From: an uncultured Methanobrevibacter sp. | GTDB taxonomy: Archaea; Methanobacteriota; Methanobacteria; Methanobacteriales; Methanobacteriaceae | NCBI RefSeq assembly: GCF_902788255.1 | Contig: NZ_CADAJR010000004.1 | Coordinates: 1-64,000 of the forward strand | Direction of reading: 5' to 3' | Length of the DNA: 64,000 nt | In this document: piece after piece, positions 1-64,000 of the stretch | How positions within the stretch are numbered: position 1 is the stretch's first letter | Layout of the letters: every line of letters begins with the position of its first letter | Notes under the pieces: generated by a model | The model's database searches: none | The model's input: only the letters and a program-made list of their open reading frames with translations | What the model was told of the DNA's origin: nothing | Position numbers and translations under genes: made by a program

Positions 1-321
1 AATAGAACAAGGACTTTTAACAAGATTCATGCTAAAACTAAATCATTGGAACATAAAAAATGAAAAAGAAAAAAATCACACAAGTTTTTGAAAGAGCCTT
101 TTTTTATTTGGAAATAACCTTTATATATTATTAAAAATATTATACTAATTATAACAAGAAATTTGTTACATAATGAAACATATATTTTGCAACAAATGAT
201 TGTTTAGACAGGTTTTAATGATTTTATCAAAGCCTGTTATTTAAACTAAATAAGATCAATTGATTAATTAAATATTAAAAATCAGGTGATAACTGTTTAG
301 GAAAAATTAGACGGTGAAAAT
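1..321. other. AT-rich non-coding region, leader of the adhesin gene
   Basis: No gene of normal length is visible. A TATA-like box (TTTATATATTA, about 119-129) precedes the first adhesin gene by roughly 190 bases, so the transcript would carry a long 5' leader. Within that leader, 208-237 can fold into a hairpin with arms ACAGGTTTT and AAAGCCTGT. The first 60-90 bases stay open in two plus frames and may be the 3' tail of an upstream gene, but neither tail is recognisable. Confidence 0.45.
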
Positions 322-1326
322 ATGAAAACAAGATCGATAATGTATATAAGCATTTTACTTATTGGCCTTGTACTCACACTGGGAGCAGTTAGTGCAGGTG
401 AAAATATAACGGAGACGAGTACAGTAAGTGCTTATGAAACTCCAACAGAAACTACTAATCTTGACAATGCTGAAGAAAAATTGTCTTCAAACGCATATTC
501 TATAACAGAAAGCGAATCTTTAGAACATGAACCCCTGTTAAGCTCTAATTCTGATGACGAATCAATTTTAAATGCCGAAGACCAGACTTGCGGCTGTGAT
601 TTTAATTCATCCGTAATTGTTAATAAAATATGGGAAGGTGGAGATTCAGGAAACATTACCTATGTTGAAATTCAATTGCTGCATAAGGTAGTTGTAGACT
701 CATTATGTCCACCAAAATGGAAAAGTTCACCAGATGAACCTATTTTTGATGAAACCGTAGGAACCATAGTGTTTTTACCTGACCCATCAGGCAAATTGGT
801 TTCATACACAATAGTTCAAACTGCTAAACTGACTAAAGAAAATAATTGGAGACATGTTTTTAAAAACTTAACTTTCGATTCCGCCACTCAAAGAGTGAAC
901 AGTAATGGCGACAAGTATTGGTTTTTAGGAGACACCCACGAGTATGTTGTCCGTGAAATCAATATTCAGGATAATGTTGAATTTATATCCGCAATTTTCG
1001 TCAGGAATTTCACATGCCCTCTTGATGGAGGTTTGAAAGTGTTCTGGAACATAACAAATAGAATTATTCCAAACGAAACAACTAATGAAACAAACAACGA
1101 CACGAATAGTTCTAATAAAACAGATTTGAAAAATGAAACCCCGAATTTCAAGGATCATGCAAGAGGACCTAATCCTAGCACAGATCAGAACAAAACTCCA
1201 GATAAAAGTGTTGAAGAAAAAACAGTGAAAGAAGCAGATATTGGCAAAGCTACAGGAAATCCATTATTCATCTTATTTATAATGCTTTCTGTTTTGATTG
1301 TGCCAGTATTGCGCAAAAGGGATTAA
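322..1326 (+). CDS. Secreted adhesin-like protein with C-terminal membrane anchor
   Basis: Predicted surface protein of 334 residues. An N-terminal signal peptide (residues 1-25, ending in an AVSA-G cleavage-like site) exports it. A Thr/Ser/Glu-rich stretch (about 26-90) follows, then a central globular region (about 90-250) with several cysteines, an Asn/Thr-rich linker with many N-glycosylation sequons (about 250-310), and a final hydrophobic helix ending in RKRD, which fits a membrane anchor. The start is supported by GGTGA just upstream of the ATG. It lies 12 bases before a second adhesin-like gene and is probably co-transcribed. The central domain is not recognised. Function as an adhesin is inferred from architecture only. 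Confidence 0.7.
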   Translation: MKTRSIMYISILLIGLVLTLGAVSAGENITETSTVSAYETPTETTNLDNAEEKLSSNAYSITESESLEHEPLLSSNSDDESILNAEDQTCGCDFNSSVIVNKIWEGGDSGNITYVEIQLLHKVVVDSLCPPKWKSSPDEPIFDETVGTIVFLPDPSGKLVSYTIVQTAKLTKENNWRHVFKNLTFDSATQRVNSNGDKYWFLGDTHEYVVREINIQDNVEFISAIFVRNFTCPLDGGLKVFWNITNRIIPNETTNETNNDTNSSNKTDLKNETPNFKDHARGPNPSTDQNKTPDKSVEEKTVKEADIGKATGNPLFILFIMLSVLIVPVLRKRD

Positions 1327-1338
1327 GGGGGATTTAAA

Positions 1339-3105
1339 ATGAAAAAACTTTTAATCATATCCTTAATCTTACTTATTTTTTCCATCGGTGTCGTTGCCGG
1401 TGCAGACAGTGAATTGAACATCACTGAAAGTGAAATTTCATCCTCAAATTTAGCTGAAAACGATGATGTTGTATCACAAGAGGCTGATGATGAGGACCTG
1501 TCCGATAAGGCTGTTGAGGAAATCCCAACTGATGAGGATGTTTTGTCTTCCAGTGCTGCGGATGATGAAGTCTTATCTGCATCCAATGAAGAAGACAAGT
1601 TATCTGGTCAGTCACTAGAATACTATCTCACTTTACATGATACCGTTTATATGGATGACAATAGATATTACGATGTGGCGAGCATAGGATATATTTATAA
1701 CAGTAACAATTTAGGCAACCTGTCAATTTCAATAAATGGCGAGGAAGTCTACAATCAAAAGGTTAGTCGATATCAGTATATTGATACCGGAGATTTGTCA
1801 AATTTGCCAAAATTTGGCATGCATAATGTAACCTATACATATAGTGGAGGTTATTATGATAAGTTCAGCATCACAAAAATGATTAATTTTACTTACCCAT
1901 TTTTTATGAATTATTATAAACCTTATCTTGCTGATGAATTTACATTTGAATTCTACTTGCCAGAACATGCAACTGGAATAGTGAATATCAGAATGAATAA
2001 TAAATCCTATGATTATATCCAGTTAGATACACTAAGATCTACAAAAATAAGTTTTGATGAATTTAACCTAGGAGAAAATGAAGTTGTTGCATATTATCCG
2101 GGAGACAATTACCATCCTTCATCACAGATAGTTACATCTGTCTTTGTAAGACCCGAATTTGATTATCCAACAACAATCATTGACAATGAAGATGCATATG
2201 TTACTGTTAAAGTTCCAAGATTTGAACAGGGCACATTGACACTTTTAAAGGATATTACAGACTATAATGATAATCCTTATCATGTGGAGCATGAGTTTAT
2301 TGCTCTTGCACATGTTGAAAACGGAACTGCAACCATCAAAATGCCAAAATTTGACGGTCAGCCAAGATTCGTACTTGAATTTAATGGAAGAAGATCACAA
2401 TCCACACACTTCTATTGTTTCTCCACCAATAGTACTCCACATATAAAAGTAAATGCTACAAGTGAGATTAAGGAAGGTCAAACCGCACAGATTAGGGTAA
2501 CAAATGACTATTTTGAAAGGGTTGCTGTCTATGTTGAAGTAGACGGGCAAAGAGTTTTGGACAATTATATTTTTACAGATGTTATGGATATTGCCATTCC
2601 TGAATTAAGTTTGGGCGATCACAAGATTGTAATACATTCAGTTAATCACGTTTTCTCTATTTATTTCATGAAAACACTTAACATTACAGTTAAAGAAAAA
2701 ACTGCTGAAGTTAATGGAAGCAATGCCTCAAAAGAGATTCAGCCTTCTGTGAACACATCTGTTAGTGACAAAACCAATCCTTCAAGCAATGCTGTCAAAA
2801 AAGAATCCGGAAAAACAAGCGCTAAAAAGATTTCTTTATCTCTTTCAAAAGTGAAGGTCAAGAAATCCGCAAAAAAAATTACTTTAAAGGCGACCCTGAA
2901 AATCAATGGAAAAGCTGCAAAATCCAAATGGATAGTCTTTAAGTTCAATGATAAAACATATAAGGCAAAGACAAACTCCAAAGGTGTTGCAAAACTTACC
3001 CTTAAAAAATCAGTTCTGAAAAAACTCAAAGCTGGTAAAAAAGTAAAATATCAGGTCAGCTATTCAAATAAAGTAGTTAAAAAAACTTCAAAGGTTTTAA
3101 AATAG
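1339..3105 (+). CDS. Adhesin-like surface protein with Ig-like repeats
   Basis: A 588-residue secreted protein. It has a signal peptide (1-22, ending VVAG-A), an acidic Ser/Glu/Asp-rich spacer (about 25-90), beta-rich Ig-like modules (about 90-450), a Ser/Lys linker, and a strongly basic C-terminal domain (about 495-588) with repeated KISL, KVKV and KAT strands. That last domain is characteristic of Methanobrevibacter adhesin-like proteins and is thought to bind the pseudomurein wall or fold as a bacterial Ig-like domain. GGGGG 8 bases before the ATG sets the start. It follows the first adhesin gene by 12 bases. The ligand is unknown. Confidence 0.75.
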   Translation: MKKLLIISLILLIFSIGVVAGADSELNITESEISSSNLAENDDVVSQEADDEDLSDKAVEEIPTDEDVLSSSAADDEVLSASNEEDKLSGQSLEYYLTLHDTVYMDDNRYYDVASIGYIYNSNNLGNLSISINGEEVYNQKVSRYQYIDTGDLSNLPKFGMHNVTYTYSGGYYDKFSITKMINFTYPFFMNYYKPYLADEFTFEFYLPEHATGIVNIRMNNKSYDYIQLDTLRSTKISFDEFNLGENEVVAYYPGDNYHPSSQIVTSVFVRPEFDYPTTIIDNEDAYVTVKVPRFEQGTLTLLKDITDYNDNPYHVEHEFIALAHVENGTATIKMPKFDGQPRFVLEFNGRRSQSTHFYCFSTNSTPHIKVNATSEIKEGQTAQIRVTNDYFERVAVYVEVDGQRVLDNYIFTDVMDIAIPELSLGDHKIVIHSVNHVFSIYFMKTLNITVKEKTAEVNGSNASKEIQPSVNTSVSDKTNPSSNAVKKESGKTSAKKISLSLSKVKVKKSAKKITLKATLKINGKAAKSKWIVFKFNDKTYKAKTNSKGVAKLTLKKSVLKKLKAGKKVKYQVSYSNKVVKKTSKVLK

Positions 3106-3135
3106 ATGTTTAACCACATCTATACTTTTTTTATT
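3100..3135 (+). terminator. Hairpin plus T-run after the adhesin operon
   Basis: TAGATG and CATCTA arms (3103-3122) enclose an 8-base loop and are followed by a run of seven T. The left arm includes the adhesin stop codon. The site lies between convergent genes and probably ends the adhesin transcript. Confidence 0.5.
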
Positions 3136-3136
3136 T

Positions 3137-4297
3137 TTAATTGTATTTTAAATCTATTTTCATTATGTTAATGACATAATACAGCAAAACAAATGCAATC
3201 AAAAGAAAGATCATTCCAAAAACGAATATGGACATGATTCCAAATCCATCTACCAAAAATCCTCCGATTGCAATGCCCATGGCAATTCCGCCATTCAGTA
3301 CACTTAAAAATACCCCATTTGCAAGTTCGGGACTTTCAGGTAATGCAGATGTTTCAATGTACTGTATGAGATTATATCCCATACCATCAAGAATACCGAA
3401 TATCAGCATCAATACCACAACAAAAATCAGATAGTCTGCAAAGAAGTAGAGACCAACGAATACCATCGCACATACTATCTGAAAGATTAAAAGTGTTGCC
3501 TTGTCTTTGAAAACTATCAGTTTTCCACCGAGCCATGTTCCGAAAATGGAAAATATTCCGTAAATGAAAAGGAATATGCTTAGCTTATATGTGTATATGT
3601 GACTTACGCTCTGCAGAAAATACGGCATGTAGTTATAGACTATGCTTGCCCCGATAGGCATCATTATGATACCGACGGTGGCTATTATGAATTCCTTTGT
3701 AATCAGACTTGATACTGGCTTTTCATAGCTTTTCGCTCTTCCGGGAATTCTTGGGAAGAATATTGCAATTAGCACCAGTGTCAAAAAGTTAATCGCAAAA
3801 ATCCAGGCCATGGCCACCTGATAGCCGAATATTGTTCCAAGTCCTGTTGTTATCGGAAGGCCGATTATGCTTCCTACAGAAATTCCCAAAAGTATCTTGG
3901 TGATATAGTCCTGCTTTTGGCCGTCGGGGGCGATCTCCTCACAGAAAGTCAGTGCGATGGAAATGAATGCGGGATAGAAAACCGCTGAAAGTATCCTGAA
4001 AAAGGATGCTGTGTAAATGCTTTTTGTGAATATAATTACAATGTTTGACAGGGCAAAAATGCCGAGTATTGTGATGAATGTTCGCTTTCGTTCATATTTT
4101 GAAAAAAGAATCGGTATAAAGAGGCCTGAAACGGCAATAGTGAAGGTGAATGAACTTACATACAGTCCGGACATTGCTATTGATGTGTTGAAATACTCGG
4201 AAATTTGAGAAATTATTCCAATGATGCTCAATGGAGTGTTTATGCCCATAGTAGAAAGCATCAAAATGTAGAGAAGTATTTTCGGATTGTATTTCAT
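3137..4297 (-). CDS. Major facilitator superfamily (MFS) transporter
   Basis: An integral membrane protein of about 386 residues with some 12 hydrophobic segments, resembling DHA1/arabinose-efflux type MFS exporters. The loop between helices 2 and 3 carries the expected basic motif (SKYERKRT), and the centre has a hydrophilic loop near PRIPGRAKSYEK. The upstream extension from a TTG codon is unlikely, because GGTGA sits correctly before the ATG at 4297. It is monocistronic and convergent with the adhesin operon. The substrate cannot be told from sequence; drug or sugar efflux are both possible. Confidence 0.75.
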   Translation of the reverse strand: MKYNPKILLYILMLSTMGINTPLSIIGIISQISEYFNTSIAMSGLYVSSFTFTIAVSGLFIPILFSKYERKRTFITILGIFALSNIVIIFTKSIYTASFFRILSAVFYPAFISIALTFCEEIAPDGQKQDYITKILLGISVGSIIGLPITTGLGTIFGYQVAMAWIFAINFLTLVLIAIFFPRIPGRAKSYEKPVSSLITKEFIIATVGIIMMPIGASIVYNYMPYFLQSVSHIYTYKLSIFLFIYGIFSIFGTWLGGKLIVFKDKATLLIFQIVCAMVFVGLYFFADYLIFVVVLMLIFGILDGMGYNLIQYIETSALPESPELANGVFLSVLNGGIAMGIAIGGFLVDGFGIMSIFVFGMIFLLIAFVLLYYVINIMKIDLKYN

Positions 4298-4424
4298 CAG
4301 GGTTTCACCATATAACAATAGTTATGTAACATTATTATATCATGAAAGAATACTATTTAAAAGTTTTCAAAAAAAATCTGTTAAAAAAAAGAAAAAAGAG
4401 AAATAGAGAAATTAATCTCTAAAT

Positions 4425-6413
4425 CTATTTACCTATGTCTTCAAGAGCAGCACTGATTTGTGCCATAATTTGCTCGGTTTTGAAGTGTTGTTGGTTCATT
4501 GCACCAGATGGACATGCACCTACACAAGTACCACATCCTTTACATAATGCGGTGTTAATTTGTGCAAATTCTTTTCCACCTACACCGGTTGCGATAGCAA
4601 TAGCACCGTATGGACATAATTCAACACATACTTGGCATGCTCCACAAACGGTTTCGTCGTTGGATGCAATAATAGGTTCGATTTCTACTTCTCCTTTAGC
4701 CATTGGGATTGCTGCTCTGGATGCTGCAGCTGAACCTTGTGCTACGGAGTCAGGAATATCTTTAGGACCTTGTGCTACACCAGCAATGTAAACACCGTCA
4801 GTTAAGGTGTCAACAGGTCTGAGTTTAGGGTGAGCTTCCATGTAGAATCCGTCTGCAGATCTGGATAAACCGAGAGTTTGTCTGAGTTCGTCAGATCCTG
4901 CGGAGTGTTCGAGACCTACGCTTAATACAACTAAGTCGTAAGTGTATTCAGTTACTTTACCGAGTAAAGTATCTTCTGCTCTGATAGTTAAGGTTAAATC
5001 ATCGTTTTCGAAGATTTGTGCTGGTTTACCTCTGATGAATTCGATACCGTATTTTTCTTGAGATGTTTTGTAGAACTCTTCGTAACCTTTACCGAATGAA
5101 CGGATATCCATGTAGTAACAAGTTACTTCGGTGTCAGGTTCGTGGTCAATACATAATTGAGCGTTTTTCATGGAGTACATACAACATACTCTGGAACAGT
5201 ATGGTTTACCGATTTGTTCATCTCTGGAACCTACACAGTGGATGAATGCAACACGTTTAGGTTCGATACCGTCGGAAGGTTTGATTACGTGACCACCAGT
5301 AGGACCTGATGCGTTAATCATCCTTTCAATTTCCATAGCGGTAATAACGTTTGAGAAACGTCCGTATCCGTATTGGTAAATTCCGGAAGGATCGAATGGG
5401 TCGTAACCGATTGCTGCAACGATAGTACCAACTTCTAATTCAATTTTGGTAGGTTGTTGGTTGTGGTCGATTGCGTCTGGTCCACATGCTTGTACACATA
5501 AGTTACATTCGATACAGTAATCTTTATCGATGGTTGCACATAATGGTACAGCTTGAGGGAATGGAATGTAAGCAGCTTTTACCATACCTACACCTTCGTC
5601 GTAGTAGTTAGGTATTTCGATAGGACAAGCTTCTTGACAAGCTCCACATCCAGTACATAAATCTTCATCTACGTATCTAGCTTTTTTCTCTACAGTTACT
5701 TTGAAGTTTCCGATGTATCCGTCTACTTCAGTTACTTCTGCGTAAGAGATTAATTCGATGTTTTCGTGTTTGGAACAGTCTACCATTTTAGGTGCTAAAA
5801 TACACATTGAACAGTCGAGAGTAGGGAATGTTTTATCTAATTGTCCCATACGTCCACCAATGGTTGGGTTTCTTTCTACCATGTAGGTTTTGAAGCCCAT
5901 GTCACCTAAATCTAAAGCGGTTTGGATACCAGCTACTCCACCACCGATAACTAAAGCTTTGTTATCTACTGCTACTTTGGTAGCTTCTAATGGTTCGAGT
6001 AATCTAGCTTTTGCAACTGCCATACGGGTTAAGTCTTTTGCTTTTTCGGTAGCTGCTTCAGGTTCGTTCATGTGTACCCAGGAGTCTTGTTCCCTTAAGT
6101 TAGCAAATTCAAATAAGAATTTGTTTAATCCAGCTTCTTCTACACATCTACGGAAAGTAGGTTCGTGAAGACGAGGGGAACATGCTGCTACAACAATTCT
6201 GTTTAAGTTTTTCTCTTTGATATCTTCTTGGATCATTGCTTGACCAGGGTCTGAACACATGTATTTGTAGTCTGTTGCGTGGACAACGCCAGGTAAAGAC
6301 TTAGCATACTCAGCTACGCTAGGACAGTCTACTACTCCTCCAACGTTTACACCACAGTGACAGACGTAAACACCTATCCTTAATTCTTCGTTATTATTTA
6401 TTTCTTCTGCCAT
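4425..6413 (-). CDS. hdrA: CoB-CoM heterodisulfide reductase iron-sulfur subunit A
   Basis: HdrA is the flavin-bifurcating subunit of the cytoplasmic HdrABC-MvhAGD complex, which reduces CoM-S-S-CoB in the last step of methanogenesis. The 662 residues show the N-terminal CHCG segment (C18, C20) with later cysteines, an FAD-binding GGGVAG motif (157-162), the conserved CSMC pair (C201, C204), and four 4Fe-4S ferredoxin motifs: [12 protein letters not shown] (from 253), [24 protein letters not shown] and [12 protein letters not shown]. The start follows AGGTGAATTAAT. It is transcribed alone, so HdrBC must be elsewhere. Codon choice looks like that of a highly expressed gene. Length and motifs match methanogen HdrA fully. 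Confidence 0.97.
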
Positions 6414-6711
6414 ATTAATTCACCTTGTACAAGTCGTGAAAAATATCTAATATATATAAAAAATTGCAATTTAAAAATAGTTGTAAAAATTTTTACATAG
6501 TATTAGATATACATATGTAGTGAATACACATATATAAAGCTATCTATAAAAAGCTTGGAGTAAAGTTTATATATGATGAATGGAAATCTCTTTAAAAATA
6601 GCTTTAATTCAAAAATAAAAACTATACCTTTATTTTTTAATCAAATAAAGGATAACCATTATTTTTTGATAAAATAATAAATTTAGGTTAGAATAAATTC
6701 TTAATTTTTTA
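6414..6711 (-). promoter_or_regulatory. Promoter region of hdrA
   Basis: A 298-base non-coding, very AT-rich stretch upstream of hdrA. On the minus strand a TATA-like box (TTTATATATATT) lies at about 6450-6461, some 40-45 bases before the ATG, giving a short leader. Further TATA-like runs at about 6530-6572 could serve as alternative start sites. No other gene is visible. Confidence 0.45.
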
Positions 6712-7617
6712 TTAAATTATCATGATTATTGCCGGAAGTGTAATCAAAGAGATTACAGTGTTGATCAATATGCAATCCGAAGTCATTTCATAGTCAAGTT
6801 TATAGGTAATTGCAAGCAAGAGGGACATCATCCCTGATGGCATTGCGGCCTCAATAATGGAAATTTTGAACTGAAGATCTACCAGACCCAGTTGAGTTGC
6901 AACCAAAAAGGCAATGCATGGGAAGAAAAGCAGTTTCATGACTGAAGTAAATGCAATCATGTTCTTACTTCTTTTAATTGCTGAAAAGTCAATGGACAGA
7001 CCCAAGGCAATCATGATTAAAGGAATTGCCCCCTGACCCAGATAATTAATGGTATTGTCTATTACCGGCCCTATTGGTATGTTTAAAAAGTTAAAGGTTA
7101 ATCCCAAGATTACCGCCCACAACGGCGGGAAAAAAGTAATCTTTCTAACGGCGGTCTTTACGGTACCTCCGAACTTTAAAATCAATATGAAAGATAAAAT
7201 TAAAAAGATACATAAAGTAGCAATATCACAAAAGATTGCCCTTAAAAATCCTTCCTGGCCAAAAATACCTAAAGTTACAGGATAACCCATAAAAGCAGTG
7301 TTGGCAATCATTACAGTAACCAGTACACTCCATAAGGTAATATCATCCAATTTAAATTGCCTTAAAATAAAATAGGATACAATACCTGTTACCATGGAGG
7401 ATGCCAAAATAATAAATGGCAATATTCCCAATTTTGACAGATACGATAAATCGGCAGTGAACAATGCATGAAATATCATGCAGGGCATTAAAATGTACAT
7501 TACTATCCTATTAAACGGATCAATATCCTTCTCGCTTAAAAAATCGATTCTTTTAAGGAAATATCCGAGACCAATCATTATTATGATTGATAAAATAGTA
7601 ATAGCAATTTCATTCAT
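6712..7617 (-). CDS. AEC family transporter (auxin efflux carrier fold)
   Basis: A membrane protein of 301 residues with about ten hydrophobic helices. It begins MNEIAITILSIII and is followed by the family's typical GLGYFLKR turn near residue 20. A conserved Asn/Gly-rich break (NTAFMGYPV, about 107-115) matches the unwound helix of this family. Such carriers export or exchange small organic anions such as malonate or malate in prokaryotes, but the substrate here is unknown. No clear ribosome binding site precedes the ATG, so the mRNA may be leaderless. It stands alone between hdrA and radA. Confidence 0.75.
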   Translation of the reverse strand: MNEIAITILSIIIMIGLGYFLKRIDFLSEKDIDPFNRIVMYILMPCMIFHALFTADLSYLSKLGILPFIILASSMVTGIVSYFILRQFKLDDITLWSVLVTVMIANTAFMGYPVTLGIFGQEGFLRAIFCDIATLCIFLILSFILILKFGGTVKTAVRKITFFPPLWAVILGLTFNFLNIPIGPVIDNTINYLGQGAIPLIMIALGLSIDFSAIKRSKNMIAFTSVMKLLFFPCIAFLVATQLGLVDLQFKISIIEAAMPSGMMSLLLAITYKLDYEMTSDCILINTVISLITLPAIIMII

Positions 7618-7673
7618 ATAATAATATTAATAAATAATAGTATAAAAAAGTTATGAAAAAAAAGAAAATAAAA

Positions 7674-8609
7674 TTAGCTAACGATACCTTCGCTAGTAAT
7701 TTTAAATACACATTCACCTTCAGGTAAATGAGGGGAATCCACTAAACGTGCGATTCTTTTACCGGCCAAACCTTTTTTAAGCCAGATTCTGTAAGTTGAA
7801 GCGTGACCTAAAACGTGTCCACCAATAGCTTTGGTAGGACTTCCAAAGAAGGAATCTGGTTTAGCTTGTACCTGGTTGGTTAAAAATACTGCAACATTGT
7901 AAGTGTTAGCAATTTGTTGAAGTGAATGTAAATGTTGGTTTAATTTTTGCTGTCTTACAGCTAATGATTCCCTTCCAACATATTCAGCTCTGAAGTGAGC
8001 CATTAATGAATCCACAATGACCAATTTAACATTAGCTCCACTTTGAATGAGTTCGTTGATTTTATCAACCATCAGGATTTGGTGAGCGGAGTTAAATGCA
8101 CGTGCAACATGGATTCTGCTTAAAACTTCTTCAGTGTCTAATTCAAATCCTTCAGCAATTTGTCTTACCCTTTCTGGACGGAAAGTGTTTTCAGTATCGA
8201 CAAATACACATTCCCCGTCAAGACCACCGAGTTCTTCTGGTAATTGAACGGTTACAGCCAGTTCATGGGAAATTTGACTTTTACCTGATCCGAATTCACC
8301 GAATACTTCTGTAATGGATTGGGTTTCAATACCTCCACCGATTAAATCATTGAATTCTTGGCTTCCTACAGTGATGTGTCCAACATCTTTCCTTCTTTCG
8401 TCAACTTCAAGAGCAGTTTCAAAAGTAATGTTTTCAGCTCTACGAGCAGCTTCAATAACTTTTTCAGCAACACCCTCACCAATTTCAGCTTTTACTGATA
8501 ATTCCTTAGGAGTAGCGGTTGCTAATCTCATCATATCAGCGAAACCTGCATCTTTTAATTTTTCTGCTGTTTTTTCTCCAACACCTGGTAAATCACTTAA
8601 TTCAACCAT
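7674..8609 (-). CDS. radA: DNA repair and recombination protein RadA
   Basis: Archaeal RecA/Rad51 recombinase, which forms filaments on single-stranded DNA and drives strand exchange. The 311 residues, the usual length in Methanobacteriales, comprise an N-terminal helix-hairpin-helix domain ([12 protein letters not shown], 7-18), the ATPase core with Walker A GEFGSGKS (104-111), Walker B near LVIVDS, and the L1/L2 DNA-binding loops. An extension reading MII precedes Met1; I chose the inner ATG because GGAATGATT then acts as the ribosome binding site. It lies just downstream of rpa on the same strand (26-base gap), pairing recombinase with its ssDNA-binding partner. Confidence 0.96.
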
Positions 8610-8635
8610 AATAATCATTCCTTTCTATTTGTTTT

Positions 8636-11242
8636 TTAAAAGTATTTTTTTAAGAGTTTTTTAGGGCTTAACCTATTTTCTTCACTATATTCATTAAAAC
8701 TAACATTAGCAATAATTTCAATAGTCATTCCTTCTAAGTCTTGAAGTTTTTCTTCAATTCCGTAACCATCATCTATAAGAGAAATTATTTCCTCTTTGTC
8801 CATTTCTATAAGTTCTTCTGCTAAATTACCAAAGAAAGTAACTGAAATATCTCCAGTGTCATCTTCAACTCTTGTTGGAATCATGAGAGTGTATTCAGGT
8901 TCATCGAATACATGACCACAATTATCACAAATGAACTCATCTTCAGACTCTTCAACATTTTCATGACAATTTGGACATTTTTTGAGTAAAAACCTATCAG
9001 TTGCAACTTCTTTAATTCTAGCAGTTATGTGAACATTAGTGTCATCTTCGAGTAAGGATTCAATAGTTTTTGGAGCAAATATTGATTCCATTAATTCATC
9101 TTGTGAAGGTAAATCTGCTAATTCTTTTTCATCAGGTTCCAATATTGTTGTACCACCAGATACGGTAGCTTGAAGGCGATTGTCCATATCCAATGTTAAA
9201 CGAGGATTTTGCAATTTGACTGCTTGACCGATTTCAAATTCTCTTTCGGTATCTTTATCCCATAATGCAACCCTAATAGAGCCGGTATCATCGGCGATTT
9301 CTATATTTCTAACAGATCCGGTATCTCCATTGTCTCTGTCGAAATGGCGGGTTTCACTTATTTCAAAGATTCTACCGACAATGATTGTATCTTGCTCGTC
9401 TTCGTCAAGGTCTTCGATTTTTTTGAATTCGTAAATCGCTTTTTCAAGTGTAGCTAATTGAGGTATAAACAATGCAGATGCTTGTTCTTCAGATAATCTG
9501 ATGATTCTAGAACCGCCTCCTATGTTTAAGTCAACACTATACATTCCAAGTCTGGTTCTAGCGTTTTCAATCCTGTATGCTTCACCTACTTCATAGTCCC
9601 CTTCAGCCTTTTCATTCCAGAAGGATAATCTGACTTTTCCGGATTCATCAGCAAAGAGTGCTGAACGTACAACTCCTGCAGTACCGTCATCTCTTTGGAA
9701 TTCCCTTTTATCTTCGAGAGAGAGAATTCTTCCTTGAATATCGATTTCAACTCCATCCTCATCAAAGTCAAATTGGATCTGTCCAACAGGAACAGGATGC
9801 AACTCATTTCTGATTGCTTCCAATTCATCAATTTGTTCAAGTGATAAGTTTTCAGGATTAAGGGTAATCTGAGTATTGAAGTTGGTATTCATTGAGTATT
9901 GGCTTTGAGTGTATTCGTCAAAGCGTACATCTCCACCAATGACTTTAATGAAATCACCTTTGTTGATTGGAATGCTGGTGTCATCTCCCCAAACTGTAAC
10001 TCTTATTTCACCGGTTTGGTCTCTGACATCAAAGTTTCTTAATTTTCCTTCAGTATTATCGGTTTTTCTTGTGAACACTTTAATATCCTGGAGTCTTGAA
10101 ACTACCCCTATGATTGAAACATCTCTCTGTTCACTTAAATCTGCAATAGGAGTGAATTCTTGCTCAATTTCAGGAACATCAAAGTCGCCTTTAATAATTC
10201 TTCCATCCCAATGGGTAAGTGAGATTTCGTTTTCACCGTCCCTGTTTGGTCTTTGGCGTGCTTGAGCTTGAAGAATTTTAACTGTGTCTCCATCCTCTAA
10301 TTTTAAATCTTCAATTAATTCCACATTTTTGTTCCATAAAGTGTATGAAATGTGTCCTGATTCATCCTGCAATTCCAATGATGCAACTTTTCCTTCTTTT
10401 CCATTTTTTTCATAACTTCTGATGGTTGGAATTCTAAGGATTCTTGCAATAATATTGACTTTAGTTTCCGGTTCGATATCGGCGATTTTGGTAATCTCTT
10501 CTTCATATGAAGGATATTTAGTTGAATCTTCTTCCAAATGAACAAGAGTTGACCTTGGTCTTAGATTAGCTTCAAGGCCGGTGTATCCTTCCTTGATATC
10601 AACATTCTTAATTTGAATGATATCTCCTTCATTGACTTTCATATTTTTTAGCAGTTTGATGTTCTGTGTCCAAAATACTGCCCTTATAGTACCGGTGTTA
10701 TCTTTAAGTTCTACATTACAGACTTCCCCATCTTGACCTTTGCGTGTTTTAAATGATCTTGGATTGGAAATTGATGTTACCCTTCCTGCAATTGTGACAT
10801 CCTTACTGCCTGCTTCGAGTTTATCAATGGTATCTACAGCAAATTCAGGTTTTTCGGATAGAACTTCAGGTTCTTCTGTAACCAGTTCACCAACTACCAT
10901 ATCCGCCAGACTCACATCGGTCATAAATGGATTGTGTTCTTCTTGTTGTCTAAATTTCTCCATTCTTGAAAAGAATTCTTCTTCGGAAATTTGATCTTTA
11001 ACTTTATCGTATCTTTCTTTTAAATCTTCAGTCATCATGGTTGAGGATTCCTTTTCTTTTGTATCAAGTATAGATGTGTCAACACCATTATGATTTTGCA
11101 CTACCATTTGAGCAGCGCCGTAATCATCAATGAAATCGATTCCATCATTATCAGCTTTGATTCGTTCGATTTCTTCTAAGAACTCTTCTTCAGAAAGTTT
11201 ATCTTTTACTTTTTCATATTCTTGTAAAATAATTTCTTGCAT
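8636..11242 (-). CDS. rpa: Replication factor A, multi-OB single-stranded DNA-binding protein
   Basis: Binds and protects single-stranded DNA in replication, repair and recombination. The 868 residues contain an N-terminal duplicated helical segment (about 9-48 and 78-116, both with K-x-S-EEEF), then about six OB folds, each opening with a V/I-x-GR-type strand and containing a D-x-TG-x-I-R-hydrophobic-W core (starting near 148, 261, 375, 495, 620 and 745). The last fold includes a CPNC...CDNC zinc finger. Methanothermobacter RPA is also a single long multi-OB polypeptide. GAGGGG sets the start. radA follows on the same strand. Counting of folds is by eye. Confidence 0.92.
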   Translation of the reverse strand: MQEIILQEYEKVKDKLSEEEFLEEIERIKADNDGIDFIDDYGAAQMVVQNHNGVDTSILDTKEKESSTMMTEDLKERYDKVKDQISEEEFFSRMEKFRQQEEHNPFMTDVSLADMVVGELVTEEPEVLSEKPEFAVDTIDKLEAGSKDVTIAGRVTSISNPRSFKTRKGQDGEVCNVELKDNTGTIRAVFWTQNIKLLKNMKVNEGDIIQIKNVDIKEGYTGLEANLRPRSTLVHLEEDSTKYPSYEEEITKIADIEPETKVNIIARILRIPTIRSYEKNGKEGKVASLELQDESGHISYTLWNKNVELIEDLKLEDGDTVKILQAQARQRPNRDGENEISLTHWDGRIIKGDFDVPEIEQEFTPIADLSEQRDVSIIGVVSRLQDIKVFTRKTDNTEGKLRNFDVRDQTGEIRVTVWGDDTSIPINKGDFIKVIGGDVRFDEYTQSQYSMNTNFNTQITLNPENLSLEQIDELEAIRNELHPVPVGQIQFDFDEDGVEIDIQGRILSLEDKREFQRDDGTAGVVRSALFADESGKVRLSFWNEKAEGDYEVGEAYRIENARTRLGMYSVDLNIGGGSRIIRLSEEQASALFIPQLATLEKAIYEFKKIEDLDEDEQDTIIVGRIFEISETRHFDRDNGDTGSVRNIEIADDTGSIRVALWDKDTEREFEIGQAVKLQNPRLTLDMDNRLQATVSGGTTILEPDEKELADLPSQDELMESIFAPKTIESLLEDDTNVHITARIKEVATDRFLLKKCPNCHENVEESEDEFICDNCGHVFDEPEYTLMIPTRVEDDTGDISVTFFGNLAEELIEMDKEEIISLIDDGYGIEEKLQDLEGMTIEIIANVSFNEYSEENRLSPKKLLKKYF

Positions 11243-11288
11243 ACCAAACCCCTCATAGAAAAGTTAATTATAATTTTATATTCACTGT

Positions 11289-11320
11289 GTATATAAAGTT
11301 AGAGAGAGAGCATTTGAAAA
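11289..11320 (-). promoter_or_regulatory. rpa promoter with 17-bp shared upstream element
   Basis: On the minus strand a TATA-like box (TTTATATAC, 11289-11297) lies about 50 bases before the rpa ATG. Directly upstream of it is the 17-mer TTTCAAATGCTCTCTCT (11303-11319), which recurs exactly at 63011-63027 in front of the recombinase remnant. The position just above TATA suggests an operator or activator site. Confidence 0.5.
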
Positions 11321-11396
11321 CTACTCAATACTTTATTATAAAAAAATTTAATATAAAAATTACCAAAGTGCACAGGTGTGATTTTGCACAAAAGTG

Positions 11397-12800
11397 CTAA
11401 TATGCATTAGGATTTTTCTTCAATGTGGTTTTAATCATTATACCCAAGTCCAAACCCATGTGCCAGTTTTCTACGTATTCAATATCATATTCTATACGTT
11501 TCTTGATTGAAGTGTCACCACGGCAACCATGGATTTGAGCCCAACCGGTCAAGCCCGGCCTGACCTGATGCTTTACCATATATTTTGGAATTGTCTCTTT
11601 GAACTGGTCAACAAAGTAAGGCCTTTCCGGTCTAGGACCGACAACACTCATGTCTCCTTTCAATACATTGAAAAACTGTGGCAATTCATCAATACTAGTT
11701 TTTCTTATAATCTCACCGACCTTTGTTTTTCTTGGATCATCCTTTGTAGTCCATTCGGACTTCTCTTCGTTTGGATCCTGGACTTTCATACTACGGAACT
11801 TATACATCTCAAAGATTTCACCGTTGTGCCCCATTCTTTCCTGCTTAAATATAATTGGGCCGGGAGATGTTAGCTTAATAGCAATGGCTGTAATAATCAT
11901 AATTGGTGATGTTATAATAATTGCTATTATTGATATTATATAATCTGAAGTATATTTCAAGAATTTATTGAAGTCATCATCAAGCGGAACATACCTGATA
12001 TTGATTATCGGAATGTCTTCAATCATGTCTACAGACGGTTGAGCCGGGAAATATCTGATGTAGTCGGGAATGATTTCCGCCTTGATTCCCACCTTTTCAC
12101 AGCTCTCCACAAGTTCATTAATCTTATAATAATATTTTAATGGAATAGCCAAAACTACTCTGTCGAAATTATTATTTTCAAGGACATGGTCGAAATCATT
12201 AAATGCACCGATTACTTTGCATCCTTCAATTTCACTACCGACATGCTCTGACCTTCCCAAAAATCCGCTGACTACAAATCCGAGATATGGATTTTCATGA
12301 ATCTTGCGTGCAAATGAGAACGCCAACTCATTGTCCCCAACTATAAGAATATGCTTTAGATTCTTATTGTTTACTCTTAAATTCCTTAAAAAGCTTCTTA
12401 TAATAAATCTTTCAATAATTCCAAAGAATGCACCTATTATTCCCAGTAAAAATAGCATAATCCTTGAAAAGTTAGGCTGATTTATGATAAATAAAATTGA
12501 AACCAGAATAAAGAATGCAAGGATATTCACTTTTATAATCTGAGTGGCTTCCGAAAATATATTCTTATATGTCCTGCGAGGCTTATACAAACCAAATGCA
12601 AAATATAAAATCAGATAAACAGGAATAACAGCCAGCACTAAAAACAGTAAATAGCTTGATAAGCCTAAATGCCCTCCAATTGGACCGAACAATGTGGTTT
12701 TAAACCTTAACAAGAATGAACATACCAGTGATAAGATTATCACCAATACATCAATTAAAACCAACATTATGTTTAGTGCCTTTTGATTTTCCTTTATCAT
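11397..12800 (-). CDS. Polyprenyl-phosphate sugar-1-phosphate transferase (exopolysaccharide initiation)
   Basis: Transfers a sugar-1-phosphate from a nucleotide sugar to a polyprenyl phosphate carrier, the first step in building a surface polysaccharide. The 467 residues have four or five N-terminal membrane helices (about 10-130), a CoA-binding-like nucleotide domain (HILIVGDNELA, about 155-165), a membrane re-entrant helix (about 285-310), and the C-terminal bacterial sugar transferase domain with [38 protein letters not shown] and VGPRPERP motifs. The ATG at 12800 is chosen over an upstream TTG because GGTAGTT precedes it. It is the last gene of the surface glycan operon. Confidence 0.92.
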   Translation of the reverse strand: MIKENQKALNIMLVLIDVLVIILSLVCSFLLRFKTTLFGPIGGHLGLSSYLLFLVLAVIPVYLILYFAFGLYKPRRTYKNIFSEATQIIKVNILAFFILVSILFIINQPNFSRIMLFLLGIIGAFFGIIERFIIRSFLRNLRVNNKNLKHILIVGDNELAFSFARKIHENPYLGFVVSGFLGRSEHVGSEIEGCKVIGAFNDFDHVLENNNFDRVVLAIPLKYYYKINELVESCEKVGIKAEIIPDYIRYFPAQPSVDMIEDIPIINIRYVPLDDDFNKFLKYTSDYIISIIAIIITSPIMIITAIAIKLTSPGPIIFKQERMGHNGEIFEMYKFRSMKVQDPNEEKSEWTTKDDPRKTKVGEIIRKTSIDELPQFFNVLKGDMSVVGPRPERPYFVDQFKETIPKYMVKHQVRPGLTGWAQIHGCRGDTSIKKRIEYDIEYVENWHMGLDLGIMIKTTLKKNPNAY

Positions 12801-12854
12801 AATAACTACCAAAAAAATCTAGTATTGTTATATATATTATAGTTATTACATTAA

Positions 12855-13712
12855 TTAACTTTTCTTTTTGAAGATATTCAAAAATAGTTTTAAGCAACAC
12901 AAAAGGGCAATGCCCAAATAGACAACCCAGTTTACGATAAAAAGTGACTCTGATGCATGGTGCTTTTTATAGTAGATATACATTGCACGGTAAAACTCAT
13001 ATATTAGCTTGGACTTTTGTTTTTTGCTGCTGGCACCCTTGAGGTGAGTGATTTTGGACTCCCCATAATAAACTATCTTCCAGCCTCCCCTCTTTATGCG
13101 GTAGCAAAGGTCAATGTCCTCGCCATACATGAAAAAAGTCTCGTCAAGAAAACCCACCTGGTCCAGGGCTTCCTTTCTCATGAACATGAACGCACCGGTA
13201 AGACAGTCAATTTCATAAACTCCATCATCCGGAAGGTCTGTCAGGTTATAGTTATCGTCCTTGCTTTTGGTCGGAATATGAAACAGTCTGAAAAATGAGT
13301 TTTTAACATTTGGAAAAGACCTTTTGCATGCCTTGTCAAGATCACCATCCTCCAAAAGGACCCGGCAACCGCATGCACCGACATCGGGATTTTTTTGCAT
13401 GTAATCATAAATGTTTTCCAATGTGTGCTGCCAAACGATAGTATCTGAGTTTAAAAGAAGCTGATATCTGCCGGTAGCCTCTCTTAAGGCCTGATTGTTT
13501 CCTGCTGCAAAACCGTTATTTTCCTTTGAAGCGATGAACCTTACCTTATCGCCAAAATAGTCCTGCAACCTTTTCAAACTATCATCGCCGGATGCGTTGT
13601 CCACAACAAATATCTCATATGAAAATGGATAATCATATTCCAAAATTGAGTCAATAGTATTTTTTGTTAACTCAAAAGTCTGATAGTTTACAATAACAAC
13701 TGAAAGGTCCAT
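12855..13712 (-). CDS. Glycosyltransferase family 2 (rhamnosyltransferase-like)
   Basis: A GT-A fold transferase of 285 residues. VVIVNYQT opens the nucleotide-binding domain, with VDNASGDDS and the metal-binding region LLNSDT. The acceptor-side motif FFMYGEDIDLCYRIKRGGW is typical of RfbF/WbbL-like rhamnosyltransferases. A C-terminal hydrophobic stretch (about 258-278) may attach it to the membrane. The start is taken at the inner ATG rather than at GTG three codons upstream. It sits in an operon with two more family-2 transferases, so it probably adds one sugar of the repeat unit, possibly rhamnose from the nearby dTDP-rhamnose genes (inference). Confidence 0.88.
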   Translation of the reverse strand: MDLSVVIVNYQTFELTKNTIDSILEYDYPFSYEIFVVDNASGDDSLKRLQDYFGDKVRFIASKENNGFAAGNNQALREATGRYQLLLNSDTIVWQHTLENIYDYMQKNPDVGACGCRVLLEDGDLDKACKRSFPNVKNSFFRLFHIPTKSKDDNYNLTDLPDDGVYEIDCLTGAFMFMRKEALDQVGFLDETFFMYGEDIDLCYRIKRGGWKIVYYGESKITHLKGASSKKQKSKLIYEFYRAMYIYYKKHHASESLFIVNWVVYLGIALLCCLKLFLNIFKKKS

Positions 13713-13724
13713 AAAACTCACTGA

Positions 13725-14684
13725 TTATTTTTTCAAAAATTTTAATGTGTTAATTATTAATCTGTATTCGATTTTAAAATAGTTTTTTGTATTGCCTGCC
13801 CGGAACTTGACCTTGTCTATTTTGTTTCTTGTGGACAGCCCTTCCCTTAAACCGGACAGATATGTTGAACCGAATCCCTTTTTGACAAAAAATACATATT
13901 TGATTAAAAATCCTAAAAATAGGAATATGAAGTTGACAATCTTCATTGGTATTGGCAGGTTCTTGTAAATCGTCCATACATTGTTTCTTGCAGCAAGGCG
14001 AACCTTGAAATCATTGTGCCTGCTTCCGGATGTTGCAGAACCTATATGATAAACAACAGCATCAGGACAGAGAAGATTCTTATATCCATAGATTCTGGAA
14101 CGAATAGCTAGGTCCACATCCTCCATATAGGCGAAATAATTGGCATCGAACATTCCAATTTCTGTCAATAGTGATTTCTTATACATTGCAGCACCGGCAC
14201 ATGAGGAAAATATTTCCCTTACCTGGGTAAATTCATTGGAATTGTGATTTTCCCCCGTCTTTTTGGTCCAGGCAAGAATATTGTACTCATCACCTACATC
14301 ATCCACCAGTTCCTTGTTGTTATACTGCAGCATTTTGGCCTGAACGGAAAATATTTCATCATCAGATGATATCAAATCAACCAATGCCCTGATTGAACCC
14401 TTTTTAATTTCAGTATCATTATTCAAACTAAAGATATATTCGTTGCGGGCTTCTAGAATTCCCTGATTAACCGCAGGAGCAAAGCCCAGATTTTTGGAAT
14501 TTTCAATTATTTTAACTGAAAAATTAAAGGAATTTGTCCTGATGTAGTCTTTACTTCCGTCATCTGATCCATTATCTACTATTATAACCTCATCAATCAA
14601 TTCTGAATCATTGTTGAGGGATTCAAAAAATGCCTTCAGGAACCTTTCCCCATTATAGTTTGGTGTAACAACAGAAACCTTCAT
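13725..14684 (-). CDS. Glycosyltransferase family 2
   Basis: A 319-residue GT-A transferase. VSVVTPNYNGERFLKAF begins the domain, VDNGSDDGS follows, the metal motif is LNNDTE, and YFAYMEDVDLAIRSRIYGY is the rhamnosyltransferase-like acceptor motif. A hydrophobic segment (about 245-265) near the C-terminus suggests membrane association. The start ATG lies one base after the TAA of the upstream transferase gene, so translation is probably coupled. Donor and acceptor are unknown; proximity to rfb genes makes dTDP-rhamnose a reasonable guess. Confidence 0.87.
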   Translation of the reverse strand: MKVSVVTPNYNGERFLKAFFESLNNDSELIDEVIIVDNGSDDGSKDYIRTNSFNFSVKIIENSKNLGFAPAVNQGILEARNEYIFSLNNDTEIKKGSIRALVDLISSDDEIFSVQAKMLQYNNKELVDDVGDEYNILAWTKKTGENHNSNEFTQVREIFSSCAGAAMYKKSLLTEIGMFDANYFAYMEDVDLAIRSRIYGYKNLLCPDAVVYHIGSATSGSRHNDFKVRLAARNNVWTIYKNLPIPMKIVNFIFLFLGFLIKYVFFVKKGFGSTYLSGLREGLSTRNKIDKVKFRAGNTKNYFKIEYRLIINTLKFLKK

Positions 14685-14685
14685 C

Positions 14686-15645
14686 TTAATCAATCGAATT
14701 TTTTAGTTTTTTCCATGTTTTATAATATATTTTTGGACTTAATAAGAATAATCTTATTTTTGATTTGAATTTGCTGTCACCCTCATATCTTGAAAGTTTT
14801 GTAAGCAAATCCAATTCCTTCATCTTATTCAATACCCTGTCAAAATCATAGCCGTTATAGAAGAAGTAGTTCATGTTTCCAAATATTGCCTTTGGAATCC
14901 TTGAGGTAATGACCAGATTTGCCAAATCATCCCTTCCTTTACTTTTATAAAAATCAGCAATTCCTTCAAAAATCTCGATTACCTCAAAACGTCTGAATTC
15001 TGAAGTGTTAATGGCTGATTGCGGATGTTGAAGGTAATAATAGGTTGCCTCATTGCTGATTGTCACCTCATCACCGTATATCAGAGCCCGGAGTGCAAAA
15101 TCTATGTCCTCACCATATACCAAATCAGGATTGAATTTAATGCCATTGTCCTTAATTATGCTGGTTTTATACATCAATTGACAGAAAGTGAATGGCATTT
15201 CCATGTTCAATTCCTTTTTTATGAAATCCTCACATGACATGAATTCTCTTGAGAAATGATATGGAGTGGACAATCTGTCACCATCCTTTTTGATGAACTG
15301 CACCAGACTGAAATCGCTTTTCCCGTTATACAGTTCAGACAAGTGGTTGCCCGTTACATAATCGTCACCATCAATGAAAACGAGATATTTTCCAGTTGCC
15401 TTTGAAATTCCGGCATTTCTGGCACTGCTTACTCCTGAGTTTTCCTGATGTATTATCTGATGGGAAATCAATGACTTTGACAACTTCTCATTTATGATTT
15501 CCAGACTCCTGTCAGTTGAGCCGTCATCTATTACAATGACTTCAAAATTCTTAAAATCCTGATTAATTATAGAATCTAATGTGGTACCTATATACTCTTC
15601 ACAATTATATACCGGAACAATAACACTAACATCAAAATTATCCAT
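14686..15645 (-). CDS. Glycosyltransferase family 2
   Basis: A 319-residue GT-A transferase with VSVIVPVYNCEEYIG, the DDGSTDRSLEI motif and the metal-binding FIDGDDYV. This DGDD pattern is closer to the EpsJ/CpsJ group than to its two neighbours. GGATGAT before the ATG at 15645 resembles the local ribosome-binding pattern, so I prefer this start to the ATG four codons upstream, which would overlap the preceding gene. It probably works on the same surface glycan. The C-terminal third has no recognised motif. Confidence 0.85.
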   Translation of the reverse strand: MDNFDVSVIVPVYNCEEYIGTTLDSIINQDFKNFEVIVIDDGSTDRSLEIINEKLSKSLISHQIIHQENSGVSSARNAGISKATGKYLVFIDGDDYVTGNHLSELYNGKSDFSLVQFIKKDGDRLSTPYHFSREFMSCEDFIKKELNMEMPFTFCQLMYKTSIIKDNGIKFNPDLVYGEDIDFALRALIYGDEVTISNEATYYYLQHPQSAINTSEFRRFEVIEIFEGIADFYKSKGRDDLANLVITSRIPKAIFGNMNYFFYNGYDFDRVLNKMKELDLLTKLSRYEGDSKFKSKIRLFLLSPKIYYKTWKKLKNSID

Positions 15646-15649
15646 AATA

Positions 15650-16735
15650 TCATCCATTATTTAATAGATAATCGACAATCCTTTGAGATGAACGACCGTC
15701 AATTTCATCAAATTGTGTCTTTACAAACTCTGATATTTTGCTTTTATCGAAGCTTCCATTTTTGATTACATCAATCAACTCATCTGATGTAAAAACTATA
15801 GGTCCTGGAACGGTTGTCTTAAAATCATAGTAGAATCCACGTTCATTAGCCAAATAATCCTCCAAATCATAGGTGAAAAATACTGTAGGCTTGTTTAAAG
15901 CGGAATATTCAATCATGATTGAGGAGTAATCAGTGATTAAAACGTCACTTATCATCATCAGCTCCTGTTCGGATTCAAAATCACTTACATCGACATATTT
16001 ACCCTTTGAGGAAATGTCATCCTTATAGAAATTTTTAATCTTAGGATGCAGCCTCAATGCCAGGACATATTCGCTTGACAGTTCCCGATTAAATTTATCC
16101 AAATCCAAATAATCAAAGACGTTATTGTATTTTTCCTCATCCCTGAAGGTTGGAGCGTAAAGAATGATTTTCTTGTCTTGGGAAATGTTGTGTTTTCTGC
16201 AGAAATCTTCCTTCAATTTATTTAAATCATGATTTTCAAAATAATAATCCATTCTGGGAAGGCCCAATGGCTTGATTTTGGATTTTTCAATTTGGAAAGC
16301 TTCACTATAATAATCTACAATCTTTTTTGAAGTGACAATCAAATAATCAGTCTTATCGGAGATTTTTCCTAAAATTTCCCTACTTTCAATATCGACTGAT
16401 CCTCCAAATTTCTTTGAAGCTCCCGGAGCGTGCCATAATTGGACTATTGTATTTTCACTCTTAAATTTCATGAACGCCAACGGAAAGAAGTTATCATTTA
16501 AAAATATGAACTTGGAGCCGGATAACTTTTTGAAACTGTCAATTGATAACTTATCCTTATAAAAAAAGTGAAATTCAAAGTCTCCTCTTTTTTCAAATTC
16601 CTTTTTAATGTAGTCCAGGTTTCCTTTAAATGATTGTCCGGAATCGATTATAAAAGAAATCCTATTGTCCTTTACGTCAGACTTTCCGAACAGTTTAAAA
16701 ATTAAACCGTAGAGCTTATGTTTAAAATATGACAT
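15650..16735 (-). CDS. CDP-glycerol glycerophosphotransferase family protein
   Basis: Member of the TagB/TagF family, which in Gram-positive bacteria transfers glycerol phosphate from CDP-glycerol to a lipid-linked teichoic acid chain. The 361 residues show the family hallmarks: QLWHAPGASKKFGG (about 99-112), the GLPRMDYYF region, ILYAPTFRDEE (about 191-201), ALRLHPK, and a late DVLITDYSSIMIEY motif (about 247-260). No membrane segment is evident. It lies between the glycosyltransferases and the two small membrane proteins. The archaeal substrate may be another CDP-polyol or ribitol; this is not visible in sequence. Confidence 0.88.
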   Translation of the reverse strand: MSYFKHKLYGLIFKLFGKSDVKDNRISFIIDSGQSFKGNLDYIKKEFEKRGDFEFHFFYKDKLSIDSFKKLSGSKFIFLNDNFFPLAFMKFKSENTIVQLWHAPGASKKFGGSVDIESREILGKISDKTDYLIVTSKKIVDYYSEAFQIEKSKIKPLGLPRMDYYFENHDLNKLKEDFCRKHNISQDKKIILYAPTFRDEEKYNNVFDYLDLDKFNRELSSEYVLALRLHPKIKNFYKDDISSKGKYVDVSDFESEQELMMISDVLITDYSSIMIEYSALNKPTVFFTYDLEDYLANERGFYYDFKTTVPGPIVFTSDELIDVIKNGSFDKSKISEFVKTQFDEIDGRSSQRIVDYLLNNG

Positions 16736-16741
16736 GACAAT

Positions 16742-17023
16742 CTAGTGGAAAAATGCAAGCATACCAGGAATTGCGCCTAAAATCGCCTGAATACCTAAAA
16801 TGAATATTGCTAAACCGCCGATGAAATTAATGTATCTGGCATACTTCAATGCAATTTTTGTTCCGAATGTTCCGATTAAAAACCATATGACAACAGCAAT
16901 TAAACTTAAAATAGATAATATTAACGGATCAACATGAGCACTGACACCCTGTGCGGCTAAAATTAAGTTTTCAATGTTACCGAAAATCAATAAAGGTAAA
17001 AAATGCATTAGTTCAACATCCAT
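16742..17023 (-). CDS. Small 3-TM membrane protein, first of two tandem paralogues
   Basis: A 93-residue membrane protein with three hydrophobic helices (about 6-22, 36-58, 66-90). Helix 1 contains a buried polar pair in LLIFGNIENLILAAQG. It is clearly related to the next upstream gene (shared FGNIENL, IGTFGT and GGLAI-LG-QA). The arrangement resembles one half of a LysE/MntP/CadD-superfamily metal transporter, but that link is my inference. GGGGTGA lies 7 bases before this ATG and only one base before the earlier ATG, so the inner start is preferred. It is 2 bases from its paralogue, so the two are probably made together. Confidence 0.7.
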   Translation of the reverse strand: MDVELMHFLPLLIFGNIENLILAAQGVSAHVDPLILSILSLIAVVIWFLIGTFGTKIALKYARYINFIGGLAIFILGIQAILGAIPGMLAFFH

Positions 17024-17025
17024 AA

Positions 17026-17292
17026 TCATTCACCCCTAATGGAAGTGTACATTGCCTGCGCACCTAAAATAAGGATGGCCAAACCACCTAAACATTCAAT
17101 AAAATCAACATATTGAATCAGCATTTGTGTTCCAAATGTTCCAATAATCAACCACATAGAAACGCATAAAATACTTGCAATTCCTAATTTGACAGGATTA
17201 ACTCCAGCTACAACACCTTGTGAAGATAAAACTAAGTTTTCAATATTACCAAAAATAATTAATGCCACAAAAGGTAAATATTGCTCCAACAT
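17026..17292 (-). CDS. Small 3-TM membrane protein, second of two tandem paralogues
   Basis: An 88-residue protein with three predicted membrane helices and the same signature as its downstream twin: IFGNIENLVLSSQG in helix 1, IGTFGT between helices 2 and 3, and CLGGLAILILGAQAM in helix 3. Asn and Glu buried in helix 1 may bind an ion. The start at 17292 follows GGTGATT, a strong local ribosome binding site. It is the first gene of the surface-glycan operon, behind a TATA box at 17348-17359. Two three-helix proteins could assemble as a six-helix heterodimer (inference). No characterised homologue is recognised with certainty. Confidence 0.7.
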   Translation of the reverse strand: MLEQYLPFVALIIFGNIENLVLSSQGVVAGVNPVKLGIASILCVSMWLIIGTFGTQMLIQYVDFIECLGGLAILILGAQAMYTSIRGE

Positions 17293-17345
17293 CCAAATCA
17301 CCATTTCCCAAAAATAAATTTATCTTTAATAATGATTATTAAAGG

Positions 17346-17360
17346 ATAATATATAAAAGT
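17346..17360 (-). promoter_or_regulatory. Promoter of the surface-glycan operon
   Basis: On the minus strand CTTTTATATATTATC forms a good archaeal TATA box, about 55-65 bases before the first gene of the operon (start 17292). No other gene intervenes, so the downstream genes to 11397 may share this promoter. Confidence 0.5.
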
Positions 17361-17486
17361 ATGCTTATTTTAACTAATAATTTTTTTCTTCAGAGTGAAA
17401 AATAATCAATATAACATTCATTATAAAGAAAAAATAATAAAAATAATTTAAAAAAATAGAAAAATAATGAATATTATGGTAATTTA

Positions 17487-17508
17487 AGAGGTATGTTTCA
17501 AGTGTAAA
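17487..17508 (-). repeat. ORB-like element distant from the origin
   Basis: The minus strand reads TTTACACTTGAAA (17496-17508), identical to the origin repeats at 50721 and 50879, and continues into a CCTCT flank as the origin copies do. It lies just 3' of rfbB in a 206-base gap. Confidence 0.55.
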
Positions 17509-17510
17509 TT

Positions 17511-18518
17511 CTATCTATTCGCATACATCTTTTCATAATATTCCTGATACTGGCCGCTTTTAACCTGGTTTGTCCAGTCCTGGTTGTCCAGATACCATTG
17601 GATAGTCTCTTTAATACCAACTTCAAAAGTATAGTCGGGATTCCAACCTAATTCATCCTGAATTTTAGTTGAATCAATAGCATAACGGCGGTCATGGCCT
17701 AAACGATCGGTGACAAATTCAATCAATGATTCATCCTTGCCCAATGTTTCCAATATCAGTTTTACAATGTAGATATTCTCTTTTTCATTGTTTCCTCCGA
17801 TGTTGTAGACCTCACCGAGCCTACCTTCATGCAGGACCAGATCTATTGCAGTACAGTGGTCATGGACATGCAGCCAGTCCCTGATGTTTTTACCGTCACC
17901 GTAAATCGGCAGTTTCTTATCCTCCAAAGTGTTGGATATCATAAGAGGTATCAGTTTTTCCGGGAACTGATACGGACCGTAATTGTTGGAACAGCGAGTG
18001 ATGTTAATAGGCAAGTCAAAGGTTTCAAAGTATGCCCTTGTAATCAAGTCACCACCTGCCTTGGAAGCTGAATATGGACTGTTAGGTTGCAAAGGAGTGG
18101 TTTCTGTAAAGTAACCGGTTTTGCCCAAAGTACCGTAAACCTCATCTGTGGAAATCTGAATGTACTTGTCAATGCCATACTCATTGGCGGCATTCAAAAG
18201 CACCTGAGTGCCCAGAACATTGGATTTTATGAAAATTTCCGGATCGGTAATGCTTCTGTCGACGTGACTTTCAGCGGCAAAATTAATTACATAATCTGAT
18301 TTTTTAACAAGCTCGTCAACTACATCCTTATCGCGGATGTCTCCCTTAACGAAAGTGTAGTTGTCCTTATCCTCAATGTCTTTTAAGTTTTCAAGATTTC
18401 CGCAGTATGTTAATGCATCAAGATTGATAATATGATAATCGGAATATTTGTTAACCATATACCTTACAAAATTGCTTCCGATAAAACCTGCTCCACCTGT
18501 AACTAAAATATTTGTCAT
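17511..18518 (-). CDS. rfbB: dTDP-glucose 4,6-dehydratase
   Basis: Second step of dTDP-L-rhamnose synthesis: NAD-dependent conversion of dTDP-glucose to dTDP-4-keto-6-deoxyglucose. The 335 residues carry the Rossmann GGAGFIGSNF motif at the N-terminus, the ISTDEVYG segment with the catalytic Thr-Asp-Glu, YSASKAGGD with the Tyr-x3-Lys pair, and the substrate-binding NNYGPYQFPEKLIP. The inner ATG is chosen because GTGATTATT precedes it. It is the last gene of the rfb operon and starts 5 bases after rfbC ends. Confidence 0.96.
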   Translation of the reverse strand: MTNILVTGGAGFIGSNFVRYMVNKYSDYHIINLDALTYCGNLENLKDIEDKDNYTFVKGDIRDKDVVDELVKKSDYVINFAAESHVDRSITDPEIFIKSNVLGTQVLLNAANEYGIDKYIQISTDEVYGTLGKTGYFTETTPLQPNSPYSASKAGGDLITRAYFETFDLPINITRCSNNYGPYQFPEKLIPLMISNTLEDKKLPIYGDGKNIRDWLHVHDHCTAIDLVLHEGRLGEVYNIGGNNEKENIYIVKLILETLGKDESLIEFVTDRLGHDRRYAIDSTKIQDELGWNPDYTFEVGIKETIQWYLDNQDWTNQVKSGQYQEYYEKMYANR

Positions 18519-18523
18519 AATAA

Positions 18524-19084
18524 TCACTCATATCTGATATTGGCTTCCTTAAAGCTTTTCCATTCTTTATCCTTATCGGATAATATAATCTCATCAATCC
18601 CATCCAATGGCCAGTCAATGCCAATATCTGAATCATCCCACATTATGCCTGATTCATCCTCACCATGATAGAATTCTGTGCATTTATATAAAAATTCAGC
18701 CTCATCAGACAATACCAAAAATCCATGGGCAAACTTCGGTGGAATATATAACTGCTTTTTGTTGTCTTCAGACAGTATTTCACCATACCATTTACCGTAA
18801 GTCGGTGAATCGGCCCTCAAATCAACTCCAACATCAAAAACTTCCCCTTTAATTACACGAACCAGTTTTCCCTGAGGATAGTTGAGTTGCAAATGCAGAC
18901 CCCTCAATACTCCTCTAGAGGATTTTGATTGATTGTCCTGAACAAAGGTCAAATCATGACCGGCCTCTTTAAAGTCATTTTCCTGGAAGGTTTCCATGAA
19001 ATATCCTCTGTTGTCTTCAAAAACTGTAGGTTCAACAACAAACATGCCCTCTATTCCGGTTTCACTAAATTTAAATTTACCCAT
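18524..19084 (-). CDS. rfbC: dTDP-4-dehydrorhamnose 3,5-epimerase
   Basis: Third step of dTDP-L-rhamnose synthesis, epimerising C3 and C5 of the keto sugar. The 186-residue cupin has the family's FVEPTVFEDNRGYFMET-like opening (V-F-x-D-x-RG), the FVQDNQSKSSRGVLRGLH motif with the catalytic His, and YIPPKFAHGFLVLSD. Length is normal. The start follows GATGATTATT. It is 5 bases from rfbA and from rfbB, so these are surely co-transcribed. Confidence 0.96.
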   Translation of the reverse strand: MGKFKFSETGIEGMFVVEPTVFEDNRGYFMETFQENDFKEAGHDLTFVQDNQSKSSRGVLRGLHLQLNYPQGKLVRVIKGEVFDVGVDLRADSPTYGKWYGEILSEDNKKQLYIPPKFAHGFLVLSDEAEFLYKCTEFYHGEDESGIMWDDSDIGIDWPLDGIDEIILSDKDKEWKSFKEANIRYE

Positions 19085-19089
19085 AATAA

Positions 19090-19956
19090 TCATCTTTTAA
19101 CTAAATTAAATAAATATTGTCCGTAATCAGTCTTTTTAAGCTCTTCAGCTGTTTTCAATAGTACTTCATCATCAATGTATCCCTTAAGATATGCTATCTC
19201 TTCAAGACATGCAATGTATAGGCTTTGCCTTTTCTGGACGGTTTCTATGAAATTAGCCGCTTCAAGCAGTCCCTCATGGGTCCCTGTATCAAGCCATGCC
19301 ATACCTCTTCCCAAAAGCTCAACCTTAAGCTTTCCACGGTTAAGATATTCCTCATTGATAGAGGTGATTTCAACTTCTCCCCTGTCGGAAGGCTTGACGT
19401 TTTTTGCAATTTCAATTACATCATTGTCATAGAAATAGAGTCCCGGCACGATATAATTTGATTTTGGCTTTTCGGGTTTTTCCTCAATTGATAAAACATT
19501 CCAGTCATCGTCAAATTCAACTACACCAAACGCTTCGGGATTGTTGGTGTAATATCCGAATATGACAGCTCCTTCTTCAAGATTGGTTGCTCTTTTAAGT
19601 ATTTCTGTAAATCTGTGACCATGGAAAATGTTGTCGCCTAAAATCAGCGCAACATTGTCATCACCAATGAAGTCTTCACCTATGATGAATGCCTCTGCAA
19701 GACCGTTCGGATTTTCCTGAACGGCATATTCGAATGTTATTCCAAGATTTGATCCGTCACCCAAAAGATCCTTATACATCGGTAAATCCCTAGGAGTGGA
19801 AATAATTAAAATTTCCTTGATTCCTGCAAGCATTAACACAGAAATAGGATAATAAATCATTGGTTTATCGTAAAGTGGCAATAACTGCTTTGAAACCGCT
19901 TTTGTAATTGGATACAAGCGTGTTCCAGAACCACCTGCAAGTACTATACCTTTCAT
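19090..19956 (-). CDS. rfbA: Glucose-1-phosphate thymidylyltransferase
   Basis: First step of dTDP-L-rhamnose synthesis: joins dTTP and glucose-1-phosphate. The 288 residues match the short RmlA type, with the nucleotide-binding [20 protein letters not shown] signature at the N-terminus, KPMIYYPIS, and the [11 protein letters not shown] metal/sugar motif near residue 105. The inner ATG follows GTGATTATT. It lies 17 bases after the barstar gene and begins the contiguous rfbA-rfbC-rfbB block. Confidence 0.97.
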
Positions 19957-19973
19957 AATAATCACTTTGTACC

Positions 19974-20201
19974 TTATATTATTTTAAACTTTAAAAAATC
20001 GTTTTCATCCGATGCATCACAGAATGTTTCAATAATCTCCTTGTCCACTTCATCTGAATTAATCAGTTCAATTTCACATTCGATTTCACACAAACAGTCA
20101 TATAATGCATCCAAATTTTTACCATAGTAATCCGGAAAATCCAATGCTTCCATCAGATAGTCATGACCTTCCTTTTTTATCATTTTACCGTCCAATTGCA
20201 T
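19974..20201 (-). CDS. Barstar-family RNase inhibitor (immunity protein)
   Basis: A 75-residue cytoplasmic protein with the barstar signature [13 protein letters not shown] (25-37). Bacillus barstar uses Tyr29, Asp35 and Asp39 of this same segment to plug the barnase active site; the matching residues here are Tyr25, Asp31 and Asp35, and Asp62 aligns with Glu76. The longest open frame starts 19 codons further up inside the barnase gene, but the ATG at 20201 has GAGGT correctly spaced, gives the normal barstar N-terminus (M-x-L-DG) and lies one base after the barnase stop. It is acidic, fitting its role against a basic or neutral RNase. Identification is strong from the paired context. Confidence 0.9.
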
Positions 20202-20202
20202 T

Positions 20203-20652
20203 TTATACCTCGGTAAATGTGTTGTAGTGGTCATCGGTGTAGTAAACCTTATAATCACCGGTATTGTAAACTATCCTTTCAGCTCCACGGCTGGTTCCGT
20301 TTGCATTGATGTCACATTCTATGTATTTGGAATCACTGTCGGGCAGGACATGCTGTCTGTTTGTAAATGTGTCTCCGCCTATACTTTTTCCGGGAGCATA
20401 TTTTTTAAGCGGTCCTCCATGCCATCCGAGGTCCCTGGCTTCGTTTTTAGTTATATAATTACTTGGAAGTTTATGAAACTCCTTGATATATGCAGCAACC
20501 TCATCAACTGTACAGTATTCACCGTTTTCAACTACTTTTGCATTGCCTGAGTCATCTCCAAACTTCAAAAAGTCAAAAAATCCCGCACTTACAGCAGAAA
20601 TGCTGAAAATAACAAGAATCAATGCGAAAACAAAGACTAACTTTTTATTCAT
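20203..20652 (-). CDS. Secreted barnase-family ribonuclease
   Basis: A guanyl-preferring endoribonuclease of 149 residues with a Sec signal peptide (1-23, ending SAVSA-G), so it acts outside the cell. The mature part (about 45-149) aligns over its length with Bacillus barnase: FHKLPSNYITKNEARDLGW, APGKSIGGDTFTNRQ and DDHYNTF. Catalytic residues are all present: general base Glu112 (barnase Glu73), Arg122 (Arg83), Arg126 (Arg87) and acid His142 (His102); Lys69 and Arg99 (Lys27, Arg59) are kept too. Its ATG overlaps the rfbD stop (ATGA), and the barstar gene follows after one base, so it is embedded in the rhamnose operon. Confidence 0.93.
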   Translation of the reverse strand: MNKKLVFVFALILVIFSISAVSAGFFDFLKFGDDSGNAKVVENGEYCTVDEVAAYIKEFHKLPSNYITKNEARDLGWHGGPLKKYAPGKSIGGDTFTNRQHVLPDSDSKYIECDINANGTSRGAERIVYNTGDYKVYYTDDHYNTFTEV

Positions 20653-21488
20653 TTTATCAACTCAACATATTCCTTAATTGCTTCCTTATAACTTCTCAAT
20701 GGCTTAAAGCCTTTGTCAACCCAATTCTTATTTTCCAAAACTGAATAGCTAGGTCTTGGTGCAGGTCTTGCAAATTCAGATGCTGTAACCGGAACGACCT
20801 TAACGTCCTTGTCTGCAACCTCAAAGATGTATCTTGCAAATTCACACCATGAGCAGTTTCCTGAATTGGTGAGATGGTAAATTCCATAATAATCAGTTTC
20901 AATTAACTCAGAAATTCCATAAGCAAGATCAGGAGTGTAAGTCGGTGTTCCAACCTCATCATAAACAACAGTAATTTCCGAATGGTTTTTGGCCAATTCA
21001 AGCATGGTCTTTGGGAAATTTTTACCGTTGATTCCATACAGCCATGCAGTCCTTACAATGAAATACTTGTCTAGCGTTTCCAAAATAGCCTCTTCACCCT
21101 TGAGCTTACTTTTTCCGTAAACGCTGATCGGGCCGATTTCATCATCCTCTACCCATGGCCTGTCATTTTTTCCATTGAAAATATAATCGGTACTTATATG
21201 CACCAGGGCACAGTCGACCTCCTTACATGCAAGGGCCAGGTTTTTAACACCTTCACCGTTTACCGAATAGGCAAGGTCCTGATTTTCCTCACAGCCATCA
21301 ACATCAGTATAAGCTGCAGAATTGATGACAACATCAGGTTCGGCATCACAGATAACCTCAAAAACCTGGTCTTTATTTGTAATATCCAATGTTTTTGAAG
21401 TTGTAAGAATCAATTCATGATTATCCTTTAAAACTTCAGTCAAATCATGCCCTAACATTCCATTGGAACCGGTAATCAAAATCTTCAT
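20649..21488 (-). CDS. rfbD: dTDP-4-dehydrorhamnose reductase
   Basis: Last step of dTDP-L-rhamnose synthesis: NAD(P)H reduction of the 4-keto group. The 279 residues start with KILITGSNGMLGHDL (Rossmann), followed by DVVINSAAYTDVDGCE, the STDYIFNG segment, and YGKSKLKGEE with the catalytic Tyr-x3-Lys. The start follows GTGATTATT. It is first in the rfb operon and overlaps the barnase start by four bases. The other three rfb enzymes follow after the barnase-barstar pair. Confidence 0.95.
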   Translation of the reverse strand: MKILITGSNGMLGHDLTEVLKDNHELILTTSKTLDITNKDQVFEVICDAEPDVVINSAAYTDVDGCEENQDLAYSVNGEGVKNLALACKEVDCALVHISTDYIFNGKNDRPWVEDDEIGPISVYGKSKLKGEEAILETLDKYFIVRTAWLYGINGKNFPKTMLELAKNHSEITVVYDEVGTPTYTPDLAYGISELIETDYYGIYHLTNSGNCSWCEFARYIFEVADKDVKVVPVTASEFARPAPRPSYSVLENKNWVDKGFKPLRSYKEAIKEYVELIK

Positions 21489-21561
21489 AATAATCACTTA
21501 AAACTTTATATTACTTTAAGTATATATTATTATTAATATATAAAAAGATGGAGAGGGAATT

Positions 21562-22800
21562 ATGAAAATATGTATCATGGGACAAGGTTATATCGGACTT
21601 CCAACAGCCGCACTATTTACAAGAAGCCACTGTGAAGTTGTTGGAGTTGACATTAACGAAAAGATAATAGAAAATCTGAACAAGGGAATTATACACATTG
21701 AAGAGCCAGGAATAACCGACATCATTAAAAACGCAATAAAACTTAAAGTATACAAAGCTTCCCTCACTCCCGAAAAAGCGGATGCATTCATAATTACAGT
21801 ACCTACCCCATACATTTCAGAAAACTACAGTTGCGATTTGAGCTATGTCATTACAGCATGTGAAACAATAATACCTTATCTTGAAAAGGGAAATACGGTC
21901 ATTATCGAGTCAACAATAGCTCCGATGTCAACTGATGAAACCATCAAACCTATTTTTGAAAAGGCAGGATTTACAATTGGAAAAGACCTTTATCTTGCAC
22001 ACTGCCCTGAAAGGGTGCTTCCAGGAAAAATCATTCATGAACTGGTTCACAACGACCGTATTATAGGTGGAGTTACACCTGAATGTGCAGTTAAGGCAAG
22101 TGAAGTATATGGACAGTTTGTTGAAGGAAACCTGATGTTGACCGAAGCAAAAACAGCCGAACTGTCAAAATGTATGGAAAATACATTCAGAGACGTTAAC
22201 ATTGCACTTGCAAACGAACTTGCAAAAATTTGTGCCGAAATTGGTGTAAATGCATTGGACGTTATAAAATTGGCAAACAAGCATCCGAGAGTAAACCTTC
22301 ACTCACCGGGACCTGGTGTCGGGGGACACTGCCTTGCAATAGACCCATACTTTATCTATGCAAAAGCGCCCGAAACCGCAAAGATTATAAAACTTGCCCG
22401 TGACACAAACAATTCAATGCCTGATTTTGTATGTGAAAATGTCAAAAAAATCATTCCAAAGGGTAAAATTGCAGTATTTGGAGTTTCATACAAGGGAAAT
22501 ACCGGTGATGACAGGGAAAGTCCGGCATATGAGATAATTGCAAAGTTAAGTACAAACTATGAAATCGCAATTCACGACCCTCACATTGAAAATCCAGATT
22601 TCGTAAGTTTTGCTGAGGCGGTTGAAAATGCAGACTTGATTTTAATATTATGTGACCATAATGAGTTCAAGCATTTAGATTACAACTTCATATCTAAAAA
22701 TATGGCAAATCCGGTAATATTCGATACTAAAAATATAATAAAAAAAGTTCCGAATAAAATTAAATTATTTAATTACGGAAACTTATACGAATTAAATTAA
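21562..22800 (+). CDS. wecC: UDP-N-acetyl-D-mannosamine dehydrogenase
   Basis: Oxidises UDP-ManNAc to UDP-ManNAcA for surface polysaccharides or N-glycans. The 412 residues have the N-terminal NAD-binding GQGYIGLPTA motif (6-15), the ESTIAPMSTD segment, HCPERVLPGK, a central dimer domain with KCMENTFRDVNIALANE, the catalytic cysteine in GPGVGGHCLAIDPYF (about Cys259), and a C-terminal UDP-binding domain with GVSYKGNTGDDRESPA. GGAGAGGGAA precedes the ATG. It is divergent from rfbD over a 73-base spacer and overlaps the next minus gene tail-to-tail by four bases. Confidence 0.93.
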   Translation: MKICIMGQGYIGLPTAALFTRSHCEVVGVDINEKIIENLNKGIIHIEEPGITDIIKNAIKLKVYKASLTPEKADAFIITVPTPYISENYSCDLSYVITACETIIPYLEKGNTVIIESTIAPMSTDETIKPIFEKAGFTIGKDLYLAHCPERVLPGKIIHELVHNDRIIGGVTPECAVKASEVYGQFVEGNLMLTEAKTAELSKCMENTFRDVNIALANELAKICAEIGVNALDVIKLANKHPRVNLHSPGPGVGGHCLAIDPYFIYAKAPETAKIIKLARDTNNSMPDFVCENVKKIIPKGKIAVFGVSYKGNTGDDRESPAYEIIAKLSTNYEIAIHDPHIENPDFVSFAEAVENADLILILCDHNEFKHLDYNFISKNMANPVIFDTKNIIKKVPNKIKLFNYGNLYELN

Positions 22801-24008
22801 AAATTAATTGATTGGTCTGGTTGAATTTGATGGCCGTTCCATGCTTTTAGACTGCTCCATTCTTCAAATGGTTCTGTCCAGAACTTGTCATTAGAAGGTA
22901 AACCTAACGGCAATAATACTGCACAGCATGCATAAAGGCTACCAGTATTAATCTCATTTTCACAAATATCAATTTGAGAACCATTCAATCCACAAATCAA
23001 CCATCCTTCAGAGTTGAAATTTTGATTACCTGTGAATTGTTTTTGAATAACTTTTGTAAGTGCGCCTCTGACCTGACTTTGTGATATGTTTCTTGGCAAT
23101 ATTTTTAATAGTGCCGCCTGTGAAAGCAAATGGAATACGCCACAACGGTATGACAATGATGGGCCGATTAACGGGTAGGTTCCTTCAGGTGAAATCATTC
23201 TTTCCAATTGAGAGGACAATCTTGAAGATCTCATCAGTTGAACATCCAGAAACTCGCCATCACGAAGACTGTATTTTCTCATAACTTTTAAAATATCATT
23301 TAACATTGGGTGTATGACCAAACTGTTAAAGTAACCCGCTTCAAAGTCTTCACCATCAGAATAGATTCCGTCTCCAATGTATAATTCATCACGGAATTTG
23401 GAAATTGCATAGGTTAGTCTTTCCTTATCGCATTCACCTGTAAATTCCAATAGTGCAGCCTCAATCATTGAAGTGTACAATAGCCAATGATTTTCATAAG
23501 GCGCTATAATTCTAGTATTTTTAAGTTCACGGATAATTCTGGCCTGAATATCCATAGGTAAATTAAGCCAAATTTGATTTTTGGCCCTGAGCAATCCTTG
23601 AGCAAATAAAGCAACATCAACTAAAGACTGTTTAGGTTCAACTACAAAAATGTAATCATTGCTGTTTGGATTAACCGCATTTGAAATAGCTTTTAATGTC
23701 AATTTGATATATTTTTCACGGACCTGACCTTCCTCGGAAGTGTCTGCACCCAATTCCAACCATGGTGCAATTCCATTGAAAACACGAGCAAAAGCTTCAA
23801 GATAAACAAATTTCTGTCCGTCAGTACTTTTAGATTCAAAAGGCATGTTTTTCCTAAGTGATCCTCTTGCCAAATGATTCAGGACAGGAAATGCGATTTT
23901 TTGTAATGTTGAAACCCAAAAAATCCTATCATTCCAGACAGGAGCCTGTTCCTCGATTACTGGAGGCTTTTCTTCTTTTTTGAATCTAGTAAAAAATGAG
24001 TTGCTCAT
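22797..24008 (-). CDS. DUF2264 domain-containing protein
   Basis: A 403-residue protein without signal peptide or membrane helix. The body (about 25-380) matches the DUF2264 family: an opening FWVSTLQKIAFPVLNHLARGSL, FARVFNGIAPWLELG (about 72-86), and FEAGYFNSLVIHPML with YPLIGPSLSYRCGVFHLLSQ further on. Related proteins have an alpha/alpha-barrel look and are often found near polysaccharide genes, suggesting a role in glycan breakdown or modification, but no activity is established. It converges on wecC and has its own promoter region at 24009-24060. Confidence 0.8.
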   Translation of the reverse strand: MSNSFFTRFKKEEKPPVIEEQAPVWNDRIFWVSTLQKIAFPVLNHLARGSLRKNMPFESKSTDGQKFVYLEAFARVFNGIAPWLELGADTSEEGQVREKYIKLTLKAISNAVNPNSNDYIFVVEPKQSLVDVALFAQGLLRAKNQIWLNLPMDIQARIIRELKNTRIIAPYENHWLLYTSMIEAALLEFTGECDKERLTYAISKFRDELYIGDGIYSDGEDFEAGYFNSLVIHPMLNDILKVMRKYSLRDGEFLDVQLMRSSRLSSQLERMISPEGTYPLIGPSLSYRCGVFHLLSQAALLKILPRNISQSQVRGALTKVIQKQFTGNQNFNSEGWLICGLNGSQIDICENEINTGSLYACCAVLLPLGLPSNDKFWTEPFEEWSSLKAWNGHQIQPDQSINF

Positions 24009-24122
24009 GAGTTATATTTTATTCAACATTATATATAAAATTAGTTTTAATGATGAACATGAAAATAACGATGAAATTATATTGCTTTAAAAAATTTTTT
24101 CTAAATTTTCCAATTAAAAAAG

Positions 24123-24133
24123 AGTTTATATAC
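24123..24133 (+). promoter_or_regulatory. Promoter of leuCDB
   Basis: A TATA-like box (TTTATATA, 24125-24132) lies about 45-50 bases before the leuC ATG. It sits in a 168-base divergent spacer otherwise free of features. Confidence 0.45.
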
Positions 24134-24176
24134 ATTAGAAAACATATATAATTATCATTATTAAGAGGTTAAAAAT

Positions 24177-25421
24177 ATGCCAACAATGTCTGAAAAAATA
24201 TTAGCTCGAGCTTCAGGTAAAGACAGTGTAGAAGCTGGAGACATAATTATAGCAAATATAGATATCGCAATGACTCATGATTTAACCGGACCTCTTTCAG
24301 TTCAATCATTTGAAAAGATTGGAGCGGATAAGGTATGGGATTCATCAAAGATTGTCATCCCATTCGACCATCAGGTCCCTGCCGATTCAATCGATTCCGC
24401 AAATAACCATATAATGATGAGAGAATTTGTCAAAAAACACAATATCGAACATTTTTATGATGTTAATGCAGGTGTTTGCCATCAGATTCTGCCTGAAAAA
24501 GGTCATGTGGTACCTGGAGATGTAATTGTAGGTGCAGATTCACATACCTGTACCCATGGTGCATTAGGTGCATTTGCAACAGGTATCGGATCAACCGACA
24601 TGGCTATGGTATTTGCTGAAGGAAATCTCTGGTTCAAAGTGCCTGAAACCAACCGATTTAATGTTACTGGTGACTTAAAGGATAATGTTTATGCAAAAGA
24701 TGTCATTTTACATATCATTGGTGAAATGGGTGCTGACGGCTCAACCTATAAGGCATGTGAGTTTGCCGGTGAAACCATATCTCAGATGAGTGTTTCAGAC
24801 AGAATGGTATTGTGCAATATGGCAATTGAAATGGGTGGGAAAACCGGTTTGGTGGAACCTGACAAAAAAACTATAGAGTATGTCGAAAAACGTTCCAATA
24901 AACCGTATAAAGTGTTTAAAACCGACTTGAACTCACCTTCCCTTAATATTATTGATATTGACGTTAGCGATCTTGAACCGCAGATAGCATGTCCACACAA
25001 TGTTGACAATGTAAAGCCGGTCAGTGAAGTGGACACAGAAATTGACCAGGTATTTTTAGGTTCATGCACTAACGGAAGATTAAGCGATTTACGTGATGCT
25101 GCAAGAGTATTAAAAGGTAAAAAAATAGCTAACGGTACAAGAATGTTAGTTATCCCAGCATCAAAAGAAGTTTATACAAAAGCATTGGACGAAGGATTAC
25201 TTAAGATATTCGTTGAAGCCGGAGCGCTTGTATCCGCTCCTTGCTGCGGTCCTTGCCTTGGAGGACATACCGGAATAATCGGACCTGGAGAAGTGAGCCT
25301 TTCAACATCAAACAGAAACTTTAAAGGAAGACAAGGTTCACCTGAGGGTGAAGTTTACCTATCTTCAGCTGCTGTTGCTGCCGCTTCAGCAATTGAAGGA
25401 AGAATAGTGGCGCCGGAGTGA
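24177..25421 (+). CDS. leuC: 3-isopropylmalate dehydratase large subunit
   Basis: Aconitase-type subunit that isomerises 2-isopropylmalate to 3-isopropylmalate in leucine synthesis, or acts as homoaconitase in the 2-oxosuberate (coenzyme B) path. The 414 residues show the archaeal short form. Three cluster-binding cysteines are visible: Cys297 in [11 protein letters not shown] and Cys357/Cys360 in CCGPCLGG. The active-site segments [24 protein letters not shown] are also present. GAGG precedes the ATG. The small subunit starts 4 bases after this stop. The substrate choice is best read from the small subunit, which favours isopropylmalate. Confidence 0.92.
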
Positions 25422-25425
25422 TAAT

Positions 25426-25902
25426 ATGAAAGGTAAAGCATGGAAATTTGGAAACGATATTGACACAGACATCATAGTTCCCGGAAGATACTTAATCTAT
25501 ACCGATGAGGAAACCCTATCCAAGCATTGCATGGAAGGTCTTGACCCAGACTTTTACAAGAAATGCAATGAGGGGGACTTTATTGTTGCCGGAAAAAACT
25601 TCGGATGCGGATCCTCCCGTGAACATGCCCCGATTGCACTTAAAGGTGTGGGCGTTGCAGCAGTTATTGCCGAGTCCTTTGCAAGAATATTTTATCGTAA
25701 TGCGACAAATGTCGGAGTTCCCCTTTTGGAAGCTCCGGGAATTAGCAAACTTATAGAAGATGGTGAAGAGATTAGTGTAGATATGGAAAATGCTACAATA
25801 ACCTCACAGAGTGGAGAAGTCATCAAATTTAAAAAGTTACCTCCATTCATGTTAGAGATTTTAAATCAAGGTGGTTTGATTGAGTACCTCAAAAACAAAT
25901 AG
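25426..25902 (+). CDS. leuD: 3-isopropylmalate dehydratase small subunit
   Basis: Swivelling-domain partner of LeuC, 158 residues. It has the [16 protein letters not shown] opening, the [17 protein letters not shown] active-site segment and [18 protein letters not shown]. The specificity loop after GR reads YLIY. In Methanocaldococcus the leucine enzyme reads YLVY and the homoaconitase reads YLRT, so this copy looks like the leucine one. It overlaps the next gene by 23 bases. Confidence 0.92.
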
Positions 25903-26884
25903 TTACAGAATTGCAGTTGTTCCGGGAGACGGAATTGGAAAGGAAGTAATGAAAGCGACACTGGACGTTTTGGATTCCCTGGACATTGACTTTGAGTATG
26001 TCCACGGTGAAGCCGGTGACGAATGCCTTGAAAAAACCGGGACTGCACTGCCTGAAGAAACATTAGACATCATTAGAGAGTGTGATGCGTGTCTCTTTGG
26101 TGCGGCTGGTGAAACTGCAGCGGACGTTATCGTTAAAATAAGACAAGAAATGAAAATGTTTGCTAATTTAAGACCTGTTAAAGCTTATCCTAATACAAAC
26201 TCATTATGTGATAACATTGACTTTATGATTGTTCGTGAAAATACCGAAGGTATGTACATTGCCGATGAGGAGTCATATACCGATGAAGGGGCGATAGCAA
26301 GACGTATCATCACTCGTGAAGCTGAAAAACGCATAATAAACTATGCATTCAAATATGCACAGGACAACAACAAGAGTAAAGTTACCGCAGTTCATAAGGC
26401 CAATGTGTTGAAAAAGACAGACGGATTGTTTAAAGAAATTTTCTATGAAGTTGCAAAGGATTATCCTGACATTGCAACCGAGGACTTTTACGTTGATGCA
26501 ACTGCAATGTACCTGATTACACAGCCTGAAAGCTTTGAGGTGATTGTAACCACAAACCTTTTCGGAGACATACTGTCTGATGAAGGGGCTGGACTTGTTG
26601 GAGGACTTGGTCTGATTCCATCTGCCAACATTGGTGAAGATGGAGCGTTGTTTGAACCTGTCCATGGTTCCGCACCGGACATTGCAGGTCAAAATAAGGC
26701 TAATCCGATAGCTATGATGTTATCAGCTATAATGATGTTAAGGTATTTAGGTGAAAACGAAGCTGCAGACAAATTCGAATCTGCAATTTTAAAAGTATTA
26801 AATGATGCTAATATTTTAACCGGTGATCTTGGAGGTTCGGCCACAACAGCCGAACTGACCGAGGCGGTTAAAAATAACTTATAA
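25880..26884 (+). CDS. leuB: 3-isopropylmalate dehydrogenase
   Basis: NAD(P)-dependent beta-decarboxylating dehydrogenase, next step after LeuCD. The 334 residues have VVPGDGIGKEVM at the N-terminus, the substrate-binding R-x10-R region (RQEMKMFANLRPVK), MIVRENTEGMY, the YKVTAVHKANVLK lysine region, and EDFYVDATAMYLI, NLFGDILSDEGAGLVGGLGL and EPVHGSAPDIAGQNKANP. The frame starts with TTG at 25880 and AGGTGG lies just before it, so a TTG start inside leuD is likely. A role in 2-oxosuberate synthesis (AksF) is possible but less favoured by the neighbouring leuD. Confidence 0.9.
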   Translation: MSTSKTNSYRIAVVPGDGIGKEVMKATLDVLDSLDIDFEYVHGEAGDECLEKTGTALPEETLDIIRECDACLFGAAGETAADVIVKIRQEMKMFANLRPVKAYPNTNSLCDNIDFMIVRENTEGMYIADEESYTDEGAIARRIITREAEKRIINYAFKYAQDNNKSKVTAVHKANVLKKTDGLFKEIFYEVAKDYPDIATEDFYVDATAMYLITQPESFEVIVTTNLFGDILSDEGAGLVGGLGLIPSANIGEDGALFEPVHGSAPDIAGQNKANPIAMMLSAIMMLRYLGENEAADKFESAILKVLNDANILTGDLGGSATTAELTEAVKNNL

Positions 26885-26903
26885 ATAAAGGAGACAATAG
26901 ACT

Positions 26904-27017
26904 ATGAATTTTAAAAAACTAACTAAAATGCAAATGGCGGCACTTTTTATCATATTCATTATGGTAGTCAGTGGGGTAGCAGGATTTTTACTTATCATAT
27001 TTACTGGTGGAGCTTAA
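26904..27017 (+). CDS. 37-residue single-helix membrane protein
   Basis: A small gene reading MNFKKLTKMQMAALF and then a continuous hydrophobic helix (about residues 11-33) ending TGGA. AAGGAG lies 8 bases before the ATG, a strong ribosome binding site, and the gene fills the gap between leuB and ribH on the same strand, with RBS-to-stop spacing typical of a real gene. Basic N-terminus and hydrophobic core predict one membrane helix with the N-terminus inside. I do not recognise a family. It could modulate a membrane complex. Confidence 0.6.
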   Translation: MNFKKLTKMQMAALFIIFIMVVSGVAGFLLIIFTGGA

Positions 27018-27039
27018 ATAAATAAAAGAGGTTGATAAA

Positions 27040-27456
27040 ATGGCAAAATATGAAATAGCAGCAGTAGTTGCTGAATTTAACTATGATATTACACAAATGA
27101 TGTTAGAACTCGCTAAAGCAGAAGCAAAAAATAGAGGCTGTGAAATTACTAAAGTGGTTGCAGTTCCAGGCGTATTTGATATGCCACTTGTAATAAAAAA
27201 ATTGTTACAAAAAGACGAATACGATGCAATTATCACACTCGGTGCAGTAATTGAAGGTGCAACCGACCACGACCAAATCGTAGCCCAGCATGCTTCCCGT
27301 AAAATAGCTGATTTAGCACTTGAATACGATACTCCTGTAGCACTCGGTATTACCGGTCCTGGTATGACCAGAATGGATGCTCACAGACGTGTTAAAAACG
27401 CAAAAAGTGCAGTTGAAGCAGCTATTAAAATGTGTGACAGATTAAAAGAAATTTAG
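27040..27456 (+). CDS. ribH: 6,7-dimethyl-8-ribityllumazine synthase
   Basis: Penultimate enzyme of riboflavin synthesis: condenses 5-amino-6-ribitylaminouracil with dihydroxybutanone phosphate (made by RibB, encoded at 58888 in this window). The 138 residues show AEFNYDIT (substrate aromatic and Asn), VPGVFDMPLVIKKL, LGAVIEGATDHDQIV with the catalytic His region, and GITGPGMTRMDAHRR. Length matches the family. GAGG precedes the ATG. It is followed 8 bases later by marker protein 11. No FMN riboswitch is seen here, unlike ribB. Confidence 0.95.
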   Translation: MAKYEIAAVVAEFNYDITQMMLELAKAEAKNRGCEITKVVAVPGVFDMPLVIKKLLQKDEYDAIITLGAVIEGATDHDQIVAQHASRKIADLALEYDTPVALGITGPGMTRMDAHRRVKNAKSAVEAAIKMCDRLKEI

Positions 27457-27464
27457 ATGATTAC

Positions 27465-28400
27465 ATGGAAATTCTTAAACCTAATGAACTAAAAGAAAAA
27501 TTTAATGACCCATGGATTGCACCATACGAAAAGGTATTGACCATGGTGGATGGGGACAAGGTGGAAATTGTAGAATACCATCCATGTATTTCAGGATCCC
27601 ACTGGCTGTTAAATCAATACAGGAACAATTCCGAACTTATCGATTCAGCTTCACGTGACGGTAACAAACATGTCTATAAATGTCATGTAGGTTCATCCCC
27701 GCTTGATTTGAAGGCCAGTTTCAATGCTGCCGGAATCGATGAGATTATTGTTGACGGTGACGAAGTAAAGGTAACACATGCTGGTCTTGCCGGTGCCGGT
27801 GTTGGAGCCGGAATGTGCAGAGGAATGGGTGAAGGTGTCAAATACATTGAACTTCTAGACATTGGAGGAGGTTCCAAGGTTGGAAGGGCAACAGTTGTAA
27901 CACCTAAACTTGAAAAGGTAGTTATTGGTGTTGATGATACCGATACAAAGGATGCAGGCGCTACATGGACAATGGCACACAATCTAGGAGTGGAACTTGC
28001 CAGTGAAGGATTCGAATATCTTGACCACATTATTGTCCAGCTTTATCCGCACAATCCTCATAAGACTCAAAACTGTGTTTCAATAGCTTTGACCTTTGCT
28101 GTTGAGGAATCCAAAAAGCAGGATTTGATTGACAGAGTCATTGAAATCCTTAAAAGAGACACCTTGTCTGATAAAACAGCAATAGCTATTTTAGAAGGTT
28201 TAGATATTCCTTCCAAATTAAGAGAATACTCAATTGCTACCAAATCTGGAATGATGGATGTTGAAACTGCCGAAAAAGTTGCAGAAGAATTAGATATTCC
28301 ATTGATTGCAGTGACTGGTGAGCAAGGTAAAGTCGGTGCTCTTGCAGCGCTTGGACTTTATGATGATGTTGAAGAGGCCGTTAAAGCCTATAACAAATAA
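27465..28400 (+). CDS. Methanogenesis marker protein 11
   Basis: A 311-residue protein of the family found almost only in methanogens and related methyl-CoM reductase-bearing archaea; its biochemical role is not established. The C-terminal half has a GVDDTDTKDAGATW motif (about 147-160), resembling an ATP-binding TiaS-like segment, and the N-terminal half has a Gly-rich GLAGAGVGAGMCRGMGEGVKY stretch shortened here (about 107-127). No membrane helix or signal. It begins 8 bases after ribH, probably in one transcript, and ends in a strong hairpin with T-run. Confidence 0.9.
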   Translation: MEILKPNELKEKFNDPWIAPYEKVLTMVDGDKVEIVEYHPCISGSHWLLNQYRNNSELIDSASRDGNKHVYKCHVGSSPLDLKASFNAAGIDEIIVDGDEVKVTHAGLAGAGVGAGMCRGMGEGVKYIELLDIGGGSKVGRATVVTPKLEKVVIGVDDTDTKDAGATWTMAHNLGVELASEGFEYLDHIIVQLYPHNPHKTQNCVSIALTFAVEESKKQDLIDRVIEILKRDTLSDKTAIAILEGLDIPSKLREYSIATKSGMMDVETAEKVAEELDIPLIAVTGEQGKVGALAALGLYDDVEEAVKAYNK

Positions 28401-28430
28401 CCTTTTTAGGTTATTTAATTTTCTTTTTTT
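28395..28430 (+). terminator. Hairpin terminator between convergent genes
   Basis: Perfect nine-base arms AAATAACCT and AGGTTATTT (28395-28403, 28408-28416) around a TTTT loop, then a T-rich tract to 28430. The left arm overlaps the stop codon of marker protein 11. It can act in both directions, because the next gene is convergent. Confidence 0.6.
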
Positions 28431-30129
28431 AAACATCAAAATAGAAATTCAGGAAGTTTCCCTGATTTTCAGGAATGTACTGTTTTATGGAATGTGAATT
28501 TGGATCAGTGAAGACTATTTCAACTGTATAATTTTCATATTCAAATGTGGTATTATTCAAATTGTGAACTGATGCTACCTGATTGTTATTGATTGCAATA
28601 TCATACACAGAATCATTTTTTAACACACCTGTTGAGTATGCCATTGATTCATTGTTAACAAACACTTCATATGCCATTGCACTTCTGTCCCTGCCTGAGA
28701 CGATGAACTTTTCAACACAGGAAACATTATCCTTGTCATAGCTGTGAGTAATCATTGAGCCTGCAAAGACCTCTTTAAGGCGGGTGTTCTGTATTACATC
28801 ATCATTTCTAAGATTAAGATATTTTTTAGCCTGATTTGGCATTCTCAATATATCCTGTTCGCCAGGTCTTGTATCATTGATGGTATATGTTTCATCACCG
28901 ATCTTTATCGTGTCATTGGCTTTGATACCCAGGGTCATCATCGCATCTGACGGCACCCGTATGATATCTGATTCATTTTCAATGGCTGAGTCTACGGTGT
29001 ACGGACCCCTGACTGAAATTGAATTGTCACGAGGTGAATCGTCAGCATAAATAATTAGATTTCTTGAGTTCGGCTCGATTGACAAAACCCCATGATCGAA
29101 ATGTGCAGCCCCAATGAAAGTTGAAATCATTAAAATTAAAACAATGATTGAGATTATCATAGGGAAATGTATTTTAATAAATGATTTGAAAAGGTTTCCT
29201 CCGGGAGTCTTTCTAAATATTATAATTGACTGAACAATGACCTTTATAATGTAATAAATGGCAATTATAACACCAATTACAGAAATTATGACACCTAAAG
29301 CCAAAGGAACGAACTTGACAAAGAATATTGTAAACAAACCTAAAATAACCAATGACAAACCTACAATGGACATTCTAATATAATACCCGATGTCATCTAT
29401 CATTGTAACCCTACCATACTTGTTGGCACGGTTTATGATTGTTCTAACAACTTCATTTGCCATCAGATTCAAATCAGACAATGGAGACATGTCATGCTCG
29501 ATTGCTCCGATATCAACCTCTTTTATTGAAATACCAAGTACATCAGCATCAATAACTATACCTACATCAACACCGTAATCCTTTTCAAAATTAATTCTTT
29601 TCAATACTTCCTTACGTGCTGCAAACTGTCCGCTTAAAGGCTGTTCGAATGAAATCTCCGGGAAGAAAAAGTTTAAGAGAGGTTTCGCAGTAAGCTCGGT
29701 GACACGCCCACTAGCACGTGAAAACTTGGTTTTTGTAATGTCGGTTTCACCATCCAATATAGGCTTGATGATAGATTCAACCTTATGTGAGGTTAAATTG
29801 TAGATGTCAGCATCTATAAAAGCTATGATATCACATTCAGCTTCCCTATATCCGGTCTGTAAAGCTTCACCCTTACCCCTGTTGACTGCATGATTGATAA
29901 CACGGGCTCCCGCCTTAATAGCTTCTGATTCGGTGTTGTCGGATGATCCGTCATTGACAACGATTATCTCATCTACAAACGACACCTTCTTAACTACTTC
30001 AATAACGGTAGCAACAGTTTCCTCTTCGTTATAAGCAGGAATGATTACTGAAACCTTCTGATATTTTTTAGGCTTTTCAGTTTTAACGCTAGCCAATAGA
30101 AATGCCAAAATTACAAAAAACCAATACAA
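28429..30129 (-). CDS. Membrane glycosyltransferase family 2 with extracellular C-terminal domain
   Basis: A 566-residue protein. After a short N-terminal helix (1-15) comes a GT2 domain (about 27-200) with VSVIIPAYNEEETV, VNDGSSDNTE and FIDADIYN, close to dolichol-phosphate-sugar synthases. Three hydrophobic helices (about 245-345) follow, then a C-terminal region (about 350-566) probably outside the cell. Within it, RVPSDAMMTLGIKANDTIKI resembles a double-psi or AbrB-like beta strand pattern. The start codon is TTG with GGTGA eight bases upstream. The GT part may make a polyprenyl-phosphate sugar for surface glycosylation. The role of the added domain is unknown. Confidence 0.8.
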   Translation of the reverse strand: MYWFFVILAFLLASVKTEKPKKYQKVSVIIPAYNEEETVATVIEVVKKVSFVDEIIVVNDGSSDNTESEAIKAGARVINHAVNRGKGEALQTGYREAECDIIAFIDADIYNLTSHKVESIIKPILDGETDITKTKFSRASGRVTELTAKPLLNFFFPEISFEQPLSGQFAARKEVLKRINFEKDYGVDVGIVIDADVLGISIKEVDIGAIEHDMSPLSDLNLMANEVVRTIINRANKYGRVTMIDDIGYYIRMSIVGLSLVILGLFTIFFVKFVPLALGVIISVIGVIIAIYYIIKVIVQSIIIFRKTPGGNLFKSFIKIHFPMIISIIVLILMISTFIGAAHFDHGVLSIEPNSRNLIIYADDSPRDNSISVRGPYTVDSAIENESDIIRVPSDAMMTLGIKANDTIKIGDETYTINDTRPGEQDILRMPNQAKKYLNLRNDDVIQNTRLKEVFAGSMITHSYDKDNVSCVEKFIVSGRDRSAMAYEVFVNNESMAYSTGVLKNDSVYDIAINNNQVASVHNLNNTTFEYENYTVEIVFTDPNSHSIKQYIPENQGNFLNFYFDV

Positions 30130-30346
30130 TTAAAATTCACCATAAAATGTTATTATTATATTACTTTTATTAATTGAATGGTTATAAATGTTTTTGTAAA
30201 ATAAGCAAAATTATCAATTATTTTATTAAATTATAATATAATAATTATGTAAAAAATAAAAATCCCTCAAATGTAAATTGAATTCAAAAAAGTATAATAA
30301 TAATTGCAATACAATATCATTGTATTGAATTTTAGGTAGTAAGTTA

Positions 30347-32494
30347 ATGATAGTAAAAACACTTGAAAAGGAATTGAATCTTCAAAACTGGCAGGTAAAA
30401 AAGGTAATCAAATTGATCGATGAGGGAAACACCATTCCATTCATTGCAAGATACAGAAAGGATGTGACCGGTTCCCTAAACGATGAAACATTGCGGAAAT
30501 TTGATGAAAGGTTGAAATACCTGCGAAACCTTGAGGACAAAAAGGAAAAAATCATCAAAAGAATAGATGAGCTTGGCAAATTAGATGATGAGTTGAAAAC
30601 ACAAATCACAAGGGCAGAAACATTGGTTGAACTTGAAGACTTATACCGACCGTTTAAAAGCAAAAAACAGACAAGAGCCACAAAGGCACGTGATAAGGGC
30701 CTTGAACCACTTGCCCAAATAATATTAAGACAGGACGTCAAGCAAAGTGTCAAAAAAATAGCCGAAAAATACGTTACCGATGAGGTCAAGACACCGGATG
30801 AGGCAATAGACGGTGCAAAGGACATCATTGCTGAAATAGTTTCCGACAATTCAACATTCAGAAAAAAAATCAGACAGAACACCTTCCATACCGGTCAAAT
30901 CGAAACAAAGGCAAAGGACAAGGACACCTCAACCGAGTATGACCTCTACTACAATTACACAGAAAACATTAAAAGAATACCTCCGCACAGGATTCTTGCG
31001 ATAAACCGTGGTGAAAATGAGGGGGTTTTAAGAGTAAAGCTGACATGTGATTCAGATGAGATATTGAAATATCTGAATCGCCATATGCTTAAAAACATAT
31101 CAAAAATTCCTGAAAAAATCGAATACAATAGATATACTACCCCAATAATTAAAGATGCCGTGGAAGATGCATATAAAAGATTGATTTCACCTGCAATTGA
31201 ACGTGAAATCAGAAATTTCCTAACCGAAAAGGCCGAGGAAAAATCAATCAAGGTATTTGCCCGCAACCTGAACCAGCTCCTGATGGAAAGCCCATTGGTT
31301 GGAAAAACCATTTTGGGATGGGATCCGGCTTTCAGGACAGGGTGCAAATTGGCAATAATTGACCAGACAGGCAAAGTCCTAGATACAAGCTTGATTTATC
31401 CGACAGCACCACAAAATAAGGTTGCCGAATCAGTTAAAACCGTGAAGGAACTGATTCAGAAATATGACATTAACGTTATAGCCATAGGTAACGGTACCGC
31501 CTCAAGGGAATCAGAAGAGATTGTTGCTGAAATTATCAAGGGGACAAGCGTCGAATACATCATCGTCAATGAGGCAGGTGCTTCAGTTTACTCAGCATCA
31601 AAGCTTGCCGATGAGGAATTTCCAGACTATTCCGAAGGGGAGCGTAGTGCGGTCTCCATTGCAAGACGTCTGCAGGACCCACTGGCAGAACTTGTAAAGA
31701 TTGATCCGAAATCCATTGGTGTCGGCCAGTACCAGCATGACATGAATCAAAAGCAGCTGACAGAGTCACTGACAGGTGTTGTTGAAAAGGTGGTTAACGA
31801 GGTGGGTGTCGATTTGAACACTGCTTCTGTGAGCCTTCTAAACTACGTTTCAGGAATAGGCAACACAACCGCAAAAAACATCATCACATATCGTGAGGAA
31901 AACGGAAGCTTCACCAACAGAAAGGAACTTTTGAAGGTTAAAAAGTTAGGTAAAAAGACATATGAGCAGTGTGCAGGTTTCATCAAAATCGACAATCCAG
32001 AATATCCTCTGGACAATACCACAATCCATCCGGAATCATATGATGTTACCTATAAACTCCTGGACAAGCTGAATTATTCTCTAAACGATATAGGAAACAG
32101 AAATCTTAAATTGGACAACATCAACATTAAGGAAATCTCAGAAGAGCTGGATGTTGGTCAGGAGACATTGAAAGACATTATAAAAGAGCTTAAAAAGCCC
32201 GGTCGTGACCCTCGTGAGGACATGCCAAAACCTATTCTTAGAAAAAATGTTTTATCAATTGACGATTTGGAAATCGGAATGATAATGCAGGGTACAGTCA
32301 GAAATATAGTGGATTTTGGAGCATTTATTGATATTGGTGTTCATCAGGACGGATTGGTGCACATTTCACAATTGGTAGCCGATAAATTTGTAAAACACCC
32401 ATTAGACATTGTGAGTGTCGGAGACATTGTTGAGGTAAAGGTTTTGGATATTGACACTAAAAGAAATAGAATTAACTTATCAATGATTATCTAA
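30347..32494 (+). CDS. tex: Tex-family S1 RNA-binding protein
   Basis: A 715-residue protein of the bacterial Tex/eukaryotic Spt6-like family, which binds nucleic acid and associates with transcription. Domains in order are an N-terminal helical region with IPFIARYRKDVTG (about 31-43), the YqgF RNase H-like domain with LGWDPAFRTGCKLAIID (about 322-338), a helix-hairpin-helix part with LNTASVSLLNYVSGIGNTTAKNI, and a C-terminal S1 domain (about 643-713, GTVRNIVDFGAFIDIGVHQDGLVHIS). All family blocks and the normal length are present. AGGTAG precedes the ATG. Tex is common in bacteria and patchy in archaea, so transfer is likely. Confidence 0.92.
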   Translation: MIVKTLEKELNLQNWQVKKVIKLIDEGNTIPFIARYRKDVTGSLNDETLRKFDERLKYLRNLEDKKEKIIKRIDELGKLDDELKTQITRAETLVELEDLYRPFKSKKQTRATKARDKGLEPLAQIILRQDVKQSVKKIAEKYVTDEVKTPDEAIDGAKDIIAEIVSDNSTFRKKIRQNTFHTGQIETKAKDKDTSTEYDLYYNYTENIKRIPPHRILAINRGENEGVLRVKLTCDSDEILKYLNRHMLKNISKIPEKIEYNRYTTPIIKDAVEDAYKRLISPAIEREIRNFLTEKAEEKSIKVFARNLNQLLMESPLVGKTILGWDPAFRTGCKLAIIDQTGKVLDTSLIYPTAPQNKVAESVKTVKELIQKYDINVIAIGNGTASRESEEIVAEIIKGTSVEYIIVNEAGASVYSASKLADEEFPDYSEGERSAVSIARRLQDPLAELVKIDPKSIGVGQYQHDMNQKQLTESLTGVVEKVVNEVGVDLNTASVSLLNYVSGIGNTTAKNIITYREENGSFTNRKELLKVKKLGKKTYEQCAGFIKIDNPEYPLDNTTIHPESYDVTYKLLDKLNYSLNDIGNRNLKLDNINIKEISEELDVGQETLKDIIKELKKPGRDPREDMPKPILRKNVLSIDDLEIGMIMQGTVRNIVDFGAFIDIGVHQDGLVHISQLVADKFVKHPLDIVSVGDIVEVKVLDIDTKRNRINLSMII

Positions 32495-32913
32495 ATTTCT
32501 AATTTGATTTCATCATATGTAAGATAGGGTATTTTACTATTTTTGTTTCCGGTTTTAAATTTGACAAAACCCTCTTCTTCCAATTTTTTAACCTTTGGTT
32601 GAATGTTACTGACATCCTTATTAATCTTATTTGCCAAATCTCTAATGCTTCTAGGTTTTTCATGTTTAATTGTATTAAGTATTGTTAAATCCAAATCGGA
32701 TAAAGATAATTTATTTGTAATCAAACTTTCAGTGATTTCAATCATTTCATCAGGATTATCCCTATAATAATTCCAATTTTCCAAATCAACATACATTTTC
32801 ATGTTATTTGTTCTTTTAAAAAGTTTTTCTAGCTCATTGATGGAATTATATGTTTCTTCCATCTCTTTGATGAATTCATATCCTGTTTGTTTTTTTACCA
32901 ATGTAATAATCAT
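32491..32913 (-). CDS. HTH DNA-binding protein, putative TumA-type antitoxin
   Basis: A 140-residue protein with a winged helix-turn-helix in the second half (about 75-130: LTILNTIKHEKPRSIRDLANKIN and VKKLEEEGFVKF). It resembles the HVO_A0114 family, which is often encoded next to TumE/DUF6516 toxins. Its ATG overlaps the stop of the preceding gene (ATGA), so the two are translated together. It overlaps the tex stop tail-to-tail by four bases. Antitoxin role is inferred from gene pairing. Confidence 0.7.
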   Translation of the reverse strand: MIITLVKKQTGYEFIKEMEETYNSINELEKLFKRTNNMKMYVDLENWNYYRDNPDEMIEITESLITNKLSLSDLDLTILNTIKHEKPRSIRDLANKINKDVSNIQPKVKKLEEEGFVKFKTGNKNSKIPYLTYDEIKLEI

Positions 32914-33185
32914 TTTAACATCTCCATCAATTCTTCCACATCCAATACTCCAGAAACACTCAAATAATCTTTAATGATTTCAAAAATCTCGTCTTTAGTT
33001 TGTTGACGTAACTTGACCTTAAAAATATGATTTTTGGGGTCTGGATGAATATGCACAGAGTCTGTATGATAGTTATCAATCAAAATATTATCGGGCATTA
33101 TAACAATTGACCACCCATTTGGAGTATTGGCACTATAAATCGTTTTATCACCAACAAAAATTTTGTTTTGAACTTTCCTTGACAT
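32910..33185 (-). CDS. Putative TumE/DUF6516-type toxin
   Basis: A 91-residue protein ending in a helix (KDEIFEIIKDYL and VEELMEML). The centre, IDNYHTDSVHIHPDPKNH, with clustered His and Asp, resembles the TumE/DUF6516 family of putative toxins paired with HTH proteins. It is the first gene of a two-gene unit and overlaps the HTH gene by four bases. No ribosome binding site is visible before the ATG; a TATA-like run at about 33205-33215 suggests a nearly leaderless transcript. Family membership is a judgement by pattern, and toxicity is not shown. Confidence 0.55.
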   Translation of the reverse strand: MSRKVQNKIFVGDKTIYSANTPNGWSIVIMPDNILIDNYHTDSVHIHPDPKNHIFKVKLRQQTKDEIFEIIKDYLSVSGVLDVEELMEMLK

Positions 33186-33381
33186 GCTATACTATAGCCA
33201 TCATCATATTTATATATTTGTTGGTTTTAAACCAACACAATTATATAAAAATATATAAATTTTATAATACAACATCAATTCTCCAAATACACGACAATAT
33301 TTAAAAATCTTAATAAATTTATAAATAAGTTTGAATAAAATAATTTATGTTTAAAAAATATTATCAAGAAGGGATTTTTAA

Positions 33382-34404
33382 ATGACACCAAAAATAATGA
33401 TTATTCTCGGAAGTGGATCAGATATCGCTATTGCAGAAAAATCAATGGACATTTTAGACAAATTAGAAATACCATACTCTTTAAAAATTGCATCAGCACA
33501 CAGAACACCTAATCTTGTTCGTGAAATCGTGCAACAGGGTACTGATGCTGGAATAGAAGTATTTATTGGAATTGCAGGTCTTGCCGCACACCTGCCAGGT
33601 ACAATTGCAGCATATACCCCCAGACCGGTTATCGGTGTGCCTGTAGATGTGAAAACCGATGGTTTGGACGCATTGGATTCAATAATACAAATGCCTTATC
33701 CATCCCCTATTGCAACTGTAGGAATAGACAGGGGAGACAATGCCGCAATATTGGCTGCCCAATTTATCGGATTGCATGACGATGAAGTCCACAGGAAAGT
33801 TATTGATTTAAGAAAGGAATACGCTAAAAAAGTGATTGACAGCAATGAAAGCATTATAGAGGCAATCGACAGACCATTCCTCAATAACGATTTTATAATG
33901 GTCAAAGACCTGGAAATCAATAAAATTGAAGGGGATGAAGAAAATGCAAGATGCAAAAACAAGGATGCTGAAGTGGCAATCATCATTGGAAGACAGACTG
34001 ATATGCCTGTTGCCAAAAAAGTGGCTGCAATCCTTGACAGGCTTAAAATCACACATGACATGAAGGTTGTCTGTCCAATCAGGTCAAACAAAAAATTCAT
34101 AGATTACGTCAAATGCATGAAAAATGCAAAAATATTCATTGGAGTAAGTTCCAACTCCTCACAGGTTACCGGTGGAATTGTCGGCCTTACCGCCAGACCT
34201 GTTATTGGTGTTCCTTGTACAAATGAAAATGGTGATGACTACAGGCTCACAACTGTCAGCATGCCGCCTGGAGTTCCTGTTGCAACCGTAGGAATAAACA
34301 ACGGTAAGAACGCAGCAGTATTATCAGGTGAAATCCTCGCTATTGACAATCCCGAAATTGTACAGCTTCTTGATAAATTAAAAGATAAAAAAATTAACTT
34401 ATAG
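33382..34404 (+). CDS. purE: PurE with two AIR carboxylase domains
   Basis: N5-CAIR mutase/AIR carboxylase step of purine synthesis. The 340 residues hold two copies of the PurE fold. The first (about 1-155) has [26 protein letters not shown] and [25 protein letters not shown]. The second (about 190-335) has [14 protein letters not shown] and TARPVIGVP but lacks the SAHRT motif, so only the first copy should be catalytic. This two-domain form is known in Methanobacteriales. GGGATTTTTAA precedes the ATG. The UbiD gene starts 8 bases later. Confidence 0.95.
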
Positions 34405-34412
34405 TGATTAAT

Positions 34413-35669
34413 ATGAATCTTACAGATGAAAACATTATAGAAATTACCGATGAGCTTTCAACCGAATATGAAATCTCAAAGGTTTTAAGAGAATATCCTA
34501 AGGACACAGTTATCGTTAAAAACGTTAAGGGATATGACATGCCTGTTGTTACCGGTATCTGCAATACACGTGACAAGATTGCAAAATCAATCAACTGTGA
34601 AGTGTCCGAGATTACCGAAAAAATCATTGACGCAATGGAAAATCCGGTTAAAGTTGAAAAGTTCACCGACTTTTCAGACTATGATACCTTGGATATTGAT
34701 TTAGGCAAAATCCCTATTTTAACTCATTATAAACGTGATGGCGGAGCATACATCACTGCAGGCGTAGTGTTTGCACGTGACCCTGTTACCGGCATTCAAA
34801 ACGCTTCAATTCACCGTATGATGGTACTTGACGATAAAAGGTTAGTAATCAGAATTGTACCAAGAAACCTTTACACTTACTTCCAGAATGCCCAAAAGGC
34901 TGGTGAGGATTTGGACATTGCAATAGCAATCGGAATGGATCCGGCGATATTGCTTGCTAGTACAACCTCAATACCAATCGACTATAATGAGATGGAAGTT
35001 GCAAACGCCTTTAAAAACGGTGAACTTGAACTTATCAAATGTGGAGACCTGGAGGTTCCACAGTCTGACATTATATTGGAAGGTAAGATTTCAGTGACCG
35101 AAACCGTTGCTGAAGGACCATTCGTTGATTTGACCGACACTTACGATATAATTCGTGACCAGCCAATCATCAATTTAAGTAAAATGCACATCAAAAAGGA
35201 AAATCCGGCTTACCATGCAATCGTTCCTGCAGGATTTGAACACAAGCTGTTACAAGGACTTCCACAGGAACCTAGGATTTACAAGGCTGTTAAGAATGCG
35301 GTCCCTACAGTTGAAAATGTTGTATTGACCGAAGGAGGCTGCTGCTGGTTACATGCAGTTGTATCAATCAACAAGCAGACTGAAGGTGACGGTAAAAACG
35401 CAATAATGGCAGCTTTATCAGCACACCCTTCACTCAAGCACTGTGTTGCGGTTGATACTGACGTGAACATATTCGATGCTGAAGATGTCGAGTATGCAAT
35501 AGCTACACGTGTTAAAGGTGACCGTGACATCATGATTGTTCCTAATGTACGTGGTTCTTCTTTAGATCCTGTAGCTGAAAGTGACGGAACAACCACAAAG
35601 ATTGGTGTGGATGCTACCAAGTCACTTAAGACATTGGAAAAATTCGAAAGAGTTAGTTTTGGAGAATAA
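34413..35669 (+). CDS. UbiD family decarboxylase (probable anhydromevalonate phosphate decarboxylase)
   Basis: A 418-residue UbiD protein, which uses prenylated FMN. It has the [11 protein letters not shown] segment, the [20 protein letters not shown]-type prFMN-binding core (about 128-150), [10 protein letters not shown], and [16 protein letters not shown]. In archaea the close relatives act in the modified mevalonate pathway, decarboxylating trans-anhydromevalonate phosphate on the way to isoprenoid lipids; this role is inferred from the family. The ATG at 34413 follows GTGATT, so the in-frame codons further up are discarded. It is co-transcribed with purE. Confidence 0.85.
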
Positions 35670-35695
35670 ACTAACTTTTTAATTCTTTTTTTAAT
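35651..35695 (+). terminator. Hairpin terminator after the UbiD gene
   Basis: AGTTAGTTT (35651-35659) pairs with AAACTAACT (35668-35676) around an eight-base loop, followed by T5 and T7 runs. The left arm is inside the last codons. It separates convergent genes. Confidence 0.55.
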
Positions 35696-35696
35696 A

Positions 35697-36569
35697 TTAA
35701 ATATTTCCTAAATAGACACTTTTTATTCCCTTTTTCTGTGCAATTTCACGTGCCTTGAACAGTATTTCAGGATTGGTAGGTGAAATGTCATTCATCTTAT
35801 AGTATGGAAATGCCCTTGAAAAATGAAGTGGAACTTCAGGACCGAGTTCATCAACTACAAAATCGCACAACTGAGTTATCTCTTCAACTGAATCATTATG
35901 GCCGTTAATGATGAGGTTTGTTATTTCCAGGTGCTTGCCTTCCATGTAAATCCTTCTCAAATTGTCCAGAACAACATCCAACTCTGCACCACAGACCTTT
36001 TTGTAGAAATCATTGGACATGCTTTTCAAGTCTATGTTGAATGCATCGACAAATGTCAGGACCTCCTCGATTGACTTGTCCGAAAAGTATCCGTTGCTCA
36101 CATAGACCACCTTGAGATTTTTCATCCTTGCAAGGATAGAAGTTTTCTTATTGAAAGGCAAGTGTATCGTAGGTTCATTATAGGTCCAAGCAATTGAGTC
36201 ACAATTATATTTAAGTGCATTTTCCACAATCTCTTCTGGCGTTATTTTAATACCTCGAGAATTTTTATCATATTCATGTGATATCATATAGTTCTGGCAG
36301 TGCAAACATGTCATATTACACCCAAAACCTCCGATTGAATAGGTAAATGTTCCCGGTAAAAACTGATTGAACGGCTTTTTTTCAATTGGATCTGGACTCA
36401 GTGATGAAACTATTCCATATGATTCATCAAACAATTCTCCATTAATGTTTTTATGCTGTCTGCACACCCCAACATTGCCGTCAGTGATTTTACAGTAGTT
36501 GGCACAAATCTCACATCTGATTTTTTGTGTCTTGGAACTTTTCTTATAGAAATCCCTACTCACTAACAT
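35697..36569 (-). CDS. Radical SAM protein, AmmeMemoRadiSam/pyruvate-formate-lyase-activase type
   Basis: A 290-residue radical SAM enzyme. The N-terminus has a Cys cluster CEICANYCKITDG...VC (about 20-40), typical of the archaeal AmmeMemoRadiSam group. The SAM-binding 4Fe-4S motif is CNMTCLHC (C-x3-C-x2-C). It is followed by WTYNEPTIH and a YVSNGYFS segment. The substrate in this group is not settled. The start at 36569 has GGGGTT at suitable distance and overlaps the thiL stop by 14 bases; ATG codons at 36578 and 36617 are alternatives. It is probably co-transcribed with thiL. Confidence 0.85.
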   Translation of the reverse strand: MLVSRDFYKKSSKTQKIRCEICANYCKITDGNVGVCRQHKNINGELFDESYGIVSSLSPDPIEKKPFNQFLPGTFTYSIGGFGCNMTCLHCQNYMISHEYDKNSRGIKITPEEIVENALKYNCDSIAWTYNEPTIHLPFNKKTSILARMKNLKVVYVSNGYFSDKSIEEVLTFVDAFNIDLKSMSNDFYKKVCGAELDVVLDNLRRIYMEGKHLEITNLIINGHNDSVEEITQLCDFVVDELGPEVPLHFSRAFPYYKMNDISPTNPEILFKAREIAQKKGIKSVYLGNI

Positions 36570-37479
36570 AATGCTCATAACCCCTATTTTCAATTCTCTC
36601 AACAAAACCGTTTTCACGTGTCAGCTCAATTACATCCGAATCGGTGACCTCTCCGATGACCATACAGTCAATCGGCAACTTCTCCAAATTCTCCTTTGAT
36701 ATTGTAAATAGCAGCTCAAAGTCCTCGCCGACATTTAAAATCAAATCAAGATAATCAAGGTTTAGGCTTTCAGATAGATTTTTATACTCATCAGTGATAT
36801 TAAGCATTTCCTCATAAATCATAAACCCATAATCTTCCTTTTTTATGGCATACAATTCACTTGCAAGTCCATCTGTGATGTCGGTTGCAGAAGTTGCATA
36901 CTCCTTTAAAATCATGCCTTCCTTTATACGGGCTTCAGGCTTTAAAGCCTTTCGAGCGTAAATACTGTTAACATCATCCAGTTCAAATCCCAATGCGGCA
37001 AGACCTATATCACCGGTTAAACAAATCAAATCACCCATCCCATAGTTATCCATCATCACAGGCTTATCGTTAAGTCCCAGGGCGGTTCCGGTAATTATTA
37101 TTTCAGATGCCTCATTGGTATCTCCGCCAATTAACGGAATTTGATAATAATCACAGGCACGCAACACTCCCTCAATGATTTCCTTAAATGAATCCACTTC
37201 TAAACTTTTTGGCAGTGCGATTGCAAGTAAAAATCCCAAAGGTTCAGCTCCCATTGCTGCCAGGTCACTTACATTTACGGTTACAGCCTTGAATCCCATG
37301 TTAAAATAAGACATGTTATCTGGAAAATGCCTTGACTGAATTAGCATGTCGCATGTGGATATCAGATTGGTGGAGTCGAATCTGGTAATTGCCGTATCAT
37401 CCGGAATAATGTCCTTAGAATTAGATATAATGTATTTTATTAATTCTTTTTCACCAATATCGGAGACTTTAAGAGTCAT
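36556..37479 (-). CDS. thiL: Thiamine-monophosphate kinase
   Basis: ATP-dependent phosphorylation of thiamine phosphate to thiamine diphosphate. The 307 residues show the ThiL/PurM superfamily layout: IGEKELIKYI near the N-terminus, DDTAITRFDSTNLISTCDM (metal-binding Asp residues), NVSDLAAMGAEPLGFLLAIALP, GGDTNEASEIIITGTALG, and TDITDGLASELYAI. The ATG at 37479 matches the family N-terminus. It has no ribosome binding site, so the mRNA may be leaderless. The seven extra codons of the longer frame are unlikely. Confidence 0.93.
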   Translation of the reverse strand: MTLKVSDIGEKELIKYIISNSKDIIPDDTAITRFDSTNLISTCDMLIQSRHFPDNMSYFNMGFKAVTVNVSDLAAMGAEPLGFLLAIALPKSLEVDSFKEIIEGVLRACDYYQIPLIGGDTNEASEIIITGTALGLNDKPVMMDNYGMGDLICLTGDIGLAALGFELDDVNSIYARKALKPEARIKEGMILKEYATSATDITDGLASELYAIKKEDYGFMIYEEMLNITDEYKNLSESLNLDYLDLILNVGEDFELLFTISKENLEKLPIDCMVIGEVTDSDVIELTRENGFVERIENRGYEHYVSE

Positions 37480-37512
37480 GAATATTAGTATAAATTTCAA
37501 AATAAATAAAGT

Positions 37513-37558
37513 TAAGTAAAAAAAGTTAAGGAGTTCAGAGATTATCTGAAACTCTGTC
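37513..37558 (-). terminator. Hairpin terminator at the end of cfbA
   Basis: On the minus strand GAGTTTCAGA and TCTGAACTC arms flank a short loop around the stop codon and are followed by a T7 run, as in an intrinsic-type terminator. Confidence 0.45.
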
Positions 37559-38035
37559 CTTAATTATTTCGTATAGACGTGTATCAATACCCAATGGGTC
37601 AGTTAATACGATTTCACCATCAAATTCGATTTTTTCATCATCGTGGTCATGATGGTGGTGATGATGATGTCCATGACTGTGTCCGTGGTCATGACCGTGA
37701 TCATGACCGTGATGGTGGTGATGATGACCACCTGAGATTGATTCAGGGTCGAAATCACTTTCTACACCAAGTATCTGCGGAATGTCCCTTTTGGTGTGAA
37801 GACCGTGTGCGACAAATACAGGCACTACGATAATCTTATCCAAATCGTTTTCACTTGTTAATTTGTTGATTGTTTCAGGTATACCTGGTTTTCTTATTTC
37901 CATAAAACCATATTCAACCGGCATATCGGGAAATTCTTCCGTATACATTTCTTTATAAGCTTTAATTACTTCTTCCCCATCATCTAATCTAGAACCGTGG
38001 CTTAAAAGTAAAATTCCTGTTTTTTTATCAGACAT
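37535..38035 (-). CDS. cfbA: Small CbiX-type sirohydrochlorin (nickel/cobalt) chelatase with His-rich insert
   Basis: Inserts Ni2+ (coenzyme F430 route) or Co2+ (cobalamin route) into sirohydrochlorin. The 166 residues include the metal-site motifs LLLSHGSRLDDG (His near residue 13) and VPVFVAHGLHTKRDIP (about 71-86). A His/Asp/Gly-rich run of about 32 residues (about 104-135, with HHHHHH, GHDHGHDHG and another HHHHHHH) interrupts the C-terminal half and probably holds metal ions before insertion. ATG at 38035 follows a weak GATAAA-type leader. A second, two-domain CbiX gene lies upstream on the same strand, 81 bases away. Confidence 0.9.
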   Translation of the reverse strand: MSDKKTGILLLSHGSRLDDGEEVIKAYKEMYTEEFPDMPVEYGFMEIRKPGIPETINKLTSENDLDKIIVVPVFVAHGLHTKRDIPQILGVESDFDPESISGGHHHHHHGHDHGHDHGHSHGHHHHHHHDHDDEKIEFDGEIVLTDPLGIDTRLYEIIKDRVSDNL

Positions 38036-38116
38036 ATTTATCACTTTATTAAATTATAAGTTAAATTCACTGAAGTTATCTTGAAAGAAAAATTTTTCAA
38101 AAAAATATATGAAAAC

Positions 38117-39031
38117 CTATACGTTTTCATTTATCATACTAATTAAAATATCAATTAAAATATCATCAGCCTTGATTGGCTCCGGATACAATATTTCTCC
38201 GTCAAAGTCCACTGGAGTCAAATCATGAGTGTGGTCATGACCGTGTCCATGGCTGTGGGAATGTGAATGGGAGTGTTCATGCTCTTCCAAAAATCCGAGG
38301 ATATGTGGAATGTCATGAGTTGTGTGCATTCCAGGAGCGATAAAGACAGGCACTACCACCAATCTTTCCAATCCGTTTTCATCTACCAATTTATTGATGG
38401 ATTCAGGTATGCTTGGACCGCATAATTCCATAAATCCAAAGCTGGATGGTAAATCACAGGTTTTTTCGAATTTGTTATATAATGCGGTTGCAAACTCCTT
38501 GTTATAATTTAATCTTGAACCGTGGGTTACAAGTAGAATTCCGGTTTTTGCACTGTCATCCAGTTTGGATTCAGCCAAAGCTTCTTCAATTCTTTTATCA
38601 ATTATATCTAAGAGTTCATCCCTTGGTCCGATTGAACCTAAAAGTTCGATTTCACCATCGAAGTCAACATCATCTGCGATTGATAAGTAATGTTCTGGCG
38701 GATAATTGCCATCAGGACATCTTGGATCGACTTCAAGAGGTTCAAGACCCAATAGTTGTGGAATATCAATGTTGGTATGAATTCCTGGAGCCAAAAAGAC
38801 AGGTAAAGCAATGATTTTGTCCAAATCATCCACTTGGTCTTTAAGTATTTCCACAGCACCTGCAATTGTTGGCTCGGACACTTTCATGTAACCGATTTCA
38901 GCTGCAAGTCCTGTTTTTTTGATAAATTTATCTTTAATCTCAACAAATACCTCTTCTGCGTAAGGTAGGGTACTTCCATGGCTTACGAGAATTACTCCGG
39001 TATTATTTGATAACTTTGAATTTATATCCAT
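38117..39031 (-). CDS. Two-domain CbiX protein with His-rich segment
   Basis: A 304-residue fusion of two CbiX-like domains. Domain 1 (about 10-150) has VILVSHGSTLPYAEEV and LPVFLAPGIHTNIDIP; domain 2 (about 160-304) has LLVTHGSRLNYNKEF and VPVFIAPGMHTTHDIP, followed by an alternating His/Ser/Gly/Asp run (about 251-272, HSHSHSHGHGHDH). Both domains retain the two metal-binding His. Such a fusion resembles the long CbiX architecture, in which the domains face each other as a pseudo-dimer. Its start overlaps the DUF35 gene by 29 bases. Whether it serves cobalt or nickel is not decided. Confidence 0.85.
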   Translation of the reverse strand: MDINSKLSNNTGVILVSHGSTLPYAEEVFVEIKDKFIKKTGLAAEIGYMKVSEPTIAGAVEILKDQVDDLDKIIALPVFLAPGIHTNIDIPQLLGLEPLEVDPRCPDGNYPPEHYLSIADDVDFDGEIELLGSIGPRDELLDIIDKRIEEALAESKLDDSAKTGILLVTHGSRLNYNKEFATALYNKFEKTCDLPSSFGFMELCGPSIPESINKLVDENGLERLVVVPVFIAPGMHTTHDIPHILGFLEEHEHSHSHSHSHGHGHDHTHDLTPVDFDGEILYPEPIKADDILIDILISMINENV

Positions 39032-39401
39032 AGGAGATTACTCCGTCTTCACCATCTTCTCTAACTCTTCTAAATACCATTTCCACATCGTCGCCTATTT
39101 CTAGGTCTTCTACATCACAATCAACTAATTGTGAGGTTAATTTTGCACCTTCTTCAAGCTCAATTACTGCTACAGCATAAGGAGCTGACTTTTTAAAGTC
39201 ATCAGGTGCTGATCTGATTACTGAAAAAGTGTATATTTTACCTTTTCCAGAGAATTGGAATGGTTCAAGGTCTCCTTTTCTTCTACAATTAGGACAAACT
39301 ACACGAGATGGGAAGAATAACTCTCCACAAGTGTTACATTTAGAACCTATAAGATTATATCTTTGTTGAATATGACGCCATGTTCTTACAGTATCTGACA
39401 T
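39003..39401 (-). CDS. Zinc-ribbon OB-fold protein (DUF35/COG1545)
   Basis: A 132-residue protein with an N-terminal rubredoxin-like zinc ribbon (CNTCGELFFPSRVVCPNC, about 22-39) and an OB fold (about 50-130, GKIYTFSVI and PYAVAVIEL). Related archaeal proteins bind and channel acyl-CoA between thiolase and HMG-CoA synthase in mevalonate synthesis; those partners are not encoded beside it here. GGAGG precedes the ATG. The long overlap with the CbiX fusion gene suggests they share a transcript. Confidence 0.85.
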   Translation of the reverse strand: MSDTVRTWRHIQQRYNLIGSKCNTCGELFFPSRVVCPNCRRKGDLEPFQFSGKGKIYTFSVIRSAPDDFKKSAPYAVAVIELEEGAKLTSQLVDCDVEDLEIGDDVEMVFRRVREDGEDGVISYGYKFKVIK

Positions 39402-39573
39402 GTAATGCCTCCATAATTTTCAATAAGTATAATTTATCCTCAATAATATAAAAAAGTATTTTTTTTATTACTGTTTTTGTGCATTTTCGCCAAAATGTAA
39501 TAACATATTTTCACAAAATCATGCAGTCGCACTTCAACAATTAATTTATAAATTACAGACTAAATTTTTAAAA

Positions 39574-40527
39574 ATGAAAATTAAAAGACTCGATTCAAAA
39601 GGTAACATAATTGTTGGCACAACAGCCATATTAATTGTGTCGCTGCTGTTAATAGCCATTTTCGTTGTAACCACCATAAACTACATTCAAAATACAAATC
39701 TTGAAAGTGAATCAAATGATAACTTCAAATACATCATTGAAGACTATTCAAGAAATTTGGAAGTTTTGGGAAGGGATTCAATAGCTGAAGCGACACAAAA
39801 AGTTTACAACGGCCTGCCGGTGCATGACAGTGAGGACCAAATCAAGAAAAACTTAAACAAGAAATTATCCGATAAAAATGAGGAATACAAAAAGAAGTAT
39901 GATATTGAATTAAGTTCTGAGGTATTATCTGTCGAGCCAACGGACAGTCCATGGAAAGTATTGTTTAAGGTCAAATTGAATGGAAAAAAGGATAATGAAA
40001 TGTTTTCTGAAATAATTGAAAGCAACTCATCAATAGAGGGTTTGCGAGACCCGCTTCCTATCGCAAAGCTTACGATAGCATCGGGCATTATGGCATATGA
40101 CGACAAGATTCACTACAAATCCGCATTATCTGCCTATATGCTTCTTCACAACTTTGATTCCCCAGAATCATATCTGGAGGCAACGGCACCGATGACGATG
40201 AAAAAATGTCCATACGACCCCTATGTCCATCATGGAGATCCCGGTGTGTTGAGAGATTGCCTTGATACCGGATACTTTCATGAAAGTGCTGATGGAAGCT
40301 GTTATCTTTGCAGACTGGAAGGAAAAGGAAAATGTCCACATTATGGGATGGAAGTATTTATACAGACTCATACGCCCCTGGGAAACGAATCACTCTCATG
40401 TTCAGATCATGTAGTATTTGCAGACCACTACAATGGAGAGAAGATAAATCCCGATGACTGGGACAGCCTGATTTTGGACAGCTCACACAGAAAAAAATAC
40501 GGGTTGGTTGCAAATGAAACTTATTGA
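39574..40527 (+). CDS. Membrane-anchored Cys-rich protein, pilin-like N-terminus
   Basis: A 317-residue protein of unknown function. A short basic N-terminus (KIKRLDSKGN) is followed by one hydrophobic helix (about 12-35), which resembles archaeal type IV pilin-like or pseudopilin anchors. The exterior part contains a charged coil-like region (about 75-110) and a Cys/His-rich segment (about 210-270, with CPYDPY, RDCLDTGYF, CYLCRLEGKGKCPHYG), which may form disulfides or bind metal. The 3' end overlaps the next plus gene by 14 bases, and the two products share the same architecture, so they may form a complex. No ribosome binding site is visible. Confidence 0.6.
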   Translation: MKIKRLDSKGNIIVGTTAILIVSLLLIAIFVVTTINYIQNTNLESESNDNFKYIIEDYSRNLEVLGRDSIAEATQKVYNGLPVHDSEDQIKKNLNKKLSDKNEEYKKKYDIELSSEVLSVEPTDSPWKVLFKVKLNGKKDNEMFSEIIESNSSIEGLRDPLPIAKLTIASGIMAYDDKIHYKSALSAYMLLHNFDSPESYLEATAPMTMKKCPYDPYVHHGDPGVLRDCLDTGYFHESADGSCYLCRLEGKGKCPHYGMEVFIQTHTPLGNESLSCSDHVVFADHYNGEKINPDDWDSLILDSSHRKKYGLVANETY

Positions 40528-41365
40528 AATCAGCATGGTCCTAATTATAATCCTTGTAATATTTGGAGTTATCTTAACTTCAGTTGAAAACTCCACTGAA
40601 AAGATTATAAAATCCCAGGAGACAAACAACATGGAAAAAATGGTATCCGAAGTGGTTGACAACCTTATTAACAATCCTGGAGTTCCCGACGACTGGAACA
40701 AGTATGGCAAGGGTACACCAGGTCTTGCAATTGTAAATGATGACGACCAGGTAATATCAAACAGCATATCATACGCCAAACTGATTGCACTTGGAAATGA
40801 TTACGATAATCTTGTAAACAAAAGACTGTTTGACTCCAAAATCAAAACATCCATGGAACTGGCTCCGCAGAAGAGTAGTATTTCAAGTGTAAAAATAGGT
40901 GACACCCCTAACGGTGAAGACATCTATTCACTTACACGGCTGGTGAAATGTGATTTCTACAAAAGTTATGTGTTAAATGACTTCCAGATTAAGGGAAAAT
41001 GCAACAAACAGCATCCTCAGGACGAATACAGCTGCTGTTATTTTAAGGTATTTCCGGGAAACCTGAAAAAGTCCGACTACTATCTGTTGGTGGATACGGG
41101 TGAAAAATATGACATTTCATATGTCGTGAGTTCAACAAGGGTCATTAAGGATAGGCCATGGCGAACGGCGATATCAGATACTGTTTATTTGAATGATGAA
41201 ATTGATTTCTATGATGACAACAGTGCGGTGGTGTTCATTCATCTTGACAAGCCTAATGCAAAGGTCTTGCTTGTGAGCGTTCCAAAAAATTTCAATAAGG
41301 AATTTCTAGAATATGACTACTTCAGAACAAATGAATGCCAATTCACAATAAGTGCCTGGCACTAA
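40514..41365 (+). CDS. Membrane-anchored protein with C-terminal cysteines, partner of preceding gene
   Basis: A 283-residue protein of unknown function with an N-terminal hydrophobic helix (about 5-22, IEISMVLIIILVIFGVILT) next to a polar coil-like stretch (about 25-50), pilin-like in layout. The exterior part has Cys pairs (KCDFYKS, GKCNKQHP, YSCCYF, TNECQF). The ATG at 40514 follows GGTTGG. It overlaps the previous gene by 14 bases and converges on the MgtE-like gene with a four-base overlap. A role in a surface appendage or redox-stabilised complex is inference. Confidence 0.6.
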   Translation: MKLIEISMVLIIILVIFGVILTSVENSTEKIIKSQETNNMEKMVSEVVDNLINNPGVPDDWNKYGKGTPGLAIVNDDDQVISNSISYAKLIALGNDYDNLVNKRLFDSKIKTSMELAPQKSSISSVKIGDTPNGEDIYSLTRLVKCDFYKSYVLNDFQIKGKCNKQHPQDEYSCCYFKVFPGNLKKSDYYLLVDTGEKYDISYVVSSTRVIKDRPWRTAISDTVYLNDEIDFYDDNSAVVFIHLDKPNAKVLLVSVPKNFNKEFLEYDYFRTNECQFTISAWH

Positions 41366-42627
41366 ATCAGGACACCCAAAAAGATAAGGGACATTGAAAT
41401 TAAAATCAGGCTTGAAATTGAATCTGTGATACTGGTTGAAATTGGAATTACAATGTTGTCCGGATCCAGATTGTTGTTATAGGATGTTACTGAAACATAA
41501 TAAACGATGATTACCATTATTGCAACTAAAATAAGGCCTGCTGAGGTTGATATTTCAACTATCTTGTCAAAGCCTACACCAACAACACCCAATGCATATG
41601 AAGAGCCTTCAGCCAAAAGACCAATTAACGGAAATACTATAATAGCCAGAATAAAGCTTATTATAAAGTTATGGACCGCCTCTCCTTGAGGCCTGTTGAA
41701 CGGTTCCACCAAACCGGAGTGAAGACCTGAAGATATCCTTGCTCCCAATATACTGATTAGGCTTCCGCACTCGCCTGAGAATAGCGGTACCAGTGTTAAC
41801 AGACTTGGATTAGTCAGCAATGTTTCAACTGCAGAGTTCAGAATTCCTCCGGCAGCCCCTCCCAAAAGGGAACATAAAAGTAAAACCGGTGTGGACTGTC
41901 TTAATATGGTATTTGTTTCATAGGACAACCTATAGCAGTAAATAAAGCTTAAAATAACAGCAATCAATATTATAACTAGAACAATATCCTCAAATATATA
42001 ATTAAAATTTATTAAATCCAAAATGAATACTGATAGGATGATAGCAGGCAATGTGAACAAGTCTCCGAATGCTGCAATGATAGGACTTGTAATGTTGTCT
42101 GGATCCCATCCATGCTGGAAGCTTTTGAATGAAACAAACATTGTTATAGGAAGCATTATCAGGTTTGAAATAATCCCAGCAATAACACTAATCAATATAA
42201 AATCAATAAGGCTCATTGACGGTTGGTTAAATATAATACATAATATCTTAGCCACTATTGCTAAAAACAGTGATAAAACCAATGTCAGAACAAATGATGA
42301 GAAGATATTGTGATTTAACTCTTCCGAAAATTCAAATTTAGGTGAAATTATACCAATGTGTAGGTTGGTTGACAGCCTTGATGCGAATGAACCAAAAATA
42401 TTTCCTCTCATACCTATCGCACCGGGAATTATAACTAACAGTCCCGGAAATGTTTCAAGGAAAAATGTCATCTTACCTAAGATAACACCTGCACATAAAT
42501 CACCTATTGCACAAATAAGCAATGCCAAAAGGCTTTCCTTAATAATTGAGTTGTGTTCACTAACAAAATCAGGAAATGTTGAAAATATAGATAGTGGACT
42601 GCGATTCTTCTTCTGCTGTTCTGTCAC
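41362..42627 (-). CDS. MgtE/SLC41-like divalent cation transporter
   Basis: A membrane protein of 421 residues with about ten helices in two homologous halves, as in the SLC41/MgtE integral domain: half 1 (about 35-200) has FPGLLVIIPGAIGMRGNIFG and half 2 (about 225-420) has SLLTLVPLFSGECGSLISILG. No N-terminal CBS or MgtE regulatory domain is present. Probable substrate is Mg2+ or another divalent metal. The start is GTG at 42627, 7 bases after GGTAGTGAT; a GTG three codons up is possible. The upstream PhoU/TrkA-C gene is 33 bases away, a frequent pairing. Confidence 0.82.
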   Translation of the reverse strand: MTEQQKKNRSPLSIFSTFPDFVSEHNSIIKESLLALLICAIGDLCAGVILGKMTFFLETFPGLLVIIPGAIGMRGNIFGSFASRLSTNLHIGIISPKFEFSEELNHNIFSSFVLTLVLSLFLAIVAKILCIIFNQPSMSLIDFILISVIAGIISNLIMLPITMFVSFKSFQHGWDPDNITSPIIAAFGDLFTLPAIILSVFILDLINFNYIFEDIVLVIILIAVILSFIYCYRLSYETNTILRQSTPVLLLCSLLGGAAGGILNSAVETLLTNPSLLTLVPLFSGECGSLISILGARISSGLHSGLVEPFNRPQGEAVHNFIISFILAIIVFPLIGLLAEGSSYALGVVGVGFDKIVEISTSAGLILVAIMVIIVYYVSVTSYNNNLDPDNIVIPISTSITDSISSLILISMSLIFLGVLI

Positions 42628-42660
42628 AAATATCACTACCTATAATCATTTTTATCAACT

Positions 42661-43260
42661 CTAGTCTTCGTCTTCTAATTCTTCTGGAATATCTTCGAGG
42701 GAACATGCTCCAGCCGCTAATTTTTCAAGTAAATCAGCACCTTCATCAGTTCCCTTTAAAATTAATGTATCGTCAGCTAATAATGTTGTATGTTTATCCG
42801 GACCGTATATCCAGGATACTCCTCTTCTAATCGCAATTACTCTCATACCGGTACGATTAACTAACAATAAATCTCCTAATGTATTATTTGCTAAATCTGA
42901 ATTTTCTTCAATTTTCACTCTAACGATACTTTTATCGGATTCTTCCATAACCATCTTAAATACAGGATGAGGTTTGAATCCGGTAATTACTAAATCTGCT
43001 AAATCTTTTGCGGCATTTGCTATACTTTCAGCAGCTTCTGCAATTTCAAGCAGAGCGGTTAATTTTTCAGCATCTTCATATGATCTTGCAGCAACTAACG
43101 ATTCTTTTTTGATTTCATAATTCATGGAGTTAACTTCATTTTCTAAAGCTATTACTTCTTCAGCGGCCGCTTTACTGTTGAACAATATAGCAGAATATGC
43201 TAAATCAACCATTAACTCCGACATATTTTTCATTTCTATTAAAAGATTTTTGATTGACAA
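42661..43260 (-). CDS. PhoU-like plus TrkA-C domain regulator of a cation transporter
   Basis: A 199-residue soluble protein with an N-terminal PhoU-like helical bundle (about 5-100; [24 protein letters not shown] and [20 protein letters not shown]) and a C-terminal TrkA-C/RCK_C domain (about 110-185; [17 protein letters not shown] and VIAIRRG). Such proteins sense ligands and gate adjacent cation transporters; here the MgtE-like gene downstream is the natural target. The start codon is TTG with AGGGG upstream. It follows cbiH by 11 bases. Confidence 0.85.
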
Positions 43261-43271
43261 TTCAAATTCCC

Positions 43272-44345
43272 CTAAAGATCATTTGGATTTGTTTTTAATA
43301 AACATGCTTTTCTAAGTTTTAATAATGTCTTCTTCTTGGTTTTTAGGTCTTCAACCTCTTCGAGAATGTTTTCCAAAGGCTCTCTTAAACATTCAACAGG
43401 TTCTTTTGTATGTAACCAGTGACAATGTGTACAGTTCCATACACCTTTGCCTTTAATCCATTCCCCTCCGGTTGCAGAATCTCCACATGGATAGAAAGGA
43501 CAATAACAGAAATCACAGTATTGGCCTTCAAAATGGCATGGATAAAATTCACATTCCCTGTTTGGACCATGTGCCACTTCACCATTCAAGAATTTTTCAT
43601 AATGATTTTGTGATAACGGATGGATTTTTGACCTTATAACGTATCCTCTTGGTGTTATTAGCTTGTCATCCTGAACATAGGTTATATCGTTTCCAACTAT
43701 AAGAGTGCAGGACATGTTTACGATGTCCTCTGTCAGGTCTTTGACCTTGACAATAGTTGGTTTTGGAGGTTCATAAGTACTGTCAATAATGCCTATTAAT
43801 GCATCTTCGCCCTTTATGTCCAAAACACATTGCTTGAATCTTCTGAAAGGTTCCTTACGTGTTTTGCTTATGGGATTATATATTGCAACGATTAGATTTG
43901 CCTCAAGTGCATATCTCAACTTCTTTTCTATTTCTGACATTGGAGTTAAAATATTGCTTAAGCTTATTGCAGCAAAATCATGCAATGGAGCTCCCAGATG
44001 GCTTGATGCATAGTTCAGTGCAGATACTCCAGGATAAACCTTTATTTCAACATCTTCATATTTGCTTACAATCTGATAAAGTACGTTAGCCATTCCAAAG
44101 ACACCAGGGTCTCCGGAACTAATTAATGAAACGGTTTGGCCTTCCTGACTTTTTTGAATAGCAAATTCAGCACGTGCTATCTCATCACCCATACCTTTTT
44201 TTACAACTTCCTTTCCGTCAAGCAAATCTTCAATCTGGTTAATATATTTCTTATAACCAATGACGACATCGGATTCCTCAATAGCTTTAAGGGCACCTAA
44301 AGTCATGTTTTCGCGGTTTTGGCCAATTCCTATTACATTAATCAT
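43272..44345 (-). CDS. cbiH: Cobalt-precorrin-3 C17-methyltransferase with Cys-rich C-terminal domain
   Basis: Methylates C17 and contracts the ring in anaerobic cobalamin synthesis. The 357 residues have a SAM-dependent tetrapyrrole methylase domain (about 1-230; [41 protein letters not shown]) followed by a Cys-rich extension (about 270-330; [23 protein letters not shown] and CTHCHW shortened here), probably a metal or Fe-S binding module known from other archaeal CbiH proteins. The start follows AGTGATAAA. It lies between a hypothetical gene and the PhoU gene on the same strand, with gaps of 7-11 bases. Confidence 0.9.
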
Positions 44346-44352
44346 TTTATCA

Positions 44353-44850
44353 CTAGTACAATTTTAAAACAGAAGTTATTGTAATTGTATTTTCATCCAC
44401 TCTCAAACCGTTCTCCTTATATGAGGCATGACCGGTTGCTATAACCTTATATGATGGGTTCTGACTTATAACGATTTGACCTGATGTTGAATTTGGTGAA
44501 GCATAACCTAACGCTTCAATATTTACAGTGAAATTCTTGTTATCAGTATCTTCAAATGTTGTAATGTTCATTGAATCCACATTAACCCCATCAACCTTCG
44601 ATAGCGATTCCATCTTGAGCGCAACATCTTTTTTGTTGGTTATGTTAACTGGAGATGGATCTTTGATTAAAGCCTCATTTACCTTATCAGGACTGAACAT
44701 TTCCTGGATTTTTGAAACCTGCATATCAATCAATCCCTGAACGTTTGGAGCTTCGGCTGTAACAATAGTATATGAACTAAAAAGACCTAATTCAAAAAAT
44801 ACAATAAATAACACTATTATCAATACAACTTTTAGTATTTTACTTGCCAT
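44353..44850 (-). CDS. Membrane-anchored protein of unknown function
   Basis: A 165-residue protein with one N-terminal hydrophobic helix (about 5-30; ILKVVLIIVLFIVFFELGLFS) and an exterior beta-rich domain (about 45-165) without cysteines. No family is recognised. Ends in alternating Thr/Ile strands. GTGATAAA precedes the ATG. It lies 7 bases upstream of cbiH, suggesting a common transcript, and may be a surface lipoprotein-like or sensor protein. Function is open. Confidence 0.55.
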   Translation of the reverse strand: MASKILKVVLIIVLFIVFFELGLFSSYTIVTAEAPNVQGLIDMQVSKIQEMFSPDKVNEALIKDPSPVNITNKKDVALKMESLSKVDGVNVDSMNITTFEDTDNKNFTVNIEALGYASPNSTSGQIVISQNPSYKVIATGHASYKENGLRVDENTITITSVLKLY

Positions 44851-44999
44851 TTTATCACAATCATTAATATAGATTATATAATAAGTTAAAATATATTTTT
44901 AATATATAATAAATATAACTCAAATTTCAACCCCAAAACAATATTGATTTCAAAAATTCTCAAAGTTTATAAACATAGAAAAATAAATTTTTTAACAAT

Positions 45000-46769
45000 A
45001 TGTCAACTAATAAAATTCTATTAAAATTTGCAAAAAAGGGAATAAACCTATCACCTGAAGCTTATGATAAAGTCATCAATGCAGAAAATCCTGTAGATTT
45101 TGCATCAAATTTAATAGTTAAATTAAAAAGTGATAAGTTTACTTCTAAAGATCTTGTTAGCGTCAGTGGTGAAACTGTTGACGAAATTACAGGCAATAAA
45201 GTTGCACCAGAAACCAGTAACCAGGACACTTTAATTAAAGACGAAAAAAAAGTTGATAAAACACCACAGCCGGAAAACAAAACTACTGAAGCAAAAAAAC
45301 CTATTGTCGGTTTAAAAAGCACAAATAAAACAGCTGAAGTAAATAACGCTTCTGCTGAAAAGCCGAAAGTTGAAAAAACAGCTGAAGCTCCCGATGTAAA
45401 AACTGAAGTGAAAAAACCGACATCAATAGAAAATCTCAAAAAGGAATCTGACAAACCTGAAATACATGTAAATGAGGAAATCGAAAAGGTTTCAGAAACC
45501 ATTAAGGATACAAAAATCAAGTTCAAAAGAAACGAACAGAAAAGTAACGTTACATATGACTTTAAAATCATTCAGGATACAAGTAAAAAGTCATATACCA
45601 GCGGTGAACTTGAAAACCTCATATCCTATTTCAAAAGCAGGTATGAAAAGCTTGCCAACATTCTATCAAGAAGGCCTGAACTTAGGAATTTTACCAAAAT
45701 AGCAGATATCGATGACGGAATGGACAGCCTAAGCATGATTTTGATGGTCCGTGAAATTAGAACCAGTAAAAACGGCCATAAGATCGTGGAATTTGAAGAC
45801 GATACCGGAACCATATCTGTTCTCTTTTCTAAAAACAACGAAGAAATGTTTGCCGAAGCCGAAAAGCTTGTTAAAGATGAGGTTGTGGGTGTCATTGCAA
45901 ACAAGAGTGATGACAGAAACTTTGCATTCGGCCAGCAGATCATAAATCCGGGTGTCTTAAGGATACCGGACAAGGAAATGGATTTCGGTATAGTATTCCT
46001 TTCAGATGTTCACATAGGAAGTCTGACATTCCTTGAAGATGCATTCCAAAGGTTCATTGACTGGATTAACTGTGAAGCCGGTGATGAGGAGCAGAGAAGA
46101 GTTGCTGAGGATGTAAAATACCTTATTATCGGTGGGGACATCGTGGACGGTATTGGTGTATATCCTAACCAGGATAAGGAACTTGCAATCAAGGACATCA
46201 CAGAACAGTACAATGAGGCTGCAAGATTTCTGGGAAATATCCGAAGCGACATTAAAATCATTATCGCTCCAGGAAACCACGACGCATCAAGAGTGGCTGA
46301 ACCACAGCCTGCAGTGCCTGAAGAGTATGCTAAGGCATTGTATGAACTTGACAACGTTGAATTTATCTCAAACCCTGGTGTAGTATCACTTGATGGTATT
46401 AATGTTTTAATCTACCACGGACGTAGCTTTGACGACATGGTAATGGCAGTTAAGGAATTCGAGTATGAAAAAAGTGAATTGATCATGGAAGAACTGTTAA
46501 AGAAAAGACACCTTGCACCGCTCTATGGTGAAAGAACTCCACTAGCATCAGAACTTGAAGACTACCTTGTAATAGATGAGGTTCCTGATATTTTCCACAC
46601 AGGCCACATTCACATTAACAGCTACAAAAGATTCAAGGGCGTTCACTTAATCAACTCAGGTACTTTTCAGACACAGACAGAGTTCCAGAAAATCTATAAC
46701 ATCAACCCAACTCCTGCAGAAGTGCCTATCATTCATAAGGGAAAATACAAACATTATAAATTCATATGA
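45000..46769 (+). CDS. polB: DNA polymerase II (PolD) small subunit DP1
   Basis: Proofreading 3'-5' exonuclease subunit of the euryarchaeal replicative polymerase PolD. The 589 residues contain an N-terminal helical domain (about 1-50), a low-complexity Lys/Glu/Pro/Ala linker (about 70-165), an OB fold (about 240-320), and a calcineurin-like phosphoesterase domain with DVHIGS (Asp336), GGDIVDG (Asp380), GNHD (426-428), YHGRSFDD and GHIHI. All metal-binding motifs are intact. The upstream spacer has a TATA-like run (TTTATAAAC, about 44968). The aldolase gene follows after 9 bases. Confidence 0.95.
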
Positions 46770-46778
46770 GGTTATTTG

Positions 46779-47354
46779 ATGAAAAAAAATGTTAATGAAA
46801 TTATTGAAGTTTCAAATGAAATCTATGACAAGGGCCTTGTTTCCGGAAAGGCCGGTAATATCAGTGAAAGATTCGGAGATGTAGTGGCAATCACCCCTAC
46901 TTTGAAATCATTGTCCAACTTATCAGAGGAGGATATTGTTCTAGTGGATATGGAAGGTAACGTGCTTACACAGGGAAAACCGTCCTCTGAAGTAAACATG
47001 CATCTTGAAATCTATAAAAAAAGACCTGATGTCACAGCAATAGTGCATACCCATTCACCATATGCAACAGGTTTTGCATTTTCAGATAAAAAGCTCAAAA
47101 GACTCGAAGGATTTGGAGCGATCAAGACACAATATCTACAGTCCATCGAATATGAAAAACCTGGAAGTGACGAACTGGCAAAAAGTGCTAGTGAAGGACT
47201 TGGCGATGAGGATGTCCTGATTTTAAAAAACCATGGTGTTATCTGTGTTAGTGATGATTTAAGAGAGGCTATGCTTCTTGCGGTATTCGTTGAAGAGACC
47301 GCTAAAACACAATTTATTACTTTAATGTTAAATTCAGTTGAAGATAATGATTAA
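46779..47354 (+). CDS. fucA: Class II aldolase (L-fuculose-phosphate aldolase family)
   Basis: Zinc-dependent aldolase of 191 residues. It has GKAGNISER at the N-terminus, the TP-TLKS phosphate region, SSEVNMHLEIYKKRPDVTAIVHTHSPYATGFA with the zinc-binding His pair, and ILKNHGVICV with a third His. In Methanocaldococcus a homologue cleaves fuculose-1-phosphate to yield lactaldehyde, a precursor for F420; a role in 5-deoxy-sugar salvage is another option, and dadD in this window would fit it. GAGGTT sets the ATG at 46779. It follows the PolD small subunit gene. Confidence 0.82.
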   Translation: MKKNVNEIIEVSNEIYDKGLVSGKAGNISERFGDVVAITPTLKSLSNLSEEDIVLVDMEGNVLTQGKPSSEVNMHLEIYKKRPDVTAIVHTHSPYATGFAFSDKKLKRLEGFGAIKTQYLQSIEYEKPGSDELAKSASEGLGDEDVLILKNHGVICVSDDLREAMLLAVFVEETAKTQFITLMLNSVEDND

Positions 47355-47518
47355 TCTTCATCTGAAATTACATCTGTTTTGTTTCTGTTTTTCATTCCTT
47401 CCTCAATCATTTTTATGATTAAGCCGGATAATGAAGTTTCTTCATCAATTGCAATTTTTTTTAATTCCTTTTTTAAATCCTTTGGTAAGTTTATTGTAGT
47501 TTTGCTTATATCTGACAT
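47351..47518 (-). CDS. Ribbon-helix-helix protein, 55 residues
   Basis: A short gene reading MSDISKTTINLPKDLKKEL then KKIAIDEETSLSGLIIKMIEEG. The initial beta strand TTINLP and two helices are typical of MetJ/Arc/CopG ribbon-helix-helix DNA-binding proteins, often antitoxins or autoregulators. No partner toxin gene is adjacent. It overlaps the end of the aldolase gene tail-to-tail. Stop codon TAA at 47351-47353; ATG at 47516-47518. The target is unknown. Confidence 0.7.
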   Translation of the reverse strand: MSDISKTTINLPKDLKKELKKIAIDEETSLSGLIIKMIEEGMKNRNKTDVISDED

Positions 47519-47663
47519 GTATAATAATTCATTTTTAATTTAATATATATTTTTCTACGAAAATTATCTAATTACCACAAACTATTTAAATCCATTGGAA
47601 ACATATATTTACATAATAGTTATCTTACTTGTTTTAAGTTTATTGATTTTGGAGGGATATAAT

Positions 47664-47912
47664 ATGAGTAACCAAGCAATCGAAGAGGTCTGTGAAATAC
47701 TTGACTACATTTCAGATAATAATACTGTACCTCGTAACATTAGAGAAGCAGCTAATCAATCTTGTGACTTATTAAAAGATGATGAACAAGATCAATCCGT
47801 AAGAATAAGTACTGTTCTTGGGAAATTAGATGAAATCAGTAACGACCCTAATATACCAGTGCATGCCAGAACTTTAATTTGGGAAGTTTTATCTAAATTA
47901 GAAGCTATTTAA
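47664..47912 (+). CDS. UPF0147 family protein
   Basis: An 82-residue helical protein conserved in archaea (UPF0147), of unknown role. The sequence starts MSNQAIEEVCEILDYIS, has the family's VPRNIREAAN segment and ends near PVHARTLIWEVLSKLEAI. The longer open frame adds a hydrophobic stretch from a non-coding region; the ATG at 47664 follows GGAGGG and is preferred. It is monocistronic with its own hairpin terminator downstream. Confidence 0.85.
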   Translation: MSNQAIEEVCEILDYISDNNTVPRNIREAANQSCDLLKDDEQDQSVRISTVLGKLDEISNDPNIPVHARTLIWEVLSKLEAI

Positions 47913-47945
47913 ACTAGCTTTCTAAATTTACTCTTTTTTTTAAAT
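47898..47945 (+). terminator. Hairpin terminator after the UPF0147 gene
   Basis: TTAGAAGCTA and TAGCTTTCTAA arms (about 47898-47926, with a bulge) are followed by an eight-T run at 47935-47942. It also faces the convergent cbiG. Confidence 0.5.
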
Positions 47946-47961
47946 ATTTTTATATAAATAA

Positions 47962-48975
47962 TTAATTGGAAACGGCAATTGATATTGTAATGCCGTCATA
48001 TGATGTTTTTTTATAAATTAATTTTGAATCGAAACCTGCCATTATCAGTGCTGAAGGTTCACATACTCCATAGATGCCGAACTTTGAGTATACAAAATCA
48101 GATTTGGTAACATCACGGGATTCAAACAATCTCAATTTATCGATTTCCACAAATTCAACGGGAATTTCTAGTTTATCTGACAATTCCAATATTCCCTTTT
48201 CGTCCTTTTTTATCTCGGCAGAGGTTAGCATGTTGACACGTGAAGGCATGATATTCAAATCATCCAGTGATTTTTTTAACCCATCATAAATCTTTTCACA
48301 TTCCTTTCCACGCCTGCATCCGATACCTACTACAATCTTTTTCTCTTTTAAAATTATCTTATGTTCATCGATTTCAACATGTATTTCATCAACACTTATC
48401 TTTGATGAGTAGTAAATCGAGAGGTCGATTTCAAGTGTATTATTGTTCAAGTATTCAAACAGATAATCGAAATTCTTATTTGGATTGATGGTAAATGACA
48501 GTTCATTGCCTTCAAGAATTGCCTTGTTGAAATACAAGATTTCCTTTGTATTGTCAATTGTCAAATAGAGGTCCTTTGCCAAAACATCAATACCAAGCTT
48601 TTTGTTGACATCGGTTGATGTTGTGATTACAGGTGTTGCGTCAATAAGTCCTGAAATTTTATGTGCAAGTTCATTTGCACCGCCGAGATGGCCCGAAAGT
48701 GTTGATATGACAAAGTTGCCATTGTCATCGATGTTTAAAACAGCAGGATCAGTGACTTTTGATTCAACCAATGGAGCAATTGATCTTATCAGTATTCCTG
48801 ATGCCATAATGGCAATTATTGCATCATATTCATAGAATAGAACCGGAAAATAATTTTTAACATTCTTGTGATACAGGTCACATCTTATTACAGTTGAATC
48901 ATCATCCAACTTATCCTTTAATTTCAATGCCAATGTTCTACCTTTATCGGAAACTGATATGATTGCCATTTTCAT
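47962..48975 (-). CDS. cbiG: Cobalt-precorrin-5A hydrolase
   Basis: Opens the delta-lactone and releases acetaldehyde in anaerobic cobalamin synthesis. The 337 residues show the CbiG N-terminal domain (KMAIISVSDKGRTLALKLKDKL, then MASGILIRSIAPLVESKVTDPAV and STLSGHLGGANELA), a central domain, and the C-terminal CobE/GbiG domain (VVGIGCRRGKECEKI and SEPSALIMAG-like region). The start follows GTGATATT. It overlaps the upstream cbiB by four bases. Confidence 0.93.
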   Translation of the reverse strand: MKMAIISVSDKGRTLALKLKDKLDDDSTVIRCDLYHKNVKNYFPVLFYEYDAIIAIMASGILIRSIAPLVESKVTDPAVLNIDDNGNFVISTLSGHLGGANELAHKISGLIDATPVITTSTDVNKKLGIDVLAKDLYLTIDNTKEILYFNKAILEGNELSFTINPNKNFDYLFEYLNNNTLEIDLSIYYSSKISVDEIHVEIDEHKIILKEKKIVVGIGCRRGKECEKIYDGLKKSLDDLNIMPSRVNMLTSAEIKKDEKGILELSDKLEIPVEFVEIDKLRLFESRDVTKSDFVYSKFGIYGVCEPSALIMAGFDSKLIYKKTSYDGITISIAVSN

Positions 48976-49997
48976 AATATCACATAGAATAATGTTAATA
49001 ATAATAAAATTGTTATTGTAAATAAGATAATTGTCAATCTGGATAAGTTAACAGCCTTTGTAATATCATCCTTTGATATTACTTTATTGTCATCACCTAA
49101 AATATAGGTATCCTTTTTTATCAGCTGAATATTCAAAGCTCCCGCTGTTGTTGCCATTGTATAACCAGAATTTGGTGAAGGGCATTTTCTGGCATCCCTT
49201 CTCATTATTTTATAAGCATTTCTGCCGTCAAGCCTTAACAGGTAAGCTGCCAATACAACAAATAGTCCTGACAATCTGGCAGGGATATAATTTAATATAT
49301 CATCGATTTTTGCCGGGAAAAAACCGATATTCTTAAGCTCATCAGTTTCATAACCAAGCATTGCATCCTGAGTGTTTGAAATCCTGTATAACATTGGTAT
49401 CAGCAGTAAATAATATAAATAATCATTTAAAGGATAATATAATATTATTAGACCAAAAATAAAGTAATAAAAAACAGGTGCAACATATGAGTCAGTGATG
49501 TTTTCTGTGAGACTTTCAATAGATGCAGAAACAATGAATGATTCTGTCAGCTCTTCTGTGTCACGACTCACCAGGTATGATACAAGCTGCCTTGCCTTGT
49601 CAATGCTAATGTCCAGTGCATCTTTAACATCAGCAGCTGTCTGCAATAGCATTTTCACTGAAAATGTTGATGATAAAAGCACTATAAAAACAATTGAAAA
49701 CAGTAACATGTTGAGTGAAGATACAAGATATATAACATATAATATTACACTTGCAACAATACATACACACACTACCAATATTAATCCTGACAGTCTGCTT
49801 TTAATTCCAATTAATATTTTTTTAAAAAAACTTATTATTGATCCTATTATAACAACAGGATGTATTTTAGTTGGAAGTTCTCCAAATATCAAATCTATCG
49901 CTAATGACAATATTAAACTTAATGTAATAAATAAAAACAGATTAAATGAATTTATTGTATTAAAATTAAAAAATATAATGTCATTAATATTAATCAT
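48972..49997 (-). CDS. cbiB: Adenosylcobinamide-phosphate synthase
   Basis: Membrane protein of the CobD/CbiB family that attaches aminopropanol phosphate to adenosylcobyric acid. The 341 residues have about 6-8 hydrophobic helices and the conserved GELPTKIHPVVIIGSII loop (near residue 39), then KARQLVSYLVSRDTEELTES, ENITDSYVAPVFYY and PARLSGLFVVLAAYLL with a late APRDARKCPSPNSGYTMA-like motif. The gene is the first of the cbiB-cbiG pair, which overlap by four bases. Confidence 0.92.
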   Translation of the reverse strand: MININDIIFFNFNTINSFNLFLFITLSLILSLAIDLIFGELPTKIHPVVIIGSIISFFKKILIGIKSRLSGLILVVCVCIVASVILYVIYLVSSLNMLLFSIVFIVLLSSTFSVKMLLQTAADVKDALDISIDKARQLVSYLVSRDTEELTESFIVSASIESLTENITDSYVAPVFYYFIFGLIILYYPLNDYLYYLLLIPMLYRISNTQDAMLGYETDELKNIGFFPAKIDDILNYIPARLSGLFVVLAAYLLRLDGRNAYKIMRRDARKCPSPNSGYTMATTAGALNIQLIKKDTYILGDDNKVISKDDITKAVNLSRLTIILFTITILLLLTLFYVIL

Positions 49998-50060
49998 AGT
50001 TTAATTTATATAATTAAAAAATAAATAATTTATTATAAATTTTTTTTAAAAGATGATATT

Positions 50061-50543
50061 ATGGATCTTGAAGAAAAAGTAAGACAATGGTTAACAGATG
50101 AAGATTTGTTAAGAGAAGCAAAATATGACGAAAATGCAGATTTTCACTACATTATAGAATTTCCTAAAGAAAACATAATGGATATCGTTAAACCAACAGA
50201 TAAGGACTGTTTGATTATTGCCTGCGCTACACAAGTTGCTCCTCAACATATGGATTTGATGAAGGCTAGTGATGATATTACCAGGAAAGACTTTCTTATG
50301 GAATTGAACTTTGGTTTGAATCAGTTCCTGGTTGATTTTGAACTTCAGGTTGCACAGGATATCTTGCAGCAATTTGTTGTAACTGAACAATTGTTTGAAG
50401 ACGGTTTGAATAAAAATGAATTTATTAGAACCATTAAACGTGTTTTTAAATCAAAATTACATTGTATCTGGTTAATCGACCAAAAGTTTGGTCGCCAACA
50501 ATTTAATGCCTCACCTTCCAATCAGAATGACATGTTCATCTAG
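50061..50543 (+). CDS. DUF2299 family protein
   Basis: A 160-residue protein of the archaeal DUF2299 family, of unknown function. It starts MDLEEKVRQWLTDED, has an alpha/beta arrangement, an ASDDITRKDFLMELN segment (about 79-93), and a C-terminal helical half ending in a polar tail. No membrane helix or signal. The start follows GATGATATT. It is the last gene before the origin region. Confidence 0.8.
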   Translation: MDLEEKVRQWLTDEDLLREAKYDENADFHYIIEFPKENIMDIVKPTDKDCLIIACATQVAPQHMDLMKASDDITRKDFLMELNFGLNQFLVDFELQVAQDILQQFVVTEQLFEDGLNKNEFIRTIKRVFKSKLHCIWLIDQKFGRQQFNASPSNQNDMFI

Positions 50544-50600
50544 AGAGAGGGAGATGCATTTCAAGTGAAACACTTTTGCGAATATATTCGCGACTGAAGG

Positions 50601-50632
50601 GGTATATTTCAACTGTAACACTTGAAATATAT
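50601..50632. repeat. Inverted ORB pair (palindrome)
   Basis: TTTCAACTGTAA on the plus strand is followed by GTAACACTTGAAA, sharing its central bases; arms ATATTTCAA and TTGAAATAT pair perfectly. This is the most symmetric site of the origin and may be a head-to-head Orc1 binding site. Confidence 0.65.
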
Positions 50633-50720
50633 CTTTTTTTATTTTCCTTATTTTTTGATTTTGAAGTTTGATTAATCCTATTTTTATAATTTACAATTTT
50701 TATTGAAATTTTCATATTTT

Positions 50721-50742
50721 TTTACACTTGAAACACACCTCT
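50721..50742 (+). repeat. Extended ORB element, copy 1
   Basis: TTTACACTTGAAA followed by CACACCTCT. The 3' flank is shared with the copy at 50770, suggesting an extended recognition sequence. Confidence 0.65.
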
Positions 50743-50769
50743 TGATTTTCGGCATTTTGAAAAAATACA

Positions 50770-50790
50770 TTACACTTGAAACACACCTCT
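50770..50790 (+). repeat. Extended ORB element, copy 2
   Basis: TTACACTTGAAA followed by CACACCTCT, same orientation as the copy 49 bases upstream. Confidence 0.65.
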
Positions 50791-50878
50791 CTGTCTTTGT
50801 GACAAATCATGATAGATTTTTCAAAAGTGGTGTCCAATAGACGATTTGACATCTGTCAATTCATATTTTTTTGAGATT

Positions 50879-50891
50879 TTTACACTTGAAA
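50879..50891 (+). repeat. ORB core, copy 3
   Basis: TTTACACTTGAAA with a different 3' flank (TTCATATC). Same orientation as the two extended copies. Confidence 0.6.
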
Positions 50892-51188
50892 TTCATATCT
50901 TTTATTTGAAATTTAACCATTTCATTTTTAAAAAAATATTTTCTTATTAATGTTTAAATTAAGTTTAAAGAATGCATAATTATTTTAATTTAAATTTATT
51001 GGTATTTAGTTTGTATTTCCATTATTCACGAATTTTAGGAGATTTAATTTCACATGATTTTTTCAAATTTATTACAATTTTTTCGAAGTTTAATCCAAAA
51101 CTTTATTTATCAACACTTTTATAATATTAACACTGGAAATTATACTTACATCATTTTATTTTTTTAATGTTAATATTAGGGTGGAAAT

Positions 51189-52355
51189 ATGGGAAATATT
51201 TTTGAAGATGAAGAACTTATTAAAAACCGACGTGAAAATCCAATTTTTAAAGACAAAAAACCTTTAGATCACAGATTTTTACCAGATAAACTTGTTCACA
51301 GGGATCATCAAATCAGAGAAATAGCTAAACAATGGGTTGATGTTTTGAATGATGTTACTCCATCAAATGTGACACTATACGGTAAAACAGGTACCGGTAA
51401 AACAGCAGCCTCCAAATTTGCACGTGAACAGTTGATTGAAGCGGCTGATAAAGATAATATTTTTGTGAAAATCGAGTACATAAGATGTACCGACTACACA
51501 ACCGAATATCAGGTTATTGCAGAGTTATGTAATCGTTTAGGAAGGGATGTTCCAAACCGTGGTTGGACCAAGGCTGAAGTTGTAAAGGCATTCAGAACCC
51601 TTTTTAGAACAAACGCATTTGGTAAAAAATTGCATCTTATAGTTATCCTGGACGAAATCGATATACTTCTTGAAAAAGACGGCGACGGAATATTATATAC
51701 ACTGACAAGAACAGATAATGTTGCGGTTTTATCAATCAGTAATTACCTTGACTTTAAGAATCTAATCAAATCAAGAGTTACAAGCAGTTTAAATGATAAG
51801 GAAATTGTTTTCCCACCTTACGGAGCAGACCAATTGTCAGATATATTGAATGAAAGGGCACAACTCTCATTCAGGGATGGTGTACTTGAAGGTGATGTCA
51901 TTCCATTATGTTCTGCAATGGCGGCCAAAGAAGAAGGTGACGCAAGATATGCTCTGGATTTACTTAAAAATGCTGGTGAATTGGCTTTCGATGAATTTTC
52001 AGAAAAAGTTACAAGCGAACATGTTGTGAAAGCTAAAGACAGAATAGAACACAATAAAATAACCGAAATAATAACCACCCTTCCACTTCAACAGCAGAGG
52101 GTCCTTGAAGCAATTTTGAATTTAACTAAACAAAAAGAGGAAATCACTTCAGGAAAACTGTATGAATCATACACTGACATTTCCAAAAGCGATGCAGTAA
52201 CCTATAGAAGAATTTTTGACTTTATCAATGAACTTGAAATGCTTGGAATTATTTCAACAAATACCGTTTCACGCGGACGTGGAAAAGGTAGAACCAACAT
52301 CATCAAACTTCAATGTGATGAAACATTACTCGAAACAGCTCTATACACTATTTAG
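51189..52355 (+). CDS. cdc6: Orc1/Cdc6 replication initiator
   Basis: Origin recognition and helicase loading AAA+ protein. The 388 residues comprise an N-terminal segment with [13 protein letters not shown] (about 38-50), an AAA+ domain with Walker A GKTGTGKT (65-72), Walker B LDEIDIL (Asp155, Glu156), sensor 1 SISNYLDF and sensor 2 [12 protein letters not shown], then a C-terminal winged helix (about 300-388). GGGTGG precedes the ATG. The ORB-rich region directly upstream supports it as the initiator of this origin. It converges on pyrB with an eight-base overlap. Confidence 0.96.
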
Positions 52356-53295
52356 GGTTGTTTTTTATTAATGTTTTTAGAATAGCCATCCTGACCGGAA
52401 CGGCATTTGCTGCCTGGGCGAAGTATTTGTTGTATTTTGTATTGTCCACATTGGTATCGATCTCATCAATTCTAGGCAGTGGATGCATAACAATCAAATC
52501 CTTTCCTTCCAACATTTTTTTGTTGATTATATATGCGCCTTTTATTTTTAAGTAATCGTCAACGTCAATGAAACGTTCCTTTTGGATTCTGGTTACATAT
52601 AAAACGTCGACATCATCAATGACTTTTTCAATGTTTTCAACTTCCTCATATTCAACATTGGTTTTGTTTAAGTCATGAAGAATTTCCTGAGGCATTTTAA
52701 GCTCTTTAGGTGATACCAGATAAATTTTGATATTGTTAAAAAGAGTTAGAGCATTTGATAGAGAATGTACGGTACGTCCATACTTTAAATCACCGATTAA
52801 AGCGATTTTTAAATCGTCAAGTTTACCTATTTCCTTTTTGATTGTGTATAAATCTAGAAGTGTCTGGGTTGGGTGTTGGCCTGCACCGTCACCTGCATTG
52901 ATTACTGGAACATTTACCACATCTGATATGAATTTTGAAACTCCCTCAAGTTCGTGCCTGATTACAAGCGCATCACAGTATCCCTCAAACATTTTTGCAG
53001 TATCCGCAATACTTTCACCTTTGGAAACGGAACTGGATCCACTATTTTCAAAACCTATTTCCTGTCCTCCCAAACGTTTCATTGCTGTTTCAAAGGACAT
53101 TTTTGTTCTGGTGGATGGTTCAAAAAACATTAAACCCAAAATTTTTCCTTTTAACTCTTCTGAAATTTTTCTAGATTGTGCAATATCTTCTAGTTTTGAC
53201 GCTTCTTCAAGTATGTATTCAATATCTTCTCTATTGAAGTCTTTTATTGAAATTATGTTTTTTAATCTGAAAATTTTAATCAACCCTTTTTTCAA
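52348..53295 (-). CDS. pyrB: Aspartate carbamoyltransferase catalytic subunit
   Basis: First committed step of pyrimidine synthesis: carbamoyl phosphate plus aspartate. The open frame has 315 codons. It shows the carbamoyl-phosphate motif [20 protein letters not shown] (about 57-76), a [11 protein letters not shown] segment, [37 protein letters not shown] and a C-terminal [10 protein letters not shown]. The start is uncertain: the frame opens with TTG at 53295 inside the upstream flavodoxin gene, a second TTG is at 53283, and an ATT at 53274 would give the family's usual MF-x-LKNIISI opening after GGGTTGATT. Confidence 0.93.
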
Positions 53296-53773
53296 TAAGA
53301 TTATTCATGTAGTCGGCAAACTTATCTATTTCACTAATGTTTAAGCTTGGAAGTTCCATATCAAGATCTTGATATTTTTCAATTATTTTATTTGTCTTTA
53401 TCTTTTTAAAAAAATTTCCCTCATCAGCATCCAATTCATAACCGAAATTTGAGTAAATGTTTGATGAATTAACCAATTCTTCAGAAAAAGTATCATTAAA
53501 TCTGTTTTTATCCTCTTCACAGTTTATTATCAATCCTAATGGCTTTTCCTTTAGGTTTTTCATGTTTTTGGAAATGTATCTCTTCAGTGAACTTTGTACA
53601 TTGCCATTTAAAGCTGATGCAGCCAGAATCAAAAAATTGTATTTAATGATGCAGTCATTTTTGGCCAAGTCTATCGGAATAAGCTGTACCTCCGCATTCA
53701 CTTTTCTTTCAAGTATTTTACAGGATTTTTTTGTTGATTTGTTAGTTGTAGTGTATATAATTCCAATTCTCAT
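53276..53773 (-). CDS. Flavodoxin-domain protein
   Basis: A 165-residue protein with the flavodoxin opening [20 protein letters not shown] and a [21 protein letters not shown] segment matching the HemG-like flavodoxin group. It should bind FMN and act as an electron carrier or reductase; no specific partner is known. Its ATG overlaps the hisG stop (ATGA), and pyrB follows with overlap, so hisG, this gene and pyrB form one transcript. Confidence 0.8.
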
Positions 53774-54630
53774 ATGATTCTTTCAATCGGCACGACTAAA
53801 ATATCACGGGCGCCGGCATTTCTCAAGTCATTGACCAATTCAAATACTTGTTTTTCATCAATAACTGCCTGTACAGCGACGGTCTTTTTATCTGACAGTA
53901 CTTCTGAAATTGTCAAACCACCCATTGACGGCATTACCTCTTTAACTTTATCCAGGTCAGCCTCATCCACATTCATCATGATGAGTTTCTTTCTGTCCGC
54001 ATCAAGTACACCCTTTATACTTGTGCTTACAGACTCAATAAGTTCTTTTTTGGTTTTTAAGCTTTCATTGTTAGCGATAAGCTTGATTGTACTTTCCAAA
54101 ATTACGTCGATTATTTCTAGATGGTTCATCTTAAGTGTGGTTCCTGTACTTGTCAGGTCTGTAATCAAATCTGCAATTCCAATGAACGGAGCGGCTTCGG
54201 TAGATCCACTTAATTTTACAATCTTTAAATCCAATCCCTTTTCCTGTAGGTATTTTTGGGTTAATACAGGAAATTCAGTTGCCACCTTCATGTCATTGGT
54301 TATATCATCAATTGAGTTTATGTTTGATTCTTCAGGAGCTGCAATGACCAGTTTTGTCTGTCCAAATCTTAAATCCAACAGTTCGCTGACATCCGCTTCA
54401 GATTCATTGATTAAATCAACACCGGTTATTCCCATATCGGCCACACCATCATTGACAAATTCAGGAATATCTGATGCTCTTGCAAACATAACTTCTATAT
54501 CTTCATTAAATGTTTTTGAAATTAATTTACGATTGTTTTTATCGATTAAACCTAATCCTGCCTTTTCTAGGATGTTTATAGAAGGCTCACTGATTCTTCC
54601 CTTGGAAGGAACTGCAATTTTTATTTTCAT
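53770..54630 (-). CDS. hisG: ATP phosphoribosyltransferase, long form
   Basis: First step of histidine synthesis. The 286 residues have the catalytic domains (about 1-205; IAVPSKGRISEPSINILEKAG, ARASDIPEFVNDGVADMGITG and DLITDLTSTGTTLKMNHL, the PRPP site) and a C-terminal regulatory HisG_C domain (about 210-286; GLTISEVLSDKKTVAVQAVI) for histidine feedback, marking the long form that needs no HisZ. It is the first gene of a three-gene minus-strand unit. Confidence 0.95.
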   Translation of the reverse strand: MKIKIAVPSKGRISEPSINILEKAGLGLIDKNNRKLISKTFNEDIEVMFARASDIPEFVNDGVADMGITGVDLINESEADVSELLDLRFGQTKLVIAAPEESNINSIDDITNDMKVATEFPVLTQKYLQEKGLDLKIVKLSGSTEAAPFIGIADLITDLTSTGTTLKMNHLEIIDVILESTIKLIANNESLKTKKELIESVSTSIKGVLDADRKKLIMMNVDEADLDKVKEVMPSMGGLTISEVLSDKKTVAVQAVIDEKQVFELVNDLRNAGARDILVVPIERII

Positions 54631-54777
54631 TTTAATCTTCTCTACATTTTTTCTGTTATTATATATAAAACTTGTTATTAATATCTTTATTGTTTTTATA
54701 TATATTTTAATACTTTTATTTTTAATAAATTGGAAATATTTTAAACTTATTTTAAAATTATAGGATAATTTAGCAAA

Positions 54778-54795
54778 ATATTTAAATATAAGGAA
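54778..54795 (+). promoter_or_regulatory. Probable histone promoter
   Basis: A TATA-like run (TTTAAATATAAGG, 54782-54794) with an A-rich BRE-like flank lies about 80 bases before the histone ATG, in a 239-base divergent spacer with no other feature. The leader is U/A-rich. Confidence 0.35.
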
Positions 54796-54869
54796 ATCTT
54801 ATATCTTATTTAACTTATTATTAACGATGTTAGTAATAAGTTTTAATTGAATTTTGTGAGGTGAAAAAT

Positions 54870-55076
54870 ATGTCTGAAATACCAAAAGCTCCTATCGCAA
54901 GAATCATTAAAGAATCTGGTGCTGAAAGAGTTAGCGAAGATGCAAAAGCTGAATTAGCAGCATACTTAGAAGAAGTTGCACGTGACGTAGCTAAAGAAGC
55001 TAACAATGTTGCTAAAGTTGCAAAACGTAAAACTGTTAAAGCAGAAGATATTAAATTAGCTATCAAAAACTTATAA
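54870..55076 (+). CDS. Archaeal histone
   Basis: A 68-residue HMf-type histone that wraps DNA in tetrameric or longer nucleosome-like particles. It has the histone fold with [19 protein letters not shown] (loop-1 region follows), a central helix [21 protein letters not shown], and [17 protein letters not shown] with the loop-2 RKT motif. All are normal for Methanobacteriales. GAGGTGA lies seven bases before the ATG at 54870, so the three extra codons of the longer frame are excluded. A terminator hairpin follows directly. Confidence 0.97.
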
Positions 55077-55102
55077 ATAGTTTTTAGCTATTTCTTTTTT
55101 TT
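55075..55102 (+). terminator. Hairpin terminator after the histone gene
   Basis: AAATAG (55075-55080) and CTATTT (55088-55093) arms around a short loop, followed by a run of eight T at 55095-55102. Confidence 0.45.
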
Positions 55103-55121
55103 ATTTTTTCAGGGTGTTATC

Positions 55122-56435
55122 ATGAATAATACTATTTTAATCAAAAATGCATTTATCTTAAATCCGAATAATTTTGAAAACAAAAAACAATCCTTATTAA
55201 TTAAAGACGACTTTATTGCAGAAATATCCGATGATATTGAAGACTCAAAAGCAGATAAAATAATCGATGCGGAAGGTAAAATTTTACTTCCGGGATTAGT
55301 TAATACTCATACTCATTTATCAATGACTTTATTTAGAGGTTTAGCTGATGATTTAAGTTTGGACAGTTGGCTGAATGATCATATATGGCCAATGGAAGCC
55401 AATTTAAATGGAGAATACTGTTATATTGGTGCCCTTTTGGCTGCTGTTGAACTTATTAAATCAGGAACAACCACACTTTCAGACATGTACTTCTACATGG
55501 AGGATGTTGCCCGTGCTATTGATGATGCAGGTTTAAGGGCGGTTTTATCATATGGTATGATTGATTTTGGTGACGCTGAAAGAAGGCAGGCTGAAATCGA
55601 GCAAAATCTTACCTTATTTAAAAATTGCAATGGAATGGCTGACGGAAGAATTAAAGTCTTTTTCGGTCCTCATTCACCATATACCGCATCCGAAGAACTC
55701 TTGATTAAGGTTCGTGAATTGGCTGATGAATACAACATGGGTATCCATATACACGTATCTGAAACCCAAAAGGAAATCGATGATGTTTCAGCAGAAAAGG
55801 GACTCAGACCTTTTGAATATTTGGAAAAAATCGGGTTTTTAGGTCCTGACGTTCTAGCTGCACACTGTGTATGGTTGAGTGACGAGGAAATTGAAATCAT
55901 TAAAAAGCATGATGTTAAGGTTTCACACAACCCATGCAGTAACATGAAACTTGCTTCCGGTGTTTCACCTGTTTCCAAAATGATTGATAAGGGCATCTGT
56001 GTTTCAATAGGTACAGACGGTGCATCTTCAAACAATAATCTTGATTTGATTGAAGAGCTGAAAACCGCAAGTTTACTTCAGAAGGTTTCAACCCTTGATC
56101 CTAAGGTACTGTCATCTGATGAGGCTATTGAAATGGCGACAATTAAGGGTGCTGAAGCTTTAGGTCTTGATTCAGAAATAGGTTCAGTTGAAGTTGGCAA
56201 AAAAGCCGACCTTATTCTAATTGACACCAACAGTGCAAATATGGTGCCTGACAGTTCATCTTTAAGTTCCAATGTAATTTATTCCGCTAACGGTTCAAAT
56301 GTTGACACTACCATTTGTAACGGTAAAATTTTAATGGAAAATAAGAAATTAACCACTTTGGATGAACAGGAAATTTATGCAAAAGCCAAACAGGCAATTA
56401 AAGAATTAAAAGAATTAAAAGAAGAAGCTATCTAG
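55122..56435 (+). CDS. dadD: 5'-deoxyadenosine deaminase (amidohydrolase)
   Basis: Deaminates 5'-deoxyadenosine, and often S-adenosylhomocysteine or methylthioadenosine, for recycling after radical SAM reactions. The 437 residues have the amidohydrolase metal motif NTHTHLSMTLFRG (about 65-77), a middle GIHIHVSETQKE with the second His pair (about 209-220), a LAAHCVWLSDEEI metal His, and SIGTDGASSNNNLD with the catalytic Asp. AGGGTG precedes the ATG. The 3' end overlaps tfrA tail-to-tail by eight bases. Confidence 0.92.
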   Translation: MNNTILIKNAFILNPNNFENKKQSLLIKDDFIAEISDDIEDSKADKIIDAEGKILLPGLVNTHTHLSMTLFRGLADDLSLDSWLNDHIWPMEANLNGEYCYIGALLAAVELIKSGTTTLSDMYFYMEDVARAIDDAGLRAVLSYGMIDFGDAERRQAEIEQNLTLFKNCNGMADGRIKVFFGPHSPYTASEELLIKVRELADEYNMGIHIHVSETQKEIDDVSAEKGLRPFEYLEKIGFLGPDVLAAHCVWLSDEEIEIIKKHDVKVSHNPCSNMKLASGVSPVSKMIDKGICVSIGTDGASSNNNLDLIEELKTASLLQKVSTLDPKVLSSDEAIEMATIKGAEALGLDSEIGSVEVGKKADLILIDTNSANMVPDSSSLSSNVIYSANGSNVDTTICNGKILMENKKLTTLDEQEIYAKAKQAIKELKELKEEAI

Positions 56436-58071
56436 CTTCAAATTCTATTTTTTCTTTATTCATAACAATACTCTTTTTCCATTCATCATTTGTTTCAGGA
56501 AAATCACTTCTAAAGTGTGCACCACGACTTTCCCTTCTAAGAATAGCTGATTTTACGGTCAAAATACAGATTTCAACCATATTTATTACTTCAAGTGCTG
56601 TCACTAAATCTGTATTGTATTGCTTAGTGTCTTTGACATCCAGATTTACCAGGTCTTTTTGCATTTCCTGGAGTTCTTTAAGCGCTTCGTTAAGGGTTTT
56701 TTCTTCACGGACAATAGCAACCTTTTCCCACATCAGTTTTTTGATGTTGTTTTTGAACTCCTGTGGTTTTATGCTTCCTTTTTTAATCAATCCTTCAATT
56801 CTTGAAGCTTCGGCGTTTACCATGTCATCGTTGGTTTTGATTTCTGTTGACTTGGCCGCTTTTGCTGCGCTTTCACCGGCAATCTTACCGAACACCTGGG
56901 TATCTGCTAGCGCATTTCCGCCCAGACGGTTTGCACCATGGACTCCACCGCAGACTTCACCGGCTCCAAAGAGATTGTCCAGTGATGTTGATGCATCGGT
57001 ATTGATTTTCAGTCCTCCCATGAAGTGGTGTGCAGTTGGAGCCACTTCTATAGGACCATGCTTGATGTCAACACCAACATTTTCAAACTGAAGAACCATT
57101 GTCTCCAGCTTCTCGTCTATATAATCGTCATCGAGGTGTGAAATGTCAAGGTATACTCCGCCGTTTTCGGTTCCTCTGCCTTCAATGATTTCCTGGTATA
57201 TTGAACGTGCAACCACATCACGTGTTGCAAGCTCCATTTTTTCAGGTGCATACCTGCTCATGAATCTTTCGCCTTCGCTGTTTATGAGCTTTCCGCCTTC
57301 TGCCCTAACGGCTTCTGTTACAAGCACTCCCTTTTTGGATTCAGGTGCCACCATACCGGTAGGGTGGAACTGTACCTGTTCCATATCAATCAAATCTGCG
57401 CCTGCTCTGTAGGATATTGCATATCCGTCACCATTTTTCTGGAAGGTATTGGATGTTACAGGGTATAGTTGTCCAGCTCCTCCACTTGCAAGGATTACGG
57501 ATTTTGCCTTGAAATATATCAGGCTTGAATCCTTTAGATTTAAACCTGTTGCACCAATCACCTGATTTCCGTCGGTTACAAGTGATGTGATCATTACCTC
57601 TTCGATGCATTCGATATCTCTTTTGATGATTTCCTCTTTAAGTGCATTCAACAGTTCCGCACCTGTTCTGTCTCCCTGATAGCAGGTTCTTCGATAGCTT
57701 TGGCCTCCGAATGGTCTTTGATCAATTTGGCCTGATTCCTGTCTGTCAAAAAGAGCACCGTAGTTTTCCAAATCAATCAGTCTTTTCGGTGATTCGTTTA
57801 CAAGAATTTCAACAAGTTTCTTGTCATTGAGATAGCTTCCGCCTTTTAAAGTGTCATGAATATGAGCGTCTATTGAGTCATCCTTGTCCACGGTTTTAAA
57901 TACTGCATTGTATCCTCCTTCTGCCATTCCGGTACAACCGGACCTGAATGAAAGACCTTTAGATACTATTGTTGCCTTCAGTCCCGCATCATCAACTTCA
58001 ATGGCTGCTCTTGAACCTGCTCCACCAGATCCGATGATTAATACATCTGTTGAGATAGTTTTTATTTCCAT
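56428..58071 (-). CDS. tfrA: Thiol:fumarate reductase subunit A
   Basis: Flavoprotein subunit of the CoM-SH/CoB-SH:fumarate reductase of Methanobacteriales, which makes succinate for biosynthesis and yields CoM-S-S-CoB. The 547 residues have the FAD-binding VLIIGSGGAGSRAAIE (about 10-25), GMAEGGYNAV, EMVQFHPTGM-like HPTG motif, AVRAEGGKLIN, RDVVAR, HHFMGGLKIN and GAGEVCGGVHGANRLGGNALAD. ATG at 58071 follows GGTAATTGAA and fits the homologue N-terminus; the longer frame is unlikely. TfrB is not in this window. Confidence 0.92.
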   Translation of the reverse strand: MEIKTISTDVLIIGSGGAGSRAAIEVDDAGLKATIVSKGLSFRSGCTGMAEGGYNAVFKTVDKDDSIDAHIHDTLKGGSYLNDKKLVEILVNESPKRLIDLENYGALFDRQESGQIDQRPFGGQSYRRTCYQGDRTGAELLNALKEEIIKRDIECIEEVMITSLVTDGNQVIGATGLNLKDSSLIYFKAKSVILASGGAGQLYPVTSNTFQKNGDGYAISYRAGADLIDMEQVQFHPTGMVAPESKKGVLVTEAVRAEGGKLINSEGERFMSRYAPEKMELATRDVVARSIYQEIIEGRGTENGGVYLDISHLDDDYIDEKLETMVLQFENVGVDIKHGPIEVAPTAHHFMGGLKINTDASTSLDNLFGAGEVCGGVHGANRLGGNALADTQVFGKIAGESAAKAAKSTEIKTNDDMVNAEASRIEGLIKKGSIKPQEFKNNIKKLMWEKVAIVREEKTLNEALKELQEMQKDLVNLDVKDTKQYNTDLVTALEVINMVEICILTVKSAILRRESRGAHFRSDFPETNDEWKKSIVMNKEKIEFEAR

Positions 58072-58297
58072 TTCAATTACCCTGTAAAAATTTGTTAATG
58101 GTAATACTATGTTTTTCAATTGTTAAATAAATTTCTTCAAAAAGATTTATTTATGAAAAATTAGTAATTTAATGTATTGAATGTATATTCTAAAATTCAA
58201 TTAAGATAATAGTATTTTACAATATGATTAAATCAAAGAATTGAGTAAATATTTTAATATTATTGTTAAAACTAGCAATTTAAATGAGAGGAATTTC

Positions 58298-58672
58298 ATG
58301 AAAATCAATGGTGAAGTTACAACCGGTTTGGGAAAGGCGGCATATTTTCTGTCACAGGACTTTTATACAAGGGAATTTAAAAAGAACTTAGGTTTCATTC
58401 CCTATCCCGGAACATTGAATGTGGTTGTTAGTGAAGAATATTTAGATGAAATCAATGAGATTAAGGATAATTGTGAAAATATTATCAAACCCGACACAGA
58501 ATTTGGGGCTGTAAACTATATTAACGCTATTTTAAATGATGAAATTGAAGGTGCAATCGTTTTTCCTGCTAAGACAACTCATGATGAAAACTATTTGGAA
58601 TTCATTGCTGAGGATAAGCTGAGAGATAAATTAGGAATTGACGACGGCGATATTGTATCCTTGGAATTTTGA
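58298..58672 (+). CDS. ribK: CTP-dependent riboflavin kinase
   Basis: Archaeal enzyme that converts riboflavin to FMN using CTP (DUF120 family). The 124 residues start KINGEVTTGLGKAAYF, and the GFIPYPGTLNVVV motif (about 37-49) holds the conserved phosphate-binding segment; the C-terminus has DEIEGAIVFPAKTTH and DGDIVSLEF. Length is typical for the enzyme without its HTH domain. GAGAGG precedes the ATG at 58298, ruling out the longer frame. The FMN riboswitch and ribB follow immediately, a flavin gene pair. Confidence 0.93.
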   Translation: MKINGEVTTGLGKAAYFLSQDFYTREFKKNLGFIPYPGTLNVVVSEEYLDEINEIKDNCENIIKPDTEFGAVNYINAILNDEIEGAIVFPAKTTHDENYLEFIAEDKLRDKLGIDDGDIVSLEF

Positions 58673-58710
58673 TACCACAAACTATTTTATACATGACGAA
58701 TATATTTTTT

Positions 58711-58842
58711 AATACGTTCTCGGGGCGGGGTGCAATTCCCCACCGGTGGTGATTTTAATAAAATAAGTCCACGAGCACTGACAGGTGTTGATTTGGTGAG
58801 ATTCCAAAACCGACGGTAACAGTCCGGATGAAAGAGAAGATA
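58711..58842 (+). ncRNA. FMN riboswitch (RFN element)
   Basis: The sequence between ribK and ribB contains the full conserved FMN aptamer. P1 forms from TTCTC (58717-58721) and GAGAA (58834-58838). The core blocks CGGGGCGGGGTGCAATTCCC, ACCGGTGGTGAT, GAGCACTGACAGGT, GATTTGGTGAGATTCC, AAAACCGACGGTAACAGTCC and GGATGAAAGAGAAG are in the right order and match the bacterial consensus at nearly all invariant positions. It should bind FMN and lower ribB expression. About 50 bases separate it from the ribB ATG, with a ribosome binding site AAGGAG at 58875-58880, so control of translation start is most likely. Confidence 0.95.
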
Positions 58843-58887
58843 ATAGTTATTTTTAGCCCTGGTTCTAGTAAATAAGGAGATATTACT

Positions 58888-59568
58888 ATGAATCAAGAAA
58901 ATTTAGATAAAGCTTTAGAAGCAATAAGAAATGGTGAATTCGTACTAGTTTTCGATGATGATGACAGGGAAGGGGAAGTCGACATGATCATCGCTTCCGA
59001 GTTTGTAACCCCTAAATCAATTGCAACCATGAGAAACGATGCAGGCGGATTAATCTGTAACTGTCTTCACGCTGATTTTTGTGATGCAATCAAATTGCCA
59101 TTCATGGTAGACATTATGGCTGCAGCATCCGAAAAATATCCTGATCTTGCAAAACTAGCACCAAATGATATTCCATACGATGAAAGATCATCATTTTCAG
59201 TATGGGCTAACCACAGAAAATCATTTACAGGTGTAACCGACCACGACCGTGCAATGACCATTAGTGAAATGGCATTGATGATGAAGGATGAAAGATTTGA
59301 TGAATTCGGAGCAACATTCCGTTCACCTGGTCACGTATGTCTTTTAAGAGGAGCTGACGGACTTGTCAAAAACAGACAGGGTCACACTGAAATAGGTCTT
59401 GCATTATGTGAACTTGCAGGCGTCACTCCGGTATGTGTGGTATGTGAGATGATGGACGGTGAAACCGGTCAGGCTACTTCCATTGCTGACGCTCGCAAAT
59501 ACGCCGAAGAAAACGGATTGGTATTGCTTAGAGGCGAAGACATCATTAATGAATATTTAAAAGAATAG
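58888..59568 (+). CDS. ribB: 3,4-dihydroxy-2-butanone 4-phosphate synthase
   Basis: Makes the four-carbon unit for RibH from ribulose 5-phosphate. The 226 residues have FVLVFDDDDREGEVDMIIAS (acidic metal loop at about 18-37), GGLICNCLHADFCD, the FSVWANHRKSFTGVTDHDRAMTI block, and GHVCLLRG with RQGHTEIGLALCELAG. AAGGAGAT lies before the ATG. It is a stand-alone RibB without a GTP cyclohydrolase fusion, as usual in archaea. The FMN riboswitch upstream indicates feedback by FMN. Confidence 0.96.
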   Translation: MNQENLDKALEAIRNGEFVLVFDDDDREGEVDMIIASEFVTPKSIATMRNDAGGLICNCLHADFCDAIKLPFMVDIMAAASEKYPDLAKLAPNDIPYDERSSFSVWANHRKSFTGVTDHDRAMTISEMALMMKDERFDEFGATFRSPGHVCLLRGADGLVKNRQGHTEIGLALCELAGVTPVCVVCEMMDGETGQATSIADARKYAEENGLVLLRGEDIINEYLKE

Positions 59569-59599
59569 CTAATTTGGATTGTTACACTTATTAGCTATA
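59563..59599. terminator. Shared hairpin between convergent ribB and hypothetical gene
   Basis: ATAGCTAAT (59563-59571) pairs perfectly with ATTAGCTAT (59590-59598). It spans both stop codons and could end transcription or stabilise 3' ends in either direction. No long T-run follows on the plus strand. Confidence 0.35.
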
Positions 59600-59982
59600 T
59601 ATTGAGCAATAAATTCCATTATTTGCTGATATTTATAGGAATTATAAATGCTAAATGCGACATATCTGCCGTCATGCATTTTAATTTCTAACCCATTTTT
59701 TACTTCTTTTGACTTGTTTATTTGATTAATCTTATTCCATGGGATTCTCAGGGTTTTTGTTTTAAGTGCCTTTTCTATATGTATTCCGTCATTCTGGAAC
59801 TTAACAAGCTTTACCAGACGGCGGTTTATGTCTGAGTTTATTTGGATGTTTCCGTCATCGTCAAAAACGTAATCGGGAATCATGCATGTTGCCTTCCAGC
59901 CTGTTTTCATTTTTTTAAGTACATGTGCCCTATCCTTTTTTGTAAGCTTTACACCCTTTTCTGGACTTAAATTAAGTGCCAT
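59569..59982 (-). CDS. Conserved hypothetical protein, PH-domain-like
   Basis: A 137-residue protein without signal peptide or membrane helix. The middle and C-terminal part (about 40-130: DINRRLVKLVKFQNDGIHIEK, LRIPWNKINQIN, LEIKMHDGRYVAFSIY, then a final helix) has the alternating strands and terminal helix of a bacterial PH-like domain. The N-terminal 25 residues are basic. Its ATG overlaps the stop of the upstream CobB-like gene by one base (TAATG), so it is translationally coupled. Function is unknown. Confidence 0.6.
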   Translation of the reverse strand: MALNLSPEKGVKLTKKDRAHVLKKMKTGWKATCMIPDYVFDDDGNIQINSDINRRLVKLVKFQNDGIHIEKALKTKTLRIPWNKINQINKSKEVKNGLEIKMHDGRYVAFSIYNSYKYQQIMEFIAQYIANKCNNPN

Positions 59983-61475
59983 TATATCACCTTGCTTTTT
60001 ATTTCATCAAACGAATAGATTTTATTGAATTCAACTTCACGTGCCATTTTAACAATCATGTCAATGTCTAGGTTTTCCTCTATCAGATCCATTGCATGTG
60101 ACGTGAACAGTTCATAGCGTATTTCAACTTCCGGAATGAAACCTCTCATGTCTGCTGATTTAAGTTTCGGAAGTTTCAGGACATTTTCCACACTTGTGTT
60201 GTTCTTGATATACGGCACCACATTGTCGAATATATCGTCGTTGTATACCTTATTGAGTAGGATTGCCTCCACTGAAACGCCAAATTTTTCAAGCATGTTT
60301 GCATGGGAAACCAAGTCTATTGCCGCAGATTCTATTCCACCCTTGTTCACACCTGATGCAAGTATCATAGGAATGTCGGATGACATTGCAATTTCAGCAG
60401 CGGAAAACGGTACCTTTTCATTTAAAAGACCGGTAAATACACTCATCACTCCTTCAATCAATACAATATCATAATCTGATGAGTTCAATGTATTTATTGT
60501 AGATTCGATATCTTTCCATCCAAGGTGTCCTATTTTTACAGAGGCAAAGTCTTCCATCTTGCCCTTGGTCAAGTATAATCCTGGTATGATATCACGCACA
60601 TCCGGACCGACTTTTAAAAGAGCCACCTTATATCCCCTTTTTGTAAGGGCACCAGCAAGACCGGTCACTATGAATGTTTTACCTGAATCCGAACCGTTGC
60701 TTCCAATCATCAGGTATTTTGGCTTTTTGTTTGGTGTGATTTGAGGTATTTCAATTCCGGTATTGATGCCGACCTCACTTTTCAGGAATTTCTTGACATC
60801 CCTGTTTCTATTGTAAATGTCACCGATGTCTGTAGCATCTATTTGTTCCAGCAGGTTGTCTACAATAATCGGGTTTTCATCAAGTATGCCGTGGATCATT
60901 GTTCCGATAACATTTCCGTCATCGTTGCATGCGCCGGAAAATATATTGTATTCGCCGCTCTTGTTTGTATCGCCATAGTTCATCCTTTGAACTTGTGAAT
61001 AGAATAGCGGCTTTGCATCACCCTCAACCTTACCGTAGGTATGTGTATGAAAACCGTTGACGTCCTCATCCTGATTTTTTACTAAAAATGAATTTTTAAA
61101 CACCTTTGCCTTTACACGGTCACTTGTGATAAGGGGTGAGAAGTTAACGTCAATCAATCCCAAACCAGGCTTTTCTATCGGCACCGGTGATTTGCGCCCG
61201 ATATCAATCTTGTTTGAAAGCAGCTGAAAACCCGCACATATTCCAATAATCGGTTTTCCGTCACGGGCCATTTTTTTGATTTCTGTGTTAAGACCCATGT
61301 TGATGTCATTTGACTCTATAAGGGTACCGCCCGGTATTATTAATGCATCAAGTTCATTACTAGCTCTATTTCCATTTACCAATCCGTTTTCCTTAACAAT
61401 ATCTGTTGGCAGACATCCAAAATCTTCAAATCCTGGAACTGCACCAGTTAAATAAGCTAGTCCTATTTTTGTCAT
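59982..61475 (-). CDS. CobB/CobQ-like amidotransferase with permuted domain order
   Basis: A 497-residue protein related to cobyrinate/cobyric acid synthases but with the halves in reverse order. The N-terminal half (about 1-235) is a class I glutamine amidotransferase-like domain with LIIPGGTLIES, nucleophile-elbow GKPIIGICAGFQLLSN (Cys80) and a late MIHGILDENP. The C-terminal half (about 255-497) is a P-loop domain: GSNGSDSGKTFIVTG, KVGPDVRDI, LIEGVMSVFTG and AEAILLNK-like segment. CobB, CobQ and CfbB place the P-loop first. Substrate is unknown; a tetrapyrrole acid is the natural guess. AGAGGT sets the ATG at 61475. Confidence 0.75.
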   Translation of the reverse strand: MTKIGLAYLTGAVPGFEDFGCLPTDIVKENGLVNGNRASNELDALIIPGGTLIESNDINMGLNTEIKKMARDGKPIIGICAGFQLLSNKIDIGRKSPVPIEKPGLGLIDVNFSPLITSDRVKAKVFKNSFLVKNQDEDVNGFHTHTYGKVEGDAKPLFYSQVQRMNYGDTNKSGEYNIFSGACNDDGNVIGTMIHGILDENPIIVDNLLEQIDATDIGDIYNRNRDVKKFLKSEVGINTGIEIPQITPNKKPKYLMIGSNGSDSGKTFIVTGLAGALTKRGYKVALLKVGPDVRDIIPGLYLTKGKMEDFASVKIGHLGWKDIESTINTLNSSDYDIVLIEGVMSVFTGLLNEKVPFSAAEIAMSSDIPMILASGVNKGGIESAAIDLVSHANMLEKFGVSVEAILLNKVYNDDIFDNVVPYIKNNTSVENVLKLPKLKSADMRGFIPEVEIRYELFTSHAMDLIEENLDIDMIVKMAREVEFNKIYSFDEIKSKVI

Positions 61476-61524
61476 AAACATTACCTCTTGATAATCTATT
61501 GTTTCTTTTAAATTATAAAATTTT

Positions 61525-61546
61525 AGAGGTGCATTTCAAGTGTAAA
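61525..61546 (-). repeat. ORB-like element distant from the origin
   Basis: The minus strand reads TTTACACTTGAAA (61534-61546), identical to the origin core, and continues ATGCACCTCT, close to the extended origin flank CACACCTCT. It lies in the 93-base gap between gatA and the CobB-like gene. Confidence 0.55.
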
Positions 61547-61568
61547 AAAGTTTGTAAAAAAAAGAGAT

Positions 61569-62939
61569 TTATTGAGTGTTTTCGAAAACACTCATAGCTT
61601 TGATAATTTTTTCATCATCCAATGGTTTTGCCTGAATCTGCAGTCCGACAGGAATGCCGTCAACCTCACCGGCTTTTATGCTTGCTGCAGGAATACCTGC
61701 AAGGTTAGCTATTACTGTTAGGATGTCGTATGCATACATTTCCATTGGTTCCAATTCTTCTCCGATTTCGTGAGGAAGTTTTGGCACGGTTGGACCTACG
61801 ATTAAATCCACGTTTTCAAGCATTGAGGTAATTTCAGCCCTGATGACTGATCTTGCTTTTAAAGCTTGTTTGTAGTACTTACCACTGAATTCAGCTTCTG
61901 CAATGTGTGAACCGATTTTGATTCTTCTCAATACTTCTTCTCCACATACCTCTTCGATTCTGGAACCGTAGTCCCTTCCGTCATATTTTCTGGTTGCTGA
62001 GAAGAACTCAACATAGTTGATTAGATAATATGTAGGTAAACATAAGTCAATATAATCAAAGCTTACTTCCACAAGTTCGGCACCGGCATCCACAAGCTTT
62101 TGGATTGCCTTGTTAACGGTCTTGTTGATTTCGTCATCGGTAACATCAACGAATTCCTTACATACTGCAATTTTCATGCCTTCAAGGGAAGTTTCACCTA
62201 ATACTTCTGTAAAGTCAGGTTTGTCCCAGTCAAGTGTGGTACATTCGGTCTCGTCATATTTTGCAATTGTATTCAGTGCAACTGCAATTCCGCTTACATC
62301 ATTTGCCAGCGGTCCGATTTGGTCCAGACTCATGGAAAGGTCTAAAAGTCCCTGTCTTGAAACTGCACCGTATGTAGGTTTGAATCCGACAACACCACAA
62401 TGGGATGCAGGGTTTCTTATGGATCCACCAGTGTCTGACCCGATGGATATGTCACACATTTCCGCTGCAATTGCCGCTGCACAACCACCTGAAGATCCTC
62501 CAGGGATTCTTCCCATGGCTGCCGGGTTTTGGGTAGGTCCGTAGTAGGATGTTTCGGTTGAACTTCCTGCAGCGAACTCGTCCATATTCAGGATACCTAT
62601 GATTATACCGTCTTCCTTTAATATCTCTTCAACAACTGTAGCATTGTAGCTTCCATAATAGTCTTCCAAGGTTTTGGAAGCAGCTGATATGATTAAATCT
62701 TCAACATTAATGTTTGCTTTTATACCAAATACGAGACCAGCCAAAGCGCCGACTTCTTCGCCGTTTGCAATTTTTTCATCAATAGCTTCTGCTTGTTTTA
62801 ATGCATTTTCATAGTTCAATTCAATGAATGCATTAATTTCTTCGTTATTTTCATCGATAACTTTAATGAAGCTTTCCACATTTTCTTTAGCTGTCATTTC
62901 TCCACTTTTTATGGAGTTCAATTTTTCAATAACGTTCAT
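61569..62939 (-). CDS. gatA: Glutamyl-tRNA(Gln)/aspartyl-tRNA(Asn) amidotransferase subunit A
   Basis: Releases ammonia from glutamine for transamidation of misacylated tRNA. The 456 residues have the amidase signature with the catalytic triad Lys74 (FGIKANI), Ser149/150 (PGGSSGGCAAA) and nucleophile Ser173 (SDTGGSIR). In archaea GatCAB makes Asn-tRNA(Asn), while GatDE makes Gln-tRNA(Gln). No gatB or gatC is adjacent. GGTGTTTTAA precedes the ATG. Confidence 0.96.
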   Translation of the reverse strand: MNVIEKLNSIKSGEMTAKENVESFIKVIDENNEEINAFIELNYENALKQAEAIDEKIANGEEVGALAGLVFGIKANINVEDLIISAASKTLEDYYGSYNATVVEEILKEDGIIIGILNMDEFAAGSSTETSYYGPTQNPAAMGRIPGGSSGGCAAAIAAEMCDISIGSDTGGSIRNPASHCGVVGFKPTYGAVSRQGLLDLSMSLDQIGPLANDVSGIAVALNTIAKYDETECTTLDWDKPDFTEVLGETSLEGMKIAVCKEFVDVTDDEINKTVNKAIQKLVDAGAELVEVSFDYIDLCLPTYYLINYVEFFSATRKYDGRDYGSRIEEVCGEEVLRRIKIGSHIAEAEFSGKYYKQALKARSVIRAEITSMLENVDLIVGPTVPKLPHEIGEELEPMEMYAYDILTVIANLAGIPAASIKAGEVDGIPVGLQIQAKPLDDEKIIKAMSVFENTQ

Positions 62940-63003
62940 TAAAACACCTTAATAATCGTAAAATATAATTTAAAATATCTCGCACTTTTCAAGTAAATAT
63001 TAT

Positions 63004-63045
63004 TTTTACTTTTCAAATGCTCTCTCTATTTAGATATATATATTT
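63004..63045 (+). promoter_or_regulatory. Promoter region of the recombinase remnant with 17-bp shared element
   Basis: TTTCAAATGCTCTCTCT (63011-63027) is identical to the element upstream of rpa and again lies right before a TATA-like run (GATATATATATT, about 63033-63044). The direct neighbour CACTTTTCAAGT at 62984 partly repeats it. gatA, divergent, could share this region. Confidence 0.45.
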
Positions 63046-63083
63046 TTTAATAATATATTAATCTATCATATAAGGTGAAAAGA

Positions 63084-63778
63084 ATGGATAACGAACTACT
63101 TGAAGAGATACATATTGTAAAAAATCACTCACCTCGGACCAGATTAGTTTATAAAATGGCTGTTAAAAAATATGAGGAATTTTTTTCAATGTCAATGTCC
63201 GAATTAATTGAAGAAGCAGAAGCTGAAGAAGAACAAGGTATTAGATGGAAAAAAAAGAAAATTAAAAAGGAGATTGTTGACTTTTAGACAACATATGATT
63301 GAAAATTATTCTCTAAGCACAGTTAAGACAACCCTTTCCCCCAATTGTTTCAATTTACAAATATTATGAAATTGAAATCGTTGAACTTCCTAGAATGAAC
63401 ATTAAAGGGATAAAAACACCAGAATCAATTGTTTTTAAAGATTTGCCAGACAAAACCATAATCAGAAAAGCATTAAGCATTTCCAATCCAAGAATGAGTG
63501 CTATAATCTATTTTATGGTATCTACTGGATGTGCTAGACGGGAAACATTGAATTTAACTATTCAAGATTATATTAATGCTTTAAGGGATTATACTGATAA
63601 AACTGACATATATGAAGTTATATCTGAAATAAAAGATAGGGATGATGTTATACCTACTTTTAATGTTTTAAGGCAAAAAACTAACAAGTATTATACTACT
63701 TCAATGAACAGTAACCGGCAGTCCCAATTCATCATGATTAATTTTAGGATACTGCGCAGCAGTTTCTCTAAACAGTGA
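63084..63778 (+). pseudogene. Broken tyrosine recombinase (phage-type integrase)
   Basis: Remnant of a tyrosine recombinase interrupted twice. The first part (63084-63287) encodes the N-terminal SAM-like core-binding domain (HSPRTRLVYKMAVKKYEEFF). One frameshift lies at the TTTT run near 63281-63285, where the next frame continues RQHMIENYSLSTVKTTLSP; a second lies at the CCCCC run near 63338-63342, after which IVSIYKYYEIEIVELPRM resumes. The catalytic domain starts with STGCARRETLNLTIQDY, whose first Arg is the usual catalytic one, but homology ends near 63695, before the His-x-x-Arg and Tyr motifs. AAGGTGA precedes the ATG. Both shifts fall in homopolymers, so sequencing error must be excluded, but the truncation is independent. 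Confidence 0.8.
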
Positions 63779-63844
63779 ATCAAAAGGCATAGTTGTACCT
63801 TTTCGACCCAATATTCTCTCTACAAAAATTTTACGAATGAAAGA
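63701..63844 (-). other. Unidentified open fragment abutting the recombinase remnant
   Basis: The minus strand stays open for 47 codons and ends with TGA at 63701-63703, exactly where recombinase homology stops. The reading includes GTTMPFDSLFRETAAQYPKI, which looks protein-like rather than random. It has no start of its own and is probably a fragment of a gene joined to the recombinase by a past rearrangement. I do not recognise the parent gene. Confidence 0.35.
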
Positions 63845-64000
63845 TTATGAAAAATTGAATCAAATTTTGAACTAAAATACTTGAATTTACGACCTATTAT
63901 TTTAATTTTAAAATAAAATGTATAAAAAATATTAAACATACATTTAATTTAAATGATTAAAAATAATAAAAAAGAATAAATTAATCAGGACATCCACATC
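63845..64000. other. AT-rich non-coding end of window
   Basis: No gene, repeat or RNA is visible. The stretch is almost entirely A/T with short T and A runs and ends mid-sequence. Confidence 0.4.

Follow-up and report, generated by a model that had tools for sequence, protein, structure and literature searches.

What would a Methanobrevibacter do with a secreted-type RNase of bacterial character, encoded together with its inhibitor between two genes for dTDP-rhamnose synthesis? Methane mitigation efforts target rumen methanogens, of whose secreted products little is known. The window analysed here is the whole stretch of 64,000 nucleotides, and the features of the locus, all on the minus strand, are the following.

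20203..20652, minus strand: barnase-family RNase, 149 aa, stop codon within the coordinates
20584..20652, minus strand: Sec signal peptide predicted for the RNase (residues 1-23, MNKKLVFVFALILVIFSISAVSA; GFFDFL comes next), from a sequence reading plus an AxA-like site found by pattern
20206..20511, minus strand: catalytic barnase domain of the RNase, residues 48-149, from the alignment
19974..20201, minus strand: barstar-family inhibitor, 75 aa, no signal peptide, ATG one base past the RNase stop
20649..20652, minus strand: ATGA overlap of the rmlD stop and the RNase start, 4 nt, from the sequence
20649..21497, minus strand: rmlD (rfbD), dTDP-4-dehydrorhamnose reductase, upstream of the RNase (PF04321, E 4e-101)
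19090..19965, minus strand: rmlA (rfbA), glucose-1-phosphate thymidylyltransferase, downstream of the barstar (PF00483, E 8e-77)
18524..19093, minus strand: rmlC (rfbC) (PF00908, E 1.3e-73)
17511..18527, minus strand: rmlB (rfbB) (PF16363, E 1.7e-92)

The RNase matched the Pfam family PF00545 above its curated cut-off (E 4.5e-18; 66 bits against 24) over residues 52-149 and profile positions 4-97 of 98, and a phmmer search of the PDB retrieved barnase across residues 48-149 (1.8e-26). An earlier interpretation of this DNA, made from the sequence only, had described a barnase likeness throughout the mature protein; this likeness extends throughout residues 48-149, whereas the N-terminal 47 residues are not barnase-like, and only the signal peptide and a linker precede the domain. 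The AlphaFold model (mean pLDDT 86.8) also bears out the proposed match with barnase, since the top Foldseek matches were barnase and binase chains, with an rmsd of 1.0-1.6 A for nearly all of those listed and a TM of about 0.9 by target length. Equivalents of barnase Lys27, Arg59, Glu73, Arg83, Arg87 and His102, the six active-site residues named in the earlier interpretation, were all found where it had placed them. Residue counts were taken across 59-60 archaeal homologues, and the equivalents of Lys27, Glu73, Arg83, Arg87 and His102 were kept in all the full-length ones that were read. In classical enzymes barnase Glu60 serves in base (guanine) recognition and is their mark, membership of the family being possible without it; its equivalent is Gln in the window RNase and in 53 of the 59 archaeal sequences read, and a literature search on the specificity conferred by Glu60 returned nothing. 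Judged by its residues and alignment, the window RNase is a genuine member of the barnase family with an intact active site, so it would be expected to cut RNA and, given its leader, to be exported. The possibility of a pseudogene was rejected because the frame is open and the active site conserved. Whether GFFDFL might be a secretion motif common to several proteins was checked across the ORFs of the collected loci; apart from the RNases, it appeared in a solute-binding-like protein of the M. ruminantium-type loci and in little else.

The adjoining gene, recognised earlier as a barstar one base away from the RNase, indeed matched PF01337 above the curated cut-off (E 1.2e-12; 48 bits against 23.4), in the core residues 9-44 only, and phmmer against the PDB likewise recovered barstar over the core only (2.4e-5). 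Its model (mean pLDDT 95.7) resembles barstar more loosely, as barstar chains were the only Foldseek matches below E 0.01, with an rmsd of 2.5-3.1 A. The equivalents of barstar Asp35, Asp39, Gly31 and Asn33 were present in 60 of 60 archaeal sequences; Trp38 is replaced by Tyr in the window, and Glu76 by Asp, as in all 60 archaeal sequences. The two products probably form a complex. In the Methanosphaera loci L115 (8600-8842), L116 (7075-7320), L118 (7492-7734), L120 (7496-7735), L166, L168 and L170 a second, divergent barstar-like gene lies directly after the first; the one that was scanned had no Pfam match at E 0.01 and had lost much of the YYGxNLDAL core.

As the sequence-only reading had it, the RNase start overlaps the rmlD stop and rmlA follows, so that the pair lies inside a dTDP-rhamnose operon. 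This arrangement holds for the genus: the RNase followed rmlD in 40 of the 40 own-genus loci read, with rmlA downstream on the same strand in 39 (the contig of the 40th ends there), and the rmlD and RNase frames overlap by 4 nt in most of them, a subgroup having a spacing of 0 to +9 nt. An assembly chimera and a chance arrangement were discarded because the order rmlD-RNase-barstar is repeated in 40/40 other own-genus genomes examined. One explanation for such a position is that the RNase needs to be expressed together with dTDP-rhamnose synthesis, for example for being bound to or modified by rhamnose polymers, and neither G068 nor G090, both of which lack the pair, gave an rmlD match or a close rmlA. 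However, in the M. ruminantium-type genus and in Methanosphaera the pair adjoins unrelated genes, without rmlD or rmlA nearby, and rmlD adjoins rmlA with no pair between them in most M. smithii-type genomes and in G024, and with relics of it in G072. A functional link to rhamnose glycans is thus highly improbable, and as a general rule it was rejected, because the location of the pair differs by genus. The tie to strain-specific surface glycans proposed earlier finds no support, on the same grounds, as the position is fixed across one genus and different in the others. In G042 and G047, the latter of which we take to be M. smithii ATCC 35061, rmlD and rmlA are about 11-12 kb apart.

A search of archaeal genomes for the pair and for its association with glycan loci had been suggested; the pair proved widespread in the phylum, and the association limited to the window's own genus. 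PF00545 was detected in 89 of 152 genomes, always as a single copy: in 56 of 67 own-genus genomes, in 16 genomes of a second genus (one of them presumably M. ruminantium M1), in 15 of a third (among them a genome assumed to be M. stadtmanae DSM 3091) and in two genera with one each. The named own-genus records are Methanobrevibacter MAGs, mostly from ruminants, as well as M. millerae and M. thaueri. PF01337 was found in 87 genomes, one copy each and always beside the RNase, i.e. in 87 of the 89 RNase genomes, and no barstar without RNase was met among the 152 genomes. For two RNases no barstar was detected: that of G089, which lies at a contig end, and that of G012 (L104, 3088-3546), which alone among the RNases carries Glu in place of Arg59. 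In the Bacillus complex barnase Arg59 faces barstar Glu76. Downstream of the G012 RNase, on the opposite strand, there is a gene for a 153-aa secreted-looking protein. In G077 (L101, 7766-8322) the RNase is truncated to 82 aa and the adjoining barstar is intact.

In a gene tree of aEF-2, the six genomes of the M. smithii type, which lack the pair, formed one group (support 88/74), and the sister of this group had the pair in 27 of 31 genomes, the four without it being scattered. One of the genomes of this larger group, G072, retains a relic between rmlD and rmlA, composed of an RNase-leader-like FFDFLHG and a barstar tail, ENEFLKFKILY, and its loss of the pair is therefore secondary. Two carriers classed in the own genus, G074 and G067, fell outside it; G074 may be a contaminated assembly, its aEF-2 being nearly that of G034. 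The simplest account is a single insertion that predates the diversification of the larger group, followed by vertical inheritance and few losses, although the pair may also be older and have been lost in the M. smithii-type clade. No strain polymorphism of the pair was seen. As a conserved, steadily inherited, single-copy pair of most rumen methanogens of the family, it looks more like the carrier of a standing function than a strain-specific weapon, one that is dispensable, given the absence from the M. smithii-type clade and the losses elsewhere.

The nearest relatives among the sampled bacteria (80 loci kept), with about 40-60% identity, came from gut and rumen Clostridia, Lachnospiraceae, Ruminococcus, Treponema and a few Paenibacillus, and nearly all of them have an adjoining barstar. 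Against these sampled bacteria, the archaeal RNases formed one clade (support 100/98, from few alignment columns). A survey of M. stadtmanae from 2012 listed a putative secreted barnase among the laterally acquired genes, with Firmicutes as the main donors (PMC3445992), and a transfer from gut bacteria fits this survey. An origin from a mobile element or virus was rejected, as no phage or IMG/VR relatives were found and the related records in the plasmid collection were only four, all distant. The pair thus offers a clean case of a bacterial pair of the toxin-immunity type that has settled into archaeal vertical inheritance, with its insertion site visible and later losses.

Selection on the genes was compared by means of dN/dS (Nei and Gojobori counting). 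The medians were 0.056 for the RNase, 0.287 for the barstar, 0.121 for rmlD and 0.051 for both rmlA and rmlB, values that rest on 37 to 105 pairs (37 for the RNase; 8 for rmlB), dS being saturated in most pairs so that the ratios derive from few comparisons. The RNase is under strong purifying selection, like rmlA, and taken as a whole the gene gave no sign of diversifying selection. The N-termini, typed by pattern alone, differ by lineage. Most own-genus RNases have a signal of the cleavable type, and the M. ruminantium-type ones a lipobox (VSGC); in Methanosphaera the N-terminus is mostly hydrophobic, shows no clear cleavage site and is apparently a membrane anchor; many of the bacterial relatives again have a lipobox. 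The RNase often seems to stay attached to the cell that makes it, a location that suits RNA digestion on the spot better than a diffusible weapon.

We read the pair as an orthodox secreted barnase with a cytoplasmic barstar, obtained from gut bacteria and kept for a standing function in host-associated Methanobacteriaceae, most likely that of scavenging RNA, or of clearing it, at the cell surface, a reading to which we give about an even chance. With its start overlapping the rmlD stop, the RNase would be made together with rmlD; Sec would then export it, and beyond the membrane it would work as an endoribonuclease that needs no metal. Barstar from the same message would bind any RNase that folds before export, and the RNA of the producing cell would be spared. 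RNA from feed and from lysed rumen cells, degraded at or near the surface, could supply the cell with phosphate and nucleosides; alternatively, the enzyme might simply clear RNA away. Scavenging or clearing is favoured because several findings fit it: the RNase is under purifying selection, occurs in one copy and has forms that look tethered, and phosphate starvation induces a Bacillus relative, balifase, which shares its operon with a barstar orthologue (PMC5021464). Against it count the lack of any obvious nucleotide or phosphate uptake gene adjoining the pair in the neighbourhoods inspected, the absence of the pair from the M. smithii-type clade, and the fast barstar, which could fit an arms race. 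This purpose, scavenging over antagonism, is the weakest step of an account whose families, active site, pairing, gene order, inheritance and purifying selection come directly from computation. The presence of an exported-type RNase in most sampled rumen Methanobrevibacter and Methanosphaera, and its absence from the M. smithii-type clade, make for a testable surface function.

The earlier suggestion of warfare or kin discrimination corresponds to an antagonistic role, in which a secreted or surface-displayed RNase toxin would enter neighbouring bacteria or archaea and cut their RNA, with barstar as immunity for the producer and its kin. Barnase-barstar is a recurrent toxin-immunity module, the simple pair having been regarded as an incipient toxin-immunity order by Zhang et al. 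(PMC3482391), and the hosts live in dense communities; the barstar is strictly paired and evolves fast (dN/dS 0.29), some Methanosphaera have the tandem barstar-like gene, and G077 combines its truncated RNase with an intact barstar. No positive evidence for warfare emerged, however: the RNase is present once per genome, shows no polymorphism and is conserved to the same degree as the sugar-biosynthesis genes, it is fused to no domain for trafficking or receptor binding, lone barstars were absent from the phylum, and sister genera and bacterial relatives have membrane-tethered-looking versions. Antagonism is hence a possible but doubtful explanation. In a more specific form, the captured bacterial RNase, with its Glu60 to Gln change and lineage-specific anchoring, would be a standing cell-surface system that attacks the RNA of bacterial or archaeal neighbours; we consider this rather unlikely, and if true it would be one of few antagonistic RNases in archaea.

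A role as an intracellular toxin-antitoxin system, cutting the cell's own RNA upon loss of barstar, or as a barrier at the envelope that destroys viral or other invading RNA, would agree with two genes that lie side by side and are probably co-transcribed, one of them encoding a small inhibitor, in an order like that of toxin-antitoxin pairs. It is improbable in view of the N-terminal export signals or anchors conserved throughout, features that, together with the lack of a DNA-binding domain in the barstar (Pfam), also set the pair apart from type II toxin-antitoxin systems; the want of phage and IMG/VR relatives and the scarcity of plasmid-collection records argue in the same direction.

The sequence-only reading knew of no described archaeal barnase system; yet "simple barnase-barstar-like systems" had been mentioned in a few methanoarchaea by Zhang et al. 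in 2012 (PMC3482391), and these, like the M. stadtmanae barnase (PMC3445992), very probably belong to the same archaeal gene lineage as the window pair. Both are passing mentions. The present analysis describes how far the pair extends, its fixed position, the selection acting on it, its losses and the ways in which it is anchored; judged by the literature searched, its spread through the family, the constant site, the relic, the replacement of Glu60 and the anchoring types are new. With the barnase-barstar of Bacillus amyloliquefaciens the window pair shares the fold, the catalytic residues, the signal peptide and a small inhibitor that stays in the cytoplasm and keeps the equivalents of Asp35 and Asp39, the RNase domains being about 45-51% identical over the structural alignment; it differs in the Gln at Glu60, in a barstar about 14 residues shorter with Tyr for Trp38 and Asp for Glu76, and in the adjacent genes that overlap a sugar operon. 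Balifase and its inhibitor in Bacillus licheniformis also comprise an extracellular RNase and a barstar orthologue in one operon, but in a Bacillus host, with phosphate-starvation induction and other neighbours (PMC5021464). Polymorphic toxins with barnase tips have the same RNase fold and immunity family; unlike them, the window pair has no delivery domain and no cassette variation and is mostly inherited vertically, and neither tip exchange, orphan cassettes nor immunity arrays were met in the phylum, second barstar-like genes being confined to some Methanosphaera. The barnases of gut Clostridia, Lachnospiraceae and Treponema (L178-L202), alike in identity (about 40-60%) and in a usually adjacent barstar, differ from the archaeal RNases in their bacterial hosts, the Glu60 equivalent kept in those aligned, longer linkers and often a lipobox, and appear secreted or lipoprotein-like.

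Some further observations were made around the locus. In an own-genus subgroup (L064-L066, L075, L076, L080 and L084) a pair of ABC-2 type exporter-like genes lies between barstar and rmlA, and in six of these seven loci (not L075) the N-terminus of the RNase is shorter and Glu60 is kept. In the window, the gene cluster also includes a CDP-glycerol:poly(glycerophosphate) glycerophosphotransferase family protein (15650-16735; PF04464), a teichoic-acid-type enzyme, and a DUF2264 protein (22797-24008; PF10022) is convergent to a nucleotide-sugar dehydrogenase beside the rml operon. Two overlapping genes at 16742-17304 encode small, mutually similar membrane proteins of 95 and 92 aa, which had no Pfam match and are conserved after rmlB in the genus.
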